Shown one piece after another: positions 1 to 64,000 of a stretch of 64,000 nt of DNA; the first letter of the stretch is position 1; each line of letters starts with the position of its first letter. A model generated the notes under the pieces. It was not told the origin of the DNA. It saw nothing but the letters and a program-made list of their open reading frames with translations, and did not search any database. The translations under genes and the position numbers were made by a program. The stretch is taken from assembly GCA_900065925.1 (NCBI GenBank), contig LN890280.1, positions 1,170,451 to 1,234,450 on the forward strand. Direction: 5' to 3'. This stretch comes from Nitrosotalea devaniterrae. GTDB taxonomy: Archaea > Thermoproteota > Nitrososphaeria > Nitrososphaerales > Nitrosopumilaceae.

Positions 1-2084
1 CAATATCTGTAGGCACTAATCCTCACAGTGTTACAATAAATCCATCCACCCATGTCATCTATGTAACTAATTCAGGTTCAAACACAGTCTCTGTAATTAA
101 CGGCACAACCAACACTGTCACAACTACAGTATCGGTGGGACTTGTTCCTCGTGGTATTGCGTTCAACTCGTTTACCAACACTGTATACACAGTCAATTAT
201 AATTCCAATACCGTATCCGTAATTAACGCCACAACTTATGCCATCATAGGTTCAGCAATCACAGTTGGAACTAATCCTTATGCAGTTGCAGCCAATCCAT
301 CCACAAATACAATCTATGTAGCAAATGCCATTTCCAACACAATCTCTGTAATTAACGGCACAACGAATGTCATCACAAATACCACATCAGTAGGAACTAG
401 TCCTTATGGTGTTGCAGCCAATCCGTCAAATAGTGTAATCTACGTAGCCAATAAACTCTCAAATTCAGTCTCCGTAATCAATGGCATTGTAAACAACGTA
501 TCACATAATGGCATTACAGTAACTGGAACAGCATCTGACACAGGATCCGGGGTATCACACATATCATGGAAGGTGGACTCGGGTTCTGCATCAACTGCCA
601 CAGGTACAACATCATGGCACTTTACGACTTTGTCATTATCCACTGGATCACATACAGTGTTTATCAATGCAACAGACATTTCAGGAAATGTTGCAAAAAC
701 CTTTCAACGAGTTACAGTTAATCCCATTTCACTAACATTAACCGATGCAATTGCAATGACAGATCAACTGTCATACGTATTTACTTCCACTTCCACGGTA
801 GGTAATGGAGGAACTGCAAAAACTCCACTCCCTGGAGGAACAGCAGCATCAATTACACTTCCCTCCGGCCAGTCTGGAACTGTAACAATTCAAACAACTA
901 CTGCTCCAACAACGGGTTCCGGCGGATCAACACTGGGATTTGTAGGTACTGTAATAGATATAGTTCCACCAACCAATGCATGCGCTGTACTAGGTTGTGT
1001 GTTTTCATTTAATTTTACATCTGCTCAAGTAACAGCTGCCGGACTTACTGATCCATCACAGGTCAGGATATTACATGATCGTAACCACGATGGGGACTTT
1101 GATGATCCGGGAGAGACACTATCTACTACAATTACTACTGTATCACCAGGTCATTTTAATGCAACAGCCACTGACTTTTTTACTTCCAAATTTGCAATTG
1201 GAGGAGTAGTCACAGCACTTGCAGTGTTAGGTCATGGTGGAAGTTCTGGGTCCTCACAGGCATTTAATGCACAGGGATTTCTCAGCCTCAAATCTTTATC
1301 ACAGAGTGCAAAAGACGCCATACAAAATGAAGATCCCTACACACCAATCAAACCTTCAATTGACCCTACTGTGCCATATTACCCATTCTCACTTGGTGGC
1401 AATAATTACATAATAGCAAGATATGCAAATACAATTCAAACAGTTACAGAAAAAGTAGGCATGCCGGTTGACTTGCAGCTTGCATCTTCTGATAAAACCA
1501 TATCACATGTAGCCCTTTATACAAACATGGAAGGATTAAACAAGGAAATCGAAGACAGTGACACATACATCATATATGATAAGGGTAGTCCACTGCAGAT
1601 AATCGATCCACATGGATTTTTCTCAAATGTAAAAATCACAACAACAACCGATGGTGATATAGGAAAATTTGGTTTTAGCATAACCTTTGCAAACCCAATG
1701 CACACATCAAATATATTTATTCGAGAATGGAATGAGGAAAAATATTCTTCGGATACAAAAATAAAAGATGCAATCCAGATTGTAGAATCTCCACAGGATA
1801 CACAGACATTAAATGACATTATTCCGAACAATGCAATATCAGAAACTATTTCCCCAGTACAATCAACTGAAACGGATGATATTACAAACTACATCAAAGA
1901 GTGGGGAGGATATTCTTCAACTTCCATCTCGGATTCTCAACTACTAGGCCACATGAAGATTAAAGGTGACCACATACCATCATGGTTTATGCAAACCAGT
2001 AGAAATTTGGTAAATGGAGATACCAGTCAACAAGAGTTCAAACAAGCAGTTGAATACATGTCAGAGAAAGGATTAATCAAGTAA
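1..2084 (+). CDS. YVTN beta-propeller surface protein, 5' truncated by window edge
   Basis: The reading frame is open from base 3, so the N-terminus lies outside the window. The visible part begins with several 40-45 residue repeats carrying the YVAN/YVTN and SVING motifs, typical of extracellular YVTN beta-propeller blades. An Ig-like segment follows (around TGTASDTGSGVSHISWKVDS), then a Thr/Ser-rich middle region. The last 40 residues contain IPSWFMQTSRNLV and an amphipathic helix, matching a module that occurs twice in the truncated protein at the other end of this window. The protein is probably secreted and cell-surface, perhaps adhesive. The domain calls are firm; the role is inferred. 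Confidence 0.85.
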   Translation, partial: ISVGTNPHSVTINPSTHVIYVTNSGSNTVSVINGTTNTVTTTVSVGLVPRGIAFNSFTNTVYTVNYNSNTVSVINATTYAIIGSAITVGTNPYAVAANPSTNTIYVANAISNTISVINGTTNVITNTTSVGTSPYGVAANPSNSVIYVANKLSNSVSVINGIVNNVSHNGITVTGTASDTGSGVSHISWKVDSGSASTATGTTSWHFTTLSLSTGSHTVFINATDISGNVAKTFQRVTVNPISLTLTDAIAMTDQLSYVFTSTSTVGNGGTAKTPLPGGTAASITLPSGQSGTVTIQTTTAPTTGSGGSTLGFVGTVIDIVPPTNACAVLGCVFSFNFTSAQVTAAGLTDPSQVRILHDRNHDGDFDDPGETLSTTITTVSPGHFNATATDFFTSKFAIGGVVTALAVLGHGGSSGSSQAFNAQGFLSLKSLSQSAKDAIQNEDPYTPIKPSIDPTVPYYPFSLGGNNYIIARYANTIQTVTEKVGMPVDLQLASSDKTISHVALYTNMEGLNKEIEDSDTYIIYDKGSPLQIIDPHGFFSNVKITTTTDGDIGKFGFSITFANPMHTSNIFIREWNEEKYSSDTKIKDAIQIVESPQDTQTLNDIIPNNAISETISPVQSTETDDITNYIKEWGGYSSTSISDSQLLGHMKIKGDHIPSWFMQTSRNLVNGDTSQQEFKQAVEYMSEKGLIK

Positions 2085-2300
2085 AATGAATAAAGTGTAT
2101 TTCGTTCAGAGTTTTCATCTAGAATATATTGGGATTCATCATACAGCATGATAAAAATAAGAAACCCATTTAGTGAATCAAATATTGATTTTATTATGGT
2201 ATAAAATTTTTCAACAAAAGTGAAAAGATGAACTTAAAATTAGTTATATACTAGTTATGGAATGTTTGAATGTAATCATGAACTCAATCAAAATGAGTGA

Positions 2301-3506
2301 TTGAAAATGGCACTAAAGACTAGCCTCAATCTAATTCATGCCAATTTTTTCTTTGTAGATATTGTCGGGCTTTCAGATCCTACCATGTCTACAAAAACGC
2401 AGATAAAAAAAATTGAGACATTAAACAAGAGCATAGCAGATTGTGAAGCTTTCAAATCTACTCCAGAAGATACGATTTTGGTCTTACCAACTGGAGATGG
2501 GATGGCATTAGGATTTCTTCAGGGACCAGAGTTACCATTACAGCTTTCCATTCAGCTTCAACAAAAATTATTTGAATATAACAAGGCAAAAATTCCGTCA
2601 GAAATTGTACAGGTGAGAATCGGCTTGCATAGTGGAAATGTTTTTGTTGTAAACGACATCCAAGGCAACAAGAACATCTGGGGACCAGGATTAATTATCG
2701 CAAGACGAGTCATGGATTTTGGTGATGAACATCACATACTTCTTAGTAATACATTGGCAGAAAATCTTCATGAATTATCTGATGAATATCAACAGATGAT
2801 AAAGCCAGTACATGATTTCACACTAAAACATGGTAAGACCATGTTAGTGTATTCTGCATATGGGAAAGGTTTTGGAAATTCAGAGCATCCGTCAAAGGGA
2901 GCTGCCCAACGAAGCAAAATGGGAGAAGAAATCATCAAGAGAAACAAGACTACACTATACCCTTTTGTGGAAGTGGAGATTTCCATAAAGGATTCTGCAA
3001 AATCGCTTGTGCACTATAAAAGAACATACCAGATTAGAAATATCTCAGATGAGCCAATATACAATGTCCTGCACGGAATTGCAACAGATGTGGAAAAACA
3101 TTCCATAAACGATCTGAACGTGAAAGTTTACGATGAAAATAACAGGAATTTGACAATATCCAGCATCAATGTTGATGAACCTTTTCAAAAAGAATTCACA
3201 ACTTTGTTTAATCAGCCAATTTTAAAAAATGAGGATAGCAGATATTATATCATGGAATACGATGTGGAAGAACCTGATAGGTATTTTGAGAATGCTTTTT
3301 TGATCAATTGTAAAAAGATTGTAATAAAGATGGAATATCCGGCACATTCATTCTCAGAACCAATATTGTATGAAGTGAATCAAGAAACAGAAGAAAAGAA
3401 AAAATCGGAGATCAAACCAGCAATACGAGAAAATGGAGACACCAATGTAATACGCTGGGCCAAAGAGGATATTACGAAAGGTCAAACTTTCAGAGTTGAG
3501 TGGTAA
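2301..3506 (+). CDS. Class III adenylate/guanylate cyclase-like domain protein
   Basis: Residues ~12-190 look like a class III nucleotide cyclase homology domain: a first strand with VDIVGLS (metal Asp), then LPTGDGMALGF (second metal Asp in a GDG turn), VRIGLHSG and a late ARRVMDFG segment. The usual Asn in the V-N-x-A-x-R motif is not evident (GPGLIIARRV), although the Arg is kept, so it may be a divergent or inactive cyclase. Residues ~200-400 are a beta-rich domain I do not recognise. The start is TTG at 2301; ATG at 2307 is equally possible. Amt lies convergently just downstream. The domain call is moderately sure and the substrate is unknown. Confidence 0.7.
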   Translation: MKMALKTSLNLIHANFFFVDIVGLSDPTMSTKTQIKKIETLNKSIADCEAFKSTPEDTILVLPTGDGMALGFLQGPELPLQLSIQLQQKLFEYNKAKIPSEIVQVRIGLHSGNVFVVNDIQGNKNIWGPGLIIARRVMDFGDEHHILLSNTLAENLHELSDEYQQMIKPVHDFTLKHGKTMLVYSAYGKGFGNSEHPSKGAAQRSKMGEEIIKRNKTTLYPFVEVEISIKDSAKSLVHYKRTYQIRNISDEPIYNVLHGIATDVEKHSINDLNVKVYDENNRNLTISSINVDEPFQKEFTTLFNQPILKNEDSRYYIMEYDVEEPDRYFENAFLINCKKIVIKMEYPAHSFSEPILYEVNQETEEKKKSEIKPAIRENGDTNVIRWAKEDITKGQTFRVEW

Positions 3507-3550
3507 ATTCTTCACATATTAAAAATAAGTTTCTAGGTTTTCAAAAAAAA

Positions 3551-4807
3551 TCAAAGTTTGCCATATTCTTCTTCATCAGAATATGCTCTTTCTGCATGCT
3601 CTTCAATGTCTAGTCCTGCCTCTTCTACCTCTGGGCTTACACGTATTGGAACCAAAGCCTTGATTATCTTGAGAATAACCCATGTTCCTCCAAATCCCAT
3701 CAGTACTGCTATACCTACACCTATTGCCTGAGCTTCCAGTTGTCCTGGATTTCCAAACAACCACCCGTTGATTCCAAGGTGGTTTACTGCAGAGTTTGCA
3801 AAGACTCCTACAAGAAGTGAACCAATAATTCCTGAAACGCCGTGAACCGCACCAATGTCAAGTGCATCATCTATCTTTAATTTTTCTTTGAATATTGGCA
3901 CCATTAATGATGATGCAAAGCCTACAATAATTCCAATGACAACAGCAAACTCTACTCCAACATATCCTGAAGCTGGTGTGATACCTGCAAGACCTGCAAC
4001 CGCACCGTTGATTGCAGCAATCACACTAGACTTTCTAGTGCGTATCCAAAATATTACAACCCAGATAAGACATGATACTGCAGATGCCATTTGCGTGTTG
4101 ACAATGGTAATTCCAGAAAGCGAGCCTGCAGAATATGCACTTCCAGCATTAAAACCAAACCATCCAAGCCATAAAAGCGACGAGCCAAGAACCGCAAGCG
4201 GAATATTATGTGGAACCATTATTCCAGGACCAAACCCAAGTCTTCTTCCAAGAACTAGTGCAGCTGCAATTCCTCCAACTCCGGTAGTTGTGTGAATTAT
4301 CATACCACCTGCAAAGTCAACCACACCAAGCTTGTGCAACCACCCATCCCCCCAAATCCAGTGAACCAGAGGATAATAGATCAATGCGCTCCATGCTACA
4401 ATGAATAACACATATGCGCTAAACTTCATCCGCTCTGCCACTGCGCCAGTTAGTATCAACGGAGTAATCACTGCAAACATCATCTGGAACATTGCAAACG
4501 AGACACCTGGCACAGTAGGAGCATAGTGTAACCCTTCATTTTGTGAGACACCTTTTAGGAATCTCCAATCCATGTTTCCAGTTAGCCCTTCACCTGTGTC
4601 AGGTCCAAAAGTCAGGCTAAACCCAACTGTAAACCACATCACACTGAGCAATGCAAGACCAAAGAAGATCTGCATAAAGACAGAGACTGCATTTTTCTGC
4701 CTTAGAAGACCTGCTTCGAACATACCCAAAGCAGGTATCATGAGCAGCACCAAGCTAGATGCTATCATAAGCCAGGCGGTGTCGCCTGTATTTATCGGAA
4801 CGGGCAA
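3551..4807 (-). CDS. amt: Ammonium transporter Amt
   Basis: This is a 418-aa integral membrane protein of the Amt/Mep/Rh family, close to the usual ~400 aa length, with about eleven hydrophobic segments. The pore twin-histidine region appears as FAGGMIIHTTTGVGG and as DIGAVHGVSGIIG, and the N-terminal WLMIASSLVLLMIPALG helix is typical. It conducts NH3/NH4+ across the cytoplasmic membrane, which in an ammonia oxidiser serves both energy and nitrogen supply. The most plausible start is TTG at 4807, because an in-frame stop lies about five codons upstream. No glnK lies next to it. The cytosolic tail is acidic (EEAGLDIEEHAERAYSDEEE). Confidence 0.96.
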   Translation of the reverse strand: MPVPINTGDTAWLMIASSLVLLMIPALGMFEAGLLRQKNAVSVFMQIFFGLALLSVMWFTVGFSLTFGPDTGEGLTGNMDWRFLKGVSQNEGLHYAPTVPGVSFAMFQMMFAVITPLILTGAVAERMKFSAYVLFIVAWSALIYYPLVHWIWGDGWLHKLGVVDFAGGMIIHTTTGVGGIAAALVLGRRLGFGPGIMVPHNIPLAVLGSSLLWLGWFGFNAGSAYSAGSLSGITIVNTQMASAVSCLIWVVIFWIRTRKSSVIAAINGAVAGLAGITPASGYVGVEFAVVIGIIVGFASSLMVPIFKEKLKIDDALDIGAVHGVSGIIGSLLVGVFANSAVNHLGINGWLFGNPGQLEAQAIGVGIAVLMGFGGTWVILKIIKALVPIRVSPEVEEAGLDIEEHAERAYSDEEEYGKL

Positions 4808-4881
4808 GATGAAACTAGGTCATAATATTGTTCTATTAATCATTTTCCAAAATGCCAATTGTGTGTATGGATCAGAGTATA

Positions 4882-5289
4882 CTAGGAACGGGGAGCCATG
4901 TGAAATATTTTTTGAGGCTCAATCTTTAAGAGAATTCTTTTTTCTCCTGGCATTGCAAACGGATACTTGTCTACGCCCAGATATTTTTTTGCCATCTTGT
5001 CTATATGCTTATCAGCACCATCAGTTGTCTGTTCTATGACACTTCCCCGAATTGTAACCATGTTGTAAGGATTATTCCTGTCAACAATTGAAATTGCAAC
5101 CCTTGGATCTCGTGAAACATTTTTTTGTTTTACCCTACCCTCTGCAGTATTAACAAGAATAATTCCATCAACTAGATCAATCCAAACTGGAGTTATCTGC
5201 GGTGAATCATTTTTCATCAAGGTTGCAACAAATGCCAGGTTCTTGTCTTCAATTAATTTTGCAACTTCAGGAGATATTGTACCTGTCAT
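4882..5289 (-). CDS. PPOX-class F420/FMN-dependent oxidoreductase
   Basis: This 135-aa single-domain split-barrel flavoprotein belongs to the pyridoxamine 5'-phosphate oxidase-like superfamily. Visible signatures are the N-terminal FVATLMKNDSPQITPVW strand pair, VNTAEGRVKQKNVSRDPRVAI and the VTIRGSV strand, the usual pattern of PPOX-class F420-dependent enzymes. The substrate is unknown. Its start overlaps the end of the upstream nitroreductase gene by four bases, so the two are almost certainly co-transcribed and translationally coupled. Together they suggest a small redox or detoxification operon. Confidence 0.88.
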   Translation of the reverse strand: MTGTISPEVAKLIEDKNLAFVATLMKNDSPQITPVWIDLVDGIILVNTAEGRVKQKNVSRDPRVAISIVDRNNPYNMVTIRGSVIEQTTDGADKHIDKMAKKYLGVDKYPFAMPGEKRILLKIEPQKIFHMAPRS

Positions 5290-5894
5290 AGTGACTTGGC
5301 CTTGTTTCCAAATTTTCCATCCATTACAATTTCTGACAAGGGTTTTCTAGTGTTTGGAGTCTCTCGGGCTTGGAGTTCTGGCGATAGTTTGTCTTTTGGA
5401 CCGCGTTTGCCAATTGCAACCATTGCCAATACATCATAATCATCTGGTACCTCAAGAGTTGCTTTTGCTTTGGCATAGTCAAACCCGCCCATCGCGTGAG
5501 TAGTCAGTCCCTGTGATACTGCTTGGATTGCAAGGTTTTCCCATGCAGCACCAGTATCAAATTGGTGAGTCAAAGATGGCTGTCCGTTGTTTTCATAGTT
5601 TTTTCGTGATATGATAACTACCAGTGCAGAGGCGTTGGCACACCACTGCTTGTTAAAATCAACGAGAAAACTGAAAAAGTCATTCCAGTTTTTTGAGTCC
5701 CTCTTGGCATAGATAAATCTCCACGGTTGGCTGTTAGAAGACGATGGCGCCCACCTCGCAGATTCAAAAAGCGAGAACAAGTCCTTGTCGCTTATCTCAG
5801 ACGGCTCAAATGATCTTGGAGACCACCTGTTTACAATAATGGGGTTGATTTCAAATGTCGTACTTCGTGACTTTTGCACTTCAGGGTCTATCAT
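5286..5894 (-). CDS. Nitroreductase family protein
   Basis: This is a 202-aa FMN-dependent nitroreductase-fold enzyme. The N-terminal NRWSPRSFEPSEISDKDL and ARWAPSSSNSQPWRFIYA motifs form the FMN-phosphate site. GAAWENLAIQAVSQGLTTHAMGG and VAIGKRGPKDKLSPEL are the usual helix and C-terminal signatures. It would reduce nitro or quinone-like substrates with NAD(P)H; the physiological substrate is not visible. It is the first gene of a two-gene operon with the PPOX-class protein (4-bp overlap). Confidence 0.92.
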   Translation of the reverse strand: MIDPEVQKSRSTTFEINPIIVNRWSPRSFEPSEISDKDLFSLFESARWAPSSSNSQPWRFIYAKRDSKNWNDFFSFLVDFNKQWCANASALVVIISRKNYENNGQPSLTHQFDTGAAWENLAIQAVSQGLTTHAMGGFDYAKAKATLEVPDDYDVLAMVAIGKRGPKDKLSPELQARETPNTRKPLSEIVMDGKFGNKAKSL

Positions 5895-5981
5895 GAATAA
5901 TTTTCATACTTGATATTAGTTATTTAGCATTATTGATTTTTCAAATAACAAAATATCGAGTGAAAATTTCAGATTAGAGAA

Positions 5982-6611
5982 TTATCGTTTCATGGAATCT
6001 ATGCGAGAAAAAATTGGCCCCAGGTATTTACTAGAGGCAACAACTGCACATGCCACTGCAGTACCAAGAAGAATTCCGCCAACTACATCTAGCGGATAAT
6101 GAGCTCCAACATAGACTCGCGAATATGCAACAAGTGCCGCTTCAATTGCAAGAATTATTGAAGCAATGATTTGTTTGCCTCGATTAAATCTCAAAAGAAG
6201 AATTGTCGCGCCCGCTGAAACAATTACTGCATGACCAGATGGAAATGACGCATCAGTTTCAGGTGGTACCAACAGGTTGTCACTAGTAGGTCGTGGCCTA
6301 TCCACCTCAGATTTGAGTATGGTTCCAAGAGGAATCAAGATAAGAAAAGCAATAGTAAGAAGTACTGCAGCTTTTCGACCATCTTTTCTGCCAATGATAA
6401 AAAGCAGTGCAGTTATTCCAATCCACACTGCTTCCCTACCATATTTACTCATCTCTACCATTATTTTGCTAATGGTTTTTCCGCTAGGATTGTTTACTGA
6501 AACAAATGTAGAACGGTCCCACGCTGAGACTGGTACATTATTTTGAAGAACTAACAAAGCCAAGACTGCAAAGCCTGCAAACAAGATTGCAGATGCAATA
6601 ACATATTTCAT
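5982..6611 (-). CDS. PAP2-superfamily membrane phosphatase
   Basis: This 209-aa protein has about six hydrophobic segments and the three phosphatase motifs of the PAP2/acid phosphatase superfamily: KSEVDRPRP (motif 1), SFPSGHAV (motif 2) and SRVYVGAHYPLDVVGG (motif 3, with catalytic His and Asp). It probably dephosphorylates a lipid phosphate such as an isoprenyl pyrophosphate or phosphatidate analogue at the membrane. ATG start at 6611. The substrate is inferred from the family only. Confidence 0.93.
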   Translation of the reverse strand: MKYVIASAILFAGFAVLALLVLQNNVPVSAWDRSTFVSVNNPSGKTISKIMVEMSKYGREAVWIGITALLFIIGRKDGRKAAVLLTIAFLILIPLGTILKSEVDRPRPTSDNLLVPPETDASFPSGHAVIVSAGATILLLRFNRGKQIIASIILAIEAALVAYSRVYVGAHYPLDVVGGILLGTAVACAVVASSKYLGPIFSRIDSMKR

Positions 6612-6658
6612 CTAATCAAATGAAAAAACATGTTCATTATAAAATAAGCTTTACAGCA

Positions 6659-6802
6659 TCACTTGAGACAGTCATAATGCACTTGCTCTTCACTTTCTTT
6701 TCTACATTCTTTGCAGTAAAACTGGTATGGCTTGCCACAGATGAGACATTTCTTTAGTGTCTCAAGTTCATATCCACAGTGTCTGCAGGTGTCAGAGCGC
6801 AT
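6659..6802 (-). CDS. Zinc-ribbon mini-protein (47 aa)
   Basis: A complete short frame runs from ATG at 6802 to TGA at 6659-6661. The product contains CRHCGYELETLKKC, CLICG and YCKEC pairs, giving two CxxC knuckles plus extra Cys residues that could bind one or two zinc ions. This composition is very unlikely in random sequence. It lies upstream of the PAP2 gene on the same strand, about 50 bp away. It may be an RNA-, DNA- or protein-binding adaptor; the function is unknown. Confidence 0.75.
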   Translation of the reverse strand: MRSDTCRHCGYELETLKKCLICGKPYQFYCKECRKESEEQVHYDCLK

Positions 6803-6932
6803 TTCATGTCAGATATCACAACATCATATTTATCAATTATACAAAAAGTCCAAGGGGTAAAATGCAGTAGGACAAGCTAATTGCATATTCATCAAAATAA
6901 GAAACTTAGCTTAACAATAATAAAACAAGCTT

Positions 6933-7109
6933 ATGACATCTTATCAGTCTGGCATTGTAATTACCAGTATGACAGACAAACCAAAACCCACCGTGTGGGC
7001 AACAGAGGTACGCGCTCCTTTCAAAAAAGTAATAGCATACGATATCCTGTTTTTAGGATTAGGTGCAATCATTGGAGCCGGAATAATCACAGCAGTCCTA
7101 GTTCATTAG
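6933..7109 (+). CDS. Small single-span membrane protein (58 aa)
   Basis: The frame runs from ATG at 6933, or an in-frame ATG at 6969 giving 46 aa, to TAG at 7107-7109. The C-terminal ~25 residues form one hydrophobic helix (ILFLGLGAIIGAGIITAVLV) ending at a VH carboxyl terminus, preceded by a basic stretch (APFKKVIAYD). This is the layout of a tail-anchored membrane peptide. AT-rich promoter-like sequence lies about 25 nt before 6933. The function is unknown. Confidence 0.65.
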   Translation: MTSYQSGIVITSMTDKPKPTVWATEVRAPFKKVIAYDILFLGLGAIIGAGIITAVLVH

Positions 7110-7171
7110 GACTGTTCTTTTTTAATTTAGGAAAAATGGTATTGCAAATCATTCCAAGTCTTGTAAAAAAT

Positions 7172-8560
7172 TTATTCCACACGATGATATTGTATCAACT
7201 GATCATAGTATCGGATAGACTTTACATTTACAAATTCAAGCATTCCATATTTTGACAATTCTCTGCCAAATCCACTTTGCTTGACACCGCCAAATGGAAT
7301 TCTTGGGTCAGACACTAACACGTTATTTACTGCAACCATGCCAGAGTCAATCAACCTTGATAGTTTTTCTGCCTTGTCTAGATTCTGGGTCCATATACTT
7401 GCACCAAGACCATATTGAGATGAATTTGCAAGCCTGACTGCCTCATCCTCATCCTCTACGATAGTCACCGGTGCCACAGGACCAAACACTTCCTCATGGG
7501 CAAGCATCATGTCTGGCGTGACATTATCCACAACTGTAGGGGCATAAAAATATCCCTTGTCTCGTAGTCGCTTACCGCCGGTAAGAATTCTAGCGCCTTT
7601 TGCTACAGCATCTTGCACCATCTCTTCAATCCTATGAAGGCCATCTGCATTTACAAGTGGGCCAATATCGGTTACATCAGACATTGGGTCACCCACGTTT
7701 AGTTTTTCTACCTTTTGTACAAATTTTTCAATGAATTCTTTTGCCAAGTTTTTTACCACAAAAAATCTCTTTGATGCAATACAGCTCTGGCCACAATTGA
7801 TGAACCTTCCTTTTACAGCACCAGTTGATGCCTTTTCAACATCAGCGTCAGAGCACACAATGAATGGATCACTTCCACCAAGCTCCAAGACACATTTTTT
7901 GATTTGCGATGTTGCACGCTGGGCAACTTTTGCACCAACGATATTACTTCCAGTAAAGGTTACTGCGTTAATATCAGAATCAATTAATTTTTCAGCCATG
8001 CTCGAATTGCTGACAAGTGTTTGAAATACACCTTCAGGAAATCCAGTGTTCAAGAATAGTTTTTCCATTTCTATTCCACATTGCATCGTAACACTTGCAG
8101 GTTTTAGCACAATTGTATTTCCGGCCATAAGCGATGGGGCTGCAAACCTTAATGCCTGCCAGTATGGAAAGTTCCATGGCATAATACTTGCAATAACTCC
8201 AATTGGTTGAAATGCAACAAAACTTTTTCTTGCATCGGTATTAATGATTTCAGGATTTAGAAAAGTTTCACCATTGTCACCATAAAATTCCATTGCCCAT
8301 GCACATTTTTCCACCTCTGCCAATGATTCTTTTAGTGGCTTGCCCATCTCTTGTGTTGCAACTTTTGCCAATGATTCCTTGTTCTTTCGAAGATTTTCAG
8401 ACAAGAGGTGTAAAAATACGGCACGGTTTTTGGGTTCCAACTTCCACTTTGAAAAAGCCTCTCGTGATTTTGCTACTTTATTTGTAAGATCCGCCTCTGT
8501 GATGTTTTGATATTCAGCAATGACTTCTTCAGTGGCAGGATTGATTGTCTTAATAGACAT
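7172..8560 (-). CDS. NAD(P)-dependent aldehyde dehydrogenase, succinate-semialdehyde dehydrogenase-like
   Basis: This 462-aa ALDH-superfamily enzyme shows VLELGGSDPFIV with the general-base Glu, FINCGQSCIASKRFF with the catalytic Cys, FTGSNIVGAKVA for cofactor binding, and a C-terminal PFGGVKQSGFGRELS motif. Overall the sequence resembles short-chain succinate-semialdehyde dehydrogenases, which would link the 3-hydroxypropionate/4-hydroxybutyrate cycle to succinate, but substrate assignment from sequence alone is weak. I chose the ATG at 8560 rather than the TTG one codon earlier. The gene is divergent from the phasin/regulator gene at 8615 and shares its promoter region. Confidence 0.9.
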   Translation of the reverse strand: MSIKTINPATEEVIAEYQNITEADLTNKVAKSREAFSKWKLEPKNRAVFLHLLSENLRKNKESLAKVATQEMGKPLKESLAEVEKCAWAMEFYGDNGETFLNPEIINTDARKSFVAFQPIGVIASIMPWNFPYWQALRFAAPSLMAGNTIVLKPASVTMQCGIEMEKLFLNTGFPEGVFQTLVSNSSMAEKLIDSDINAVTFTGSNIVGAKVAQRATSQIKKCVLELGGSDPFIVCSDADVEKASTGAVKGRFINCGQSCIASKRFFVVKNLAKEFIEKFVQKVEKLNVGDPMSDVTDIGPLVNADGLHRIEEMVQDAVAKGARILTGGKRLRDKGYFYAPTVVDNVTPDMMLAHEEVFGPVAPVTIVEDEDEAVRLANSSQYGLGASIWTQNLDKAEKLSRLIDSGMVAVNNVLVSDPRIPFGGVKQSGFGRELSKYGMLEFVNVKSIRYYDQLIQYHRVE

Positions 8561-8584
8561 CAAATATCATGCCTATCAATACGG

Positions 8585-8591
8585 TTATATA
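8585..8591 (+). promoter_or_regulatory. TATA-like box of the phasin bicistron
   Basis: The TTATATA heptamer is centred 27 nt upstream of the ATG at 8615. That is the spacing of an archaeal TATA box to a transcription start at or near the start codon, so the first gene is probably leaderless. Confidence 0.6.
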
Positions 8592-8614
8592 CCTTTGGCT
8601 GGTTATCATTACCA

Positions 8615-9034
8615 ATGAATGGTAACTATGACCAACCTGACCCAACAGCCATCTTCAGAGAATGGATCCAGCGAAGCGGTAAAGCACAGATGGACTTTAT
8701 GAGAACATTTGGCGACATGATGAACCGTACAAACCAATCAAATCCACTTGATACATTAAAGGAAATGGCAGACAAGACCACAAAGACACAGACAGATCTA
8801 GTGCAGAATTTTGCAGAGAGTGGATCAAAGGCCATGTACAACTGGTTTAATCTTGCACAAAACTTGCCCCAATTTTCATCATGGGGTGCGTTCAAGACAT
8901 CAGTTGGAAGTAACGGCAGAATATCCATACCAGAAGCAGAAAGAGAAGCAATAGGAATCAAAGAAAATGATCTGGTCCAAGTGATCGTAGTTCCAATCCA
9001 TAAAAGTAATTCACGACAGGAGGTGAAAAAATGA
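8615..9034 (+). CDS. Phasin-like protein with C-terminal AbrB/SpoVT domain (PhaR-like)
   Basis: This is a 139-aa protein. Residues ~10-90 are helical and phasin-like (FREWIQRSGKAQMDFMRTFG, DMMNRTNQ). Residues ~98-130 form a swapped-hairpin AbrB/SpoVT-like domain (SVGSNGRISIPEAEREAIG, then IKENDLVQVIVVPI). In haloarchaea an AbrB-like protein, PhaR, is encoded next to the phasin PhaP and controls PHA granule formation; this gene and the next match that arrangement. The ATG at 8615 is favoured by the TATA spacing. The stop overlaps the start of the next gene by four bases. The link to PHA is strong from context; DNA binding is inferred. Confidence 0.8.
   Translation: MNGNYDQPDPTAIFREWIQRSGKAQMDFMRTFGDMMNRTNQSNPLDTLKEMADKTTKTQTDLVQNFAESGSKAMYNWFNLAQNLPQFSSWGAFKTSVGSNGRISIPEAEREAIGIKENDLVQVIVVPIHKSNSRQEVKK
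9019..9025 (+). promoter_or_regulatory. Strong Shine-Dalgarno for the phasin gene
   Basis: GGAGGTG lies five bases before the ATG at 9031, inside the end of the preceding gene. A strong ribosome binding site on the second, internal gene fits a leaderless first gene followed by SD-driven internal initiation. Confidence 0.7.
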
Positions 9035-9444
9035 GCAAGACAGAAGCAAAAGAGGCATACGCAGTATACAAACAGAATGTGAACCGCTATTTTGAAGAAG
9101 CAGAAAAGAATGTCACACAATACATCCAAGCAGTCTCAAACCTACAGCAAGAATTTGCAACTGCATACAAAAATGCAGTGGATACAGCAATCGAGTTCCA
9201 GCAAGAATCAGCAACAAAGAGTGGCTTTAACGCAAACCTTCCACCAACTTACCTCAAAGCAATTAATGATGCAACTGAGGAGATAGTAAAGACTAGTTCT
9301 GTACAAAATAAGGCAGTACTAGCAGCAATGGAAGCAGCAAGACAAAACATCAAGACATTCAATGACAACCTAAAAGCATTCACAACTATGGATGCAAACA
9401 TACTGCAATCATGGTTCTCAGCATGGACTCCAAGCAAGAACTAG
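9031..9444 (+). CDS. Phasin-like PHA granule protein
   Basis: This 137-aa protein is almost entirely helical, rich in Ala, Gln, Asn and Lys, and without Cys. It has long amphipathic stretches such as NLQQEFATAYKNAVDTAIEF and AAMEAARQNIKTFNDNLKAF. This is the composition of phasins, which coat PHA granules. It is co-translated with the AbrB-type protein (ATGA overlap) and faces phaC and phaE convergently. The identity rests on composition and location rather than a strict motif. Confidence 0.78.
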   Translation: MSKTEAKEAYAVYKQNVNRYFEEAEKNVTQYIQAVSNLQQEFATAYKNAVDTAIEFQQESATKSGFNANLPPTYLKAINDATEEIVKTSSVQNKAVLAAMEAARQNIKTFNDNLKAFTTMDANILQSWFSAWTPSKN

Positions 9445-9448
9445 AATA

Positions 9449-9476
9449 ATTTCTTTATTTTTTATTTTTATTTTTC
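9449..9476 (+). terminator. T-rich terminator between phasin and phaC
   Basis: Directly after the phasin stop comes a run of several T4-T6 tracts, the usual form of an archaeal transcription terminator. It overlaps the end of the convergent phaC gene. Confidence 0.5.
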
Positions 9477-10538
9477 AGATCTTTCAGTAAGCCACTGGCT
9501 AAATTCGGGAAGCACTTTCTTTTGTGAAAATGAGCTTGCTATCATGCCTACATGGCCAGTCGGGTAGATTTTCAGTGTCTTGTCTTGACTAGATACAGCA
9601 TAGTGAATAGGCATGCTGCATTCAGGGGACACCAAGTGGTCACCTACTGCAACCTGCGTAAGAAGAGGCATTGCAATGTTTTTCAGAGAAACTTGTTTTC
9701 CACCTACGTACATGTTGTTGTTTATCAAAAGGTTCTCCTGGTATACGTCTTTTATCCACTGTCGGTACAATTCGCCTGGAATTGGCGGAGTGTCAGAGAC
9801 CCATTTTTCCACACGGATAAAGTTCTCTACGTATTCTTTATCATGAATGTTTTTGAAGAAATTAAGGTACTTTTCAAACCCTTGCTCAAATGGCTTTAAA
9901 ATTGAAAATACATAGTACATTAGCTCAGGTGGCATGTTGCCAAGAGTATCAACCAGTTTATCAACATCCATGTGTTTTGCTAAATTTGATACAACAGTAC
10001 TATCTCTTCTGCCATCAATGACAGGTGCAGTAAGAATCAAGTTTTGCACTTTATCAGGATGTAGTGCAGAGTAGACAGTTGACAGTGTGCCACCAGTACA
10101 ATATCCTTGCAGAGATACTTTCTGGGACGATGATTCTTTTCTTACAAAATCTATAATGTTATCCATGTAACCGTTTACGTAATCATCAAATCCTTCATGT
10201 CTGTTAATTTGAGTTGGTGTTCCCCAGTCAATTAGATACACATCAATTCCCTGATTTAGCAAATTTCTCACCCAGCTCTTTTTCTGATTAATGTCCAAGA
10301 TGTGAAACCTGTTTACCAATGCATATGCAATCACAAGCGGGGTCTTGATCTGTTTTGCAACTAATGGGTTAAAGTGTAACAGTCGAATTTTTCCTTCAGA
10401 GTAGACAACCTCGTGTGGAGTTACTTCAAGGTCTATCTCTTCAAGAGATTGTGCCAAGTTTGGCGCATCAAGTATGTTCTTATTTAGTTTGATAAATTCT
10501 GCCAATAATCGTGGATCTAGTTTTATTTCGTTTGCCAT
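9468..10538 (-). CDS. phaC: Class III PHA synthase catalytic subunit PhaC
   Basis: This is a 356-aa alpha/beta-hydrolase-fold PHA synthase, the usual length for class III PhaC. The lipase-like box GYCTGGT carries the catalytic Cys. The catalytic Asp is in AVGDHLVSPE and the His in PTGHVGMIASS. NPLVAKQIKTPLVIAYALVN and YLIDWGTPTQ are also family signatures. It polymerises hydroxyacyl-CoA, most likely 3-hydroxybutyryl-CoA, into PHA on granules together with PhaE, which is encoded three bases upstream. No ketothiolase or acetoacetyl-CoA reductase lies in this window, so monomer supply must come from elsewhere. Confidence 0.95.
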   Translation of the reverse strand: MANEIKLDPRLLAEFIKLNKNILDAPNLAQSLEEIDLEVTPHEVVYSEGKIRLLHFNPLVAKQIKTPLVIAYALVNRFHILDINQKKSWVRNLLNQGIDVYLIDWGTPTQINRHEGFDDYVNGYMDNIIDFVRKESSSQKVSLQGYCTGGTLSTVYSALHPDKVQNLILTAPVIDGRRDSTVVSNLAKHMDVDKLVDTLGNMPPELMYYVFSILKPFEQGFEKYLNFFKNIHDKEYVENFIRVEKWVSDTPPIPGELYRQWIKDVYQENLLINNNMYVGGKQVSLKNIAMPLLTQVAVGDHLVSPECSMPIHYAVSSQDKTLKIYPTGHVGMIASSFSQKKVLPEFSQWLTERSEK

Positions 10539-10541
10539 CTG

Positions 10542-11108
10542 TCAAGTTCCTCCCTTGTTTGCTATTTTTTCAAGTTTGGCAACTCTTTTTCGCAAAGAGT
10601 GTAGTTCTTTGTACACTTCATCCATCTCCTTCTTGGTAGGCATGTTTGCACTTTCTAGTAATGTTGATGCCATGTTGTTCCAATGCTTTGCAATCTCAAG
10701 CTCACTTGTTACTAGCTTGCCAAAATTTTCAGCAAAGTCAGCAGAATCAAATAACCTTGTAAAATAATTCTCATAGATATCAATCCAGACACGCTTTGAT
10801 GCCTCCATGTGTTCTGAATCATTTGGAAGTTCAGGTACTTTTCTAGAATATTCCTTCTGAGCCTCATTCCATGTATCAGTAAGTTGTTTATAATATGCAG
10901 AAAGTCTAGTGTTAAATTCTGTCATGTCCTCGTTCATCTCTATTGTTTCGGTGCTTAGATTTTTGACGTTTATTGCAAACTTTCTAAATGGACCAGTAGC
11001 AGCAAGAGATTGTTGTCTGTTTGACATCAAATATAGCAAGTCAGTCCAAAAAAGAGAGTTGTGCTTGTAGTTTGCCAATGAATTTTTTACATCTTGTGGT
11101 AGCGACAT
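10542..11108 (-). CDS. phaE: PHA synthase subunit PhaE
   Basis: This 188-aa helical protein is encoded immediately upstream of phaC with a 3-nt gap. Trp-rich helical segments (LFWTDLLYLMSN, DTWNEAQKEYSRK, RVWIDIYENYFTRLFDSADF) and a C-terminal coiled coil (ELHSLRKRVAKLEKIANKG) fit the short PhaE subunits of class III synthases. It should form the active complex with PhaC. The identification depends on pairing with phaC plus composition. The gene is divergent from the one at 11209. Confidence 0.88.
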   Translation of the reverse strand: MSLPQDVKNSLANYKHNSLFWTDLLYLMSNRQQSLAATGPFRKFAINVKNLSTETIEMNEDMTEFNTRLSAYYKQLTDTWNEAQKEYSRKVPELPNDSEHMEASKRVWIDIYENYFTRLFDSADFAENFGKLVTSELEIAKHWNNMASTLLESANMPTKKEMDEVYKELHSLRKRVAKLEKIANKGGT

Positions 11109-11179
11109 GAGAAATAGAATAAAGTAGGTTCCTATACATATAGAGATTACTCGTCATCTTTTATTTTTGTAACAAATTG

Positions 11180-11187
11180 TTAAAAGG
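11180..11187 (+). promoter_or_regulatory. TATA-like box for the gene at 11209
   Basis: TTAAAAGG is centred 26-27 nt before GTG 11209. This spacing suggests a leaderless mRNA and decides between the ATG at 11188 and the GTG at 11209. Confidence 0.5.
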
Positions 11188-11208
11188 ATGTATGGCCATT
11201 ACGTACTA

Positions 11209-11649
11209 GTGTCAAGTGCCAAACCCCAAGAAAAAACTGTTGATACCACTCATCACCTCTCAGTATGTGATGTAATGAGAGACAACACAAATGAGGTGAT
11301 AATGAAAATCGAGGGCTTGTTGCCATCATATATTGAGAGTTTTGCAGACTTGCAAGCTGAAGGTCTTAGAATTACAAGGGATTTTTTTGGGACATGCTAC
11401 ATTGCAGAAAAGGAACTATTGGATAAAATGGGAGTAGACCAAAAAGCAATAGAATCGTTTGGCAAGTATTTCAAGGCAATGACAATGACTACAGTATCTG
11501 AGATTGACATGATAAATAATTTTCAAAAAGCATGGGTGGAAAATGTCATGTCGTCAATGAAATCATATGATGATTATGTCAAAGTCATGCTGTCATCTTA
11601 TGCCAAGATGCTAGAATACACGTCTGCCATGATTCCAAAGAAAACCTGA
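11209..11649 (+). CDS. Helical protein of the PHA island, possible phasin
   Basis: This 146-aa protein has no recognisable enzymatic motif. It is strongly helical and amphipathic, with segments such as LLPSYIESFADLQAEGLRIT, KYFKAMTMTTVSEIDMINNF and VMLSSYAKMLEYTSAMIPKK, and it is Met-rich. Phasins and PHA-associated proteins share this build, and the gene sits between phaE and a PHA-island hydrolase. The GTG start at 11209 is preferred over the ATG at 11188 because of the promoter spacing. The granule role is an inference. Confidence 0.65.
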   Translation: MSSAKPQEKTVDTTHHLSVCDVMRDNTNEVIMKIEGLLPSYIESFADLQAEGLRITRDFFGTCYIAEKELLDKMGVDQKAIESFGKYFKAMTMTTVSEIDMINNFQKAWVENVMSSMKSYDDYVKVMLSSYAKMLEYTSAMIPKKT

Positions 11650-11745
11650 TTGCCCGATCTTTTTTGGTGAACAAGGCTTTACTGATATTGTCATAACTAG
11701 TATCGCTAAAAACTTATTTTGTTTGCAAAACTTCCAAATTCACGG

Positions 11746-12534
11746 ATGAAGGAAAAATTTGTCACAGTAAACCGAAATAACATAAGATATTTAGAAGATG
11801 GTCAGTCTGATCGCAACCTAGTCCTTCTTCATGGGCTGGGGGGATATGCGGAAAGATGGAGCAATCTAATGCCTTATCTGAGCAAAAAATATCACATTTT
11901 TGCACCAGATCTTATTGGGTACGGCCAAAGCGACAAGCCCTCAGTTGATTACACTCTAGAAGTTTTCATAAAATTTGTTTTTGATTTCATAGAAACACTT
12001 GGAATTAAAAAAACATTCATGATTGGCACGTCACTTGGAGGGCAGATAGCTGCCGAGTGTGCAGCAACACAGAGCCCAGTACTAGAAAAAATAATCTTGA
12101 TCTCACCTGCGGGAATAATGCGAAAGTCCACCCCCACACTTGATGCATATACAATGGCAGCACTTTACCCCAACCGAGATTCTGTAAAAAACGCATATCA
12201 GATGATGGTAGGACCAAACAAGCAAGTCTCAGAGATATCAGTTGAGAGGTTTGTCAACAACATGTCAAGGCCAAATGCAAAGATGGTGTTCCTGTCAACT
12301 TTACTGGGCCTAAAGAATGCGCCAGATATTTTTGAAAAACTTGAAAAGATCAAGGCACCTACACTTGTAATTTGGGGCAAGGAAGACAAGTTGATACCTT
12401 TTGAATATTCACAACAGTTTGTCTCATCAATTAAAAACTGTGAATTTATCCCCATGGAAGGATGTGGGCATTCCCCATATGTAGAGGACCCAGAAAGACT
12501 ATCAGAAAATATAATCAAGTTTTTCTCAAAATAA
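11746..12534 (+). CDS. Alpha/beta hydrolase
   Basis: This is a 262-aa alpha/beta hydrolase with a complete catalytic set: LLHGLGGYAERW (oxyanion region), nucleophile Ser in GTSLGGQIAAE, Asp in VIWGKEDKLIP and His in CGHSPYVEDPE. It may act on esters, thioesters or PHA oligomers; its location in the PHA island suggests a role in mobilising or editing hydroxyacyl products. ATG 11746 gives the normal domain start; an in-frame TTG at 11719 would add nine residues. Substrate unknown. Confidence 0.88.
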   Translation: MKEKFVTVNRNNIRYLEDGQSDRNLVLLHGLGGYAERWSNLMPYLSKKYHIFAPDLIGYGQSDKPSVDYTLEVFIKFVFDFIETLGIKKTFMIGTSLGGQIAAECAATQSPVLEKIILISPAGIMRKSTPTLDAYTMAALYPNRDSVKNAYQMMVGPNKQVSEISVERFVNNMSRPNAKMVFLSTLLGLKNAPDIFEKLEKIKAPTLVIWGKEDKLIPFEYSQQFVSSIKNCEFIPMEGCGHSPYVEDPERLSENIIKFFSK

Positions 12535-12573
12535 TTACAAATTTATAAAATAGATTTACAAGATCTATAATAG

Positions 12574-12580
12574 TTTAAAA
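12574..12580 (+). promoter_or_regulatory. TATA-like box for the membrane protein gene
   Basis: TTTAAAA is centred 27 nt upstream of ATG 12604, consistent with a leaderless transcript. Confidence 0.6.
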
Positions 12581-12603
12581 TTATACAGGTATACACTGAC
12601 ATC

Positions 12604-13020
12604 ATGAAAGGTACTGTAAATAAAGAAAGGACAAGCCTTACCTCAAATCATAAACTCTTGCTTGTCTGTCTTTTTGCACTTGGTATAATTGGTACAACAT
12701 ACTATTATTTTGACACAAGAAAAGAAGTGTACCAAGTACAATGGCTTGCTGGTTCCATATCATGGTATAGCATGATTAGTTTTAGCATAATCAAGGTACT
12801 TGGCAAGAAAAAAACTGGATATCTAGTTGCAGGAATATTATCTTGGACAACATTTGCATTTTTGATGCTTGACAATTGGTATACAGTATTTCATGGTACA
12901 GTCATTGCGACAAGACCAGATTATGTCATGACAGTGAGAAACTTTATTGGAGCAGGCATTGCAGCACTTGGCATCTTGTCATCACATAATGCATTCAACA
13001 AGATGAAAAATAAAATCTAA
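12604..13020 (+). CDS. Four-span membrane protein of unknown function
   Basis: This 138-aa protein has four hydrophobic segments (LLLVCLFALGIIGTTYYY, WYSMISFSIIKVLG, GYLVAGILSWTTFAFLML and FIGAGIAALGILSS). The short N-terminus is Lys-rich and so is the C-terminal tail (NKMKNKI). No catalytic motif is seen. It has its own promoter and lies between the hydrolase and the patatin of the PHA island, so it may or may not belong to that system. Confidence 0.75.
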   Translation: MKGTVNKERTSLTSNHKLLLVCLFALGIIGTTYYYFDTRKEVYQVQWLAGSISWYSMISFSIIKVLGKKKTGYLVAGILSWTTFAFLMLDNWYTVFHGTVIATRPDYVMTVRNFIGAGIAALGILSSHNAFNKMKNKI

Positions 13021-13097
13021 TGGATATGAAAACATGCCGTATCATAATCTGGGAATCATAGAAAACATCTAATCTAACAGTGAAATACTAGTTACAA

Positions 13098-14183
13098 ATG
13101 CGCACAGAACGTAAAGGCCACACAGAAGAGGAAAATGTCCTAGTCTTGCAAGGCGGGGGATCTCTTGGAGCATACGAATGCGGAGTATACAAGGCAATTG
13201 ACAAATTAAAAATAAAAATAGATGTCGTTGCAGGTACATCGATTGGCGGAATCAACTCGGCAATAATTTCTGCAAGCAAGAGTGATAATCCTGCAAAAGA
13301 CCTAGAAGAGTTTTGGTTGACATTGTCACAGACTTCGTCATCTCCTTTTCTTACTGAACGCATGAGGATGGTCTCGTCATCAATTTATTCCGCAATGTGG
13401 GGAAACTCTAATGCATTTTTGCCACTTTGGCTCAGACCATCTTTTGGATCTTTTTACAACTCGCCATACTTGTATGATATTTCACCGTTAAAGACAACAC
13501 TTGAAAAATTTGTAGATTACACAAAGCTCAAAGATCCTACAAGGCCAAGGCTCATCATAACATCAACTGATATCCAAAACGGCAAGCCTTCCATATTTGA
13601 CAGCAAATATGACAACTTTACATCAGACCATGTACTGTCTAGTGCAGGATATCCATTCTATGGAATCTCATGGACAAAGGTAAGCAACAGGTACCTGTGG
13701 GATGGAACTTTGCTTAGCAATACACCTCTAAGGGAGGTAATTGATGCATCACCCATACGGGACAAGCGAGTCATAATTGCAAACCTGTTTCCAAACACCC
13801 AGGAAGAGTTACCACATAACATGATGGAGTCATGGCACAGAGCAAGGGATATCATGCATGCTGACAAGACAGACCAGACAGTGAGAATGTCAAAGATAAT
13901 CTCAAGATACCTTGTGATGATAAACAAAATGCATGATATCTTAGAGTCTGCACCACTTGATGACACATCCAAGAAGAAACTGGCAGAAATCGAGCCTGAA
14001 TTTAACAAGCTTGCATGCCAGAGAGGCGCCATAATAAAAGAGATAGTCAGAGTTGAAAGAAGAGAGGGTGATTCTCATTATCTATTCGAAGACGCAGACT
14101 TTTCAGTAACTACAATCAAGAAATTGATAAAATCAGGTGAGCAGGATGCAATAAAGTCCCTTGAAAACTTTGGGAAAAATTAA
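13098..14183 (+). CDS. Patatin-like phospholipase, candidate PHA depolymerase
   Basis: This 361-aa patatin family protein has the oxyanion motif QGGGSLGAYECG, the nucleophile elbow GTSIGGINSA with the catalytic Ser, and the catalytic Asp in LWDGTLLSNTP. The C-terminal ~140 residues carry the HRARDIMHADKTDQ region typical of longer microbial patatins. It would hydrolyse acyl esters. A patatin-like granule protein is known to depolymerise native PHA in the haloarchaeon Haloferax mediterranei, and this gene lies 2 kb from phaE. PHA mobilisation is therefore a reasonable hypothesis. No signal peptide, so it is cytoplasmic. Confidence 0.9.
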   Translation: MRTERKGHTEEENVLVLQGGGSLGAYECGVYKAIDKLKIKIDVVAGTSIGGINSAIISASKSDNPAKDLEEFWLTLSQTSSSPFLTERMRMVSSSIYSAMWGNSNAFLPLWLRPSFGSFYNSPYLYDISPLKTTLEKFVDYTKLKDPTRPRLIITSTDIQNGKPSIFDSKYDNFTSDHVLSSAGYPFYGISWTKVSNRYLWDGTLLSNTPLREVIDASPIRDKRVIIANLFPNTQEELPHNMMESWHRARDIMHADKTDQTVRMSKIISRYLVMINKMHDILESAPLDDTSKKKLAEIEPEFNKLACQRGAIIKEIVRVERREGDSHYLFEDADFSVTTIKKLIKSGEQDAIKSLENFGKN

Positions 14184-14206
14184 ACAAAAAGAGAAGAGAG
14201 GTATAA

Positions 14207-15151
14207 TCAGTGTTTATGGTTTGCAATCTGCTGTAGCTGGTGAATTACATCAGCTGCTGCTTTGATGTCATTCCAGATATCACTTGACTGAGTTCCCTGG
14301 TACTTGTTAGAGCCTACTTGATTTAGTGCAGTCTGGGCATTGCCAAGATCTAGTTGTGCTTGGTTTACCAATGCTTGGTATGATGTAGTACTGTTTTTTA
14401 CAGCAAGAACATTCAGTCTTGCTTGATCTACCTGAATTGCAGATGCTGCTGCAAAGTGAAAGTTTTCTGAAGTCTTGCACCCATTATACAAGCAGAAACT
14501 ATCTAGTGCTGCCTTGATCTGGGTACTGTTTTGTGCATTTTGTACTGCAAGCTCAAATGCTTGAATCTTTGCAGTTGCGTTTCCAATCACTTTGTTTATT
14601 TCATCAGTGTTCATACCACGCTTTTGCATTTTTTCTGTCATGTTCTGAGCGCGTGCCATGACATGGTCGTACATCTCACCTTTGAGATTTGCCTTTTGTT
14701 GTTTTGCTACAAAGAGGCAGGTATTTTCTGTAGACCTAAGCTGGCTTGCATCAGATTTTAGTGTGGTGTTGACCGTTCTGCTGTGTACTATTTTTAGTTC
14801 AGAATGAGCTTCAAGGTTTGCAGTTTTAGAGTCTGCATTGTATGTCTTTACATCAGTCCTGAACTGTGCAGTGTTGTTTGCACTTGCATCAGACTGTAAG
14901 GTGCCAAAGTCTGTACTTGTTTTTGTTATATCAGTACTCAGTGTAGCGGTGGTGGTAGAGTTGTTAATCGCAGTTACAACATCGCCAAGATATCCGTCAA
15001 GATACGCATTAGAACATGTCATAGATGCAAGTTGCACCGGTAACTGCTTTGTTGCATATTGTGACTTGTTATCCGAGTCTGCAAATGCGGCAGATGGCAA
15101 TACCATCATCGCACATGCAATCAATGCGGCGTATTGGAGTCTTGTTTGCAT
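14207..15151 (-). CDS. Secreted helical protein with signal peptide
   Basis: This is a 314-aa protein. The N-terminal signal peptide (MQTRLQYAALIACAMMVLPS then AAFADSD) predicts export. The mature part is helical and rich in Ala, Asn, Gln and Thr, with many heptad-like segments and four Cys residues that could form disulfides. The start at ATG 15151 gives a better signal peptide than 15160. I recognise no family. It resembles other abundant secreted coiled-coil proteins such as the one at 21659. Confidence 0.75.
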   Translation of the reverse strand: MQTRLQYAALIACAMMVLPSAAFADSDNKSQYATKQLPVQLASMTCSNAYLDGYLGDVVTAINNSTTTATLSTDITKTSTDFGTLQSDASANNTAQFRTDVKTYNADSKTANLEAHSELKIVHSRTVNTTLKSDASQLRSTENTCLFVAKQQKANLKGEMYDHVMARAQNMTEKMQKRGMNTDEINKVIGNATAKIQAFELAVQNAQNSTQIKAALDSFCLYNGCKTSENFHFAAASAIQVDQARLNVLAVKNSTTSYQALVNQAQLDLGNAQTALNQVGSNKYQGTQSSDIWNDIKAAADVIHQLQQIANHKH

Positions 15152-15278
15152 AGAAAACATCTAGTTACGAGTTTATAATGTATTGCGTATCAATGTCACG
15201 TAACAATGTTAATCAAGACATGTGTAAGTATGTGCGTATTTCAAAAGGTATAAGATCAGGAAAGATGCAAGTCAAGAC

Positions 15279-15401
15279 ATGAGTGATAAGAAAACTAGTG
15301 ACAAGGAAGAATTTCCAGACGAATCTTCTGAGAAAAGCGACGAGTCAGTTGAATTCCTAGATGATGAGTTTGAAGAAGAAGTGGATTCAGAAAAATCCTG
15401 A
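15279..15401 (+). CDS. Highly acidic mini-protein (40 aa)
   Basis: The frame from ATG 15279 to TGA 15399-15401 encodes a very acidic, Ser-rich peptide (SDKKTSDKEEFPDESSEKSD, then EFLDDEFEEEVDSEKS). It has no hydrophobic core and is presumably disordered. It is similar in character to the 38-aa peptide at 52097-52213, though not clearly homologous. A TATA-like element (GGTATAAG) lies about 25-30 nt upstream. Function unknown; coding status moderately sure. Confidence 0.5.
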   Translation: MSDKKTSDKEEFPDESSEKSDESVEFLDDEFEEEVDSEKS

Positions 15402-15465
15402 TTTAAAATATTTTGATTTTAAAAAAATGACAATCACTTAATAGCAAGACATGGTTAATTTATTC

Positions 15466-15717
15466 ATGAGTGACATCCAGCATAATTCCCAGATTGAAAA
15501 AATTGCATCTGCAATACTTGCAGACAAGATATCCTTGGACGAACAAGATGATTCCAAGTTGAAAAAATACCAAGACTTGGCAAAAAAAGAATTTCATTTG
15601 CAAGATGAGTCTGCCATGGAGCTTGTAAACGAGGCATTTTTGTATCTAAAGCTCAAGGGTGCAGATTCTGCCGATCCTCTCCAACATGGAGACCAGTTTG
15701 GTGCAGGATTTAGCTAG
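15466..15717 (+). CDS. Hypothetical 83-aa helical protein
   Basis: This is a short soluble, helical, acidic protein ending in a small Gly-rich tail (HGDQFGAGFS). Segments such as EKIASAILADKISL and AMELVNEAFLYLKLKG are amphipathic. ATG 15466 has a TATA-like TTAATA 26 nt upstream; an in-frame ATG at 15451 would add five residues. No recognised family. Confidence 0.65.
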   Translation: MSDIQHNSQIEKIASAILADKISLDEQDDSKLKKYQDLAKKEFHLQDESAMELVNEAFLYLKLKGADSADPLQHGDQFGAGFS

Positions 15718-15731
15718 AATAAAGAATTTTT

Positions 15732-16229
15732 TTATGTGAACCTGAGTCTGGTTTTTGCAGTTACTGCAATTATGGAGATTATTGCAATTACCATTACGAT
15801 TGAAGCAAGTGCACCAAATTCTGGAACTACCTGTGTGCCAATCACCTCTACCTGTGAAGTATCCTGTGGAATTGATACGGTTATGGTACGGTCAGTAGGT
15901 GTCTTGTTTTCTGCAAAGTCAGTGTCTGCCCCATCTACTAGTACAAAGAATTGGTCGTCATTTGCACCATCCTTTGCATCAATTAGTGCTCGTGGTAATG
16001 TCATTGTAAGATTACCATCAGCAGTTGATGTCAAGGATATGATAAGTGATGTATCCTGCGGACTAACTGAAATGTCATTAATTGTTGCACCAGTGATGCC
16101 ATAGCCCACCTGAAATGACTGACCACTCTGTGCATCTTTTACTGTATACGTTGATGTCTGTGCAAAAGCTGGTGCCACACCAATTGAAAGTGCAATAGAT
16201 GTCATGATAACATAAGAAGACCAGTGCAT
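15732..16229 (-). CDS. PEFG-CTERM surface protein
   Basis: This 165-aa protein starts at ATG 16229 with a signal peptide (WSSYVIMTSIALSIGVAPAF then AQ). It has a beta-rich body and ends with VVPEFGALAS, a hydrophobic helix and a basic tail (KTRLRFT). That is the thaumarchaeal PEFG-CTERM signal, thought to be processed by an archaeosortase-type enzyme and to anchor proteins at the cell surface. The body (LTMTLPRALIDAKDGANDDQ) resembles the C-terminal domain of the FN3 protein at 41772 (IQIPRDMIDAKKLDGTDD), so the two share a module. The gene faces away from the one at 16287. Confidence 0.85.
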   Translation of the reverse strand: MHWSSYVIMTSIALSIGVAPAFAQTSTYTVKDAQSGQSFQVGYGITGATINDISVSPQDTSLIISLTSTADGNLTMTLPRALIDAKDGANDDQFFVLVDGADTDFAENKTPTDRTITVSIPQDTSQVEVIGTQVVPEFGALASIVMVIAIISIIAVTAKTRLRFT

Positions 16230-16286
16230 GGTCTCTTTTTTACAACGTATTATTTGACCTTTACTAGTAATTGTTACTTGAGAAAA

Positions 16287-17258
16287 TTGAAAAATAGAGG
16301 TATTTGGATAAAAAACCAGACAAGTTTGTTCTTTACAAGATACGGTACGATACTCTTTTTGATCCCAGTCGTGTTTTGCGTTACCATATATGAAAATAGT
16401 CCAGCTTTTGCCCAAGACAGCCAGCCCAAGATTACGATAACAGTCAGATATGCAAATGATACTTTACCTACATATACGATACTTGCAGATAATCATCAAA
16501 CGTATACAATTTCTCAAAAAAATTCATGGTCAAAAGATGATTTCAGGTACAACGTGCAGGCATATTCCATTGACAAGGGTCCAAACATTCCAATCAACAG
16601 AATGTCTGGCGGAAATTTTACACTAGATGTCATGACAGACTCTGACCATTCTATTTTGTTTTTTGCAAAACCTCAATTTCAAATCACATTACATGATACA
16701 AGCAATGCAACATTTGTTCCACCATCACCCACAAATGACAATTGGTTTGATATGGGTACAGATGTACAATTTCTTGTACCATATGTTGTACCATCAGACA
16801 AACAAGATACACGACAGCAACTTGATGGATGGTCACTTGACAACTCTTACATCAATGCGATATCAAGACAAGAGTCTGGTTCTTTCAAGTCTGATATAAT
16901 ACACATGTCAAGTGATCATACAGTAAATCTAGAATACAAGACTCAATATTATATCAAAGTCATTTCAAATTTTGGACGAACACTTGGCACAGGGTGGTAC
17001 AACTCGGGGTCCATTGTAGACATTTCAGTCATCCCTGGAAATGACATCATTTCAAACCATGTATTTGCAGGATGGCAAGGATCTACAATTGGAAACCAAA
17101 ACCAAGAATCAGTGGAAACATTAGCAGACTCGCCAAAAGTTATGGTGGCAAACTGGTCTGTAGATTATACCAATGTCTCCATAATTGGCATAGTCATAAT
17201 TGCAGTTTTGGTTTTGCTTGCAATATACCAAAAAAGGAGAACACCTTCTAGAATATGA
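16287..17258 (+). CDS. Secreted membrane-anchored protein of unknown function
   Basis: This is about 323 aa from the chosen TTG at 16287. The exact start is unsure, because further upstream in-frame codons would overlap the divergent gene. A signal peptide (YGTILFLIPVVFCVTIYENS then PAFAQ) precedes a beta-rich ectodomain containing GWYNSGSIVDISVIPGN and VFAGWQGSTIGNQ. These resemble the Listeria-Bacteroides/InlB-type B-repeat fold of wall-associated proteins (W-x-x-G patterns). A C-terminal TM helix (VSIIGIVIIAVLVLLAIY) with a basic tail anchors it. Probably external. Confidence 0.7.
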   Translation: MKNRGIWIKNQTSLFFTRYGTILFLIPVVFCVTIYENSPAFAQDSQPKITITVRYANDTLPTYTILADNHQTYTISQKNSWSKDDFRYNVQAYSIDKGPNIPINRMSGGNFTLDVMTDSDHSILFFAKPQFQITLHDTSNATFVPPSPTNDNWFDMGTDVQFLVPYVVPSDKQDTRQQLDGWSLDNSYINAISRQESGSFKSDIIHMSSDHTVNLEYKTQYYIKVISNFGRTLGTGWYNSGSIVDISVIPGNDIISNHVFAGWQGSTIGNQNQESVETLADSPKVMVANWSVDYTNVSIIGIVIIAVLVLLAIYQKRRTPSRI

Positions 17259-17304
17259 TTGCCACCAGAGCGAGAACTTAAAGCCATCAGTTTCAATTAT
17301 CATC

Positions 17305-18633
17305 ATGTTGCTACAGAATCAGGACCCAGTAGCCTTACGTGAAGAAATTCAAAAAATCATGGTAGCTAATGGTTTTAAAAGAGAATGTTATACCAAGATT
17401 CTAGATTATACTGTAAACCTGTTCGAGTCAAAAGGGCTTGGTATTGACTATTACGGATATCACAACATCATCCATGAACTTGAGGTGACCTATGTCACTT
17501 TGCTTGCAGCCCAGTGGGAAAGCACTCATGGAATGCTCAAGCCGGAAGATTTTCCATATCTTTTTGCAGCAGCTTTATTTCACGATTATGATCCTCAAAA
17601 AAAGGTTGACAAGCCACACGAAGAAGATGCAGTAAAATTTGTCATGACAGATGAAAAACTAGATTCCCTTCTAAAGGATGCAAACATTGACAAAAATTTG
17701 ATTGCGGCACTAATTCACAGGACAACATATCCATGGAGCGGCGAGATTAAGGAAACCACAGAGAAAAAAATCGAGGACTGTTTTAATTCATCAGATATCG
17801 TAAGAGATGACCATGAAAAAAGAGAGCATTTTAAAAAAATGGGATGGTTTCTCTCCGTTGCAGATAGGATTGCAGGATACACGCTGGGAGATTTTGCAAA
17901 AGCATTAGAGATGGCTCAGAAAAATGCTCACGCATTAGCATGGCATCCATATTATATTGTAAGAAGATCTGTTGCATACTTTGAAGACCTTCTAAATAAT
18001 GATGCAGAGATGTATCAAAGTGTACTACAGGCCCTTCCAAAAGACATGAGAAAACATTTCACAGACAATGTGTTGTCGTTTATGAAACTGCGTGAGCAAG
18101 AAATTCAGATTGAAGGATCACTTGTATATGACAATACAAAATTTTTTGCAGTAATTGAATCCATGTCAAATAGACAAGAACCAGAATTTATTGAAACATT
18201 ATCTGAGATACACAAGCAGTTGCCAAAACCTTTGCAATTCAAAAAAGATGATTTTATTGAATCAGTTACAGCAAAAGATACCATACTAAATACACTAAGA
18301 CTTGGAAGTGACAATGGTCCAATCATTGGTTTTACAAAAGGTGGGCCACTGGAAACATACAAGCTCAGACCAGAGATAAATGACATAAACTACGGACTAG
18401 GAAATACGGCATTCATGGAACCCCTTGCAATAAGGATGGGATATTGGGGTCAGAGAGGAGGAAGGGAGATGAGAATGTTGTTTAATATGCAGGTACAGTC
18501 AAAGGGGTTCAAGTACCTCACAAGTTTTGCGCTACGTGATGTAATTTCAAACAGGATTGAGAGAAAAGAGCAGATAGAGTTTGTCAAACAGTTTGACCCA
18601 GAGCGCTGGGACTATTACCGTGTCGTTTTATAG
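17305..18633 (+). CDS. HD-domain metal-dependent phosphohydrolase-like protein
   Basis: This is a 442-aa protein. Residues ~40-180 contain an HD-type pattern: YHNIIHELEVTYV, AAALFHDYDPQKK with the adjacent His-Asp pair, ALIHRTTYPWSG and SDIVRDDHEK. HD domains hydrolyse phosphoesters using bound metal. The C-terminal half (LRPEINDINYGLGNTAFMEP, YWGQRGGREMR) has no family I recognise. ATG 17305 is chosen because the frame upstream overlaps the previous gene. The substrate is unknown; cyclic or stringent-type nucleotides are possible but unproven. Confidence 0.78.
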   Translation: MLLQNQDPVALREEIQKIMVANGFKRECYTKILDYTVNLFESKGLGIDYYGYHNIIHELEVTYVTLLAAQWESTHGMLKPEDFPYLFAAALFHDYDPQKKVDKPHEEDAVKFVMTDEKLDSLLKDANIDKNLIAALIHRTTYPWSGEIKETTEKKIEDCFNSSDIVRDDHEKREHFKKMGWFLSVADRIAGYTLGDFAKALEMAQKNAHALAWHPYYIVRRSVAYFEDLLNNDAEMYQSVLQALPKDMRKHFTDNVLSFMKLREQEIQIEGSLVYDNTKFFAVIESMSNRQEPEFIETLSEIHKQLPKPLQFKKDDFIESVTAKDTILNTLRLGSDNGPIIGFTKGGPLETYKLRPEINDINYGLGNTAFMEPLAIRMGYWGQRGGREMRMLFNMQVQSKGFKYLTSFALRDVISNRIERKEQIEFVKQFDPERWDYYRVVL

Positions 18634-18641
18634 AAATTTCT

Positions 18642-19181
18642 TTACGGGCTAGAAATTTTTCTAGACGCGATAAATTTTGCAAGATGTATGGCACCAATAA
18701 ATGGCCATGATGACAACAAGATCAAAAATCCAAACCAGACAAGTGGACCATGATTTAGATAACTTGCAGCCAAGTTTAGAGGAAATACATACTGGAGTAC
18801 ACCAGTTGGTACAAAATCAGACAAGATTGGCTGGAGGTACGGTTGCAATGCATTCCATCCCACAAATACAGTAACAAAAAACAAGACTGCTTTTCGTCCC
18901 ACATATTTTTCAAATCCTTTTCTTTGGATTTTATTTATTTTTTCATCAAGTTGACGTACCTCTTCATGTAATTTTTCCACTGCAATCTCTGCATTTTTCT
19001 TGTAAGATTCTGGATCTTGTGAACCAAGATATAGAGGTATCATAACTTGCAAATATTTTTGATCAGAATCCGGTAATGGTCTTCCTTTTTGTAATATATC
19101 CAAGAGGTATTCTAGTCTTCCTTGGTCACCTTTTCCAAGTATTATTATTTGCTGTATTGCACCAATTAGATCTTCTGACAA
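18642..19181 (-). CDS. Coiled-coil protein with two C-terminal membrane spans
   Basis: This 179-aa protein has a helical cytoplasmic N-terminus with a coiled coil (AEIAVEKLHEEVRQLDEKIN). Two hydrophobic helices follow (AVLFFVTVFVGWNALQPYLQ and LVWFGFLILLSSWPFIGAIH), then a short basic tail. No family is recognised. The region LEYLLDILQKGRPLPDSDQK is typical of archaeal membrane scaffolding or regulatory proteins, but no function can be assigned. Confidence 0.7.
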   Translation of the reverse strand: MSEDLIGAIQQIIILGKGDQGRLEYLLDILQKGRPLPDSDQKYLQVMIPLYLGSQDPESYKKNAEIAVEKLHEEVRQLDEKINKIQRKGFEKYVGRKAVLFFVTVFVGWNALQPYLQPILSDFVPTGVLQYVFPLNLAASYLNHGPLVWFGFLILLSSWPFIGAIHLAKFIASRKISSP

Positions 19182-19238
19182 TAGTAAAACAAAAAATTCT
19201 CCCAGATAAAAGCGATTAGTACCAAGACATGAAGAGAC

Positions 19239-20390
19239 TCAGATTTGTGCCATTCCCACAATGGCTCTTGGAAAAACATCTTTGCGTTGCTCTTCTGCCT
19301 TGAGATATTCTTCATACCCTCCAATTGGTTGCAGTGACTTTGCATCCATGATTTTGTATTTTGGTATGTTTGCACGGCAAAATAACTCCTCAAGGTCATC
19401 TTTTGAGAACCATTTAGAGTACACTCCCTTTGATGTTCGAAGTATTGCATTTTCCACGTCTTGCTTTGAGGCAACTATTTCACCCACAGTTCTTTTTACC
19501 TCTCTACCATAGAATTTTTTTAATCCAAAATCTTTGAAGAGTTTCTTGTTAAAGACAGAGACAATTATTGTACCATGTGGCGATGCAAGTTTTTTCATGG
19601 ATTTTAGCATCTGTACCTGTAACTCTGTATTTTCTTGGTTTCCAAGCGTCTGGAACGTACAGACTATGACCTTGTGGGTACCATCAAGCATTTTTTTGTT
19701 GAGGTTAAAGTTTTGTGCAATTCCTGTTACTGGAAATATTTTCTTATTCAATAACGGGCCTAGACCATATTTTTTGAGCAGTTTGGTAGAGTGTAATATC
19801 ATTTCTTCAGAATAGTCAATCCCTATTACATATCTGAGATTTTTTTCATAATTTTTATCATACTGGTATAATCTTCCCGTTTCTGGGTTTTTTTTAAGGT
19901 CCTTGCACGAGTTGATGCCAATTTTTGAGCCAAGAAGCAGCAGGTATCTACCAGGTCCAGAGCCTGCATCAACAAAAGTCACTTGCTTTTTTTTCAATAT
20001 ACCATCAAGATAATTTGTGATAAAAATTTCTTCGAATCTCTCATAAGACCTTGCAGACCAAGCTGCCTCTGTTGGATGTACGACGTTTTTAAAATATTGC
20101 CTTGCCATGTATTTGCTTGCAATAATTCCCCGGATAAGATCATGGTCATTTTTTGAAAGCCCACCCACATGCAATCTTTGTTTTATTTTTCTTGCAAGGA
20201 CTCCCTTTGTGCATATCTCTTGTCTCATGCTTGGTGCAAGCAAGTTTAGGTAATCATTTTTGAATACGTATCTTGACTGGCAGTTTGGGCAAAATACATT
20301 TTCTTTTTTTGAGGATACATTTCCAAACTGTAATGCATTATCACAGACAGAGCAATTTGCAATTATATTTTTACTTGTAAGACTGGACAA
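19239..20390 (-). CDS. SAM-dependent methyltransferase with N-terminal zinc ribbon
   Basis: This is a 383-aa protein. Residues ~13-45 form a zinc ribbon (CSVCDNALQFG and CPNCQSRYVF). Residues ~140-290 form a Rossmann methyltransferase: motif I VTFVDAGSGPGRYLLLLG, then an acidic VIGIDYSEEM loop and the VIVCTFQTLGNQENTE strand. The acceptor is unknown. It lies two bases downstream of a wHTH regulator gene on the same strand, so the two are probably an operon. Confidence 0.87.
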   Translation of the reverse strand: MSSLTSKNIIANCSVCDNALQFGNVSSKKENVFCPNCQSRYVFKNDYLNLLAPSMRQEICTKGVLARKIKQRLHVGGLSKNDHDLIRGIIASKYMARQYFKNVVHPTEAAWSARSYERFEEIFITNYLDGILKKKQVTFVDAGSGPGRYLLLLGSKIGINSCKDLKKNPETGRLYQYDKNYEKNLRYVIGIDYSEEMILHSTKLLKKYGLGPLLNKKIFPVTGIAQNFNLNKKMLDGTHKVIVCTFQTLGNQENTELQVQMLKSMKKLASPHGTIIVSVFNKKLFKDFGLKKFYGREVKRTVGEIVASKQDVENAILRTSKGVYSKWFSKDDLEELFCRANIPKYKIMDAKSLQPIGGYEEYLKAEEQRKDVFPRAIVGMAQI

Positions 20391-20392
20391 GA

Positions 20393-21175
20393 TTACTTGT
20401 CGTGCTGTTCACCATCGTATGCATCTTCACTACTTTTCTTTTTGACTACCTTTTGCTTTGATGAGCCTTCATCTTTTATGTACGTGTCATATGTACGATA
20501 CACCTGTCGTATTGTTTTTAGGTATGATTCAAAGTCAGGAAGTTTTATGGGTTCGTAAAAATAATTCATGTGAACCTTGGTCAGGTTGTTCTTTGATATT
20601 CCCACACCTTCAAGCACATGGATTGGCTTGCTGTCAACAGAGTGCACCCAGCCAAGAGACCTGATTTTTTCCACCATCTCCTCAAAGTGGCCTGTTTCAT
20701 TTGTTACTATTCTCAAGATAAAGTCATAGTTTTGTCCCTCTCCTTGGACCACATCAATTGTTGTAACAATTCCATACTCTCGGCTGATTTCTACTAGATT
20801 GTTATACATCTCAGAGTAAGGAATTACTCTTCTTTCAAAGAGTGGATTTTGTGTTTTGATAAAAGTATACCATTGGTTATCAAACAGTTTGCTTGGATCA
20901 ACTAGAATCCATTTTATTTTATCATCACGTTTGCTGTCTGCACTGTTGTTATGCTCCAGTATGACTCCTTTTTTTACTAGGTCTTCTATTCTTCCCTTGA
21001 CGTTTTCTCGTGATAACACATAGCCGTGTTGTTCAAGTTCCTTGTTTGCAGTGTCAGGAGTAGCACCGCCTTGTAAAACTTGTAATATCAATACATCAAG
21101 TGGACTAATGTTATTTTTTGTAAGATTCTTCATTGGGATTGCGCCCTCTTGGTTATCTGTTCCTCTGCCTACCAT
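20393..21175 (-). CDS. Winged-helix transcriptional regulator
   Basis: This 260-aa protein has an N-terminal winged helix-turn-helix at ~20-85 (SPLDVLILQVLQGG, ENVKGRIEDLVKKGVILEH). Two ligand-type alpha/beta domains follow (RREYGIVTTIDVVQ-like and MVEKIRSLGWVHSVDSKPIH). The layout recalls archaeal Lrp/AsnC-like proteins. ATG 21175 is preferred over the TTG at 21184. It precedes the methyltransferase gene by two bases and may control it. The effector is unknown. Confidence 0.75.
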   Translation of the reverse strand: MVGRGTDNQEGAIPMKNLTKNNISPLDVLILQVLQGGATPDTANKELEQHGYVLSRENVKGRIEDLVKKGVILEHNNSADSKRDDKIKWILVDPSKLFDNQWYTFIKTQNPLFERRVIPYSEMYNNLVEISREYGIVTTIDVVQGEGQNYDFILRIVTNETGHFEEMVEKIRSLGWVHSVDSKPIHVLEGVGISKNNLTKVHMNYFYEPIKLPDFESYLKTIRQVYRTYDTYIKDEGSSKQKVVKKKSSEDAYDGEQHDK

Positions 21176-21320
21176 GATGAACAAGGTCTCATACTATTAT
21201 TAAAAACATTTACTACATTTTTGTCGCAAAAATGTTAAAACGCCAATTTATCAGGCATGGCCATTTAGAATCATTCGTAGAATAAGGCCACATTTTTGCA
21301 GCAAAACATGCTCTAATCGA

Positions 21321-21328
21321 TTTATAAT
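21321..21328 (+). promoter_or_regulatory. TATA-like box for the AN1 gene
   Basis: TTTATAAT lies about 24 nt before ATG 21348, consistent with a leaderless start. If no other promoter exists before 21659, this transcript would also run through the ribozyme-like element. Confidence 0.55.
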
Positions 21329-21347
21329 TTCTCTGACAAGTAATGCC

Positions 21348-21575
21348 ATGACAGCAATACCAGCAGTCGAAAAAACAGAGACCGCAAAATGCAGCACCTG
21401 TGCTTGCGACTGTGCAAAACTATGCACCCAATGTGGAAAAAACTTTTGCACCAAGCACTTGATCGGACACGCAGAAAAATGCACCGGATACAAGTCAGTC
21501 ATACAAAAAATACTTCGAGATGACATGACTGAAATTGTTAAGCAAATCATGGAGGCAGTGCTAAAAACGATATGA
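21348..21575 (+). CDS. AN1-type zinc-finger protein (75 aa)
   Basis: Residues 14-46 hold an AN1-like finger: CSTCACDCAKLCTQCGKNFC, then THL..H..KC spacing (TKHLIGHAEKCTG) able to bind two zinc ions. The C-terminal ~30 residues are helical (SVIQKILRDDMTEIVKQIME). AN1 fingers mediate protein-protein contacts, in eukaryotes linked to ubiquitin and stress. The archaeal role is unknown. ATG 21348 is fixed by the promoter spacing. It may be co-transcribed with the secreted protein at 21659 across the ribozyme-like element. Confidence 0.88.
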   Translation: MTAIPAVEKTETAKCSTCACDCAKLCTQCGKNFCTKHLIGHAEKCTGYKSVIQKILRDDMTEIVKQIMEAVLKTI

Positions 21576-21586
21576 CCACTGTCAAA

Positions 21587-21632
21587 TCCCCTGAAGAGTC
21601 CGTGAGACCCGGACGAAACAACATTGTCGGGA
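21587..21632 (+). ncRNA. Candidate type I hammerhead ribozyme
   Basis: All core elements of a hammerhead ribozyme are present in order. Stem I 5' strand TCCC is at 21587-21590; CTGAAGA (CUGANGA core) at 21591-21597; stem II GTCCG/CGGAC at 21598-21602 and 21610-21614 with loop TGAGACC. GAA is at 21615-21617. Stem III ACA/TGT is at 21618-21620 and 21625-21627 with loop ACAT. The cleavage nucleotide C is at 21628, giving the classical GUC site, and stem I 3' strand GGGA is at 21629-21632. Predicted cleavage between 21628 and 21629 would leave a 30-nt leader with a Shine-Dalgarno before the ATG at 21659. Stem III is short, which is a weakness; activity is untested. Confidence 0.8.
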
Positions 21633-21640
21633 GAAAACTA

Positions 21641-21647
21641 GGAGGTG
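21641..21647 (+). promoter_or_regulatory. Shine-Dalgarno of the secreted protein gene
   Basis: GGAGGTG lies 11 nt before ATG 21659 and 12 nt after the predicted ribozyme cleavage site. It would remain on the 3' cleavage product. Confidence 0.65.
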
Positions 21648-21658
21648 AAACATAGAGA

Positions 21659-22291
21659 ATGAATGGAACCAAAATACAGCTAGTCCTTGCAATTAGTGCA
21701 GGATCACTGCTACTTAGTGCAAGTTACTTGGGGTTTGCATGGGCTGATACTGGTCAGGATTCTTTAGGTGGCATAAACATCAAGGCAAGCAATGCAATAA
21801 AGAATGACCCAGCAGCAATGAAGATACTATACAACATAGAACTCTTCAAGCAACAATATGCAGCTCAGCAAGCAAAGCAAGATTTGCAGAATCAGCAGCA
21901 ACAGTTGATTGATCAGCAGCGAAAACTTGCAAGCGAATACTTGCAAGCAGACTTGGCAAAGACCAACAACCAAAACGACATGAGCAATCCAACAAATGCA
22001 TATGCAGGCTTTGTAAGCAAAGTCGATACATCTGCACAAGGAGTATTCATGGACGAGTTTGCATACATGCAAGCAAAAGTTGCACAGGGAAAACTTGCAA
22101 TGAACCAAGTATTGCAGAATGGTGGCTCACGCGATCAAGCACTAAATGCATACTATAATGGCGCTGCAACTCAGATGACAGAATTGGTAAGTGTCAACAA
22201 GGTAACTAATGTCAAGTATCACCTTGCAGATACAACAACCCAAGACCTGTTCAACAAGTACGGGAACTTGAAAAAGTACTCGGCATCATAG
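21659..22291 (+). CDS. Secreted Gln-rich coiled-coil protein
   Basis: This 210-aa protein has a signal peptide (VLAISAGSLLLSASYLGFAW then ADTG) and a mature helical body with a Gln-rich coiled coil (EFT: QQYAAQQAKQDLQNQQQQLI). It has no Cys in the mature part and no C-terminal anchor, so it is probably exported or periplasm-like. No recognised family. Its leader contains the hammerhead-like element and a good Shine-Dalgarno, which is unusual in a genome with many leaderless genes and points to post-transcriptional control. Confidence 0.75.
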   Translation: MNGTKIQLVLAISAGSLLLSASYLGFAWADTGQDSLGGINIKASNAIKNDPAAMKILYNIELFKQQYAAQQAKQDLQNQQQQLIDQQRKLASEYLQADLAKTNNQNDMSNPTNAYAGFVSKVDTSAQGVFMDEFAYMQAKVAQGKLAMNQVLQNGGSRDQALNAYYNGAATQMTELVSVNKVTNVKYHLADTTTQDLFNKYGNLKKYSAS

Positions 22292-22292
22292 C

Positions 22293-22326
22293 CCAACTTT
22301 TTATTATATTTTTAATTTTTCTTTAT
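22293..22326 (+). terminator. T-rich terminator after the secreted protein gene
   Basis: The sequence after the stop at 22291 contains successive T5, T5 and T5 tracts separated by A-rich bases, typical for archaeal termination. It overlaps the 3' end of the convergent gene. Confidence 0.45.
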
Positions 22327-24011
22327 CCATGTGCCATGTCATCGAGCATTATTTTTCGTAATACCTTCTTGCCGCTCTTGACACTTATCATGGGATTTTG
22401 ATTTTCAAACTCCTTTGGGACTGTTACAGATGAGACACTTCCCTCATAGATGTGTCGTGGCTTGTCCAGGTGTGTGTCAACCCAGACACATGGGTCCTTG
22501 TCACATATTATGATACAGTCTTCAATTGTTTCGCCACTGTTTCGTATTCTGATTTGTGATACGGTTGTTGAATAGACATGCTCTAGTGTGAAATGATATT
22601 CTTTTGCAATTTTTCTTGCCACTTTGGTTTTGACAAACCATGTAGTTATACCAACAACACCAGATGCAACTACCGAAGTAATTACACCATTTACAAGAGT
22701 ACTATCAACAGGCTGAGGCTTGGCGGGTTGAGTTGGTGGCTGGCTTGAGTTTTCAATAGGTGTAGTAGTAGGCGGTACAGGTGTCGAGTCTTGTACAGTG
22801 TGTAGAGTTTGATATCGCACAATACTTGACAGTGCATTGTTTATTGTAGATGTAGTCTGACCTACATTTGTCAAGATAGTCCGTGGGTCTTTAATTATGA
22901 CAAGCTGTTGGTAATCATTTTGTGTCAGTATTACTCCTGACAATAAACTTCCATCTGGTGCTGTCAAATCAAATTGTACGTTATTTACAACAGGTGGTGT
23001 AGTGTTAGTAGGAGTTGTTCCAGATGACGGTGTGGAAGACGTTGTTGTGGTTTGGTTTTGTTTTACCGGTGGTGCAACAAACGCTAGTGTTGTTGCAGAC
23101 GCTTCATTTGATGGATTGCTGTGTGTTCCAGGATAAACCGCAGAGACACGATAAGTGTAGGTTGTTTCAGGAGTCAGTCCCGATATAGAATACTTTGTAG
23201 TTCCATTTCCAGTATTTTCATCAATTACTTGGTAATCTCCAGGAGCATTTTTTATCTCGATTCTATATCCACCTAGTTTTTGTCCATACTGCTCTATTGG
23301 TGGAAGCCATGAGAGATTAATCTGGGTAGATGATGCAGGTTTTGCAATAAGCGGAGCTGGAACTGCATCATCACTTAGATGGTTATTTTGGTATGACAGC
23401 AAATTATCAAGATTGTTGTTTGCAGGATAAGAAGTCGGTACTGCGTCAAGCATTATGCTTCTAGGATCTTTTTTGTACTGGAGTGCAAGATAGTCACTTT
23501 GGCTAAATATTACACCTGACAGAGCTGTTCCATCAGACGGAACAAAATCAAATTGTACATTAGTAGATGGAGAAGAGACTGGCGGGTTTGGTGACTGGAC
23601 AGAAGTGGAAGAAGGAATTGCAGCTGCAACATTTGAAGGATCAGTTGAGGTGTCATCAGAATAAACTGCAGAGACACGATAAGTATAGGCCACACCAGTT
23701 TTCAGGCCAGTCATTGAATATGCCGTAAGCGTACTGCCGGAATTATACACCACAGTATCAAACACTCCATAGCTTATCTGCTGCTCAATTTTATAGCCGA
23801 CAATTATTTTTCCATAGTTTTGTGTCGGAGCAGACCAAAACAAGTTAATCTGCGTAGGAGAAACTGCAGTGGCACTCAGTCCAGTAGGATTATGAGTCTG
23901 CACTTGTGGTGGAGCCCCCTGGGCATAAAAGTTGGTACCAATTGGAATAATCAAAACAAGCAAAATTGCAAGTAAGAGTAACTTTTGAGATATCATCATC
24001 ATGGCTGCCAT
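22323..24011 (-). CDS. Surface protein with two FN3 domains and a repeated unknown module
   Basis: This is a 562-aa protein. After a signal peptide (LLLLAILLVLIIPIG then TNFYAQ), the order is FN3 (~42-130, PTGLSATAVSPTQINLFWSA); module A (~150-195, VQFDFVPSDGTALSGVIF, then KDPRSIML); FN3 (~220-308); module A again (~345-390, VQFDLTAPDGSLLSGVIL, then KDPRTIL); linker; TM helix (~443-465); and a cytosolic tail with Cys residues (IIICDKDPCVWVDTH). FN3 domains suggest extracellular protein or matrix binding. Module A is not a domain I recognise. A large cytosolic or cell-side tail of ~95 residues is unusual for such proteins. Confidence 0.82.
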   Translation of the reverse strand: MAAMMMISQKLLLLAILLVLIIPIGTNFYAQGAPPQVQTHNPTGLSATAVSPTQINLFWSAPTQNYGKIIVGYKIEQQISYGVFDTVVYNSGSTLTAYSMTGLKTGVAYTYRVSAVYSDDTSTDPSNVAAAIPSSTSVQSPNPPVSSPSTNVQFDFVPSDGTALSGVIFSQSDYLALQYKKDPRSIMLDAVPTSYPANNNLDNLLSYQNNHLSDDAVPAPLIAKPASSTQINLSWLPPIEQYGQKLGGYRIEIKNAPGDYQVIDENTGNGTTKYSISGLTPETTYTYRVSAVYPGTHSNPSNEASATTLAFVAPPVKQNQTTTTSSTPSSGTTPTNTTPPVVNNVQFDLTAPDGSLLSGVILTQNDYQQLVIIKDPRTILTNVGQTTSTINNALSSIVRYQTLHTVQDSTPVPPTTTPIENSSQPPTQPAKPQPVDSTLVNGVITSVVASGVVGITTWFVKTKVARKIAKEYHFTLEHVYSTTVSQIRIRNSGETIEDCIIICDKDPCVWVDTHLDKPRHIYEGSVSSVTVPKEFENQNPMISVKSGKKVLRKIMLDDMAHG

Positions 24012-24144
24012 TTGGCTTTAAATAAATCAGTCATATTTATTCTTAAGAAATGTCAGAGACATCTCCTAAAATGGCTTTAGTATAATTTGTCAGATACAGA
24101 TTACAATACAGAAAAGGATTGAAAGTTGGGCGTAGAAAAAAATT

Positions 24145-25494
24145 CTACTTGATTGTGATTACAGCAGTTGGTGGTGATGATGGGTTGACCACTGTAATGT
24201 GTACTATTGCTGCATCTTTGCCAAAGGTGTTGCTGACAGTGTTTGAGAACACTAGATCCTTTGTTTGTCCAAGTGCTACATCAGGTGCAGTGAACACTGG
24301 CTTTGCAGTGTTAGAGTAGAGCAACTGGACTGGTTCACCTGAGATTTGTACCCAAGAGAACTTCAAGTATGAGCCAGTACTCTTTGTACCGTCAAGTTGT
24401 ACTTGTGATGCTGCTGGTACTGTAGTGTCTGGACCTGCGTCTGCTGTTGGAGCACCGCCTGGTTCAGGATATGCAGCATAAACATATTGTTCACAATCTC
24501 CTACGATTGTGCCGCCTTGACTAACTGTTAATTGGAATGCAAATACGCTACCACCAGAACCTGTTGGGAGCATTACTGTTGGTGATGCAACAGTTGTTGA
24601 TGAAATCTGAATTGGTGCACCAGAGACTTGAGTCCACTGGTATGTGAGTGCAGCACTGGATGGATTGTCTACTGCTTCTACTAGAGTTGCACTTCCACCT
24701 TCGTGTGATCTAATGATTGGACCACAACTTAGTGTTGCAAGTTTGTATGCAGATGCGCTTATGACATGTACTAGAACGGAATCAGAACCTGTGCCGCCAT
24801 AAGGATCAGTTGCAGTAATTGTAAAGTGTAAAGTTCCATTATTAGTAGCATCTAGAGCTGGTGCTGTAAACATTGTAGTGAGGTCACTTGGGTTTGATAG
24901 AGTTACTGGAGAACCTGCATCTTGTGACCATGCATAAGTCATAGTGTCACCGTCTGGGTCTGTAGCGGTTGCCATCAAAGTCATTGGACTTCCTTCCATT
25001 ACTGTCAATTCATGATCAGTTGTTACTACTGGAGGATGATTTGCGTGAATAACATGAAGTGTGAATGCTGTAATACTTGTAAGTCCTTGAGGATTAGTTA
25101 CAATTAATGAAAACTTGAGATCTTTTACCTGACCTGGTGCAACGGCTGGAGTTGTAAATGAGATATCAACATCAGAGGTTGATGACAGAGTTACTGGTTC
25201 TCCAGACAATTGTTGCCATTGATATGAAATGGCTTGAAAGTGTGGATCAGTTGAGGATTCACCAGATAGTGTGATTGCGGTCTGTTCATTTACTGTCGCC
25301 TCACTAGTTCTGGTTGTAGACATTCCAGACATAGCATATGCAGATGTTGTAGATACTGCTACTGCAAATATTGTAATTGCTAAGACCGCGAAAAGAACTT
25401 TTGAATTCAACTTGTGTGTTCTAATTTTCCGAATATTAAAAACCTTTCTCTTAAATGATTTGTTAGCTAGGATCGCTAAGAAAGTTGGCAACAA
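24145..25494 (-). CDS. Secreted PKD/Ig-like repeat protein
   Basis: This is a 449-aa protein. A long N-terminus precedes a signal segment (VLFAVLAITIFAVAVSTTSA then YAMSG). Four or five PKD/cadherin-like beta domains of ~85-95 residues follow, each with patterns such as YQWQQLSGEPVTLSS, DGDTMTYAWSQ, TYQWTQVSGAPIQIS and KFSWVQISGEPVQLLYS. Such domains occur in archaeal S-layer and adhesion proteins. No C-terminal anchor is seen. The start is uncertain: TTG 25494 extends well upstream of the signal, and TTG near 25410 is an alternative. Confidence 0.83.
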   Translation of the reverse strand: MLPTFLAILANKSFKRKVFNIRKIRTHKLNSKVLFAVLAITIFAVAVSTTSAYAMSGMSTTRTSEATVNEQTAITLSGESSTDPHFQAISYQWQQLSGEPVTLSSTSDVDISFTTPAVAPGQVKDLKFSLIVTNPQGLTSITAFTLHVIHANHPPVVTTDHELTVMEGSPMTLMATATDPDGDTMTYAWSQDAGSPVTLSNPSDLTTMFTAPALDATNNGTLHFTITATDPYGGTGSDSVLVHVISASAYKLATLSCGPIIRSHEGGSATLVEAVDNPSSAALTYQWTQVSGAPIQISSTTVASPTVMLPTGSGGSVFAFQLTVSQGGTIVGDCEQYVYAAYPEPGGAPTADAGPDTTVPAASQVQLDGTKSTGSYLKFSWVQISGEPVQLLYSNTAKPVFTAPDVALGQTKDLVFSNTVSNTFGKDAAIVHITVVNPSSPPTAVITIK

Positions 25495-25679
25495 ATTTTA
25501 TTTTAAAATCGATTTTTGAGCTCAAAATGATCCATTTTTAGTGCAAAAACAACCAAGTAATTTTTTAGATCATTGTAAACCAGACCCAGATGGCACCAAA
25601 AAAGAGCATTATATCAAAAACCAGATTTTTCCAGTATCAAGTCAGATAAGATTTTGAAAATAAATGATAGGTATGTGTG

Positions 25680-26033
25680 TTACTTGCTCCACATCTTTTG
25701 CCAAGTTTCGGCAAATTTGTTCATCATGTCACCGTATGTCTTTACTTGATCCATTCCAGACTGGTTGAATACCTTCTGCCAGTTGTCACCGAATTGTTTG
25801 AATGTGTCAATTCCGGCTTTGTTCATAGACTTTTGCCAACTCTCAGTAAATTGAGTCATTGTCTTGTCGCTGGATTCTTTGAGTGCCTTTGCCATGACAT
25901 CATTGTATTTTGTTTGGACATCTTTTGTTGCCTTTTGAAGAGATTCAAAAGATTGCATCCATGCCTTGAGCGATTTGTTATACTCAATCCATAGTTTGTC
26001 CCAGTCTTTTGGAGGGCCTTCCTTTGTTACCAT
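25680..26033 (-). CDS. Phasin-like PHA granule protein (orphan)
   Basis: This 117-aa helical, Trp- and Lys-rich protein contains a repeated unit of ~21-23 residues: TESWQKSMNKAGIDTFKQFG, NWQKVFNQSGMDQVKTYGDM, NKFAETWQKMW. The GDMMN stretch and the surrounding W...SG..Q pattern also occur in the AbrB-type phasin at 8615 (TFGDMMNRT). This supports a shared PHA-granule family. It lies 12 kb from the PHA island. The ATG at 26033 has a TATA-like element 26 nt upstream; an ATG at 26051 is possible. Confidence 0.75.
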   Translation of the reverse strand: MVTKEGPPKDWDKLWIEYNKSLKAWMQSFESLQKATKDVQTKYNDVMAKALKESSDKTMTQFTESWQKSMNKAGIDTFKQFGDNWQKVFNQSGMDQVKTYGDMMNKFAETWQKMWSK

Positions 26034-26123
26034 GGAATGGTATAGTTCCATTACTTGATAAGACTATTGATGGTTGTCGCATTTGGAACTGTGAATACAA
26101 GCCACATAACATACCAAACAGGA

Positions 26124-26699
26124 TTAAATTGAATTGCTCTTTTGTTTTGATTCTTTTTTAAAGTCATATGCGCTAATAGCAACTCCAACAACTAGTGCAA
26201 CAATGCCAATTACTACCATGCCCACAGATATCTGCACCATGTTACACTTTATTCCATATGTAGTGTTACAGTTGTTGCTCAAGAATGGATCTTCACCCAT
26301 TATGGCAGTAATTCGTACTGGCTGATTTCCAGTATCAAGTACTTTGATAAGATATGGACCGCCCTGATTGCTCCGTTGTATAATATGATACAAAAAACCA
26401 TCCTTGCTTTCTTTTTCAAATGTCATTCCGTTTGGGTCTATACCTTCTAGTTTGACTGAACCAGTAGATGGCATGGTATGCACTATAATCACATTGTGTT
26501 CTTTTAGCTTGCCAGAATCTACTGTAGAATTAATAAATTGACTTGGAAGAATTTCCCTGTCTGTAAATATATCAGATGTAGATCCAAGAAGAGGCTCAAC
26601 TGATTGATACACCATGTCAAACAGGTTGGCGCCTAGTACCAGTACAATCAAACCTATTACTGCAATGAGAGGGCCACGTACAAGGGAGAGTTTTACCAA
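26124..26699 (-). CDS. Two-span membrane protein with external loop
   Basis: This 191-aa protein has an N-terminal TM (PLIAVIGLIVLVLGANLF), a ~110-residue loop predicted outside the cell (beta-rich, with CNTTYGIKC Cys pair), a C-terminal TM (VGMVVIGIVALVVGVAISAY) and a Lys-rich cytosolic tail. No recognised family. Similar small double-anchored proteins are common in this lineage. Function unknown. Confidence 0.72.
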   Translation of the reverse strand: MVKLSLVRGPLIAVIGLIVLVLGANLFDMVYQSVEPLLGSTSDIFTDREILPSQFINSTVDSGKLKEHNVIIVHTMPSTGSVKLEGIDPNGMTFEKESKDGFLYHIIQRSNQGGPYLIKVLDTGNQPVRITAIMGEDPFLSNNCNTTYGIKCNMVQISVGMVVIGIVALVVGVAISAYDFKKESKQKSNSI

Positions 26700-26816
26700 G
26701 TGTTGAAAATTTTCAAATCACCTAATAAGAAACTTGCAGTATGAGTGTTCCAGCTTAGTAGATGATAAAATGCATCTCAATGTTTATGATGGTCCATTTA
26801 CTGTACTAGATAGAAT

Positions 26817-28049
26817 TTGAAGAAAATCATAATCATTTCAATTGTTATTCTATGTCTTGTCATACCCCAAAATGCATTCTCTACAACACAATCAGGTCAG
26901 ATAACAACATCTACAGGAAATTCTGGATCACCAATTCAGCTCAACAAGAAAACATTTAGCTGGACTGACCGCGTATACATTACAATCTATGCACCGGACT
27001 TTAACTCAGACCCCAACATAATTGACGAAATTGGAGTAACTACAGATGACAAGATTACTGTATCCACAAGTGGCAACAGCATACCATATCGTCTGGCTGA
27101 AACAGGGCCAAACACTGGAATATTTAGCGGATATGTCACACTCACTGGCGACCCTACATTGAAGGGTCCAACAGGAGTAGACGGACAGGGAACAAACCCA
27201 ACTGGAATCCAGTCAACATGCAACCCCATATGTGGTCCAACAAATGGATTTCTTCCAAGTACAAGAAATGACGGTGTTACTGTTTCGTTTGAATATAACC
27301 GTAATACAGTCATCACAGGATCTGGCCTAATTCGATGGAATACAGGCAATGTAGAGTGGCTACAGCCCAGTTATCCTGTTAACAGTCAAGCAACATTGCA
27401 GATAACAGACCCTGACATGAATCTCAATCCAGATGCAGTGGACAAATTTGATACAAACGTTTGGTCAGATTCTGATTCAGGTGGAATCAAGCTTGCAATG
27501 ACTGAGACTGGTCCAAGCACCGGAGTATTCCAAGGAACAGTATACTTTACCACGGATTTGAGTTCATCTGGAAGTAGAGTACATGTAACATCTGGAGATA
27601 CTGTAACTGCAGAATATACAGACACTACACTTCCCCTTCCATATTCACCGTCTGACCAACAACGCATCACTGCAACAACAATTGCAGGTACCAGCATCCC
27701 TCCACTTGAACAAGTAGTTTCAGGCAATGCAAAAATTTTGGATTCGGAAGGAAAATCATTAGATAAAGTAAATGTAAATCAACAGATACAGGTTGTCTCT
27801 GATGTTACAAACCAAGAAAATAAAGATCAACCATTTGCATATCTTGTACAGATACAAGACAATAACGGAATAACTGTATCTTTATCCTGGATTACAGGTG
27901 CAATGACTCCAAAGCAGACTCTGAACTTGGGCCAATCGTGGCTACCAAATATGCCGGGAGCATATACTGCACAAATATTTGTGTGGCAAAGTATAGCAAA
28001 TCCAAATGCGCTATCCCCGCCGCTATCTATACACATCCAGGTAAGCTGA
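26817..28049 (+). CDS. Secreted protein with duplicated beta domain shared with 53635-54207
   Basis: This is a 410-aa protein with a signal peptide (IIIISIVILCLVIPQNAFS). The domain at ~48-165 contains YITIYAPDFNSDPNIIDEIG and SIPYRLAETGPNTGIFSGYV. A second, diverged copy at ~188-285 contains LQITDPDMNLNPDAVDKFDT and MTETGPSTGVFQGTV. The C-terminal ~110 residues look like a CARDB/Ig-like domain (QQIQVVSDVTNQENKDQPF). The first copy is closely paralogous to the PEFG protein at 53635. Probably a surface or periplasm-like structural protein. TTG start. Confidence 0.78.
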   Translation: MKKIIIISIVILCLVIPQNAFSTTQSGQITTSTGNSGSPIQLNKKTFSWTDRVYITIYAPDFNSDPNIIDEIGVTTDDKITVSTSGNSIPYRLAETGPNTGIFSGYVTLTGDPTLKGPTGVDGQGTNPTGIQSTCNPICGPTNGFLPSTRNDGVTVSFEYNRNTVITGSGLIRWNTGNVEWLQPSYPVNSQATLQITDPDMNLNPDAVDKFDTNVWSDSDSGGIKLAMTETGPSTGVFQGTVYFTTDLSSSGSRVHVTSGDTVTAEYTDTTLPLPYSPSDQQRITATTIAGTSIPPLEQVVSGNAKILDSEGKSLDKVNVNQQIQVVSDVTNQENKDQPFAYLVQIQDNNGITVSLSWITGAMTPKQTLNLGQSWLPNMPGAYTAQIFVWQSIANPNALSPPLSIHIQVS

Positions 28050-28118
28050 TATCATTTTTTCATTGTGATATAATTGTAAAAGCATCATTAAATAATTCCC
28101 GAGTGCTTTGAAGATACA

Positions 28119-28601
28119 TTGCACAAGGAAGCGTTTCAGGCAGTATACTTGAAGAAAAGATACATCATCCTGTCTGTTGCAATATTTTTGGCATTGTTTG
28201 TTTTGCTATCGTTTGTTTCAGAATTTATTTTTCTCTCACCAGTCTTTGTGTTCTATGTCCCGCAATATGCAATTGTAGACTTTGTGTTAATTGTTGCAAT
28301 ATCATCATTGTCAGGAATTGTTTCAAGTTTTAGCATATACCGCATACGTATCACAAACAATGGCATAAAAAAATCAGGGGCTAGTTTTTTGGGACCTGCC
28401 ATTGGCGCAAGTGCGGGTGCATGTAGTTGTGGCTCTCTTGGATTTTCTGCCATATCCATTTTTGGGACAATAGGTGGAACTGCCACTGCATTTCTTACAA
28501 ATTATGAAACGCCCTTGAGGCTAGTATCAATTGCAATTTTATGCTACACATACTATGCATCAGTAAAAGACATTACAGTAAAGTGTAAGATTTCCAAGTA
28601 A
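28119..28601 (+). CDS. Four-span membrane protein with CxCG motif
   Basis: This 160-aa protein has four hydrophobic helices. The third is Gly/Ala-rich and contains a conserved-looking GACSCGSLGFSA segment, with Cys residues that could be redox-active or bind metal within the membrane. The start is TTG 28119. It converges on the next gene with no gap (28601/28602). No family is recognised. Confidence 0.7.
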   Translation: MHKEAFQAVYLKKRYIILSVAIFLALFVLLSFVSEFIFLSPVFVFYVPQYAIVDFVLIVAISSLSGIVSSFSIYRIRITNNGIKKSGASFLGPAIGASAGACSCGSLGFSAISIFGTIGGTATAFLTNYETPLRLVSIAILCYTYYASVKDITVKCKISK

Positions 28602-28910
28602 TTACTTCAAGCCAGAATCAGGACTAGAACAGGTAAAGTTTCCATATTGTCCCTGCAGGCCAGCTGCTCTTGCAACACCCACATCAGAATCATTTTGAAT
28701 TGTAAGATGGCAGATAGGACTAGAATGTTTACTTACTTGAAATTTATTTGCAAGGGCAAGTGCTGCAACAACAGACGAGTTTTCTGGATGAGCCTTGTCA
28801 AATAATGTATGCCCTATAAGTTCAGGAACTGCAACCAACAATACAAGAACTATGGCAAACAGGTTGATTGTTTTTTTACGGTTTTTGTCCAAGATGATAT
28901 TATTTTCCAA
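28602..28910 (-). CDS. Membrane-anchored small protein with two Cys
   Basis: This 102-aa protein has one N-terminal TM helix (INLFAIVLVLLVAVPELIGH) and an external C-terminal part with Cys at PICHLTI and NFTCSSP, compatible with a disulfide. TTG start. Function unknown. It abuts the convergent gene at 28601 exactly, so the two transcripts overlap. Confidence 0.65.
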   Translation of the reverse strand: MENNIILDKNRKKTINLFAIVLVLLVAVPELIGHTLFDKAHPENSSVVAALALANKFQVSKHSSPICHLTIQNDSDVGVARAAGLQGQYGNFTCSSPDSGLK

Positions 28911-28923
28911 GAGATCATTATAA

Positions 28924-29637
28924 TTGTCAAGGTTATTGTCAATCTCAGTAATTCATGTAAGATACAAGATCTACAGTTATAGTTTGAATCTTTATCAGTT
29001 GGAGCGACGTAATGATATACCGTTGAGTAGATCTAGTACAAGCCCAAAAAGCGATACCGTATCATCATTGCACAAAAAAGCACTCAAGTTTCAAAAGGAT
29101 GGAAACCAAGAAGAGGCAATGATACAACTTGACAAGGCCTTGGATATAGAGCCAAACAATGCAGAATTACTATACGATAAAGCAATTTCACTTCAGATGT
29201 TACTACGATTTGATGATGCAATAGAATACTACAACAAGTCACTGAAGATAGACCCAAGTAATTTTGGAGCGCTTGTCAACAAAGGACTATGTCTTTCAAA
29301 CCCTAATACAAACAAGCATGAGGAAGCTCTCTTGTGTTTTGATCAGGCCCTGAGGTTAACGCCAGATGATCCAGGCGCATTATCACTAAGAGGATATTCA
29401 CTTGATAGTATTGGCAAGTATCGTGAAGCAATAGATTGTTTTGATAAAATTCTTGAGACCCAACCAAAAGAAGTCAACATACTCATAAACAAGGGTCTTG
29501 CTCTTTCCCACCTTGGCAAGTATGATGAGGCAATAGCATACTTTGACACGGTACTAGATTACGAGCCAGATAATTTTTTTGCAGCACAGCTAAAGCAAGA
29601 AGCTGCAAAGAGTATGAAACGAGACTTTATGCAGTAA
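28924..29637 (+). CDS. TPR-repeat protein
   Basis: This is up to 237 aa. From residue ~49 it has five to six tetratricopeptide repeats (e.g. ALKFQKDGNQEEAMIQLDKA, YDKAISLQMLLRFDDAIEYY, LSHLGKYDEAIAYFDTVL). TPRs mediate protein-protein contacts. The start is unsure: TTG 28924 gives an extra ~30-residue N-terminus, while TTG at 28999 or 29023 gives a cleaner one. A second TPR protein lies at 50006, there next to a DUF6659-like gene, as here. Confidence 0.85.
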   Translation: MSRLLSISVIHVRYKIYSYSLNLYQLERRNDIPLSRSSTSPKSDTVSSLHKKALKFQKDGNQEEAMIQLDKALDIEPNNAELLYDKAISLQMLLRFDDAIEYYNKSLKIDPSNFGALVNKGLCLSNPNTNKHEEALLCFDQALRLTPDDPGALSLRGYSLDSIGKYREAIDCFDKILETQPKEVNILINKGLALSHLGKYDEAIAYFDTVLDYEPDNFFAAQLKQEAAKSMKRDFMQ

Positions 29638-29638
29638 T

Positions 29639-29660
29639 AATTTTAATTTTTTATTTTGTC
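29639..29660 (+). terminator. T-rich terminator after the TPR gene
   Basis: The T-rich stretch after the stop contains T4, T6 and T4 tracts and fits archaeal termination. Confidence 0.4.
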
Positions 29661-29725
29661 ATTTGACAAGTCTCACATATCGTACAGCATCAGACATGGT
29701 TAAATAGCGAAAAATTAGAACGAGT

Positions 29726-30109
29726 GTGTTGAACAAAAAAGATGCCCAAATGATAGTAAAAAAAATGCGGGCAATTAGCGTGTATGTTAGATTTATAGGT
29801 GTAATAGATAGCAAAGGAGAGATAATGGCATATGAGAGAAGGCCAGGACATGAGCCATTACTTAACATAAAAAATACGTCTGATCAATTCTCGCACCTTG
29901 CAGTCAAGACACGCATGTCATCCCAGTTTAACAAACAACTAGGAGATGTCCAATTCATGTGGGAAGAAAGAGAGAAAGTCCAGACCATTTCTTTTGCAGT
30001 GGGCAAAAATACCGTCTGGGCATCAATTGACAAAAAAGTCATTCGCTCCGAAGTGCTTAGAATAATAGACAATTGCCTACCCATCGTAAAGCAATATTCA
30101 CAAAAGTAA
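29726..30109 (+). CDS. DUF6659-like sensor protein
   Basis: This 127-aa protein is like the thaumarchaeal DUF6659 family: N-terminal helix, strand VYVRFIGVIDSKGEIMAYER, helical HLAVKTRMSSQFNKQLGDVQ, then strands QTISFAVGKNTVWASID. The alpha/beta pattern resembles a small roadblock- or PAS-like sensor fold. It is one of four such proteins in the window (35346, 49660, 51619). It follows a TPR gene. TTG start. Ligand and partner unknown. Confidence 0.78.
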   Translation: MLNKKDAQMIVKKMRAISVYVRFIGVIDSKGEIMAYERRPGHEPLLNIKNTSDQFSHLAVKTRMSSQFNKQLGDVQFMWEEREKVQTISFAVGKNTVWASIDKKVIRSEVLRIIDNCLPIVKQYSQK

Positions 30110-30158
30110 TTTTGGCATAATCTTGAACAATAAATAACCGTGCAATCTGAGAAAAAAC

Positions 30159-30872
30159 ATGAACAAGGTAATACTAATGATTACAATGGTATCAACACTT
30201 GTGCTCTTTTCCACAGGTTTTGCATATGCTACAAACCACAACACATCAATATTTTCAGGAGCACAGAGATATGCAGATTCCAATTCCTACAAAAATGCCA
30301 ACTATAGTTTTTCAATCCAGCCGCCCCTTAATTGGGAGGTGCTTGGCAACTTGCCCTCAAGTGTTGTAAACAATGCAATCGTAATATTTTCAAACGGTGA
30401 CAAGAGCCAGCTTGCTACATTTGGAATTTATCACAGATACATAACACCAAATGTAATAGAGGCATTGAACAATCACACAGACAATGACATTCTTGCAACC
30501 ATTAACCAAGAGGTGACTGCGGGAAATAATAACGAATCCCAAACCCTGATGTACAACGGAATCGTAGACAGATATAATGATGGAATACTAGTTTCAACAA
30601 GCTCTGCCACAAAATATGCCAGTGACAGTTCCACATCACTAAGTGAGACCCGATATTATTTCCTCAACAATGGTAACCAATACAACCTAATCTTGACAAG
30701 CAATTCTACCACAATCGACAAAAATTCACAATTGTTTGAAGATTCTGCAAATACGTTTTTTGTAAGTAATGCCAGTCCAGTTCCAGAATTTCCAGTATCT
30801 CTTGCAGTATTAATAATTGGCATGTTTTCAATCATTGTTGTTTTCAGAGTAAAAGGTCTGCCAAGAATATAG
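30159..30872 (+). CDS. PsbP-like PEF-CTERM surface protein
   Basis: This is a 237-aa protein. Signal peptide (ILMITMVSTLVLFSTGFAYA), then a PsbP-like domain (YKNANYSFSIQPPLNWEVLG, AIVIFSNGDKSQLATFG), then the C-terminal SPVPEFPVSLAVLIIG helix and a basic end (FRVKGLPRI). The PEFP/PEFG signal suggests archaeosortase-type anchoring. It is paralogous in layout to the protein at 61509. ATAAAT about 27 nt before ATG 30159 is a likely promoter. Outside the cell; ligand unknown. Confidence 0.83.
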   Translation: MNKVILMITMVSTLVLFSTGFAYATNHNTSIFSGAQRYADSNSYKNANYSFSIQPPLNWEVLGNLPSSVVNNAIVIFSNGDKSQLATFGIYHRYITPNVIEALNNHTDNDILATINQEVTAGNNNESQTLMYNGIVDRYNDGILVSTSSATKYASDSSTSLSETRYYFLNNGNQYNLILTSNSTTIDKNSQLFEDSANTFFVSNASPVPEFPVSLAVLIIGMFSIIVVFRVKGLPRI

Positions 30873-30897
30873 ATCAAACAGACAACCAATAGAGCAC

Positions 30898-30916
30898 ATG
30901 TTCATTCGTAGAACAT
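30898..30916. repeat. Inverted repeat downstream of the PsbP-like gene
   Basis: ATGTTC at 30898-30903 and GAACAT at 30911-30916 are perfect inverted arms around a 7-nt centre (ATTCGTA). It could be an operator or weak terminator hairpin for the genes on either side. Confidence 0.5.
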
Positions 30917-31013
30917 TTGCACCCCTCATGCAGACGCAAGATAGACAAACATGCGATAAAGGTCTAAAAATTTGGAGTGAACAGTTATTATGTAGCATTT
31001 AGCAACGAAGATC

Positions 31014-31157
31014 ATGTCAACAGAAGACAGACAAATGTTTCCTGCCACATGCGCAGACTGTAAAAAAGAAACACAGGTTCCCTTCAAACCAGCAGAAGGA
31101 AGACCAGTATATTGCAAAGAATGTTTACCAAAACATCGTCCAGCACGCAGATTTTAG
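31014..31157 (+). CDS. Zinc-ribbon mini-protein (47 aa)
   Basis: The frame from ATG 31014 to TAG 31155-31157 encodes a CxxC-x17-CxxC zinc ribbon (CADCKKETQVPFKP, VYCKECLPKHRPARRF). This arrangement is seen in small bacterial and archaeal zinc proteins often linked with RNA or DNA binding. The basic C-terminus supports nucleic acid binding. The gene lies 65 bp before a SpoT-like gene. Confidence 0.82.
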   Translation: MSTEDRQMFPATCADCKKETQVPFKPAEGRPVYCKECLPKHRPARRF

Positions 31158-31221
31158 GCTGAAAAACGCTTAAAAAAATTTTTTTGAATTAGACCTATAT
31201 TGTGAGATCAGAAAGATTAAG

Positions 31222-31800
31222 TTGATTTCAGAAAGAGTCCAGTCATTGTCAAAGGTCCAGTCTGCAGAAAATTTTGCAAAAGAGCGACACATCAATGCTG
31301 TAAGAATAGATCCAAACATTTCACACCATGAACACTTGTCATCAGTTGTAGCACGACTCAAAAATCTAGGAGTAACAGACCAAGATGTACTCTGTGCAGC
31401 CTGGCTGCACGATACCATAAACGATACAGAGACAAGTTTTGATGAACTGGACAAGAGGTTTGATTCCAAGGTAGCAGTGCTGGTATTGTCAATATCAAGG
31501 GACAGGACCTTGTCAAGATCAGTGCAAGAAGAGCAATACGTAAAACAACTAAGGGGTGCGCCCATCGAGGCAAAACTAATCAAGTTATGCGACATATCTG
31601 CAAATCTTAGAGATTTGAAAAATTCCCAGTGGTCAAAGACAAGAAAAACAAAAGAGGTAAAAAAGAAACTATACTATTTGAATGTGATAAAATCAGACCT
31701 TGTAAAAAATAAAGATCAGGTGCCAGGAATTACTAGTCTGATAAATGGAATCAATGATACAATCACATCATATGGATTACGTCCAGTTGTGTTTCAATGA
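31222..31800 (+). CDS. RelA/SpoT-type HD-domain hydrolase (Mesh1-like)
   Basis: This 192-aa single HD domain matches the SpoT/Mesh1 pattern: HHEHLSSVVARLKNLG, AAWLHDTINDTETSFDEL with the HD pair and the NDT signature, and IKLCDISANLRDLKN near the end. In bacteria and animals these hydrolyse (p)ppGpp or NADPH. There is no synthetase domain here. TTG start at 31222. The following gene pair (31870, 32225) may belong to the same unit. Substrate uncertain. Confidence 0.85.
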   Translation: MISERVQSLSKVQSAENFAKERHINAVRIDPNISHHEHLSSVVARLKNLGVTDQDVLCAAWLHDTINDTETSFDELDKRFDSKVAVLVLSISRDRTLSRSVQEEQYVKQLRGAPIEAKLIKLCDISANLRDLKNSQWSKTRKTKEVKKKLYYLNVIKSDLVKNKDQVPGITSLINGINDTITSYGLRPVVFQ

Positions 31801-31869
31801 TTGTATACACAATACAATGTTAAGTTATTCAACAAACCTTTTAGAGTTCAAGTGGCAAAAAGATATTCT

Positions 31870-32178
31870 ATGGTACTAGGCCCACTCATCAGAAAGGAGA
31901 TAGAAAGCGCAATCAGAGGATGGTGTCCAAATGTGACTTTACTCAAAAAAGGAGAATCCCGGCTACAGAAAATTTGGAAATTCAAAAGCGGATCAGATTT
32001 CATATATGGATACTTGGTAGGCCAGATGGAAGGATACATTGCAGGAATCATAGTTGGAAGACATGGAAAGATACCAGATTCTGAAGAAAGCAAAGAGATT
32101 AGAAAAATGGTAGAGGTCCGTGCAAAAGAAATAAGACAAGTAATGTCTGCATACGAGAAAAAAGACAAGACAGTCTGA
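31870..32178 (+). CDS. Unknown 102-aa protein, tandem paralog A
   Basis: From ATG 31870 this is 102 aa, exactly the same length as its neighbour at 32225. Shared features: MVL start, FKSGSDFIYGYLVGQMEGYI (FIYGY vs YIYGY), GRHGKIPDSEESKEIRKMVE and KEIRQVM. The frame also runs up to a TTG at 31801, but the paralog alignment favours 31870. Basic, soluble, helical. I recognise no family. Likely a duplicated pair that may dimerise. Confidence 0.7.
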   Translation: MVLGPLIRKEIESAIRGWCPNVTLLKKGESRLQKIWKFKSGSDFIYGYLVGQMEGYIAGIIVGRHGKIPDSEESKEIRKMVEVRAKEIRQVMSAYEKKDKTV

Positions 32179-32224
32179 GAATCATTAAATCATACTTTTA
32201 TTGAACCCAAATTATCTTCCAGTC

Positions 32225-32533
32225 ATGGTATTAGATAAAAAAGATAAAAAAATTCTCGATACAATGATAGAAGAAGAGATATCAAAGATTCCAGGGCTTG
32301 TCAGAAATCTTCGCCTGCCCCAGTTCCAAGAGGCATTTCAAATAAAAAATGAATCAGAATACATTTACGGATACACACATGGTTCCATAATTGGCAAGTT
32401 TGAAACATATTATTTTGTAGTCCATTCTGGGAAAAAACCTGGTGGCCCAGAAGTGGATGAAATAGGAAAGACAATCTTTGAGAAATCAAACGAGATAAGA
32501 GACGCCATTTCAAAAATCAGTTCAAAAGAATAA
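32225..32533 (+). CDS. Unknown 102-aa protein, tandem paralog B
   Basis: From ATG 32225 this is 102 aa; a TATA-like CTTTTATT lies 26 nt upstream. The core (IKNESEYIYGYTHGSIIGKF, then HSGKKPGGPEVDEIGKTIFE) aligns along its length with the protein at 31870. More acidic at the N-terminus than its paralog. No recognised family. It ends two bases before the convergent histidine kinase gene. Confidence 0.7.
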   Translation: MVLDKKDKKILDTMIEEEISKIPGLVRNLRLPQFQEAFQIKNESEYIYGYTHGSIIGKFETYYFVVHSGKKPGGPEVDEIGKTIFEKSNEIRDAISKISSKE

Positions 32534-32534
32534 T

Positions 32535-33305
32535 CTAGGAATGTACCAACGGAATGGTAAACTTGAACATGGAACCGTTTTTGTGCCGTGAGTCAAGCCA
32601 AATTTTACCGCCATGATTTTCAATTATTCCCTTACATATGGTCAGCCCAATTCCAGAGCCACCATATTTTCGTGATTGTTCACAAGTACCCTTGTAAAAC
32701 TTGTCAAATATCTTTCCAAGGTCTTCAGGCTTTACCCCCTCTCCATTATCCTCAATACAGAACAAAATATCAGAATCTGCGGTTTTTTCAACTTTTACGG
32801 TGATTTTGCCGTCAATTTCAGGAACATAGTCTACAGCGTTTTTTACCAAGTGTACCAGAACTTGTTCTATCCTTCTGCCATCAGCGTGGATCTTCCCATA
32901 ATCACCAAATTCTATCTTCAGCTCGATCTGCTTTTCTGCAATAAACGGCCGCAACAGGTTTGCACATTTATCCATGAGATCTGGTATATCCAGATCTGTT
33001 TTTTCTAGAGACATTGAATGCAATTCAAGTTTGTACATATCTGAAACGTCTCCCACCAATGCTTCCAATTTATTGATACAGCCATGTATAGTTCGAATCA
33101 TTCTTTCTTGTTTTTCATTTAATGGACCTGCCATATGAGATTCTAGCATTTCAGTACACATTTTGATTGGAGACAGATGAGTCTTCAAGTCATGATTGAT
33201 TATTGATACATCCAGTGCACGCAGTACTGTAACTTTATCATTTTCATGCGAAAGTACATTTGGTTTAGGTAAAACTTTTTTTCTTGACCCTGACAATAAA
33301 AGCAC
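32535..33305 (-). CDS. Histidine kinase without sensor domain
   Basis: This 256-aa protein has an H-box INHDLKTHLSPIKMCTEM with the phosphoacceptor His, N-box LVHLVKNAVDYVPE, G1 CIEDNGEGVKPEDLGKIF, and G2 YGGSGIGLTICKGIIENHGG. The N-terminus is only ~35 residues, with no PAS, TM or other sensor, so input must come from a partner protein. GTG start. Soluble. It may pair with one of the two single-domain response regulators (39869, 60108). Confidence 0.93.
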   Translation of the reverse strand: MLLLSGSRKKVLPKPNVLSHENDKVTVLRALDVSIINHDLKTHLSPIKMCTEMLESHMAGPLNEKQERMIRTIHGCINKLEALVGDVSDMYKLELHSMSLEKTDLDIPDLMDKCANLLRPFIAEKQIELKIEFGDYGKIHADGRRIEQVLVHLVKNAVDYVPEIDGKITVKVEKTADSDILFCIEDNGEGVKPEDLGKIFDKFYKGTCEQSRKYGGSGIGLTICKGIIENHGGKIWLDSRHKNGSMFKFTIPLVHS

Positions 33306-33464
33306 TTGCCAGAAATATAATATAAGAAACAGTCAGGGTACTATGAACAAACAGAGATCATCAATACAAATCAAAGAATATCGTGCGTGAAAATTGCAAT
33401 AATGAAGATATTAGATAAAAATTGAGAAAAATATAGGAATCAGATTGTATCTGAATGCCTTATT

Positions 33465-33773
33465 TTATTGGGAACCTTCTACTAGTTCAGCAGAAGCAAA
33501 TCTCTGGCCTACTTGGGTAATTCTTACCTTAGCATTCTGGCCAGCTTTGCCGTCTTTAACAAATATTACAAAGCCTTCTACTCTTGCAATACCGTCGCCT
33601 TTTCTACTGATTTCAGTAATGGAAACGTCGTATTCCTTTCCGGTTTCTACTGGTTTTGGGCTATTATCAAAACTTCTACCGCCGCCGCCACCGCCGAATC
33701 TTCGACCGCCGCCGCCGTAACCTCCGCCTGATCGTCCGCCGTAACCGCCGCTGCCTCTATCGTTGTAACTCAT
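33465..33773 (-). CDS. Gly-rich TRAM-domain RNA-binding protein
   Basis: This is a 102-aa protein. Residues ~1-35 are Gly/Arg-rich (RGSGGYGGRSGGGYGGGGRR), like RGG boxes; residues ~42-100 form a TRAM domain (YDVSITEISRKGDGIARVEG, VFVKDGKAGQNAKVRITQVG). Small archaeal TRAM proteins bind RNA and act as RNA chaperones. The Gly tract uses GGC/GGT codons and stands out as locally G+C-rich. A Shine-Dalgarno (GGAGGTG) precedes ATG 33773. The combination of TRAM with an N-terminal RGG-type tail is noteworthy. Confidence 0.92.
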   Translation of the reverse strand: MSYNDRGSGGYGGRSGGGYGGGGRRFGGGGGGRSFDNSPKPVETGKEYDVSITEISRKGDGIARVEGFVIFVKDGKAGQNAKVRITQVGQRFASAELVEGSQ

Positions 33774-33915
33774 CGTCGCACCTCCTTCTGATCGTAAAAT
33801 GTTATGACACTCAATAAAAATGCTCGAAATTTGTTTTTGATGTCAAAAATTTGACTCTTTATCGATCAATCACTCATTTCATTATGCTTAATACGGATAG
33901 CAGAGGCAATTATTC

Positions 33916-33975
33916 ATGGCAAAAGCCAAAGCAAAACCAAAAGCAAAATCAAAAGCAAAAGCAAAGAAGAAATAA
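33916..33975 (+). CDS. Lys/Ala-rich mini-protein (19 aa)
   Basis: The frame from ATG 33916 to TAA 33973-33975 encodes only Lys, Ala, Pro and Ser after the Met (MAKAKAKPKAKSKAKAKKK). A GAGG lies 10 nt before the ATG, and a stem-loop followed by T-rich sequence lies just after the stop, so a short transcript ending here is plausible. The composition resembles histone H1-like tails and would bind nucleic acid. Too short for certain coding assignment. Confidence 0.5.
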   Translation: MAKAKAKPKAKSKAKAKKK

Positions 33976-33983
33976 AATAATCG

Positions 33984-34011
33984 GACCTGCAAAAGGTCTT
34001 TATCCTTTTTC
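33984..34011 (+). terminator. Stem-loop terminator after the Lys/Ala mini-gene
   Basis: GACCT at 33984-33988 and AGGTC at 33994-33998 form a 5-bp stem with loop GCAAA, followed by a T-rich run ending in TTTTT. It lies nine bases after the mini-gene stop. Confidence 0.55.
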
Positions 34012-34105
34012 TAAATTTGTTAATTTTTGTTCCTTATCTCCTTTTTTACAAACACCGCACAGTTCATTTTGAATTTTTAATAGTAAGATTGTTTGAGTGA
34101 TAACC

Positions 34106-35278
34106 ATGACAGCGTCAAAAGACATTGCCAAAAAATCAATCATGCTTCACAGAAAATTAAAGGGCAAAATACTTCTAGGGCAGAAATCACGCAAACTAAG
34201 CATCAAAGAAATTCAGCTAATATACACACCAGGTGTTGCTGCAGTATCAAAACAAGTGTTTGAACATCCAAAAGAAAAATTTGTTCTAACATCAAAGAGA
34301 AATAACGTAGCAATTGTTACAGACGGAACAAGAATTTTAGGTCTTGGAAATATTGGTCCATATGCTGCAATGCCAGTAATGGAAGGAAAGGCAGTATTGT
34401 ACAAACAATATGCAGAAATTACTGCATTTCCAATATGTCTTGGAACAACAGACAAGAAAAAAATAATTGAAACAATAACTGCAATAGAACCAGTATTTGG
34501 TGCAATCAATCTAGAAGACATAGAATCGCCAAAAGTTTTGGAAATATCAAAAGAATTACAAAAAAATATCTCAATTCCAGTATTTCATGACGATAGACAC
34601 GGTACATCAGTGGTAGCACTTGCAGCATTGATAAACGCACTAAAACTTGTTAAAAAACAACTGGAATCAATCAAAGTTATTGTAGCTGGTGCAGGCTCTG
34701 CAGGAGTCGGTATTACAGATTTACTCAGGTTTGCAGGATGTAAAAATATCATCGTAGTTGATTCTACAGGCGCAATTTACAACGGAAGAAGAAAAAACAT
34801 GAATCCATACAAAAAAGAAATTGCCATACACACCAATCCAAAAAAAGAAAAAGGCTCACTTGATGAGGTGATAAAAAACGCAGACGTATTCATCGGAGTT
34901 TCTGGGATAAGCAACTTGGTCACAGAGAGCATGGTAAAAAGCATGGGGAAAAATTCCATAGTTTTTGCACTTACAAATCCAGAGCCTGAGATTAATCCAG
35001 TCATTGCAAAAAAAGCAGGAGCAAGAATTGTTGCTACTGGAAGTTATCAATTCAACAACAAGGTAAACAATGCTCTAGTTTTTCCATATCTCATGAGAGC
35101 AATCCTTGACCATAGAATATCCAAAATAGATACCAAGATACTTTATGCAGCAGCAATTGCAATTGCAAATACCATACCGAAAAAACAATTGCGTTATGAC
35201 AATATAATATCAAACGTGGGAGACAAGCGACTCCAGCAAAACATGACCCGCGCGCTAAAAAAGTTTTATAAAAAATAG
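34106..35278 (+). CDS. NAD(P)-dependent malic enzyme
   Basis: This 390-aa enzyme has the malic enzyme motifs: IYTPGVAAVSKQVFEHP, TDGTRILGLGNIGPYAAMPV, VFHDDRHGTSVVALAALINA, and the NAD-binding VIVAGAGSAGVGITDLL with the GAGSAG loop. The ALTNPEPEINP segment is also diagnostic. It decarboxylates malate to pyruvate with NAD(P)+. The length fits the short bacterial/archaeal form. ATG 34106 is preferred over the earlier codon at 34097. Also plausible for gluconeogenic carbon balance in a 3HP/4HB autotroph. Confidence 0.95.
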   Translation: MTASKDIAKKSIMLHRKLKGKILLGQKSRKLSIKEIQLIYTPGVAAVSKQVFEHPKEKFVLTSKRNNVAIVTDGTRILGLGNIGPYAAMPVMEGKAVLYKQYAEITAFPICLGTTDKKKIIETITAIEPVFGAINLEDIESPKVLEISKELQKNISIPVFHDDRHGTSVVALAALINALKLVKKQLESIKVIVAGAGSAGVGITDLLRFAGCKNIIVVDSTGAIYNGRRKNMNPYKKEIAIHTNPKKEKGSLDEVIKNADVFIGVSGISNLVTESMVKSMGKNSIVFALTNPEPEINPVIAKKAGARIVATGSYQFNNKVNNALVFPYLMRAILDHRISKIDTKILYAAAIAIANTIPKKQLRYDNIISNVGDKRLQQNMTRALKKFYKK

Positions 35279-35314
35279 ATATACGTATACATAATTTCAA
35301 TTCAGGTGATCAGC

Positions 35315-35323
35315 TTTTTATTA
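35315..35323 (+). promoter_or_regulatory. TATA-like box for the gene at 35346
   Basis: TTTTTATTA is centred about 27 nt before ATG 35346, suggesting leaderless transcription. Confidence 0.45.
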
Positions 35324-35345
35324 GAACTAGATCCATCTGACCATC

Positions 35346-35726
35346 ATGGTCATAACAAGGACTGTAAAATTGGACCAATTCTGCAAATCCATACTAGACA
35401 TTGATAGAAACATACGCTCTGTTGCAGTACTAGATGGAAAAGGAAAATTACTTGACAGCATGGCACACCGGGGAGTTTTACAACCAAGTTTAGAGAAATG
35501 GAATGACATCCATTACATGGAATGCACATTTGACATTTCAATGGGTGCAAAATTTGATGACCTGTATGGACCAATTAGATATCATCACTCTGACAAGGAT
35601 GATTTTATCATGTTCAGTTTCCCATATCACAAAAACATCATCATCATTACAAGCACAAAGAAAATTAGCCCAATTACCTTTGCTACAAAGATAGCTCATA
35701 CAATAAACGATTTTAAGAAATTTTAG
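35346..35726 (+). CDS. DUF6659-like sensor protein
   Basis: This 126-aa protein has the DUF6659-like layout: FCKSILDIDRNIRSVAVLDG, KGKLLDSMAHRGVLQPSLEK, then FIMFSFPYHKNIIIITST and a C-terminal helix. It shares the GKLL..... and the long central region with the proteins at 29726 and 51619. It is monocistronic, between malic enzyme and a convergent small gene. Function unknown; likely a small ligand or protein sensor. Confidence 0.76.
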   Translation: MVITRTVKLDQFCKSILDIDRNIRSVAVLDGKGKLLDSMAHRGVLQPSLEKWNDIHYMECTFDISMGAKFDDLYGPIRYHHSDKDDFIMFSFPYHKNIIIITSTKKISPITFATKIAHTINDFKKF

Positions 35727-35729
35727 ATT

Positions 35730-36035
35730 CTAGGTAGATTTTAGCTTCGCCATGACTTTCTCCAAGTCATTGAGTGGGACAATTTTTACAGTACTAGTGG
35801 TGGAGATTCCAACTGTAATACACATTTGTTCTACATCATGTGCATTTTTTGCATCCAGAATTATTATCCATTCATGTTCAAGAACTGACATGTAAAAGCC
35901 CAATACTTTGGTAATGTTGAATTTTTTTTGAGTTGTCTTGATTTTATTTTGTATTTGCAGGAATATTTTTTTGCTGTCTTTGTTATTTAATGGACATAGA
36001 TCGGGGCTGTGCACTGCAAAGACTCCAAATAACAT
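35730..36035 (-). CDS. Small ferredoxin-fold protein, DUF3303-like
   Basis: This 101-aa protein has a beta-alpha-beta pattern (MLFGVFAVHSPDLCPLNNKD, GFYMSVLEHEWIIILDAKNA, TVKIVPLNDLEKVMAKL) reminiscent of DUF3303/GYD ferredoxin-like domains, which bind ligands or sit in dimers. ATG 36035 is favoured by a TATA-like element 26 nt upstream on the minus strand; ATG at 36053 is possible. Family assignment tentative. Confidence 0.65.
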   Translation of the reverse strand: MLFGVFAVHSPDLCPLNNKDSKKIFLQIQNKIKTTQKKFNITKVLGFYMSVLEHEWIIILDAKNAHDVEQMCITVGISTTSTVKIVPLNDLEKVMAKLKST

Positions 36036-36145
36036 ATGATATACTTTAAACAATATTCTAATAAATCTTAAGAATTGCCGCTCTAGATCGCATTGTTTAC
36101 TAGTAATTTTACCCGTTACAGAAAAAACAAGGATTTGAAAAATTG

Positions 36146-36152
36146 TTTAAAT
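36146..36152 (+). promoter_or_regulatory. TATA-like box for uspA-like gene
   Basis: TTTAAAT is centred 26 nt upstream of the GTG at 36175, as for a leaderless transcript. Confidence 0.55.
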
Positions 36153-36174
36153 CACAGCAAAATCAAACAAGCTT

Positions 36175-36603
36175 GTGATAAAACACATCATGGTTCCACA
36201 TGATAAATCAGAATCGGCAAGCCGTGCATTTGAATATGCAATTGACCTTGCAGGAAAATATAATTCAAGTATCAGTATTGTTACATGTGTTTCAGTACAA
36301 GCCCCGACAGATCCATATTTTGGAGCAGCATACATTGAAACAGCAAAATTACTAAAAGAAGATGCGGCAAAATCAATATCAGGTCTAGAGCCTAGATTAA
36401 AGGAATTAAAAATACAATACAAAACTGACGTACTAGAAGTAAGATCAGTTACAGATTCATTGGTCTCATATGCAGAATCTCACAATGTAGACCTAATAGT
36501 CATGGGCTCACGGGGGTTTGGAGGATTCAAAAAGTTGTTGCTTGGAAGTGTTGCAAGCGGCGTATCTCAGCATTCAAAGTGCCCTGTTTTGATTGTAAAA
36601 TAG
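36175..36603 (+). CDS. Universal stress protein (UspA family)
   Basis: This 142-aa single Usp domain has N-terminal KHIMVPHDKSESASRAFEYA and the C-terminal ATP-binding signature GSRGFGGFKKLLLGSVASGV, followed by SQHSKCPVLIV. It binds ATP/AMP and is commonly induced by stress. GTG start; ATG six codons later at 36190 is in frame but would cut the first strand. No partner gene is adjacent. Confidence 0.95.
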   Translation: MIKHIMVPHDKSESASRAFEYAIDLAGKYNSSISIVTCVSVQAPTDPYFGAAYIETAKLLKEDAAKSISGLEPRLKELKIQYKTDVLEVRSVTDSLVSYAESHNVDLIVMGSRGFGGFKKLLLGSVASGVSQHSKCPVLIVK

Positions 36604-36626
36604 AAAAGTGTGGCTGTAAGATAGAA

Positions 36627-37208
36627 CTATTTTCTATATCTTGATGCAAACGTATTATCAGAATCACCCAAGTCTTTTACAAACTGTTGGCGCAAGATAT
36701 TTCCATATACAACTAGGTCTCTTGCCAACATATCTAATCGTGATTCAAGTTTTGGAGCTATTTTTCCATCTGTAAAATCATCACGGTCAACTACAGATAC
36801 TCCATATGGCATGCTCCATCCATAACATTGTCTGACTACAGTTCTCATTTGGTCCATTGCTGTCAAACCTTTTTCATGAGATGAACATATGTAACCAAAA
36901 GTCTTTCCTGCAAACTCTGCCCAAAAATAATCAAGAAAGTTTTTCATTGCACCAGACATGGAACCATGATAATCCGGTGTAGACAAAATCAAGGCATCAG
37001 CCCACATTACATCATCTTGTGCTTTTTGTATTTCATCATTTGATTTGTTTTCAGCAGGGTCAAACAATGGTAATCTAGTTTGTCTTAGGTCTAGCAATCT
37101 AGTCTCGGCTCCATATTTTTTTGCAAGATCAAGTGTGATGGACAATGAATTTGTGCTAGAAGCATTATCACGAAGACTAGAACCTATGCCTAGAATTCGA
37201 AATGCCAT
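36627..37208 (-). CDS. NADPH-dependent FMN reductase
   Basis: This 193-aa flavodoxin-fold protein has the FMN phosphate loop GIGSSLRDNASSTNS and the substrate loop STPDYHGSMSGAMKNFLDYF, typical of NADPH-dependent FMN reductases/quinone reductases. ATG 37208 places the loop ten residues from the start, as in the family. It would supply reduced flavin or reduce quinones. Its neighbours are a second flavodoxin-fold enzyme at 37597 and NDH-2 at 38269, all on the minus strand but separated by a small plus-strand gene. Confidence 0.92.
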   Translation of the reverse strand: MAFRILGIGSSLRDNASSTNSLSITLDLAKKYGAETRLLDLRQTRLPLFDPAENKSNDEIQKAQDDVMWADALILSTPDYHGSMSGAMKNFLDYFWAEFAGKTFGYICSSHEKGLTAMDQMRTVVRQCYGWSMPYGVSVVDRDDFTDGKIAPKLESRLDMLARDLVVYGNILRQQFVKDLGDSDNTFASRYRK

Positions 37209-37310
37209 ACAAACCCTCTGCTCTAGGGGAATAAATAATATCGCCCAAATAGACACAGGTGAGATCACTTGGTGTGACCAAGTTTTACAATCCACAGTCA
37301 AGTAATAAGA

Positions 37311-37538
37311 GTGGGATCCAACATATCCTGTGAATATAGTTTGAAATTCTACATAGAGTTTAATCCATGCAGAGAATGCAAGGACATCATTCGAGAATTA
37401 AATGAAACCCTGCCCACAGACGAGGGTTCAAAGAAATTTCTAAGACACATAACATACAACCACACCGAAGTCGGACAGGCAATTATAGAAGAATTTCCAA
37501 AACAGGCAGACAAGGAAAAGTTTCCTTGGTTTGGATAG
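37311..37538 (+). CDS. Hypothetical 75-aa protein
   Basis: This is a short soluble protein with a CRECKDIIRELNETLP segment (a CxxC pair) and a conserved-looking YNHTEVGQAIIEEFPKQ helix. A single CxxC may bind metal or be redox-active. GTG start. Between two flavin reductase genes on the other strand. Function unknown. Confidence 0.55.
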   Translation: MGSNISCEYSLKFYIEFNPCRECKDIIRELNETLPTDEGSKKFLRHITYNHTEVGQAIIEEFPKQADKEKFPWFG

Positions 37539-37596
37539 AAACAGTTTCAAGTCCTATTTTCAAGCATGCAAGAATACAGTTACAGGAGTAAGAAGA

Positions 37597-38217
37597 CTAG
37601 TTTCCGTACCACTCTATTGCAATTTTTTTGACCTCAGCAATGGATTTGCCAAGATTTTCAGCTTGTGCCTGGTCTCCTGCATTCATTCCCTCGTTTAATA
37701 TTCCTCGAATATCCGAGAACCCCATGAATTGGAATTCTATTTTTGTAAGAGACAGAGCATGCTCCCAGTTCATCATTGGCTCTTTTGTATAAAAACCGCC
37801 AGATGAGACAAGTATCAGCGCCTTTTTACCGTTCATCAGACCAAAATATTTTCCATCAGATGTATCCCATGTCTGGCCCTTTAACATGACAGAGTCAAAC
37901 CAGGCCTTGACTGGTGCAGGCATTGAAAAGTTGTGCATTGGAAAAGCCATTACAACAATATCTGCAGATTTTATTTGTCTAGTCATTGCATCCATTTTTG
38001 TCAGGGATTTTGTTTGTCCATTAGAAATTTCCTCTTTTAGATAGTTTCTGTGTATGTATGCACTCATATTTTCTACATTAAACATATCTGGAACATTAAT
38101 GCAGAGATCTAAAACTTCGATCTCAGAATTTTTTATTTCATTTCGAAAAGCATCCAATAATTTTTTGCTAGTAGACCTTTCTTCTCTTGGAGTATATTTT
38201 ACAAGCAGAGTCTTCAT
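37597..38217 (-). CDS. FMN-dependent NADH-azoreductase / flavodoxin-fold quinone reductase
   Basis: This 206-aa protein has the azoreductase/NQO pattern: VKYTPREERSTSKKLLDAF near the N-terminus, VVMAFPMHNFSMPAPVKAWF and the GGFYTKEPMMNWEHAL loop. It would reduce quinones or azo compounds with NAD(P)H and FMN as a two-electron reductase. It is separated from the NDH-2 gene upstream by 51 bp on the same strand. Confidence 0.9.
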   Translation of the reverse strand: MKTLLVKYTPREERSTSKKLLDAFRNEIKNSEIEVLDLCINVPDMFNVENMSAYIHRNYLKEEISNGQTKSLTKMDAMTRQIKSADIVVMAFPMHNFSMPAPVKAWFDSVMLKGQTWDTSDGKYFGLMNGKKALILVSSGGFYTKEPMMNWEHALSLTKIEFQFMGFSDIRGILNEGMNAGDQAQAENLGKSIAEVKKIAIEWYGN

Positions 38218-38268
38218 GAGCTATAAAATATAATCAAATCCATATAATATAATCGGATTTTGATATTC

Positions 38269-39654
38269 TCAAAGATACGATGATACGCTTTGTGTCTGGT
38301 CAATGCCACGCTCTATTGCAGAATAGATTGGAGTTTCTAGTCTGCTCAGAGTCTTTTTCTTGATGAATCCCACTGTCATTATATCAGCACGGAAGATCAA
38401 GCTAAGCAGCCAATCAAATCCAACTTTAATTTTCTTTTCACGAGTTGGCAAGTGTGACCAATAAAATGTTCGCCACAAGACCCATGCAACAAATCCATGT
38501 ATTTTTTTTCCATTGACAAGTGCAACACCCGTACGTTTTCCTATTGTGGCCATCACTCCCCTGTTATGATATACAAATGGCTGCATGAAATTGGGATTGC
38601 CTTTGACCTCTGCAATTAGATTCTCTGAGACCAGTTTAGATTGTCTTATTGCAATTTGTGCAGTTGTAGGGTATACGGTATTGGTTTTAAGGTCAACCAG
38701 ATTAGCACAATCTCCCAATGCAAAGATGCTTGGGTAATCTTTTAGTCTCAGGTATTGGTCTACAACCAAGCGACCAGACTGGCCATGTTCACATTTGAGA
38801 GCAGCTACAAGCGGGTCAACTGTAACTCCACCTGCCCAGATTAGAGTAGCACATGGAATTATTGTATTATCACTCAACAGTACGTGGTCTTCGCCTGCAT
38901 CAACTGCCTTGGTATTTGTTATTACTTCGATTCCTGATTTTTTGACATGATCAAGTGCAAACTTGCCAAGTTCTTCACCGACCTCCGGTAAGATTCCATC
39001 CCTTGCAGATACAATGATGGTTTTGATTTTACCAGCATCAATATTTTTGTAATAGTCTTTTGTTGCATCTTGCAGAAAATGGTTTATCTCTGTTGCAATC
39101 TCCACTCCTGCAAAGCCTCCACCAACTACAACAAATCGTAGCAATTGTTCTTGAAGAACAGGATCTCTTTCTTGGTCTGCACACTCTAGTACACTGACTA
39201 TATGATTTCTAATTGCAATGGCATCTTCTAATGTTTTGATTGTAAATGCAAATTCTTCTATGTTACGATTCCCAAAAAAGTTATCCTTGCTGCCAAGTGC
39301 AAGAACAAGATAATCATATTCTAATACGGTTTCTTTTTGATCAAATATTCTAATTACAGAAACACCCTTGTTTTCCACATCAATTGAGAGAATCCTTGCG
39401 TGGCAAAAGTTTGCAGTCTTGCAAAAAGTTCGGATTGGATTTGTAATATCACTTGCATGAAGCATCCCAGATGAAATTTCAGGCAACATTGGCGTAAAGA
39501 GGAAAAAGTTATCCTGGCTTACAAGTGTGATTTCGGCATCATTTCCCTTGAATTGTTTTTGTATCTCACGCAATACATTGCTTCCAGCAAATCCCCCTCC
39601 AAGTATCAGGATTTTTGTTTTTGCAGGATTTTTAGTGCTAAATTTTCGTATCAT
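38269..39654 (-). CDS. Type II NADH dehydrogenase-like FAD oxidoreductase
   Basis: This 461-aa protein has the FAD Rossmann GGGFAGSNVLREI, the NAD Rossmann VVGGGFAGVEIATEI, the second FAD motif IFALGDCANLVD, and the substrate loop YPTTAQIAIRQSKLVSENL. The C-terminal amphipathic region (VAWVLWRTFYWSHLPTREKK) would attach it to the membrane. This is the NDH-2 family, which passes electrons from NAD(P)H to quinone without proton pumping. In an ammonia oxidiser it might act in redox balance or with another donor. Confidence 0.94.
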   Translation of the reverse strand: MIRKFSTKNPAKTKILILGGGFAGSNVLREIQKQFKGNDAEITLVSQDNFFLFTPMLPEISSGMLHASDITNPIRTFCKTANFCHARILSIDVENKGVSVIRIFDQKETVLEYDYLVLALGSKDNFFGNRNIEEFAFTIKTLEDAIAIRNHIVSVLECADQERDPVLQEQLLRFVVVGGGFAGVEIATEINHFLQDATKDYYKNIDAGKIKTIIVSARDGILPEVGEELGKFALDHVKKSGIEVITNTKAVDAGEDHVLLSDNTIIPCATLIWAGGVTVDPLVAALKCEHGQSGRLVVDQYLRLKDYPSIFALGDCANLVDLKTNTVYPTTAQIAIRQSKLVSENLIAEVKGNPNFMQPFVYHNRGVMATIGKRTGVALVNGKKIHGFVAWVLWRTFYWSHLPTREKKIKVGFDWLLSLIFRADIMTVGFIKKKTLSRLETPIYSAIERGIDQTQSVSSYL

Positions 39655-39868
39655 CTAATCTACCTCATGATTTCCAATAAAGCGATAAAAGGAATGCGTA
39701 TCATACATGTAGAATTTATTGCAAGTGTATCAATAAACCAGTAGCTTCTTTGGGATGAACAAACCTGTACAAAATATTTGCGTAGTAAAAAATTGAGGCA
39801 GATTGTGCCTAGTTTGTTCATTAAAAATAATGCCGATCTAATATAACATAAAACAAATACCAGAATTA

Positions 39869-40282
39869 GTGTCACACACCCAAGAAAACCAAAACAAGTC
39901 CAGCACCAGAATCAGTGCCATAGTCATTGATGATAATAAGGAGCTACTAGACCTGTTTGTAGAATTGTTACAAATTCGCGGAGTTAAGGTGGCAGGAACC
40001 GGAGCTAATGGAGAAGAAGCAATTACACTATACCAGACACATGGTCCAGACATTGTTTTTTTGGATGCAAAAATGCCAGTTCACGACGGTTTTTACGCAT
40101 TAAGCAAAATTAGGGAGTTTGACCCTCACGCAAAAATAGTTCTAGTCACAGGTTCAAATCAGGAAAAGGCACTGTTAGACAACTGCAAGGCAAACGTTAT
40201 AGTTGAAAAGCCATTTGACATTGAAGAGATAATGAAAATAACATGCCAGTTGACTGGAAAATATCTTGAAAATATACAATAG
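39869..40282 (+). CDS. Single-domain response regulator
   Basis: This 137-aa receiver domain has acidic pocket IDDNKELLDLF, phosphoacceptor Asp in DIVFLDAKMPVHDG, Thr/Ser switch VTGSN and the conserved Lys in VEKPFDIEE. There is no output domain, so it acts by protein-protein contact or as a phosphate relay. It is a close paralog of the receiver at 60108. GTG start, with a TAATATAAC promoter-like element ~27 nt upstream. No histidine kinase is adjacent. Confidence 0.94.
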   Translation: MSHTQENQNKSSTRISAIVIDDNKELLDLFVELLQIRGVKVAGTGANGEEAITLYQTHGPDIVFLDAKMPVHDGFYALSKIREFDPHAKIVLVTGSNQEKALLDNCKANVIVEKPFDIEEIMKITCQLTGKYLENIQ

Positions 40283-40367
40283 AGGAATTTTCAAGACCAA
40301 ACGGTTATGCCAATTATTATTTGAAATTAATTTTAACACTTAATGAAATTCTTTAGACATTTGTCAT

Positions 40368-40478
40368 ATGCAAGACAGAACACTATACCATACCATGATT
40401 ACATGTCCAAATTGCGAAACTATCCATATGGCAGAATCCATACTAGTCTGTTCAGATTGCGGCATTACACTAGAATAG
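40368..40478 (+). CDS. Zinc-ribbon mini-protein (36 aa)
   Basis: The frame from ATG 40368 (or in-frame ATG 40395) to TAG 40476-40478 gives CPNCETIHMAESILVCSDCG, a textbook zinc ribbon similar to that of TFIIB or rubredoxin-like proteins. Too short for other domains. It may be an RNA polymerase or ribosome accessory peptide; the function is unknown. Confidence 0.68.
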   Translation: MQDRTLYHTMITCPNCETIHMAESILVCSDCGITLE

Positions 40479-40524
40479 GAAAATTAATGCATGAGAATTT
40501 ATTCTCCCATACCAAGTGTTACCT

Positions 40525-40830
40525 ATGAATAAAGACAGGGGCATCTGCAAGGGACTGTGCAAGGAACACAAAGTTAGAAAACCGCGAGACGGTACTAGTC
40601 GCTATTTATCAGGTCAAGTGCGATGCCAGATTTGTGGAGTATTCATGTCAAGAGAGGCATGCCATGACAAGGAAGAAAGGCCTGCAACTGATGATACTGT
40701 TGATTTGTATTGCAACTGTTGCAATTGCATGGTACGATCAAGACCAAGAAACAAACCCGGGACAAAGTCTAGCAAAAAGACACCCCAGGAAGAATACGAT
40801 GAGCTACGAGAATTAAAAAAGAAATACTAG
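40525..40830 (+). CDS. Cys-rich zinc-binding protein (101 aa)
   Basis: This protein contains several Cys pairs: CKGLCKEH, CQICGVFMSREACHD, CNCCNCMVRSR. Together these could bind two or more zinc ions. The C-terminus is basic and then acidic/helical (KTPQEEYDELRELKKKY). It resembles HNH- or zinc-finger nucleic-acid binding proteins without the nuclease residues. ATG 40525 is chosen over GTG 40516. It ends with a 4-bp convergent overlap with the next gene. Confidence 0.75.
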   Translation: MNKDRGICKGLCKEHKVRKPRDGTSRYLSGQVRCQICGVFMSREACHDKEERPATDDTVDLYCNCCNCMVRSRPRNKPGTKSSKKTPQEEYDELRELKKKY

Positions 40831-41513
40831 ACATTGCAGAGAGTTATCTTTCCACTCTGACGCAAACTTTCCAGATTCAACAATGCATCATGATAACTTG
40901 CCCTATTTGCAATCTCATGCTCTAGCCTATTGATTCCCTTTTGTACATTTGCAGAGTCATGTATTCGTGAAGGATGGAGGGCATGAAGTAATTGGTGAAT
41001 GAGTACAATTGTAACCATTCTTCGGTTGTCCCGAGTATCATCTTTGAATATATCATGGACATAGATTTTGTATGACGGCTGACTGAGTAGATCTTTTATC
41101 AGGTTGATATCCCCAGAAGCATTTCCATTGTTTTGCATTTTTACGCCAAAAGTTTTACTTGAGAAAAATTTTGTACAGTCTCCAAAGTTTCGGTCATCAG
41201 GTTTTTCATCATGATATTCCACTATGACATTTTGTGCATCTTTCAAACAGTCAGACAACCAGTAAGTATCTTCTACATTTGGTGTCATGATTACATTTAC
41301 TTTTTCTACATTGGATTCTGCAATGACATTTGCATCAGATATGGTTTTTTTGGATTCATTAAGAAGTGGAGGTTCAGAGACGCTTTGAAATGAATCAGCT
41401 TTTACATATTCTACATTTTCAAGCATGGTACACTTGTGTCTCTGTGGCAAGAGATGATTGTTACAATATTCATATCCGCATAGTTTACAGGGTTTGCTCA
41501 GAGATGCGTCCAC
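40827..41513 (-). CDS. Protein with AN1-like zinc finger, unclear start
   Basis: This is 228 aa from GTG 41513. The N-terminus holds PCKLCGYEYCNNHLLPQRHKC, the second half of an AN1-type finger. In-frame codons upstream encode KYCTYDGLKVDAS, which supplies the missing first Cys. The true start may therefore lie further upstream at a non-standard codon before 41597, where an in-frame stop occurs; no ATG, GTG or TTG is available there. The central and C-terminal part has VLIHQLLHALHPSRIH, a His-rich helix of uncertain role, not a clear HExxH. Function unknown. Confidence 0.68.
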   Translation of the reverse strand: MDASLSKPCKLCGYEYCNNHLLPQRHKCTMLENVEYVKADSFQSVSEPPLLNESKKTISDANVIAESNVEKVNVIMTPNVEDTYWLSDCLKDAQNVIVEYHDEKPDDRNFGDCTKFFSSKTFGVKMQNNGNASGDINLIKDLLSQPSYKIYVHDIFKDDTRDNRRMVTIVLIHQLLHALHPSRIHDSANVQKGINRLEHEIANRASYHDALLNLESLRQSGKITLCNV

Positions 41514-41771
41514 TTTGAGGCCATCGTATGTACAATATTTGTCCGTAATTTCATGGAATAATTCATTTAAAATAAAGTTGGCTGTTTTCAGATTTGACTA
41601 AAAGGTATAGGACATCTGAGTGTTGTCAGGTTTAATGGCATAGTGTCAGAATTTAGGATTTGTTTGGGCATCTAGGTACCGTACCCAATATTGTATTTTT
41701 GCCAAAATTCTTTTCATGGATTGATCCAAAAAACTTTCCCCACACACCTTATCAATAATAGCAATCAATAT

Positions 41772-43892
41772 TTGGCATTGTCTAGTCTTGGCAAAAATAC
41801 AAGAGGTAGTCATGTTGTCAACATACTTGCAATATCGGCAATACTTGTAACAGGCATTGTATTTCTTTTGGGCCAGTCATTTGCTCAAACTCCAAGTGCA
41901 CCAGACCAACCCGTAGGAGTCACAGCAACTGCAATATCCCCAACAAGCATCAGTATTGGCTGGAGTCCACCACAAAATAATGGAGGATCGCCAATTACAG
42001 GATATAAAATTGATTACAGAGTTGTTCCAAACACATCATACACAACTCTTGCTACATTAAACAATGTCACAACGTATACTCACATCAATCTTGTCACAGG
42101 CAAGACATACATTTACAGAGTTTCTGCCATAAATGTAATTGGCACTGGAAGTCCATCACCAGAAGTTTTGGCCACGCCAACCAGTAGCTCTGCACCGCCA
42201 AAAAATATTGCTCCAAACCCACCGCAAAATCTTGTTGCGTCAGCATATTCATCAACCCAGATAAATCTCTCATGGGGTGCACCCCAGTCAAATGGTGGAC
42301 CGGTCGTATCAGGATATAAAATTGATTTTAGTCTAGATTCTGCAAACTTTACAAATCTAGTTGCAAACACTGGCAGTTCATTTACAGCTTATTCACATAC
42401 AGGACTACAGGTAGGACACACATACACCTACAGAGTTTTTGCGATAAATTCTATTGGAACTGGCAACTCGTCAAATACCGCAACTACAACACTAACCCAA
42501 GTCCTTACAGTTCCAGGCTCTCCTACACTTAGTGCAACTGCTGCATCAGCAACAAGTGTAAGCTTGTCATGGACTGCACCTGCAAATGATGGAGGCTCTG
42601 CAATTACAGGATACAAAATTGAATATGCCAATGCTACATCTCCATACAAGGTACTTGTTTCAAACACCGGAAACTCGCAAACAGGATACATTCACAATGG
42701 ACTTGTCACAGGTACGGTATACTCGTATCGTGTAACTGCCATTAATTCAATTGGTGCTGGAAATCCATCCAATGTCGTAACCGCACAACCTCAAGAGACA
42801 ACGACTCCAACCATTACAACAGCAGTTGCAATATCTCCAACCAGTGTAAGTTTATCATGGATAAAACCATCACAGACATATGGCCAGGTTGTCAACGGAT
42901 ATAGAATTGACCAAGTGATAAACGGTAACTTTCTTTCAGTTGATGACACTACAAGCAGTGTTACAAAATATACAATTCCAAATCTTACAACAGGTAAGAC
43001 ATACACTTTTGCTGTAACTGCAGAATTATCAGGCGGGTCACAGACTAATCCATCACCTCTTGTTTCTGTCACACCCACAAGCACATCATCAGCTCCTGAT
43101 TCTACCAATCAACCACCGCCGACCTCAACACCGGAACAAAATCTAGCATTGCCAGATCCACCAACTGGTATCAATGCAACGCTGATTTCCCAGAATACTG
43201 TACTGTTGTCATGGGTGGCTCCTTCAAATAATGGAAAACTTCCTGTAACAGGATTTAAAATTGAATCAAAGACTGGAGCAGACGGCACATGGAGTATAAT
43301 CACTTCAAACACTGGCGTTCAAATGTCATTTATCAAGTCAGGACTACAAGCGGATATGATTTACTATTACAGAATATCCTCAGTGAGCAGCGTAGGCACA
43401 AGCCAGCCTTCAAGCCAGGTCTCTGTTAGTACCCAGTCAGGGTCAAGCCAGCCTCCTGTACAATCTACTCCAGCACAACATTCCCAAGGCATGATTCCGG
43501 TCTTGAATACCACCTCAACAATCAGCTATGACATTACCGGCGGTCAGATAATAGGAATCGGAATCAACCCCGGAACATATTCATTGAATATCAATCTAAA
43601 ATCAGATACAGCCGGAACACTATCCATTCAGATTCCAAGAGACATGATTGATGCAAAGAAACTTGATGGTACAGATGACGTATACATTGTTACAAATGAC
43701 AAAAACGTTGCCCAGTTTAGCGAGACTAAGACTATATCATATAGGACACTAGTGATTTCATTTCCTGCAAATACAGTTCACATGTCAGTTTATGGAACAA
43801 CCATAGTCCCAGAATTTCCAATTGCATTGATTGTATTTGTTCTTGCATTTATTCCAGTAATTGCATTCTCAAAAAGAATTATCAAGTACTAG
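41772..43892 (+). CDS. Surface protein with five FN3 domains and PEF-CTERM anchor
   Basis: This is about 706 aa from TTG 41772. Signal peptide (NILAISAILVTGIVFLLGQS then FAQTP). Five fibronectin type III domains follow, each opening with a pattern like VTATAISPTSISIGWSPP or NATLISQNTVLLSWVAPS and closing with YTYRVSAIN-like strands. A C-terminal beta domain (SLNINLKSDTAGTLSIQIPR) is shared with the protein at 15732. The end is IVPEFPIALIVFVLAFIPVI plus KRIIKY. Probably anchored to the cell surface by an archaeosortase-type enzyme and involved in adhesion. The exact start is unsure because the frame extends to 41691. Confidence 0.88.
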   Translation: MALSSLGKNTRGSHVVNILAISAILVTGIVFLLGQSFAQTPSAPDQPVGVTATAISPTSISIGWSPPQNNGGSPITGYKIDYRVVPNTSYTTLATLNNVTTYTHINLVTGKTYIYRVSAINVIGTGSPSPEVLATPTSSSAPPKNIAPNPPQNLVASAYSSTQINLSWGAPQSNGGPVVSGYKIDFSLDSANFTNLVANTGSSFTAYSHTGLQVGHTYTYRVFAINSIGTGNSSNTATTTLTQVLTVPGSPTLSATAASATSVSLSWTAPANDGGSAITGYKIEYANATSPYKVLVSNTGNSQTGYIHNGLVTGTVYSYRVTAINSIGAGNPSNVVTAQPQETTTPTITTAVAISPTSVSLSWIKPSQTYGQVVNGYRIDQVINGNFLSVDDTTSSVTKYTIPNLTTGKTYTFAVTAELSGGSQTNPSPLVSVTPTSTSSAPDSTNQPPPTSTPEQNLALPDPPTGINATLISQNTVLLSWVAPSNNGKLPVTGFKIESKTGADGTWSIITSNTGVQMSFIKSGLQADMIYYYRISSVSSVGTSQPSSQVSVSTQSGSSQPPVQSTPAQHSQGMIPVLNTTSTISYDITGGQIIGIGINPGTYSLNINLKSDTAGTLSIQIPRDMIDAKKLDGTDDVYIVTNDKNVAQFSETKTISYRTLVISFPANTVHMSVYGTTIVPEFPIALIVFVLAFIPVIAFSKRIIKY

Positions 43893-44047
43893 AAATTTTG
43901 TGTGTAGCAGCAAATAAGAACACATTTGAGATTATGTGTACCGCATTTTCTGTTTAAGGTGATATAAGAAATGCTTTTTCACATTTTGGATAGTATCAGA
44001 ACAATTTCATAAAAAAATTCTACGGAAGACTTATCAACGTACCGGAC

Positions 44048-44053
44048 GGAGGT
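44048..44053 (+). promoter_or_regulatory. Shine-Dalgarno of the 54-aa basic protein
   Basis: GGAGGT lies five nt before ATG 44059 and supports the short gene. Confidence 0.6.
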
Positions 44054-44058
44054 CAATC

Positions 44059-44223
44059 ATGCCAAGAAAAGAATACAAGACAATAACAGTAAAAGTTGCA
44101 GCGTTTGAACAATTTGCAAGAGCAATGAAAAAGGCAAAACATGAAGACCCAGACCTTGACAATAGTATATTTCTGATGCAACTTGTAAGCAAGAATCAAA
44201 AAGCTAAACGAAGTCGTTCTTGA
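44059..44223 (+). CDS. Small basic protein (54 aa), possible DNA-binding
   Basis: The frame from ATG 44059 to TGA 44221-44223 has a good ribosome binding site. The product starts with a strand-like MPRKEYKTITVKVAAFEQFA followed by helices (RAMKKAKHEDPDLDNSIFLM) and a basic tail (NQKAKRSRS). This recalls ribbon-helix-helix or antitoxin-like DNA-binding proteins, but no toxin partner is adjacent. Function unknown. Confidence 0.65.
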   Translation: MPRKEYKTITVKVAAFEQFARAMKKAKHEDPDLDNSIFLMQLVSKNQKAKRSRS

Positions 44224-44265
44224 TTATATAATACAACGTAACTAGGATTAATCAAAAATAGATTA

Positions 44266-45036
44266 CTAGTTCTTTATAGCAATACCTACAGACTCGTTCA
44301 ATGACAATGTAAGATGTTTTGGTGCATAATTTGTTGAAGTCGAGTTTATTGTACCACTAGATGCAGTCGAGTTTGAACTGGTTGTACTAGGCGAGCACTC
44401 GCCCCTAAGATAGCTCCACTCTTCACATTGAGAGCCATTTGGAAATTTACAGATGCCAGTTTGGCCTGCAGATGTTGTCTGGATGTCTAATGTCCCACCA
44501 TGGTTTACACAGTAAACTGATGCAGGGTTTGCAATACTAGTAGAGTTTGTAGTGGTATTTGTGGAAGGTGCAGTAGTTTTGCTCCAGGTTTTTGAAAGAT
44601 CTACTGACACATCAAATCCAGCCAGTGTGCCAGAAAGTAGTGAAACTGTTTCTTTTTTTGCATCAAGGTCAAAGGCAAATCTTGCAGTATCACCCACTTT
44701 GAGTACGCCATTATCTCCTGCATCTATTACAGTTGAAAATAGACAAATCGGCATGGAAGAATCACATGTAGTGCTGGGAGTTATTGCAACATGGATAATT
44801 GCGCGTCCCACTGGTGATTGAAGTATTATCGTACCCTTGTCACCATTTATGATTGTCCACATTATCATTCCATGAAAGTTACTGCTTTCAGCAACTGCAC
44901 CTTTTGTGGATACATTTGTAGAATTAGAACTGGTTTGTGCATACACAGTATTTGTAAATGGCGATAAAGCCATACCAAGCATTAGGATAATCATAAAACT
45001 ACCAACAAGTTTTGGTGTCAATATCTTATGTGACAT
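44266..45036 (-). CDS. Secreted protein with DUF333-like Cys domain
   Basis: This is a 256-aa protein. Signal peptide (VGSFMIILMLGMALSPFTNT then VYAQT), then a beta domain (~50-150), then a Thr/Ser-rich linker, then a DUF333-like domain (~172-212, NPASVYCVNHGGTLDIQTTS, CKFPNGSQCEEWSYLRGEC) with four Cys for two disulfides. DUF333 is found in secreted proteins once named haemolysin-like. Another Ser/Asn-rich tail follows. Probably external; role unknown. Confidence 0.82.
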   Translation of the reverse strand: MSHKILTPKLVGSFMIILMLGMALSPFTNTVYAQTSSNSTNVSTKGAVAESSNFHGMIMWTIINGDKGTIILQSPVGRAIIHVAITPSTTCDSSMPICLFSTVIDAGDNGVLKVGDTARFAFDLDAKKETVSLLSGTLAGFDVSVDLSKTWSKTTAPSTNTTTNSTSIANPASVYCVNHGGTLDIQTTSAGQTGICKFPNGSQCEEWSYLRGECSPSTTSSNSTASSGTINSTSTNYAPKHLTLSLNESVGIAIKN

Positions 45037-45067
45037 ATCGTAGTCTAAAAACCTATAGTCAATGATA

Positions 45068-46138
45068 TCATGCAGGCTTCATCAGGATTTTACCAAACAA
45101 GTTTCCTTTTAGCATTTTTGTGTGGGCCTCTACTGCATTTTCAAAAGTGTAGATAGAGTCAACAATTGATCTTATCTTGCCCTTTGACATCCAAAATATT
45201 CCCGATTCAAGTTCAGCGCGTGTTCCTTGTGTAGAACCCAGTATGTTAGTGCCTTTGAAAAATATGTGTCTTAGATCCGAAGTTACATCATATCCTGTTG
45301 TGGCACCAGTTGTAACAAGAGTTGCACCATATTTTAGCAACGCAAGCTCCTTGTTCCAGTGTGATCCTCCAATATGCTCAAAAATTACATCAATTCCCGG
45401 ACTAGAGTTCTTCTTTTTTGCCAAGTCCTTAGATATTGCAAAGACTTGCTTGTTCCAATCTTCTTGTCTGTGGTCTACTGCATAGTCTGCACCAAGTTTG
45501 AGACATTCTTCTAATTTACTTTGATTTGCAGTTGTGATTACATCACAACCATAGAGCTTTGCAATCTGAATTCCAAATGTTCCCATCCCAGAGCCTCCAC
45601 CCATGACAAGTACAGTTTGTCCTGGCTTGATTTTTGCTCTGCCCACAAGCATGTGCCATGATGTTGTCATTGTCATTGAAGCAGCAGCCGCATCTTCATA
45701 TGATACACCATCAGGAATTTTTACAACGTTTACTTCAGGAAGATGAGCATATTCACAATATCCACCCCACAGAGGACCTGTTTGAAAACCCCAGATTTTT
45801 CTAAACCTGCAATCATATTCACGACCTTCAGTGCATGCAACACAGACCCGACAGGACAGGTTTCCATGTGAAACAACCCTGTCTCCCACCTTGATAGTAT
45901 GGACATCTTCTCCCACAGCAGTGACTTGGCCTGCTGCATCAGTTCCCGAAATGTGTGGCATTGGTATCTGGATTGGTTTTCCTCGCATTGCCCAGATATC
46001 ATCGTGGTTTAATCCTGCAACAACTACCTTGAAGACAACTTCGTTTGGCTTAGGCTTGGGTTCTGGAATATCAATTATTTTTAGGATTTTTTTATAATCA
46101 TCATCAGGTGCATATTGTTCATAGGATAGGGCTTTCAC
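45068..46138 (-). CDS. Zinc-dependent alcohol dehydrogenase (MDR family)
   Basis: This 356-aa medium-chain dehydrogenase/reductase has the substrate-side HDDIWAMRGKPIQIPMPHIS, GTDAAGQVTAVG, structural zinc loop CRVCVACTEGREYDCR with four Cys, and NADP-type Rossmann loop VLVMGGGSGMGTFGIQIAKL. It probably reduces or oxidises an alcohol/aldehyde or an enoyl group. The catalytic Cys of classical ADHs is replaced in the first motif (AGLNHDD), as in many quinone-oxidoreductase-like members, so a non-classical activity is likely. It lies 51 bp downstream of an aldo/keto reductase gene on the same strand. Confidence 0.93.
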   Translation of the reverse strand: MKALSYEQYAPDDDYKKILKIIDIPEPKPKPNEVVFKVVVAGLNHDDIWAMRGKPIQIPMPHISGTDAAGQVTAVGEDVHTIKVGDRVVSHGNLSCRVCVACTEGREYDCRFRKIWGFQTGPLWGGYCEYAHLPEVNVVKIPDGVSYEDAAAASMTMTTSWHMLVGRAKIKPGQTVLVMGGGSGMGTFGIQIAKLYGCDVITTANQSKLEECLKLGADYAVDHRQEDWNKQVFAISKDLAKKKNSSPGIDVIFEHIGGSHWNKELALLKYGATLVTTGATTGYDVTSDLRHIFFKGTNILGSTQGTRAELESGIFWMSKGKIRSIVDSIYTFENAVEAHTKMLKGNLFGKILMKPA

Positions 46139-46189
46139 AAATTATCTGAAATACATTGACAATATTAAGAAAATGGTTTTGGAAAAAAG

Positions 46190-47203
46190 TTACCGGTATT
46201 CGTCGCCACAGTCACCTATTGCCACAAAGAGATCTTTTGATTTTGACGTGATTGACTTTATTTTCTCATCGTCCTCTTTGTCCAAGTGTAATGAAAACAC
46301 TTGCAGATTGTCAGATATATTATTAGAGATTCCAAGTCGTGCCCCAATTATTACACCTGCAACTGTAGGCTTGTCCAATATGTATCTGGTAGCAACATTT
46401 GCAATGCTGGAATCATGTTTTGTTGCAATCACATCCAGCACTGACAAGAGTTCTTGAAATAATTTCCAGCCACCCCATGCATCAATCATGTTCTTGTATT
46501 TTTGCAAGCTAAACGTGTTTATCTCTGATCTTGCAGGTTCAGCCTTTCCTAGATATTTTTTGGATAAAAATCCCCCACAGAGTGTGCCATATGTGAGAAG
46601 CTGCATTTTATTTTTCTTGCAAAATGGAACCATCTTGACTTGCGGGCGTTGGTCTATTATTGAATACTGGACTTGGTTTGATATAGGATGGAATCCTTGG
46701 TCTACCATGATTTGTATCGTATCAGTATCAAAGTTTGTCAGCCCAAGGTGTCTAATTTTTCCCTCATCGCAAAGCTTTGTCAGATGATGTAATGCGTCAA
46801 TGTATCGCGTATCGTTATAATCCCACCAGTGAAACTGGAGTACATCTATTGATTTTACATTCATTTTCTTGATTGATTGTTCGATGTAATGCTCAACTAT
46901 TTGTCTAGTCATCGGTCCAGGATTTGGGACAAATTTTGTTAGTGCCTGGACTTTATTTGTCTCATCTGCACCCCTTTGTTTTTCAAGTCGTTTCCTAAAT
47001 TCTCCCAGATATTCTTCTGCAGGACCATAAATGTCTGCCATGTCCCACGTAGTAAGACCAGAATCATGATATGCAAACATTTCAGATATTGCAGATTCTG
47101 GATCAATATCACCATGCCCCCCAGCTACTTGCCACATGCCGTTTAGAATTTTGCATATTTTTAGATCAAATGTCAATTGACAAGTTTTGTCATCCAAGTC
47201 CAT
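46190..47203 (-). CDS. Aldo/keto reductase family protein
   Basis: This 337-aa (beta/alpha)8-barrel protein has TWDMADIYGPAEEYLGEFRK with the catalytic Asp and Tyr, a Lys in VQALTKFVP, His in VLQFHWWDY, and a late cofactor part KPTVAGVIIGARLGISNN. It would reduce carbonyls with NAD(P)H. Together with the neighbouring MDR dehydrogenase it may form a small carbonyl-metabolising unit. No specific substrate can be assigned. Confidence 0.93.
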   Translation of the reverse strand: MDLDDKTCQLTFDLKICKILNGMWQVAGGHGDIDPESAISEMFAYHDSGLTTWDMADIYGPAEEYLGEFRKRLEKQRGADETNKVQALTKFVPNPGPMTRQIVEHYIEQSIKKMNVKSIDVLQFHWWDYNDTRYIDALHHLTKLCDEGKIRHLGLTNFDTDTIQIMVDQGFHPISNQVQYSIIDQRPQVKMVPFCKKNKMQLLTYGTLCGGFLSKKYLGKAEPARSEINTFSLQKYKNMIDAWGGWKLFQELLSVLDVIATKHDSSIANVATRYILDKPTVAGVIIGARLGISNNISDNLQVFSLHLDKEDDEKIKSITSKSKDLFVAIGDCGDEYR

Positions 47204-47311
47204 GAGTGTTTTAAAAAAATACTTGCCTATTTGATAATCTTTCTAGCAAGAACCAGACATGAAATCCAGCAGATAGAGAAATCAATTAATTACAAAAAAC
47301 AATGAAAATAC

Positions 47312-48853
47312 ATGAAGATGAGTCTAGTTTCTTGTATTAGTAAAAAATCAAGATATACAATTCCTCTTGTATTGTTTCTTGTTTCTGTGTTGGTGTATTC
47401 GTACAACTTGGAAGGGCAACCAAGACATGGAGACGAGATAAACTATCTCGGATGGGCTGGAAATTATATCCATTTGATAAACAGCGGCGACCTTGCAAAT
47501 TCGTGCTTGGTATCAATAGACAATTGTAATTTGTTATACCACATACCTGCACATGGTGCAACGTACAGTCCGCTTCGCATGATATTGATTGGCATTCCCC
47601 TAAGCCTTGAGCACCTAGACACTGGAGACTATTACGACTGGTCTTGCTATTGGTTTACTTGCTATAACTTTCACAATGCACCAACCATACAACAGATGGC
47701 CGCAGGACGCGCACTCTCACCAGTCTTTGGCGCACTTGCAGTAGTTGTTGCATTTCTCATTGGAAAAATTCTCTTTAACAGAAATGTAGGAATAATTTTT
47801 TCGATTCTTTTCATGTTTTACAACCTGTGGGTGTGGTACAGTAGGACAATAATGACCGAAGTCCACTATATTTTTTTTAGCATGCTTGCTCTGTTGCTCT
47901 TGCTTTATTCTTTTAGGACAGGGCATTTGAGAATAAAATATCTTGTCTCAAGCGGCATTGCGTTTGGATGCGCGTTTACCTCAAAGTTACTATCAGTGGA
48001 ATTTTCAATTTTATTTGCCAGTATAATTTTATTTTACGGCCTGTCTCAAAGACTGCCAGTTGACAAAAGACATGTTCTAAAAACAAGTCTAATAATTGGT
48101 GCATTTTTCTTGATTGCAATACTTGGCTTTTTGCTAACAGAGCCAGGATTTTACAAAAATCCAATTCACCAGATTGTAGCAATCAAGTCAGACATGGACA
48201 ATTACAATAGAGATGTTTGGTTTATTGCATATCCTACAATACAGGGATTAGAGCCTACTCGAATGCTCTCGCTTTTCCATTATACTTTATTTCCTAGTCC
48301 CATAGAGCACACAATACCTGGGGCATATCCCAACTCTACTTTCAAGATTTGGTGGAACAATCCACCTACTAATTCCAGCATACCATTGACTGTATTTTTC
48401 TTTGTAGGAATTGGATACATCATAAACAAAATACGAAAACTCAAAGACTGTATCCCAGAAGCACTTGTCTTGATTTGGTTTGTCAGTACATTTTTCACTA
48501 CACTGATGATTGCAAGAGATCTTTCACTTGAAAGATACATGTTACCATTTTTGATCTCAATCATAATTATTGCATCATATGGATTTTGGAGTTTTACAAG
48601 ACACATTACAAATAAGAAAATACAAATTTCTTTTATTGCATGTGCACTATTTGCTCATGCTGTCACATCCATGTCATACTGGCAAAAGATCTATTTTTCC
48701 CCAGGGACATTTTGGACAAACCCATTGCCATATGGAACACTCCAGGAATCTCTTGCAAATCCATTTACGCTAATTGTAAATGCCATATTTGTGGCATTTT
48801 TTGCATGCATGATTTTGATTTGGTCTAAAAATAAGACCAAAGTTGCTACATAG
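47312..48853 (+). CDS. PMT/ArnT-like integral membrane glycosyltransferase
   Basis: This 513-aa membrane protein has about ten to twelve hydrophobic helices. The first external loop carries RHGDEINYLGWAGNYIHLI, where the DE pair matches the catalytic acidic motif of the GT-C fold (protein O-mannosyltransferases, ArnT and archaeal relatives). It would transfer sugars from a polyprenyl-phosphate donor to surface proteins or lipids. The acceptor is unknown; the many secreted Ser/Thr-rich proteins in this window are plausible targets. Confidence 0.87.
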   Translation: MKMSLVSCISKKSRYTIPLVLFLVSVLVYSYNLEGQPRHGDEINYLGWAGNYIHLINSGDLANSCLVSIDNCNLLYHIPAHGATYSPLRMILIGIPLSLEHLDTGDYYDWSCYWFTCYNFHNAPTIQQMAAGRALSPVFGALAVVVAFLIGKILFNRNVGIIFSILFMFYNLWVWYSRTIMTEVHYIFFSMLALLLLLYSFRTGHLRIKYLVSSGIAFGCAFTSKLLSVEFSILFASIILFYGLSQRLPVDKRHVLKTSLIIGAFFLIAILGFLLTEPGFYKNPIHQIVAIKSDMDNYNRDVWFIAYPTIQGLEPTRMLSLFHYTLFPSPIEHTIPGAYPNSTFKIWWNNPPTNSSIPLTVFFFVGIGYIINKIRKLKDCIPEALVLIWFVSTFFTTLMIARDLSLERYMLPFLISIIIIASYGFWSFTRHITNKKIQISFIACALFAHAVTSMSYWQKIYFSPGTFWTNPLPYGTLQESLANPFTLIVNAIFVAFFACMILIWSKNKTKVAT

Positions 48854-48862
48854 GCCTTGGAG

Positions 48863-49123
48863 TTATTCAGAATCACAGTCTTCTAGTCTATTTTTGTTAT
48901 AGTACAGCTTGTTGTCCTCGATTTTTACAACAGAGCCTATTGCAAAACACATCTCGCTTCGTTTTCCGTTTGTATCAATTGTTATAATAGATGAGACATC
49001 CTCGCATGGCACAGATACCAAGAGAATTGTATCTTTTTGGTCATTTTGAGCCTCAACCCAACATGCGTTTGGCAGTATAGTCTTGCATTCTATGAAATTT
49101 GGCAGTGATATGTCTACTGACAT
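48863..49123 (-). CDS. Hypothetical 86-aa protein with Cys residues
   Basis: This small soluble protein is beta-rich with five Cys residues (IECKTILPNACWVEA, SVPCEDV, EMCFAIG, EDCDSE). No CxxC pairs, so disulfides or metal binding are equally possible. ATG start. Tail-to-tail with the glycosyltransferase. Unknown function. Confidence 0.65.
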   Translation of the reverse strand: MSVDISLPNFIECKTILPNACWVEAQNDQKDTILLVSVPCEDVSSIITIDTNGKRSEMCFAIGSVVKIEDNKLYYNKNRLEDCDSE

Positions 49124-49257
49124 GAAAAAATTGATTCGTTGCCATTTATTATAGATTATTCAAGTTGTATGCTTTTGCTTGACAAAGAAGAGTTTGAAAA
49201 TACGATACCAATAGGCCAACAGTAGAATTGAAATATTTAGATTACAAACTATACTAG

Positions 49258-49656
49258 TTGAAAAAACCTATCCTTTCAATAGCAATAGGAGGATGTTTTG
49301 TTGCAGTTACGATATTTTTGGTGTCAAGTTTTCTGCCAATAATTCCCACTTCTGCAAAATATAGCATCTCAGTTGATCCGGTAATCGTAAAAGACGAAAT
49401 GGGAACTGAGACTCATGTTGCCATCAAAAATACTGGTACCGATGCTTTGACAAATGTTGTGATATATTATGGAGGTACTGCAAAACCAGATACTATTCCA
49501 GTATTGAACCCCGGAGAAAAGATCTCAGTTTCTCCGCCAGAGGGAAGCGAGCTTGACAAAGTGTACATAACAACAGACCAAGGAATCAACGTGACAAAAG
49601 AATATCGTTCCCCCACAAGTGCAAACTTTGTTGGAAACTCGGGTTACGGCGGATAA
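49258..49656 (+). CDS. Membrane-anchored or secreted Ig-like protein
   Basis: This 132-aa protein has an N-terminal hydrophobic signal or anchor (ILSIAIGGCFVAVTIFLVSS). A single beta-sandwich domain of CARDB/Ig type follows (VAIKNTGTDALTNVVIYYGG, IPVLNPGEKISVSPPEGSEL). It ends in a small Gly tail. A Cys at position 13 in the hydrophobic segment is not in a lipobox. TTG start. External; role unknown. Confidence 0.72.
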   Translation: MKKPILSIAIGGCFVAVTIFLVSSFLPIIPTSAKYSISVDPVIVKDEMGTETHVAIKNTGTDALTNVVIYYGGTAKPDTIPVLNPGEKISVSPPEGSELDKVYITTDQGINVTKEYRSPTSANFVGNSGYGG

Positions 49657-49659
49657 GTT

Positions 49660-50016
49660 TTAAGAATCAGAATATTTCTTTGCAAGTTTTATAATTTTTG
49701 TAGCAATCTTTTCTGCATCAGAATTTGGAAGGACTGCACATAAAATTATGCCATATCTTCCAAGTGGGGCAGTGATTCGTTTTGCTTTTTCATATTTTGC
49801 CATGGCATAAAGCGGCTCGCCAAGTGTCCTATGGGAACGCCTAGTCACCCATCTCAATGAGGCATCAGCTAGAGATTTTTCTATCTCTTCTTTTGTTTGC
49901 AGACTTTTGATTCCTTCTCGTTCTTTGAAACTATAATCTGCCCTGTATGAGACGGCAACAAGTGTAATTTCTCCATCTGACTTCATTATTTCATCGCAGA
50001 TCTTTTCAAGATTCAT
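49660..50016 (-). CDS. DUF6659-like sensor protein downstream of TPR gene
   Basis: From ATG 50016 this is 118 aa. The layout matches the other DUF6659-like proteins (ICDEIMKSDGEITLVAVSYR, SFKEREGIKSLQTKEEIEKS, RYGIILCAVLPNSDAEKIAT). The start overlaps the end of the upstream TPR gene by 11 bp, so the two are translationally coupled. The frame extends to 50079, but that would overlap the TPR gene further. This is the second place in the window where a DUF6659-like gene follows a TPR gene (see 29726). Confidence 0.74.
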   Translation of the reverse strand: MNLEKICDEIMKSDGEITLVAVSYRADYSFKEREGIKSLQTKEEIEKSLADASLRWVTRRSHRTLGEPLYAMAKYEKAKRITAPLGRYGIILCAVLPNSDAEKIATKIIKLAKKYSDS

Positions 50017-50422
50017 GTTTTTTGCCCGAGAGCACATCTCCTTTGTCGTAGCATTTGTCCGCCGAATCAAATAATGCAATTGATCTATTTACTAGTTTAG
50101 GAGCATTTGTACGATCGTCGTTTGCCTTGTCAATCAAGGACTGGCCAAAGTTACGTAGTGCGTTTGCCTTGTTGTACCAAGCATTTGCATATTTTGGATC
50201 AAGTTCAATTGCCTTGTCATAGCATGCAATAGATTCCTCAAATCGTTCCAGTCTTGACAAGACAATTCCTTTGTTGTTCCAGGCACTGACATGATTGGGA
50301 TCTAGCTCTAGTGCCTTGTCATATGCAATTAATGCATCTTCATGGTTTCCGTCCTTTGCATTTTCATTACCTGTACCATACCAGGAATTGTGGTCATCTG
50401 CACCCATGTAGAACATTATCAA
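50006..50422 (-). CDS. TPR-repeat protein
   Basis: This 138-aa protein has three TPR motifs (NAKDGNHEDALIAYDKALEL, AWNNKGIVLSRLERFEESIA, KYANAWYNKANALRNFGQSL), followed by a shorter helical end. A scaffold for protein-protein contacts. Its stop overlaps the start of the DUF6659-like gene, suggesting the two products interact. Confidence 0.86.
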   Translation of the reverse strand: MIMFYMGADDHNSWYGTGNENAKDGNHEDALIAYDKALELDPNHVSAWNNKGIVLSRLERFEESIACYDKAIELDPKYANAWYNKANALRNFGQSLIDKANDDRTNAPKLVNRSIALFDSADKCYDKGDVLSGKKHES

Positions 50423-50445
50423 TCTAGGCCTATTTTAATAACAAG

Positions 50446-50502
50446 ATTATTGTAAGATCCATTATTGTAACATTATCTGGATGTCATATCATCATGATAT
50501 GA
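50446..50502. repeat. Repeat and palindrome cluster in the intergenic region
   Basis: Two direct copies of ATTATTGTAA lie at 50446-50455 and 50461-50470. A perfect palindrome TCATATCA-TCA-TGATATGA occupies 50484-50502. The region separates the TPR gene (minus) and the histidine kinase (plus) and may hold an operator. The rest of the 240-nt gap is AT-rich with no gene. Confidence 0.55.
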
Positions 50503-50662
50503 AAAGATAATATTTTTGGAGAAAGATTCATGCCATTACAGTAAAAGACCAGAATGGTTATTTTGAAAATAAAATATGAGGCAAATAGAAATTTATTTAT
50601 TGTACGGTACAAGTTACATGATACTCAAAGTATTTATGAAACATTTTGATCTATATTGCTAA

Positions 50663-51601
50663 TTGCCAATATTTATCGACGGTCATGATTCAAAGGATTT
50701 AACTCAAGAGGAAATAGAAAAACTCGTCAATTTACCTCGAGATGAGTTTGGGATAACCCACCTAGAGTTGTTCTTCAACAAGACTGAGAGCAGACTTTAT
50801 TGTGTATTAGATGCCCCAGACGAGGAATCTATCTGGAAACACCACGAGGCAGCAGGCTTCAAGTGTGATTTTATCAGTGAGGTTCATCAAATCAAGACAG
50901 AGAATACAATAAAGACTGAGAAACTTGTGACATTAGGCCAAATGAGCTCAAACATTAGCCATGACCTAAGAAATCCGATGGCAGTCATCAAAAATTCCAT
51001 AGACTTGTTGAATATAAAATACAAAGATCAACTCAATCCAGGCATTTTAGAACATATTGCAAAAATGGACCGTGCAATTTTTAACATGAGTATGATGGTA
51101 AGCGACATACTAAATTTTGCAAGGACAAAATCATTAGATCTAGAAGATCATTCATTGACCAAAGTAATTACACATGCAATTTCAACAATCATAGTTCCTT
51201 CAAACGTCAAAATAATATTGCCACAAAATGATATTACATTAAAGTTTGATGAAGCAAAATTAGAATCGGTGTTTTATAATTTAATATTAAATGCAGTCCA
51301 GTCAATGGACCAAACAGAAGGCAAGATAACAATCAAGATTATTGAAAAAATTGATGACAAGGTTCAGATCCAGATTCAAAATTCAGGGCCTGCAATTCCA
51401 GATGAACTATTAACCAAGATATTTGAACCACTATTTACCACAAAACAACGCGGAACCGGTCTTGGCTTGCCAAGTTGCAAGAATGTGGTAGAGCAGCACC
51501 ATGGAACAATATACGCGTCAAACAATCCTACCACATTTACCATAACACTGCCAAAACATATTGAAAAATTACTTGCAGTAGACGAAAGTCAGAACTTGTA
51601 A
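50663..51601 (+). CDS. DUF4242-histidine kinase fusion
   Basis: This is a 312-aa protein. Residues 1-78 match DUF4242/SCO4226-like ferredoxin-fold domains (MPIFIDGHDSKDLTQEEI, YCVLDAPDEESIWKHHEAAG). These are known as small proteins, some reported to bind nickel. Residues ~90-310 are a histidine kinase: H-box SNISHDLRNPMAVIKNSI, N-box FYNLILNAVQSMDQ, G1 IQNSGPAIPDELLTKIFEPL, G2 TKQRGTGLGLPSCKN. Soluble. The fusion suggests a cytosolic kinase with a metal or small-molecule sensing domain. TTG start at 50663 gives MPIF, the natural domain start. Confidence 0.88.
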   Translation: MPIFIDGHDSKDLTQEEIEKLVNLPRDEFGITHLELFFNKTESRLYCVLDAPDEESIWKHHEAAGFKCDFISEVHQIKTENTIKTEKLVTLGQMSSNISHDLRNPMAVIKNSIDLLNIKYKDQLNPGILEHIAKMDRAIFNMSMMVSDILNFARTKSLDLEDHSLTKVITHAISTIIVPSNVKIILPQNDITLKFDEAKLESVFYNLILNAVQSMDQTEGKITIKIIEKIDDKVQIQIQNSGPAIPDELLTKIFEPLFTTKQRGTGLGLPSCKNVVEQHHGTIYASNNPTTFTITLPKHIEKLLAVDESQNL

Positions 51602-51618
51602 AGCTAGTCTTTGGCTAT

Positions 51619-52005
51619 TTACCAATCTTTTGTCGGGTCACCTGAAAACATATTTTCCAAGTGTTCAATGATTTGAGCAGAGCCGCCATCAATTCCCCAT
51701 GTCACCATTAGAAGATACTTGTCTCCAAGAGGCATTGTCAGTCGCCTTAGTTTATCATATACTGCAAGAACGTATCTTCCCCTACCCACTTTGGGCTCAA
51801 AGGTTCTGCGTATCTTCCAGGCATTTGCAGCATAGTGTAATGTCTCTTTTGTATCCACCTCGTTGAGAAATGGCTCTACTCCCTCACGCACGCTAGTCAG
51901 TATCTCGTTTCCCGAATTGTCAAAGATTGTGGCATATCGAATTTGTTTGTCAGTATGCATGACATTTTTCAGAATCTTGTCTAGATATTGTGCAGACTGG
52001 GACAT
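51619..52005 (-). CDS. DUF6659-like sensor protein
   Basis: From ATG 52005 this is 128 aa. It carries YATIFDNSGNEILTSVREGV, matching the VLDGKGKLL/VIDSKGEIM strand of the other copies, then LHYAANAWKIRRTFEPKVGR and YLLMVTWGIDGGSAQIIEHL. The frame extends to 52233, but that region is better explained by the 38-aa acidic gene at 52097. Tail-to-tail with the DUF4242-kinase. Possibly part of the same signalling. Confidence 0.76.
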   Translation of the reverse strand: MSQSAQYLDKILKNVMHTDKQIRYATIFDNSGNEILTSVREGVEPFLNEVDTKETLHYAANAWKIRRTFEPKVGRGRYVLAVYDKLRRLTMPLGDKYLLMVTWGIDGGSAQIIEHLENMFSGDPTKDW

Positions 52006-52096
52006 GGGGTAATAATACACTTGATCGCATATAAGAATAGCAGTAGCATTCCAAAGATTACATTCGTACAAAGCATATAATGAAAAAAAGATGGGG

Positions 52097-52213
52097 CTAG
52101 TCCAGTTCAGGAGATTCTTCTTGATCAACTGTAGCGTCTTCTTTAACTTCTTGAATTGTCTCTGTGTTTGATGAAACAGGTTCGGAAATTTCTTCTGGTT
52201 CATTTGATGCCAT
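52097..52213 (-). CDS. Acidic mini-protein (38 aa)
   Basis: The frame from ATG 52213 to TAG 52097-52099 encodes a Glu/Ser-rich, disordered peptide (MASNEPEEISEPVSSNTETI, then QEVKEDATVDQEESPELD). Acidic and without hydrophobic residues. A second acidic peptide lies at 15279. May be a real short protein; unproven. Confidence 0.45.
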   Translation of the reverse strand: MASNEPEEISEPVSSNTETIQEVKEDATVDQEESPELD

Positions 52214-52399
52214 GGATACATTACAATCTCCATTGGTTTAGAATATTTCCCATATAGAATTAGATGACATATGCGACATACAAGACAGATATGAAACCTA
52301 TTGATTAAATTTTTTCAGATTGTACATTTGTAAAATTCATGATTGAAAAATATTTCATATTCATTCAAGTTTAAATTATAATTCAGGTATACACATTTT

Positions 52400-53386
52400 A
52401 TGCTCCAAAGAGTGGTTGCAATCTTTTTGATAATTATTTTGACATCAACGTGGTTCTCAATTCATGATACCAATACAGCACAAGCAGTTCCTGTAAAGAC
52501 ACCATTCCAGCAGGCAAGAATGCATGTACCTATTAGCCAAATTATTTGTCCAGAAAATTTACTGCTAGTCATGAAAAAAAGTGACGGCAGTCCAGCATGT
52601 GTAAAGCCTAGCAGCGAGTCAATATTGATTGAACGTGGATGGGCACTTCATGTGTTACCAGATTATACCACAGGAGGTATCAAAAATTCAGACATGCTTG
52701 ATGGCGGCCCCCTTGAGATAAAGACAGATTCTGTAAAGTATTTTGAAAATACCACAGGCTATGTGGCAGAGCCTGTGCAAAAAGGCAATTTCCCAGGAGT
52801 GATACTGATTCATGAGTGGTGGGGCCTAAATGATAACATCAAAGGCATGGCAAGAGGGCTTGCAGCACATGGCTATGTTGCACTTGCAGTAGACCTGTAT
52901 GCAGGACAAGTTGCCACAACATCAGATGGTGCAAGAAAACTCTTACTTTCTTTTGATGAACAAAAAGCAATGTCCAACATTGATGCTGCGGTAAATATTC
53001 TCAAACAGAACTATAACGTAACCAAGATTGCCACAATAGGGTGGTGCTTTGGAGGAAGCCAATCATTGAACTATGCTCTTACTGGCAACAAGGTTGACGC
53101 AACCATACTATTCTATGGCCAGCCGGTTACAAACATTACCAAGTTATCTACAATCAAATGGCCAGTCCTTGGATTTTATGGTGACAAGGACCTAGCAAAT
53201 CCAATTGACAAAGTAAGAGAGTTCAAGTCTGATCTGGACATGGCAGGAGTTGAAAACAAGATTTACATTTATCCCGGAATTGGTCATGCATTTGCAAACC
53301 CATCAGGTGCAACCTATGCCCCTACAGAAACAAGAGATGCATGGAACAAGACACTTGCATTCATGGATGAACATTTGAAGAACTAA
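52400..53386 (+). CDS. Secreted dienelactone hydrolase-like protein
   Basis: This is a 328-aa protein. Signal peptide (VVAIFLIIILTSTWFSI), then a short domain with ICPENLLLVMKKSDGSPACV and LIERGWALH, which is shared with the secreted protein at 55993. From ~120 the dienelactone hydrolase fold follows: ILIHEWWGLNDNIKGMAR, nucleophile Cys in GWCFGGSQSL, Asp in FYGDKDLANP and His in GIGHAFANP. Classical DLH cleaves dienelactones in the cytosol; an exported version must act on external esters. The N-terminal module may attach it to a surface partner. Confidence 0.9.
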   Translation: MLQRVVAIFLIIILTSTWFSIHDTNTAQAVPVKTPFQQARMHVPISQIICPENLLLVMKKSDGSPACVKPSSESILIERGWALHVLPDYTTGGIKNSDMLDGGPLEIKTDSVKYFENTTGYVAEPVQKGNFPGVILIHEWWGLNDNIKGMARGLAAHGYVALAVDLYAGQVATTSDGARKLLLSFDEQKAMSNIDAAVNILKQNYNVTKIATIGWCFGGSQSLNYALTGNKVDATILFYGQPVTNITKLSTIKWPVLGFYGDKDLANPIDKVREFKSDLDMAGVENKIYIYPGIGHAFANPSGATYAPTETRDAWNKTLAFMDEHLKN

Positions 53387-53389
53387 AAG

Positions 53390-53629
53390 TCACTTGCCTT
53401 GTGTAGATTGCATCCAGGCATCATGTGATGTTTTACCATGATATAACATACAGTCTTCACAAAAAGAATCCCATTCACCAATTCCAAGTGCTGCAAAGAA
53501 TTCTTTTGTCCAGTTGTATGTTGGAGATTTTCTATACTGGAACTGCTGGATTGTATAGATCTCTTTTTCCATGAATTTATCCCGGCATCGTTTACATTGT
53601 GCATTTTTTGCCTGCTTTTTTTGTGCCAT
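53390..53629 (-). CDS. Zinc-binding small protein (79 aa)
   Basis: Residues include CKRCRDKF at the N-terminus and CEDCMLYHG towards the end, giving a two-knuckle zinc site with a long insertion (PTYNWTKEFFAALGIGEWDS). The N-terminus is Lys/Gln-rich. It begins five bases after the upstream PEF-CTERM gene, so the pair is likely co-transcribed. Function unknown; perhaps a nucleic acid-binding or chaperone-type protein. Confidence 0.76.
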   Translation of the reverse strand: MAQKKQAKNAQCKRCRDKFMEKEIYTIQQFQYRKSPTYNWTKEFFAALGIGEWDSFCEDCMLYHGKTSHDAWMQSTQGK

Positions 53630-53634
53630 GCTTT

Positions 53635-54207
53635 TTAATTGTATGATTTTTGTAGCATAAAGCTTGTTTTTGAAATCAACACTAGAGACACTATACCAAC
53701 AAGCAATCCTAGTCCTGCAAGAGGAAATTCTGGTACGGTATTAGTATAGACAGGAGTCGGACTTTGGCCATATGATGAGGAAGAGATGGTTTGACCATCA
53801 GAGTATGTAAATGAGACAGTGATGCCATCATCACCACCTGCTGCCAAAAATCCATCAGTTGGCCCGCATACAGGAGAACACTCTGAAGTTGAAGATGATA
53901 AGATAACATAACCTGCAAAGTCTCCCGTGTCAGGTCCCGTTTCTACTAATCTATATGGAATACTTGCTTCTCGTGTAGATATTGTGACCTTGCTTCCATC
54001 TTCTCCAATTGTATCAATTGCATACGAATTGGAATTAAAGTCAGGCGCATGAATCAAAATGTTTACCTGCGAACTAGAAGAACCTCCACCGGATATGACA
54101 ATCGGGGAGTAGCTTGATTCTTCAGATAAATGTGCAGTTGTGATTAAAACAATGCAGCATGATGATATGGTGATAATTACCAGTGTTACAAAATATCGAT
54201 ATGTCAT
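53635..54207 (-). CDS. PEF-CTERM surface protein with beta domain paralogous to 26817
   Basis: This is a 190-aa protein. Signal peptide (FVTLVIITISSCCIVLITTA), then one beta domain containing ILIHAPDFNSNSYAIDTIGE and SIPYRLVETGPDTGDFAGYV, closely matching the first domain at 26817. It ends with NTVPEFPLAGLGLLVGIVSL plus a basic tail. So it is a single-domain, anchored version of a family also made as a two-domain secreted protein. Two Cys (SECSPVCGP) may form a disulfide. External. Confidence 0.82.
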   Translation of the reverse strand: MTYRYFVTLVIITISSCCIVLITTAHLSEESSYSPIVISGGGSSSSQVNILIHAPDFNSNSYAIDTIGEDGSKVTISTREASIPYRLVETGPDTGDFAGYVILSSSTSECSPVCGPTDGFLAAGGDDGITVSFTYSDGQTISSSSYGQSPTPVYTNTVPEFPLAGLGLLVGIVSLVLISKTSFMLQKSYN

Positions 54208-54262
54208 GTGCCTTTTAAGAAAAACTACCTGATAAGACTTTGGAGAAAGTTCTATCGTATCT

Positions 54263-54634
54263 TTATAGACGTGTTTTGTTTTGATTTAATTTTTCCACTA
54301 CACTCATGTATGAGTCAATGAATTGTTGTGCATACATGTTTGCGTGCTTTTCTGATCCTCTGTGTGTTCCAAACTTTGAGCGAATGTGATGATAATATTC
54401 GTGTAAAATAACAAACGGGTTGTAAAATATCTCAGAGTTTAATGCATAGATCTTTTTTTCTTGTACAACATATACGGCATAGACTGTTCTTCGTTTCTTT
54501 TTTATGGTACCCACTACGATTTGTGGAGTATCGACCTTGTAAAATTTACTTAGATAGTCTAATGCCTCTTCTGTTTTTTTGTCTAAAATTAATGCAACAA
54601 TCTTTGCCTTTGTCAAATCGTCAAGATCAGGCAT
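54263..54634 (-). CDS. Predicted zincin-like metalloprotease
   Basis: From ATG 54634 this is 123 aa. It has an HExxH motif, VILHEYYHHIRSKFGTHRGS, followed by EKHANMYAQQFI, which could supply a further zinc ligand. No signal peptide or TM, so it is cytosolic. The upstream part (LTKAKIVALILDKKTEEALD) is helical. The arrangement is like small ImmA/IrrE-type or SprT-like proteases, but the family is not sure. An earlier in-frame start at 54682 would add a hydrophobic leader. Confidence 0.8.
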   Translation of the reverse strand: MPDLDDLTKAKIVALILDKKTEEALDYLSKFYKVDTPQIVVGTIKKKRRTVYAVYVVQEKKIYALNSEIFYNPFVILHEYYHHIRSKFGTHRGSEKHANMYAQQFIDSYMSVVEKLNQNKTRL

Positions 54635-54677
54635 TATACAAAAGATACCATGTACCAGATATAAGATGTAATTAGTG

Positions 54678-54746
54678 GGCAAACAGGTTCACATCTTATG
54701 GGGATGGATCTGGGCTTTTTCCTCACAGGAGATCTTCCCGTTTGCC
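54678..54746 (+). other. Candidate structured RNA or long hairpin
   Basis: GGCAAAC at 54678-54684 pairs with GTTTGCC at 54740-54746. Inside, GGGATGGATCTG can pair imperfectly with CAGGAGATCTTCCC, giving a long branched or bulged hairpin. The region is less A+T-rich than usual intergenic DNA here. It lies in a 290-nt gap between divergent genes and could be a leader, a small RNA or a regulatory site on either strand. No known riboswitch class fits. Confidence 0.4.
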
Positions 54747-54926
54747 TGAGATATGATATGTCAATTATGATTAAAAGAGAAACGTAGGATTCATCACTAA
54801 AGGATAAATCCACAGGAGGTCATTTTGTCACACGAGAAGACATATGGCTTTGGCATATAACGCAAGTAACTTTGTTACTGAACAATGTGTCGCAATTCCT
54901 TATAGATTCTCAAGCGTAGTTAGGGC

Positions 54927-55157
54927 ATGATGAGCATGAATGAAGAAGCATTTGAGGAAGTATGGGTATCTAGTAACTATGAGACAGTATTTTGTACAAG
55001 TGACGAAAAAGAGCAGTACCTTAGATTCTTGAGTTCAAAAAGAGAGATTCCTCGAGGCATGAGCATTGTCTTGATAAACAAGAAATTAAACAAGCGATAC
55101 ACCAAAGATGAGATAATGAATGCTACCCCTGAACAGTTACGGGGAATGATAAAATAA
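54927..55157 (+). CDS. Hypothetical 76-aa protein
   Basis: This small soluble protein has a helical, acidic N-terminus and a C-terminal helix-turn-like end (NKRYTKDEIMNATPEQLRGM). No family recognised. Start ATG 54927, with an in-frame ATG at 54936. Its stop TAA overlaps the ATG of the next gene (TAATG), so the two are translationally coupled. Confidence 0.68.
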   Translation: MMSMNEEAFEEVWVSSNYETVFCTSDEKEQYLRFLSSKREIPRGMSIVLINKKLNKRYTKDEIMNATPEQLRGMIK

Positions 55158-55327
55158 TGTTCAGGTCATTGCTACTAAGTTTTGCAGCAAGGATGATTGA
55201 TAGAAGGACATCATTTATGCCATTAATGATTTCATTTCCTAGTATCGGATTTATAGTAACAACATCATCTACAATAATCGGTCTTACCATAATGCACTTT
55301 TACAGCAAAAGCGACAAGATGGTATGA
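55157..55327 (+). CDS. Small membrane protein (56 aa) coupled to 54927 gene
   Basis: The frame from ATG 55157 to TGA 55325-55327 overlaps the previous stop by one base. The product has an N-terminal amphipathic helix (FRSLLLSFAARMIDRRTSF), a hydrophobic segment (SIGFIVTTSSTIIGLTIMHF) and a short charged tail. Probably a single-span membrane protein working with the 76-aa partner. Function unknown. Confidence 0.65.
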   Translation: MFRSLLLSFAARMIDRRTSFMPLMISFPSIGFIVTTSSTIIGLTIMHFYSKSDKMV

Positions 55328-55405
55328 CGGTTATAGAAATTGTACCAGTCAATTATCTAGTTGAAATACATTAATACTTGATTTGAAAATGTGTACTAAG
55401 ACAGC

Positions 55406-55969
55406 ATGACCAAGATAAAAAAAGAAAAAGACAATCCAAAGGAGATCAAGACAAAAGCATCTCCCAATAGAAACAAGTTCATTGCACTAGGAGTCATTGC
55501 TGCAATAATAGCAGGAGTAGCTTATGCTACATACAGGTCAGACAGTACAGTGGATACCAACTTTGCATCAATCGGTGGTATACCCTGTGAAACTCAGGAA
55601 TATACAACATATCACATTCATGCACACTTGGATATTTTTGTTAACGGTCAACATACCCAAGTTCCAGCCCAGATAGGATTAGAAAATACATGTCTGTATT
55701 GGCTACATACTCATACACCTGATGGTATAGTGCACATGGAGTCGCCAAAAGAAAGAGACTTTACACTAGGAGAATTTTTTGACATTTGGAAGGCAACAGG
55801 AAGTGGATTTCCAACAGCCACAAATGGACCAGAGATTTTTGTAAACGGAGTCTTGGTCAGCACAGACTTGAGCAGCACAAAGATGAATGCACATGATGAG
55901 ATTGTTCTAGTGTATGGAGATGTACCACAAGGCATGCCTACATTCTACCAGTTCCCAGAAGGGGACTAG
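55406..55969 (+). CDS. Membrane-anchored His-rich protein, likely metal-binding
   Basis: This is a 187-aa protein. Basic N-terminus, TM anchor (FIALGVIAAIIAGVAYATY), external domain with TYHIHAHLDIFVNGQHTQ and YWLHTHTPDGIVHMESP, plus two Cys (GIPCETQ and ENTCLYW). The clustered His residues suggest a metal site. This domain is widespread in archaea and bacteria but has no established function to my knowledge. Possibly copper-related, given the heavy copper use of ammonia oxidisers; this is speculation. Confidence 0.82.
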   Translation: MTKIKKEKDNPKEIKTKASPNRNKFIALGVIAAIIAGVAYATYRSDSTVDTNFASIGGIPCETQEYTTYHIHAHLDIFVNGQHTQVPAQIGLENTCLYWLHTHTPDGIVHMESPKERDFTLGEFFDIWKATGSGFPTATNGPEIFVNGVLVSTDLSSTKMNAHDEIVLVYGDVPQGMPTFYQFPEGD

Positions 55970-55992
55970 ATTCTTTTTGAAATAATCAGAAA

Positions 55993-56613
55993 TTAGGAAG
56001 AGTTGTTGGATACGGTTGTATTTACAATTGCCCAACCTCTGTACATCAGTGCTGATGCACTAGAATGAGAAACACATGCAGGGGAGTTATTTTCTGCCTT
56101 GATGACAAGCTCAAGTCCTGTATTGCATTGTACTTGTTGTGCACTAGTCCCAGACTTGAATTGTTTCAGAGGAGACACCACGCCAGCTTGTGATAATGTA
56201 AATGTGGATAGGTAATCGGAGAGTTGAATCTTGGTACCATTTATTGGATATGGATCAACTGTAATTATTTGCAAGAAATAACCGCCTGGAATTTGGACTG
56301 TAGCATTTTTGTCTCCCAGTCCAATTTTAAGATTAAAATTTCCCAGGTCTTGGCTATTTTTTGTTATATCTACAACAACTGTAGATTCACCTTGCCAGAT
56401 GCATGTTACACCTGAGGGACACCTTGAATCTTCAGTTACGTTGAGAAACTTTACAGAGATATGATTAGGCTCGGAGGCTGTTTGGTTTATCTTGAGTTGA
56501 AATTGATCCAATATAACATTTTTACTATAATCTGCCATGGTGCCAAGTGCATTTGGTGTAATTATCAGTGCTGTAATGCATACAATCCCAAAAACAAGGT
56601 ATGCTATTTTCAT
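55993..56613 (-). CDS. Secreted protein with C-terminal CxxRGWA-type module
   Basis: This is a 206-aa protein. Signal peptide (IAYLVFGIVCITALIITPNA), a beta domain with a Cys pair (CPSGVTCIWQGEST), and a C-terminal ~45-residue module (VQCNTGLELVIKAENNSPAC, LMYRGWA). The same module forms the N-terminus of the dienelactone hydrolase at 52400. It may bind a surface component. Ser/Asn-rich tail. External. Confidence 0.78.
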   Translation of the reverse strand: MKIAYLVFGIVCITALIITPNALGTMADYSKNVILDQFQLKINQTASEPNHISVKFLNVTEDSRCPSGVTCIWQGESTVVVDITKNSQDLGNFNLKIGLGDKNATVQIPGGYFLQIITVDPYPINGTKIQLSDYLSTFTLSQAGVVSPLKQFKSGTSAQQVQCNTGLELVIKAENNSPACVSHSSASALMYRGWAIVNTTVSNNSS

Positions 56614-56709
56614 ACAAGATTTCAGGGTCCATTGTTTTTAGATTTTACGGAGGAATCATCATTACAATATCAGATTAGACTAAGATCAGGCATGCAGAAT
56701 CTGTTTTTG

Positions 56710-58785
56710 TTACTTTGGAATATTGATGATAAACGTGGTACCCTTGTCTACTTCGGTTTTGATATCAATAGAGCCACCATGTTTTTCTATGATATTTTTA
56801 CAGCTTGCAAGCCCCAATCCTGTGCCTATCTGCCGTGTTGTAAATAATGGATCAAATATTTTTGGCAACAGGCTCTTTGGAATACCAGGTCCCGTATCTT
56901 CGATTTCGATTGTTGCAAAATCTTTGTTTTGGCCGTCATTTATCGTACCTTCCTTTATTCTCAGATGGATGATACCATGGTTACTCATTGCCTGAGTTGC
57001 ATTTAACAACAGATTTGTAAAGACGATTTCTAACTTTTCAGAGTCACACATCATGCTTACATCATTTTGTGGTACGTAAATTTCCGTTCCATTTGTTTTT
57101 ACATTTGATACTGCAGAATTTAGTATACCAAGCAATGAAGCTTTTTGAAGATTTAGTGGATGTGGTACAACATAATCCATCACCTCTTCTATCTGATGAG
57201 TCATTCTTTTTACTGCGCGTTCAATTCTGTCAAACTTTTCCTGATTAGTTTTTTCAAAGTTTGGATTTTGAATTTTTATTATCTCAAGGGTGTTGTTTAT
57301 GACAGACAATGGGTTTCTAAGATCATGCGCTATGCGTGCAGAGAGCTCACCTATTGCAGAAAGCCTTTTTGTTTTATGCTCTTCAATTTCTTTTTTGGCG
57401 TCATAAATTGCAGACATGTCTCGTAATGCACCAATTCGTCCAGTCAGTTTTCCGTTTGTGTCATAGAGGTTTGTAGAAAGAAGCAATGTTGGAAAGACAT
57501 CACCATTTTTTTTCCGGAGCCAAATTTCTCGATTTTCAATAAAGCCAGTCCTGTCCCACTCTATTAATGCATCCTGCAAGTCTTTGACACTTTTTTCTGC
57601 TACATGTGTAAACAATGATTTTCCTATGAGCTCTTCTCGTGGATAACCAAGGCTTGTGCAGTATGCATCATTACAATCAATGATGTTTTCATTCAGATCA
57701 ACTGTACGTAAAAGATCAGGCGATTTTTCATACAGAGTTCTATATCTCTGTTCAGTCTCAAGCAGGTGATCATATGCAGTAGTAAGTGCATCGTTTCTTT
57801 GTTTGAGTTTGTTTTCATTGTCTTCTAGAGTTTTTCTTATTGCATACAAATCACTAATGTCTCGTATCGTAGTATTACTTCCAACTAGATTTCCGTCAAA
57901 GTCATACAGGTTAGTAGCATTTATCAGCCCAAGAAATTCAGAGTTGTCTTTTCTTTTGAACCAGACTTTGGTATTTGAAACCGTTCCAGTAGTCTTCCAT
58001 GTTTCAAACGAGTTGACGTATGCATCAATGCTCTGAGCGGATACAAAATCAAATACGGACATGCCAATAACTTCTTTTTTTGAATATCCAAGATATTTGC
58101 AGTAAGAATTGTTACAGTCAAGAATTATGCCATCCAGGTTTATTGTTCGTAGCAGATCTGGCGAGTTTTCATACAGATCCCGATACTTTTGCTCAGTCTT
58201 GACAAGAAGTATGTTTGATTTTTTGAGTTCATCGATCTGTTTTTTTATTTGCCCTTGGTTTGAGTTGAGCAGTTTTCTTGCCTGGTGGATTTCAGTCAAG
58301 TCAATTAGGACAGATGTTCTTCCAATCAGTTTTTTATTCTCATCATATAGACTGGTTCCAGTTAGCAGAATTGGAAATATTGATCCATCCTTTCTTTTCA
58401 TCCAAATTTCTACATTAGATACTTCATGAGTAGTTTTCCAGCGTTCCATCTCATTTTTTAGACTTTTGATGCTTTTTTCTGCAGTATGCTCAAAGATGGA
58501 TTTCCCTATAACTTCATTTTTTTGATATCCTAGTTTTTTTGCGTAAAATTCATTGCATGTAATTATTATTCCATCTACAGTTGTAGAGCGCAACAAACAG
58601 GGAGTTTTATCATACAAGTCATGGTAGTTTTGTTCAGATAAACCATCCATATGTGATATAGTAGAAAATTTTGTATCAATACAATACAGCTGATCATTTT
58701 GGGAATCTTTTTTACCAGATCCTAACATTGCTTCTTTTGTTGGCTTTATCTTGGTTTTGCCAACTGTACCGGACATGAACTGCAT
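56710..58785 (-). CDS. Triple-PAS sensor histidine kinase
   Basis: This is a 691-aa soluble protein. Three PAS domains (~53-165, ~203-315 and ~348-460) each begin with YDKTPCLLR/YENSPDLLR/YEKSPDLLR-type strands and NRKDGS-like turns (WMKRKDGSIF, WFKRKDNSEF, WLRKKNGDVF). Short coiled coils link them. The kinase core follows: H-box LSARIAHDLRNPLSVINNTL, N-box FTNLLLNATQAMSNH, G1 EIEDTGPGIPKSLLPKIFDP, G2 TRQIGTGLGLASCKN. No TM, so it senses an internal cue, perhaps redox or ligand. No heme or flavin Cys motif is clear. Response regulator at 60108 is near. Confidence 0.95.
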   Translation of the reverse strand: MQFMSGTVGKTKIKPTKEAMLGSGKKDSQNDQLYCIDTKFSTISHMDGLSEQNYHDLYDKTPCLLRSTTVDGIIITCNEFYAKKLGYQKNEVIGKSIFEHTAEKSIKSLKNEMERWKTTHEVSNVEIWMKRKDGSIFPILLTGTSLYDENKKLIGRTSVLIDLTEIHQARKLLNSNQGQIKKQIDELKKSNILLVKTEQKYRDLYENSPDLLRTINLDGIILDCNNSYCKYLGYSKKEVIGMSVFDFVSAQSIDAYVNSFETWKTTGTVSNTKVWFKRKDNSEFLGLINATNLYDFDGNLVGSNTTIRDISDLYAIRKTLEDNENKLKQRNDALTTAYDHLLETEQRYRTLYEKSPDLLRTVDLNENIIDCNDAYCTSLGYPREELIGKSLFTHVAEKSVKDLQDALIEWDRTGFIENREIWLRKKNGDVFPTLLLSTNLYDTNGKLTGRIGALRDMSAIYDAKKEIEEHKTKRLSAIGELSARIAHDLRNPLSVINNTLEIIKIQNPNFEKTNQEKFDRIERAVKRMTHQIEEVMDYVVPHPLNLQKASLLGILNSAVSNVKTNGTEIYVPQNDVSMMCDSEKLEIVFTNLLLNATQAMSNHGIIHLRIKEGTINDGQNKDFATIEIEDTGPGIPKSLLPKIFDPLFTTRQIGTGLGLASCKNIIEKHGGSIDIKTEVDKGTTFIINIPK

Positions 58786-58886
58786 ACAATTAACTAGAAC
58801 AATACATGTTGTATGTTCAGAAAAAACAAACTAGCCGTAGTTGTATAATTAACATGAATTTAGAATGTTATTTTTAATGTCTTGAT

Positions 58887-59381
58887 TTAACTAGTGCAAC
58901 CAAGATCAGACATTATTTTTGCAACCGTACTAGCAGATACAGTTGAATTTGTAAGAGCTACCTTTACTGCAGTACAAACAGAAGATGGTGGAGTTGGAAC
59001 TGGCGTAGGAGCCGGTGTTACAGGTGCTGGAGTAGATGGAACTGGTACTGTAGAGTTTGTAGATGCAGTAGTTGTAACATTAGTTGTTACAGATACAGTT
59101 TTGGCAGGAACTGCTGCAGAGTGTCCAATTTGTGCATGATTCAGACTCTCTTGTAGTTTAGTCCATTCACCTGGTGCACACATGTGGTCACCACAAACTC
59201 GGCTGTTGCCAAATCGTGCAGTAAGATGTTGATCATCAGTATAAGAATAATCTCGTTTAACCAGATTACTTGATGTAGGAACTGTTTGCGCTAGTACTGG
59301 AACTACTTGTCCCAAGACAAATGTCATGGCAATACCCATGATAGAGAGGGTAAGCAGTACGGTTTTAGCACTAGATTGCAT
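58887..59381 (-). CDS. Secreted small protein with Pro/Thr-rich linker
   Basis: This is a 164-aa protein. Signal peptide (VLLTLSIMGIAMTFVLGQVV then PVLAQ), a domain with VCGDHMCAPGEWTKLQE, a Thr/Pro/Val-rich linker, and a C-terminal helical end with two Cys (SVCTAVKVAL and DLGCTS). Typical of small external proteins in this lineage. Function unknown. Confidence 0.7.
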   Translation of the reverse strand: MQSSAKTVLLTLSIMGIAMTFVLGQVVPVLAQTVPTSSNLVKRDYSYTDDQHLTARFGNSRVCGDHMCAPGEWTKLQESLNHAQIGHSAAVPAKTVSVTTNVTTTASTNSTVPVPSTPAPVTPAPTPVPTPPSSVCTAVKVALTNSTVSASTVAKIMSDLGCTS

Positions 59382-59456
59382 TAAAAATTGATTAGTGTCT
59401 TTTCTATTTAAAAATACCTCAAAGTTACAATCGTGGTTATGAAAAATCTGGCTAGT

Positions 59457-59948
59457 CTAGGAATTCAGGCCGAGGTACCGCAGCAAGTCCCTGTACGGCA
59501 TACGAGAAATGAGGGGACCAATACGACGATATGAGAATCGCATCAAACTAAACAATGGCATGGCGATGTGTTGCCGTACCAACCCATAGCAGCCAAGAAG
59601 AAGTGGTTTGGACTTTGACAGATGTGGGTAAATGGTCTTTACATATCGCATTTTTTTGACATGGTCAAGAACATCATAAAATGCATCCAGATAGAAATTC
59701 CAGGACATGGCATTACCAGATGTATGCTGATTTTGATACAGGGTGTCAAAAGTTCTATCAACATTTGTGGTTTTGATGCGTAGAGTCTGATAGGCCTCTG
59801 TAATTAATTTGAATTTTACACCATCTTTGGCGGACGTGTTTTTGTCAGGATGGCACTCTAGTGCCAGTTTACGATATGCATCCCTAATCTCAGGTACAGA
59901 TGCACCGCGCTTTAGACCAAGTAAATGGTAGCATTGATCACTGTTCAA
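59457..59948 (-). CDS. DnaJ-domain protein with hydrophobic C-terminus
   Basis: This is a 163-aa protein. Residues 1-62 form a J domain (YHLLGLKRGASVPEIRDAYR, LALECHPDKN with the HPD motif). No Gly/Phe, zinc or CTD regions follow, so it is not a standard DnaJ. The C-terminal ~100 residues are Arg/Tyr-rich and partly hydrophobic, possibly membrane-attached. It would recruit Hsp70 to a special substrate. Confidence 0.9.
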   Translation of the reverse strand: MNSDQCYHLLGLKRGASVPEIRDAYRKLALECHPDKNTSAKDGVKFKLITEAYQTLRIKTTNVDRTFDTLYQNQHTSGNAMSWNFYLDAFYDVLDHVKKMRYVKTIYPHLSKSKPLLLGCYGLVRQHIAMPLFSLMRFSYRRIGPLISRMPYRDLLRYLGLNS

Positions 59949-60107
59949 TAATAGAATAGTACTCTAGCCGTTTTAATAAAGTTTGATCGTATTTTCTTGT
60001 TGTAACGGTAAAAGAAGATGTAGTGTAGTAAAGGAGATTTTGGATAAAACAGTTTGTTCAAACCAAACAAAATTCATCTAATATGCATTCAATATTTGAT
60101 ATAACTG

Positions 60108-60527
60108 TTGAAAGAGTTTTTCCATTCCCATGCAGATAGTGAGAACAATTCTGTTACCGCTATTGTAATTGATGATGATAAGGATACGGTATCAGTGCTG
60201 TGTGATTTTTTGCAGATAAAAGGCATCAGAGTAATTGGAAAAGGGTATGATGGATTGGAGGCAGTTGAGTTGTACAAAAAACTCAGACCAGATGCCACAT
60301 TTTTAGATGTAATGATGGAAACGTATGATGGATTGTATGGATTAGAGAAAATCAGAGAAATTCAGAAAGATGCATTTGTCATAATGGTAACAGCAGACTT
60401 GACAAATGATACGCATGACAAACTAGTTGCCCTTGACGCATCATCCATAGTTTACAAGCCATATGATATCAACGAGATAATGCACATACTGAACAAATTG
60501 TCTTCCATGAGGGTGATTACAAGATGA
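60108..60527 (+). CDS. Single-domain response regulator coupled to protease gene
   Basis: This 139-aa receiver has IDDDKDTVSVLCDF, phosphoacceptor Asp in ATFLDVMMETYDG, Thr in MVTAD and conserved Lys in VYKPYDINE. It is a close paralog of 39869. TTG start. Its stop overlaps the start of the next gene, encoding a matrixin-like protease, by four bases (ATGA). It may pass phosphorylation signals to that protease. Confidence 0.93.
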   Translation: MKEFFHSHADSENNSVTAIVIDDDKDTVSVLCDFLQIKGIRVIGKGYDGLEAVELYKKLRPDATFLDVMMETYDGLYGLEKIREIQKDAFVIMVTADLTNDTHDKLVALDASSIVYKPYDINEIMHILNKLSSMRVITR

Positions 60528-61498
60528 AACAGGAACTATTTGAGGACCTAGCATCTCAGAAGACTCTTCTCAAAGAGATGAACTCTGAGCTCAAAAAGCG
60601 TGTAAGTGAGATGGAAGCAGGAACAATTCATCTTAGGCATGACATTTCAGAGAAAGAAAAAATAATTGATGATCTTCGTGCAGACAAGAAAGTTTTAACC
60701 GGTTTATTGAAAAGTGAGCCGCGTAAAAACAAGATTTTACGAAATGTTACAATAGTTGCCGCACTTGGTCTTGCAATGTTTATTTTTATTTCATATGTGC
60801 CAAGTGATTTACAATCATTTTACAATTCCAACAATGGTCCGCTAAAAACACAGTACTTGATACAAAATCTAAAAGGCAGTACGGTGGATACATGGAAGCC
60901 ATGGCATTTAGTAAATAATCAGCCGCTTATCATCAATATCATAAATGCAAATGCAATTTCAAAAGAAAAACTAGATGCAATCAAAGAGGCCATACTTTCA
61001 GAAGAATCTGTAAAGATAGATAATTCGCTTCTTGAAAAGGGACCCGTCGGTACTGTTTCTGTATACTACAAAGGCTGGCAGGGTGCAGTACAAAATATGC
61101 AAAACGACAAGACAAAATTCCACGTACCAACTAAATTTAACATCATTGAATCACCAAGTGAAGAAGGAGATATCACAATAGCACTCTCAAACCTTGAGAA
61201 TCCAGATGGGCTTTCAGGATATACAAAGTCAATAACAGATGGTCAAGAGACGCTAAAGTCAGTAATAACAATCTACAATGTAGGCGAGTTGTCACCAGAG
61301 CGACTTGGTGCAGTAGTAAGGCATGAATTTGGCCATGCGTTAGGACTGGGACATTCAAGTGATCAGGAAGACTTGATGCATTATGTCATTGAGACAAACT
61401 TTCCATTTGTTTCAGACTGTGACGTAAACGCAGTAAAGGATCTGTACGATGGCAAAGAAATGACAGATGTAGCATGCGGACCGCAAAAGTCACTCTAG
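60524..61498 (+). CDS. Membrane-anchored matrixin-like metalloprotease
   Basis: This is a 324-aa protein. N-terminal ~60 residues form a coiled coil (LKEMNSELKKRVSEMEAGTI, IRHDISEKEKIIDDLRADKK-type), then a TM helix (NVTIVAALGLAMFIFISYV). An external protease domain follows, with VRHEFGHALGLGHSSDQEDL, the full HExxHxxGxxH zinc motif, and a Met in DLMHYV. This is the metzincin/matrixin signature. The cytosolic coiled coil could contact the co-encoded response regulator. Substrate unknown. There is no propeptide Cys switch that I can see. Confidence 0.92.
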   Translation: MKQELFEDLASQKTLLKEMNSELKKRVSEMEAGTIHLRHDISEKEKIIDDLRADKKVLTGLLKSEPRKNKILRNVTIVAALGLAMFIFISYVPSDLQSFYNSNNGPLKTQYLIQNLKGSTVDTWKPWHLVNNQPLIINIINANAISKEKLDAIKEAILSEESVKIDNSLLEKGPVGTVSVYYKGWQGAVQNMQNDKTKFHVPTKFNIIESPSEEGDITIALSNLENPDGLSGYTKSITDGQETLKSVITIYNVGELSPERLGAVVRHEFGHALGLGHSSDQEDLMHYVIETNFPFVSDCDVNAVKDLYDGKEMTDVACGPQKSL

Positions 61499-61508
61499 AT
61501 AAAATATC

Positions 61509-62222
61509 CTAGGTTCTGTTTGGCATTATCTTTGATCGTCCCAATATGACTACGGTTCCAACCATTATTGCAACTGCCAATCCTATGAAAGATGTTGGAA
61601 ATTCAGGCACTGCGGGTGTACCAGACGCATTTGTAATCTGGAGTGTTCCAAGCATGCTTTCAAATGCTGCAACCTGGGAATCAAAGCTTGATGTAGGATT
61701 TGAGCGATATCCAAGTATGACATAGGAAGAATCTGTTTTTGCTACATCATATTCAGACTTCATAGTCATTTGTCCAGTACAGTCTATTATAATATCAGTA
61801 AGAGATAATCCATTTATGGTTTTAGTGGCATTAGAATCATTAGTACATGTTTCATTTTGACCCATGTTTCTTGGAGTAAACTGTGGAGCAGGTGTAGTAG
61901 CGTTTCTTGGATACATTGACACCATCATCATTATTGGAGAGCGCGGTCCTCCTTGCTGCATGTGAAATCCGCCAGGGGCAACCATTACAGATGTGCTTCC
62001 AGTGGTTCGCTTCATTTCAAATCCACTCCAACCATCAGGAATTGTCACTGTAACACCAAAAGCAGAATTTGTGTATGTGCCATTTACAGGAACCCGTGTA
62101 CCTTGAAACTGTCTGTTACCTCCTTGAGTGGGATATTGTTGGGCACTCACTTGAGTTGCAACCATGGATGATACAAAAAGTACAACTGCAACAAATCCTA
62201 AAAGCGCTAGAACCTTCAACAC
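61509..62222 (-). CDS. PsbP-like PEF-CTERM surface protein
   Basis: This is a 237-aa protein. Signal peptide (LALLGFVAVVLFVSSMVATQ), PsbP-like domain (YTNSAFGVTVTIPDGWSGFE), Met-rich middle (HMQQGGPRSPIMMMVSMYPR), then TPAVPEFPTSFIGLAVAIMV and a basic tail (KIMPNRT). Similar plan to the protein at 30159. The anchor predicts archaeosortase processing. It lies tail-to-tail with the matrixin gene. Confidence 0.84.
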   Translation of the reverse strand: MLKVLALLGFVAVVLFVSSMVATQVSAQQYPTQGGNRQFQGTRVPVNGTYTNSAFGVTVTIPDGWSGFEMKRTTGSTSVMVAPGGFHMQQGGPRSPIMMMVSMYPRNATTPAPQFTPRNMGQNETCTNDSNATKTINGLSLTDIIIDCTGQMTMKSEYDVAKTDSSYVILGYRSNPTSSFDSQVAAFESMLGTLQITNASGTPAVPEFPTSFIGLAVAIMVGTVVILGRSKIMPNRT

Positions 62223-62301
62223 CTCTTGCCTTTCTTTGATGTATTTATCGATTAGTTAACTTAGTTCTTGATGCAGAAAATGAAATTTGCATTTTGATAT
62301 G

Positions 62302-62607
62302 TTATGGACTTTTTGTCTTGAATTGGAAAAAGACTTCTTTTCTTGTTCCTTCTTGATCCCACGCTGCAACTTTGTATCGTCCTGCAGTCCTCCAGGGTCT
62401 TGTATCAAATCGTAGAACATTAGAGTAGGAACCTTTTTGTGCATTCAGATACTGGTCTTCGCTAAAGACTTCTTTTTCTGATGGATCAAATATTACAAGA
62501 TGCATTGCCTGCTTTGGAGTGAGAGTTTCGTAATCTAGTTTTATCTTGACATATTCTCCTTCTGTGTATATTGCCTTGTCAAGGTTTATCATGATTTTAT
62601 TTGGCAC
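62302..62607 (-). CDS. Small MG/Ig-like beta-sandwich protein
   Basis: This 101-aa protein has IYTEGEYVKIKLDYETLTPK, VIFDPSEKEVFSEDQYLN and RYKVAAWDQEGTRKEVFFQF, which resemble a single macroglobulin-type (MG2) or Ig-like beta domain. It has no signal peptide, unusual for that fold. ATG start at 62607; upstream is the DUF192 gene end at 62651. Function unknown. Confidence 0.65.
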   Translation of the reverse strand: MPNKIMINLDKAIYTEGEYVKIKLDYETLTPKQAMHLVIFDPSEKEVFSEDQYLNAQKGSYSNVLRFDTRPWRTAGRYKVAAWDQEGTRKEVFFQFKTKSP

Positions 62608-62650
62608 AAGATAGAATCGTTTGTGCCGAATTTAAAAATCTAGTCTTGTG

Positions 62651-64000
62651 TCAAGGTAAGGCAGTCATGATTTTCATGTGTGAATTTGTGGTTATTCCAA
62701 ACTTGTCTGCAAAACCAGATGCTACCTCCAAGACATACTGGGCATCAAGTAGATCTTGGGCATATACTGTACAAGGATCAGATGTACAGACTGGAGCATT
62801 CTTTTCAACACGTAAGACATTTCCAGAACTGTCAATCCAGATTATATCAATAGGAAATTGCATGTCTTTCATCCATATTGGTATCTCTTGAGGTTGTGGA
62901 AACGAAAAGAGCATCCCTTGGCTAAATGTCAAAGGCGTATGATATTGCAGTCCCTTTATCTGACTCTGCATGGTATTTGCAATCTCAACGTCAAGTGATA
63001 CGTTTCCTATCATGATATGACCTGTTGGCAGACCAGATGAGCTTGTAGTGGAATCATTTTGAACAGATGAGACAGGAATAATTCCGTTTGAAACCATATA
63101 CTGGAGAGCACCTGCAAACTCATTATCAGATATGGTATCACTTGACCAGTACTTGGCATCATCTTTTACCCAAGACGGTATCTGAGTTGATGGACTATTT
63201 GTTGCACCAGGCGGTATTTTTACAATATTATGTTCAATCAGATATTTTATCCCTTGGATAAATTGTGCATCAGTTATGGAACCATCTGACCAAAACTTGG
63301 CATCAAGTTTTACCCATGATGGAATTACAATTGTTCCAGCGATATAATTTGAAAAAGTAATTTTGTTTGTATCAACTAACTTGTATGATTGTTGACTGAC
63401 CAAAGTTTTTCCGTTGATGTTTACTACATTTGATACTGCAAGATTTACCAAGATTCCAGTGTCTTTGTCAATTTGCACCAAAATTGAATTTGTTTGGTTT
63501 GTATTTTGTGCAGACATGACATTTCTTGTATAATTGTTAAATTGTACTGCCACTGGATGATATGCACTGTTTAGTTTCAGTGGGATTGGAAGCATGTACA
63601 TGAAGTTTGAGGTCTGGCCACTAGGACGCAAAAATAATGACTTTGTAAGGTCAAGTACGTCTGATTCAGATGCAGGTGAGCCGTTTTGTACAACACTTGT
63701 CTTGACTGTAATGTTCTTGTTGTCAGTGGGATTTGTAAAATCAAATCGTATTGTTTGGTTTAGATCTGGTGTAGTGATTTGATACTTGACATAATCTCCT
63801 GGTAAAATACACACTTGGTTTGTTTGACATGCAGGGTTTTGAGTTGGAACAATGGAACTTTCTGGAAGTGTAAGTGCTTCACTTTGTGGAGCATTTTTTG
63901 GAAGATTAGAGGAAGGACCTTGTCCGTATATTACCATCACAGGAATCTGGTCCCCGGAAGGTGATGTCACAGACGCAGAATACTGCGGACAGATTTTTGA
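62651..64000 (-). CDS. DUF192 protein with IPSWVK repeats, 5' truncated by window edge
   Basis: The frame is open to the right end of the window, so the N-terminus is missing. The visible ~450 residues hold a beta-rich region, two copies of a ~45-residue module beginning IPSWVK..AK.W (WVKLDAKFWSDGSITDAQFI and WVKDDAKYWSSDTISDNEFA), and a C-terminal DUF192 domain (HIMIGNVSLDVEIANTMQSQ, IPIWMKDMQFPIDIIWID). DUF192 is widespread but of unknown function. Probably secreted or surface. The same module ends the truncated protein at the left edge. Confidence 0.85.
   Translation of the reverse strand, partial: SKICPQYSASVTSPSGDQIPVMVIYGQGPSSNLPKNAPQSEALTLPESSIVPTQNPACQTNQVCILPGDYVKYQITTPDLNQTIRFDFTNPTDNKNITVKTSVVQNGSPASESDVLDLTKSLFLRPSGQTSNFMYMLPIPLKLNSAYHPVAVQFNNYTRNVMSAQNTNQTNSILVQIDKDTGILVNLAVSNVVNINGKTLVSQQSYKLVDTNKITFSNYIAGTIVIPSWVKLDAKFWSDGSITDAQFIQGIKYLIEHNIVKIPPGATNSPSTQIPSWVKDDAKYWSSDTISDNEFAGALQYMVSNGIIPVSSVQNDSTTSSSGLPTGHIMIGNVSLDVEIANTMQSQIKGLQYHTPLTFSQGMLFSFPQPQEIPIWMKDMQFPIDIIWIDSSGNVLRVEKNAPVCTSDPCTVYAQDLLDAQYVLEVASGFADKFGITTNSHMKIMTALP

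Follow-up and report, generated by a model that had tools for sequence, protein, structure and literature searches.

For hammerheads in prophage and phage DNA, a role in cleaving long phage transcripts has been suggested (Perreault et al. 2011, PMC3088659), and the cellular function of prokaryotic hammerheads has been called unresolved (PMC6155905). Like the element considered here, from the soil ammonia-oxidising archaeon Nitrosotalea devaniterrae, the phage examples are flanked by genes of the same direction and frequently lie shortly ahead of a start codon; the subtype of the Nitrosotalea element is also found in IMG/VR contigs. However the phage elements occupy mobile or viral DNA with changing neighbours, as do many of the known prokaryotic hammerheads, whereas the Nitrosotalea element is present once, in the chromosome, and has the same neighbours throughout two genera. 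For the archaeal haloviruses HF1 and HF2, the HHphage ribozyme is found 13 nt upstream of the start codon of a helicase gene, and an mRNA 5' end has been mapped to within 3 nt of its cleavage site (PMC3088659). This too is an archaeal system with a ribozyme close before a start codon, but it is viral, carries insertions in its core and is located at the 5' end of an operon and not between two cellular genes. With such a halovirus case on record, the hint in the original prediction that an archaeal hammerhead positioned for leader processing would be without precedent was too strong.

At least three archaeal hammerheads had been reported in 2011 (Perreault 2011, PMC3088659), likewise in archaeal genomes, with no Nitrosotalea case named. 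The hammerhead class as such is known, and the new part appears to be a vertically inherited chromosomal archaeal copy in a defined operon. In the literature examined no link between Nitrosotalea and ribozymes was found, and overlap with computational work on hammerheads in archaeal genomes, reportedly carried out by Gupta and Swati in 2016, is not excluded. With the family RF00163 (Hammerhead_1) the Nitrosotalea element shares the core, the three stems, the open stem I and the NUH site; it differs in its score, which is below the gathering cut-off, in a conserved loop II of the form GUGARANNC and, for the copy described here, in a very short stem III.

The hammerhead element and its recognition by models

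The window, that is the whole stretch of DNA analysed, comprises 64,000 nucleotides of the N. devaniterrae genome and contains the element between two genes of the same strand (Table 1). Read base for base the hammerhead order is UCCC, CUGAAGA, GUCCG-UGAGACC-CGGAC, GAA, ACA-ACAU-UGU and C^GGGA, so that the complete type I hammerhead originally predicted at 21587-21632 is present in each of its parts. The core CUGANGA ... GAA with an A15.1-U16.1 pair closing stem III is that of a type I hammerhead, the topology of three helices with an open-ended helix I (and covariation in all three) is that of type I, and the cleavage triplet is of the NUH kind, being GUC in 19 and GUA in 5 of 24 orthologs, with G never found at H17. 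Loop II (GUGARANNC) and the A-rich flanks of stem I are conserved also, and no tertiary contact between stem I and loop II could be shown.

Table 1. Coordinates of the ribozyme, its parts and the surrounding operon features, numbered along the window
Feature	Position	Strand	Support or remark
Type I hammerhead ribozyme, whole	21587..21632	+	Rfam RF00163 match, ortholog conservation, covariation, leave-out model
Stem I, 5' strand UCCC	21587..21590	+	Partner is GGGA, 21629-21632; covaries across families
Catalytic core CUGAAGA (C3 to A9)	21591..21597	+	Invariant in 24/24 orthologs except N7
Stem II, GUCCG 21598-21602 with CGGAC 21610-21614, loop UGAGACC 21603-21609	21598..21614	+	Loop conserved as GUGARANNC; compensatory changes (two pairs inside the clade, more across families)
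Core GAA (G12, A13, A14)	21615..21617	+	Invariant
Stem III, ACA 21618-21620 with UGU 21625-21627, 3 bp, loop ACAU	21618..21627	+	A15.1-U16.1 invariant
Predicted cleavage site, C21628 (H17) / G21629 (5'-OH)	21628..21629	+	GUC triplet; cut inferred
First cistron, 75-aa Cys/His protein with AN1-like zinc-finger spacing	21348..21575	+	Invariant Cys/His; Pfam zf-AN1 below cut-off
Second cistron, 210-aa protein, N-terminal signal-like segment, mostly helical	21659..22291	+	Orthologs >50% identical in exactly the 24 ribozyme genomes
TATA box TTTATAAT	21321..21328	+	20-27 nt before first-gene AUG
30-nt leader of the 3' product, SD AGGAGGUG at 21640-21647, AUG 21659	21629..21658	+	Layout constant in 14 loci
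Operator-like palindrome, copy 1, TTTTTGTCGCAAAA	21218..21231	+	4 copies genome-wide, 2 here
Operator-like palindrome, copy 2, TTTTTGCAGCAAAA	21293..21306	+	Upstream of operon promoter; recognisable in most orthologs

The covariance-model check that had been proposed for the element came out in its favour. RF00163 matches 21587-21632 over its full length with 27.6 bits (E 9.4e-5 over the 1.8-Mb genome), and this is the sole hammerhead match genome-wide. An Rfam scan of the window at gathering level returns no entries, the 27.6 bits not meeting the cut-off of 34 bits, which reflects curation and is no structural criterion. As a leave-out test, a covariance model was trained on archaeal and viral sequences from outside Nitrosotalea alone. 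It too has this element as its one match in the genome (52.5 bits, E 1.3e-11) and recovers all 24 orthologs, with the reservation that its training sequences were themselves reached via a Nitrosotalea model. Because the RF00163 match is unique in the genome at its E value, the leave-out model agrees and the element is carried by 24 of 24 orthologous leaders, a chance match can be set aside. As judged from sequence, 21587-21632 is a genuine type I hammerhead, chromosomally fixed in Nitrosotalea-type archaea, for which catalysis is inferred.

Conservation in Nitrosotalea and its sister genus

A search of 61 genomes with RF00163 alone, which preceded any custom model, found orthologously placed matches, lying between the same pair of genes, in four congeners; three of these four were the top-scoring matches of that search. 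RF00163 matches outside the orthologous place (L005-L008, L010-L014) were treated as chance. The ortholog set itself was found via the secreted protein encoded by the second gene, at a threshold of >50% identity, and not via the RNA; it comprises 24 genomes, 20 of the 37 in Candidatus Nitrosotalea and 4 in the sister genus. The hammerhead is present at the same position in all 24 leaders. When the family's 250 genomes were searched with a covariance model built from these leaders (R1), exactly the same 24 came back and no further site was convincing. Weak R1 matches of 20-23 bits in other Nitrosopumilaceae lacked an intact core where inspected (L073, L078-L083) and were put down to chance, and the leaders of two more distant paralogs (L039, L040) contain no hammerhead.

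In the 24-row alignment the core, which had been expected to stay unchanged in close relatives, is invariant except at N7 (A, C or U), and H17 is C or A only. N7 and H17 are the two positions at which hammerheads tolerate variation. The alignment of orthologous leaders also bore out the suggestion that the stems might covary, with three covarying pairs within the clade, including compensatory changes from C-G to U-A at two pairs of stem II, and RNAalifold, unaided, gives the same hammerhead fold from this alignment. A stem III of only 3 bp, as first described, is correct for the source genome and is not so for many orthologs, which have 4-6 bp; the range is 3-6 bp, the window copy being the shortest of the set. 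Paired and core ribozyme positions are 93-100% identical to the window, against 24-84% at the four-fold degenerate sites of the downstream gene, and by this comparison the ribozyme is under measurable selection. The neighbours of the locus are conserved across both genera, which indicates vertical inheritance and not mobility. Congeners without the locus also lack the neighbouring regulator-like gene, and within the genus the first gene is present only where the ribozyme is.

The two-gene locus and what cleavage may do there

The gene upstream of the ribozyme had been called an AN1 zinc-finger gene, of which the AN1-like spacing survives: C15, C18, C26, C29, C34, H37 and H41 are invariant in 13 orthologs. 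The family assignment does not, since the Pfam zf-AN1 model (PF01428) gives 9.5 bits against a cut-off of 27.9, so that the protein can be termed AN1-like only, though its Cys and His residues are invariant. For the secreted protein a Pfam search returned no family above cut-off, and its structure model, of low confidence (pLDDT 47), was not used for a fold search. The TATA box just upstream of the AUG of the first gene (GATTTATAATTT) is identical in 14 of 14 loci, and its distance to that AUG implies that the first cistron is near-leaderless. No other TATA-type match occurs in the interval that begins 400 nt upstream of the ribozyme and ends 40 nt beyond it, leaving none between the genes, which does not amount to excluding a weak internal promoter. 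Across the 14 loci examined the operon layout is constant, with 8-12 nt from the cleavage site to the SD and 19-30 nt to the first AUG. With one conserved TATA box upstream and none between the genes, the locus is best read as giving a two-gene mRNA that the ribozyme cuts. The idea that a dicistronic mRNA is split, leaving a 30-nt leader that keeps its ribosome-binding site, thus finds support in the one TATA box, the layout shared by 14 of 14 loci, the synteny and the placement of viral hammerheads, with co-transcription and the cut itself inferred.

Two copies of a palindrome (TTTTTGNNGCAAAA) precede the operon and adjoin a divergent regulator-like gene (20393-21184, minus strand), where 0.08 copies would be expected in the window. 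That the genome holds only four copies suggests a putative operator.

In the proposed pathway a single promoter upstream of the zinc-finger-like gene would give one mRNA spanning this gene, the secreted-protein gene and the ribozyme between them, and the ribozyme would fold on leaving RNA polymerase and cut after C21628. The upstream message would then have the folded ribozyme and a 2',3'-cyclic phosphate at its 3' end, and the secreted-protein message would start with a 5'-hydroxyl and a short 30-nt leader with its ribosome-binding site intact. A 5'-OH end is protected against decay that depends on a 5'-monophosphate, and a structured 3' end with a cyclic phosphate against 3' exonucleases. 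From such background on hammerhead chemistry and RNA decay, each product should gain a stability independent of the other, and the likely benefit would be independent stability and translation of the two messages. That an active hammerhead processes a dicistronic mRNA is held here with high confidence. It builds on features that are directly observed (sequence, conservation, covariation, genome uniqueness, the single promoter signal and the constant layout), and the catalysis, co-transcription and effect on expression that it includes are inferred, without cleavage or RNA 5'-end data. The 3-bp stem III, the Rfam score below the gathering cut-off and an energy calculation that does not favour stems I and III (see below) count against it. 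As there is only one copy, with constant neighbours, one promoter signal and selection that can be measured, the role of the ribozyme is directly testable.

A different emphasis would make the cut mainly a switch, whereby the folding state, or a ligand or protein, gates release of the secreted-protein message or exposure of its ribosome-binding site. The ribozyme does lie just upstream of the SD, and folds of single sequences offer an alternative pairing of core bases with cleavage-site bases, yet in the five GUA variants, all with the hammerhead retained, this pairing is by inspection disrupted, and the stretch between the genes shows no additional conserved domain resembling an aptamer. The predicted accessibility of the SD hardly differs between uncleaved and cleaved RNA, for which reason a switch by SD sequestration was rejected, and a switch of any of these kinds is considered unlikely.

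Still less credence is given to a decayed, inactive relic of a viral hammerhead, kept as a mere spacer or stem-loop. In its favour, proviral and viral operons often contain related ribozymes, and the window copy, with the shortest stem III, has a minimum-energy fold that is not the hammerhead: in a nearest-neighbour calculation the hammerhead reaches -9.9 kcal/mol against -14.9 kcal/mol for the minimum, stems I and III not being favoured. The nearest-neighbour energy model ignores non-canonical contacts of the core and tertiary docking, and the folding energy of the region is not unusual (z 0.35), which is uninformative as a significance test. Against a relic, all core bases are kept in 24 genomes despite synonymous divergence and the cleavage base is confined to the C/A set. 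A conserved leader element other than a ribozyme, such as a terminator or a protein-binding hairpin resembling a hammerhead by chance, can draw on stem II alone being the thermodynamically strongest element, but is hardly tenable when the invariant positions are those of the hammerhead core, the variable ones are N7, H17, the loops and covarying pairs, and independent hammerhead models recognise it.

Relatives in other archaea and in viruses

Searches with models R1 and R2 also detect related hammerheads outside the family, both within the same order and in members of the phylum that are further removed. Some lie between cellular genes for exported proteins (L104, L105, L107, L117), and in L119, from another archaeal family as are L104, L107 and L117, a hammerhead is likewise placed between exported-protein genes; the gene downstream is ethylbenzene-dehydrogenase-like in L117 and encodes a phosphoesterase in L119. 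Others belong to the head and tail operons of proviruses, where they are found before a tail protein (L106, L109), before head proteins (L108), directly after the major head protein (L120) or upstream of the head maturation protease (L116). One candidate (L111 in G352, 24 bits) was without a proper core and apparently coding, and was rejected as a hammerhead. Among 17 archaeal sequences double-sided changes occur in 11 of 15 pairs, with 36 double-change cells against 9.3 in shuffled controls, and for archaeal and viral sequences taken together without Nitrosotalea the figures are 69 and 16.4.

Some core variation is seen among these relatives. In L113:4458-4526 (minus strand) and L114:373-441 (plus strand) the core pair C3-G8 is replaced by U3-A8, with a U3-G8 intermediate in L110:4216-4284 (minus strand), and all three are upstream of a gene for a small CxxC protein and a gene of 973-979 aa that by eye is formate-dehydrogenase-like. 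Natural hammerheads with U3-A8 are known and active, and a U4C change, present in the core of L107, is known from a viroid (PMC3088659).

A pattern of the core plus loop II, for which fewer than one chance match is expected in IMG/VR by the authors' own estimate, matches at least 120 IMG/VR contigs, and R2 gives 154 hammerhead matches in 100 of the pattern-matched loci. An SD and ATG start fall within 82 nt of the cleavage site in 54 of 71 distinct viral hammerheads (median 31 nt), as compared with 16% of random places, the usual position being some 30 nt ahead of the start codon. With the hammerhead models of Rfam 15, nothing exceeded the gathering score in the 11 viral loci scanned, and none of the deeper relatives scanned reached it. 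In the archaeal and viral loci scanned the Rfam cut-offs thus miss this subtype, which is common in archaeal proviruses and IMG/VR viruses.

On balance the evidence leans towards a viral-type hammerhead domesticated as a permanent cellular mRNA-processing device, long held at one chromosomal place and uncoupling two co-transcribed genes, with similar ribozymes doing the same in secreted-protein operons of several other archaeal families. A direct viral origin of the Nitrosotalea copy was considered and rejected, since phage records gave no match at the DNA level and IMG/VR none to the exact pattern, the subtype alone being shared.

Several type I hammerheads occur in tandem in the IMG/VR loci L156, L205 and L138, with eight in the stretch from L156 and another eight in that from L205, as though the message of each gene were cut free.
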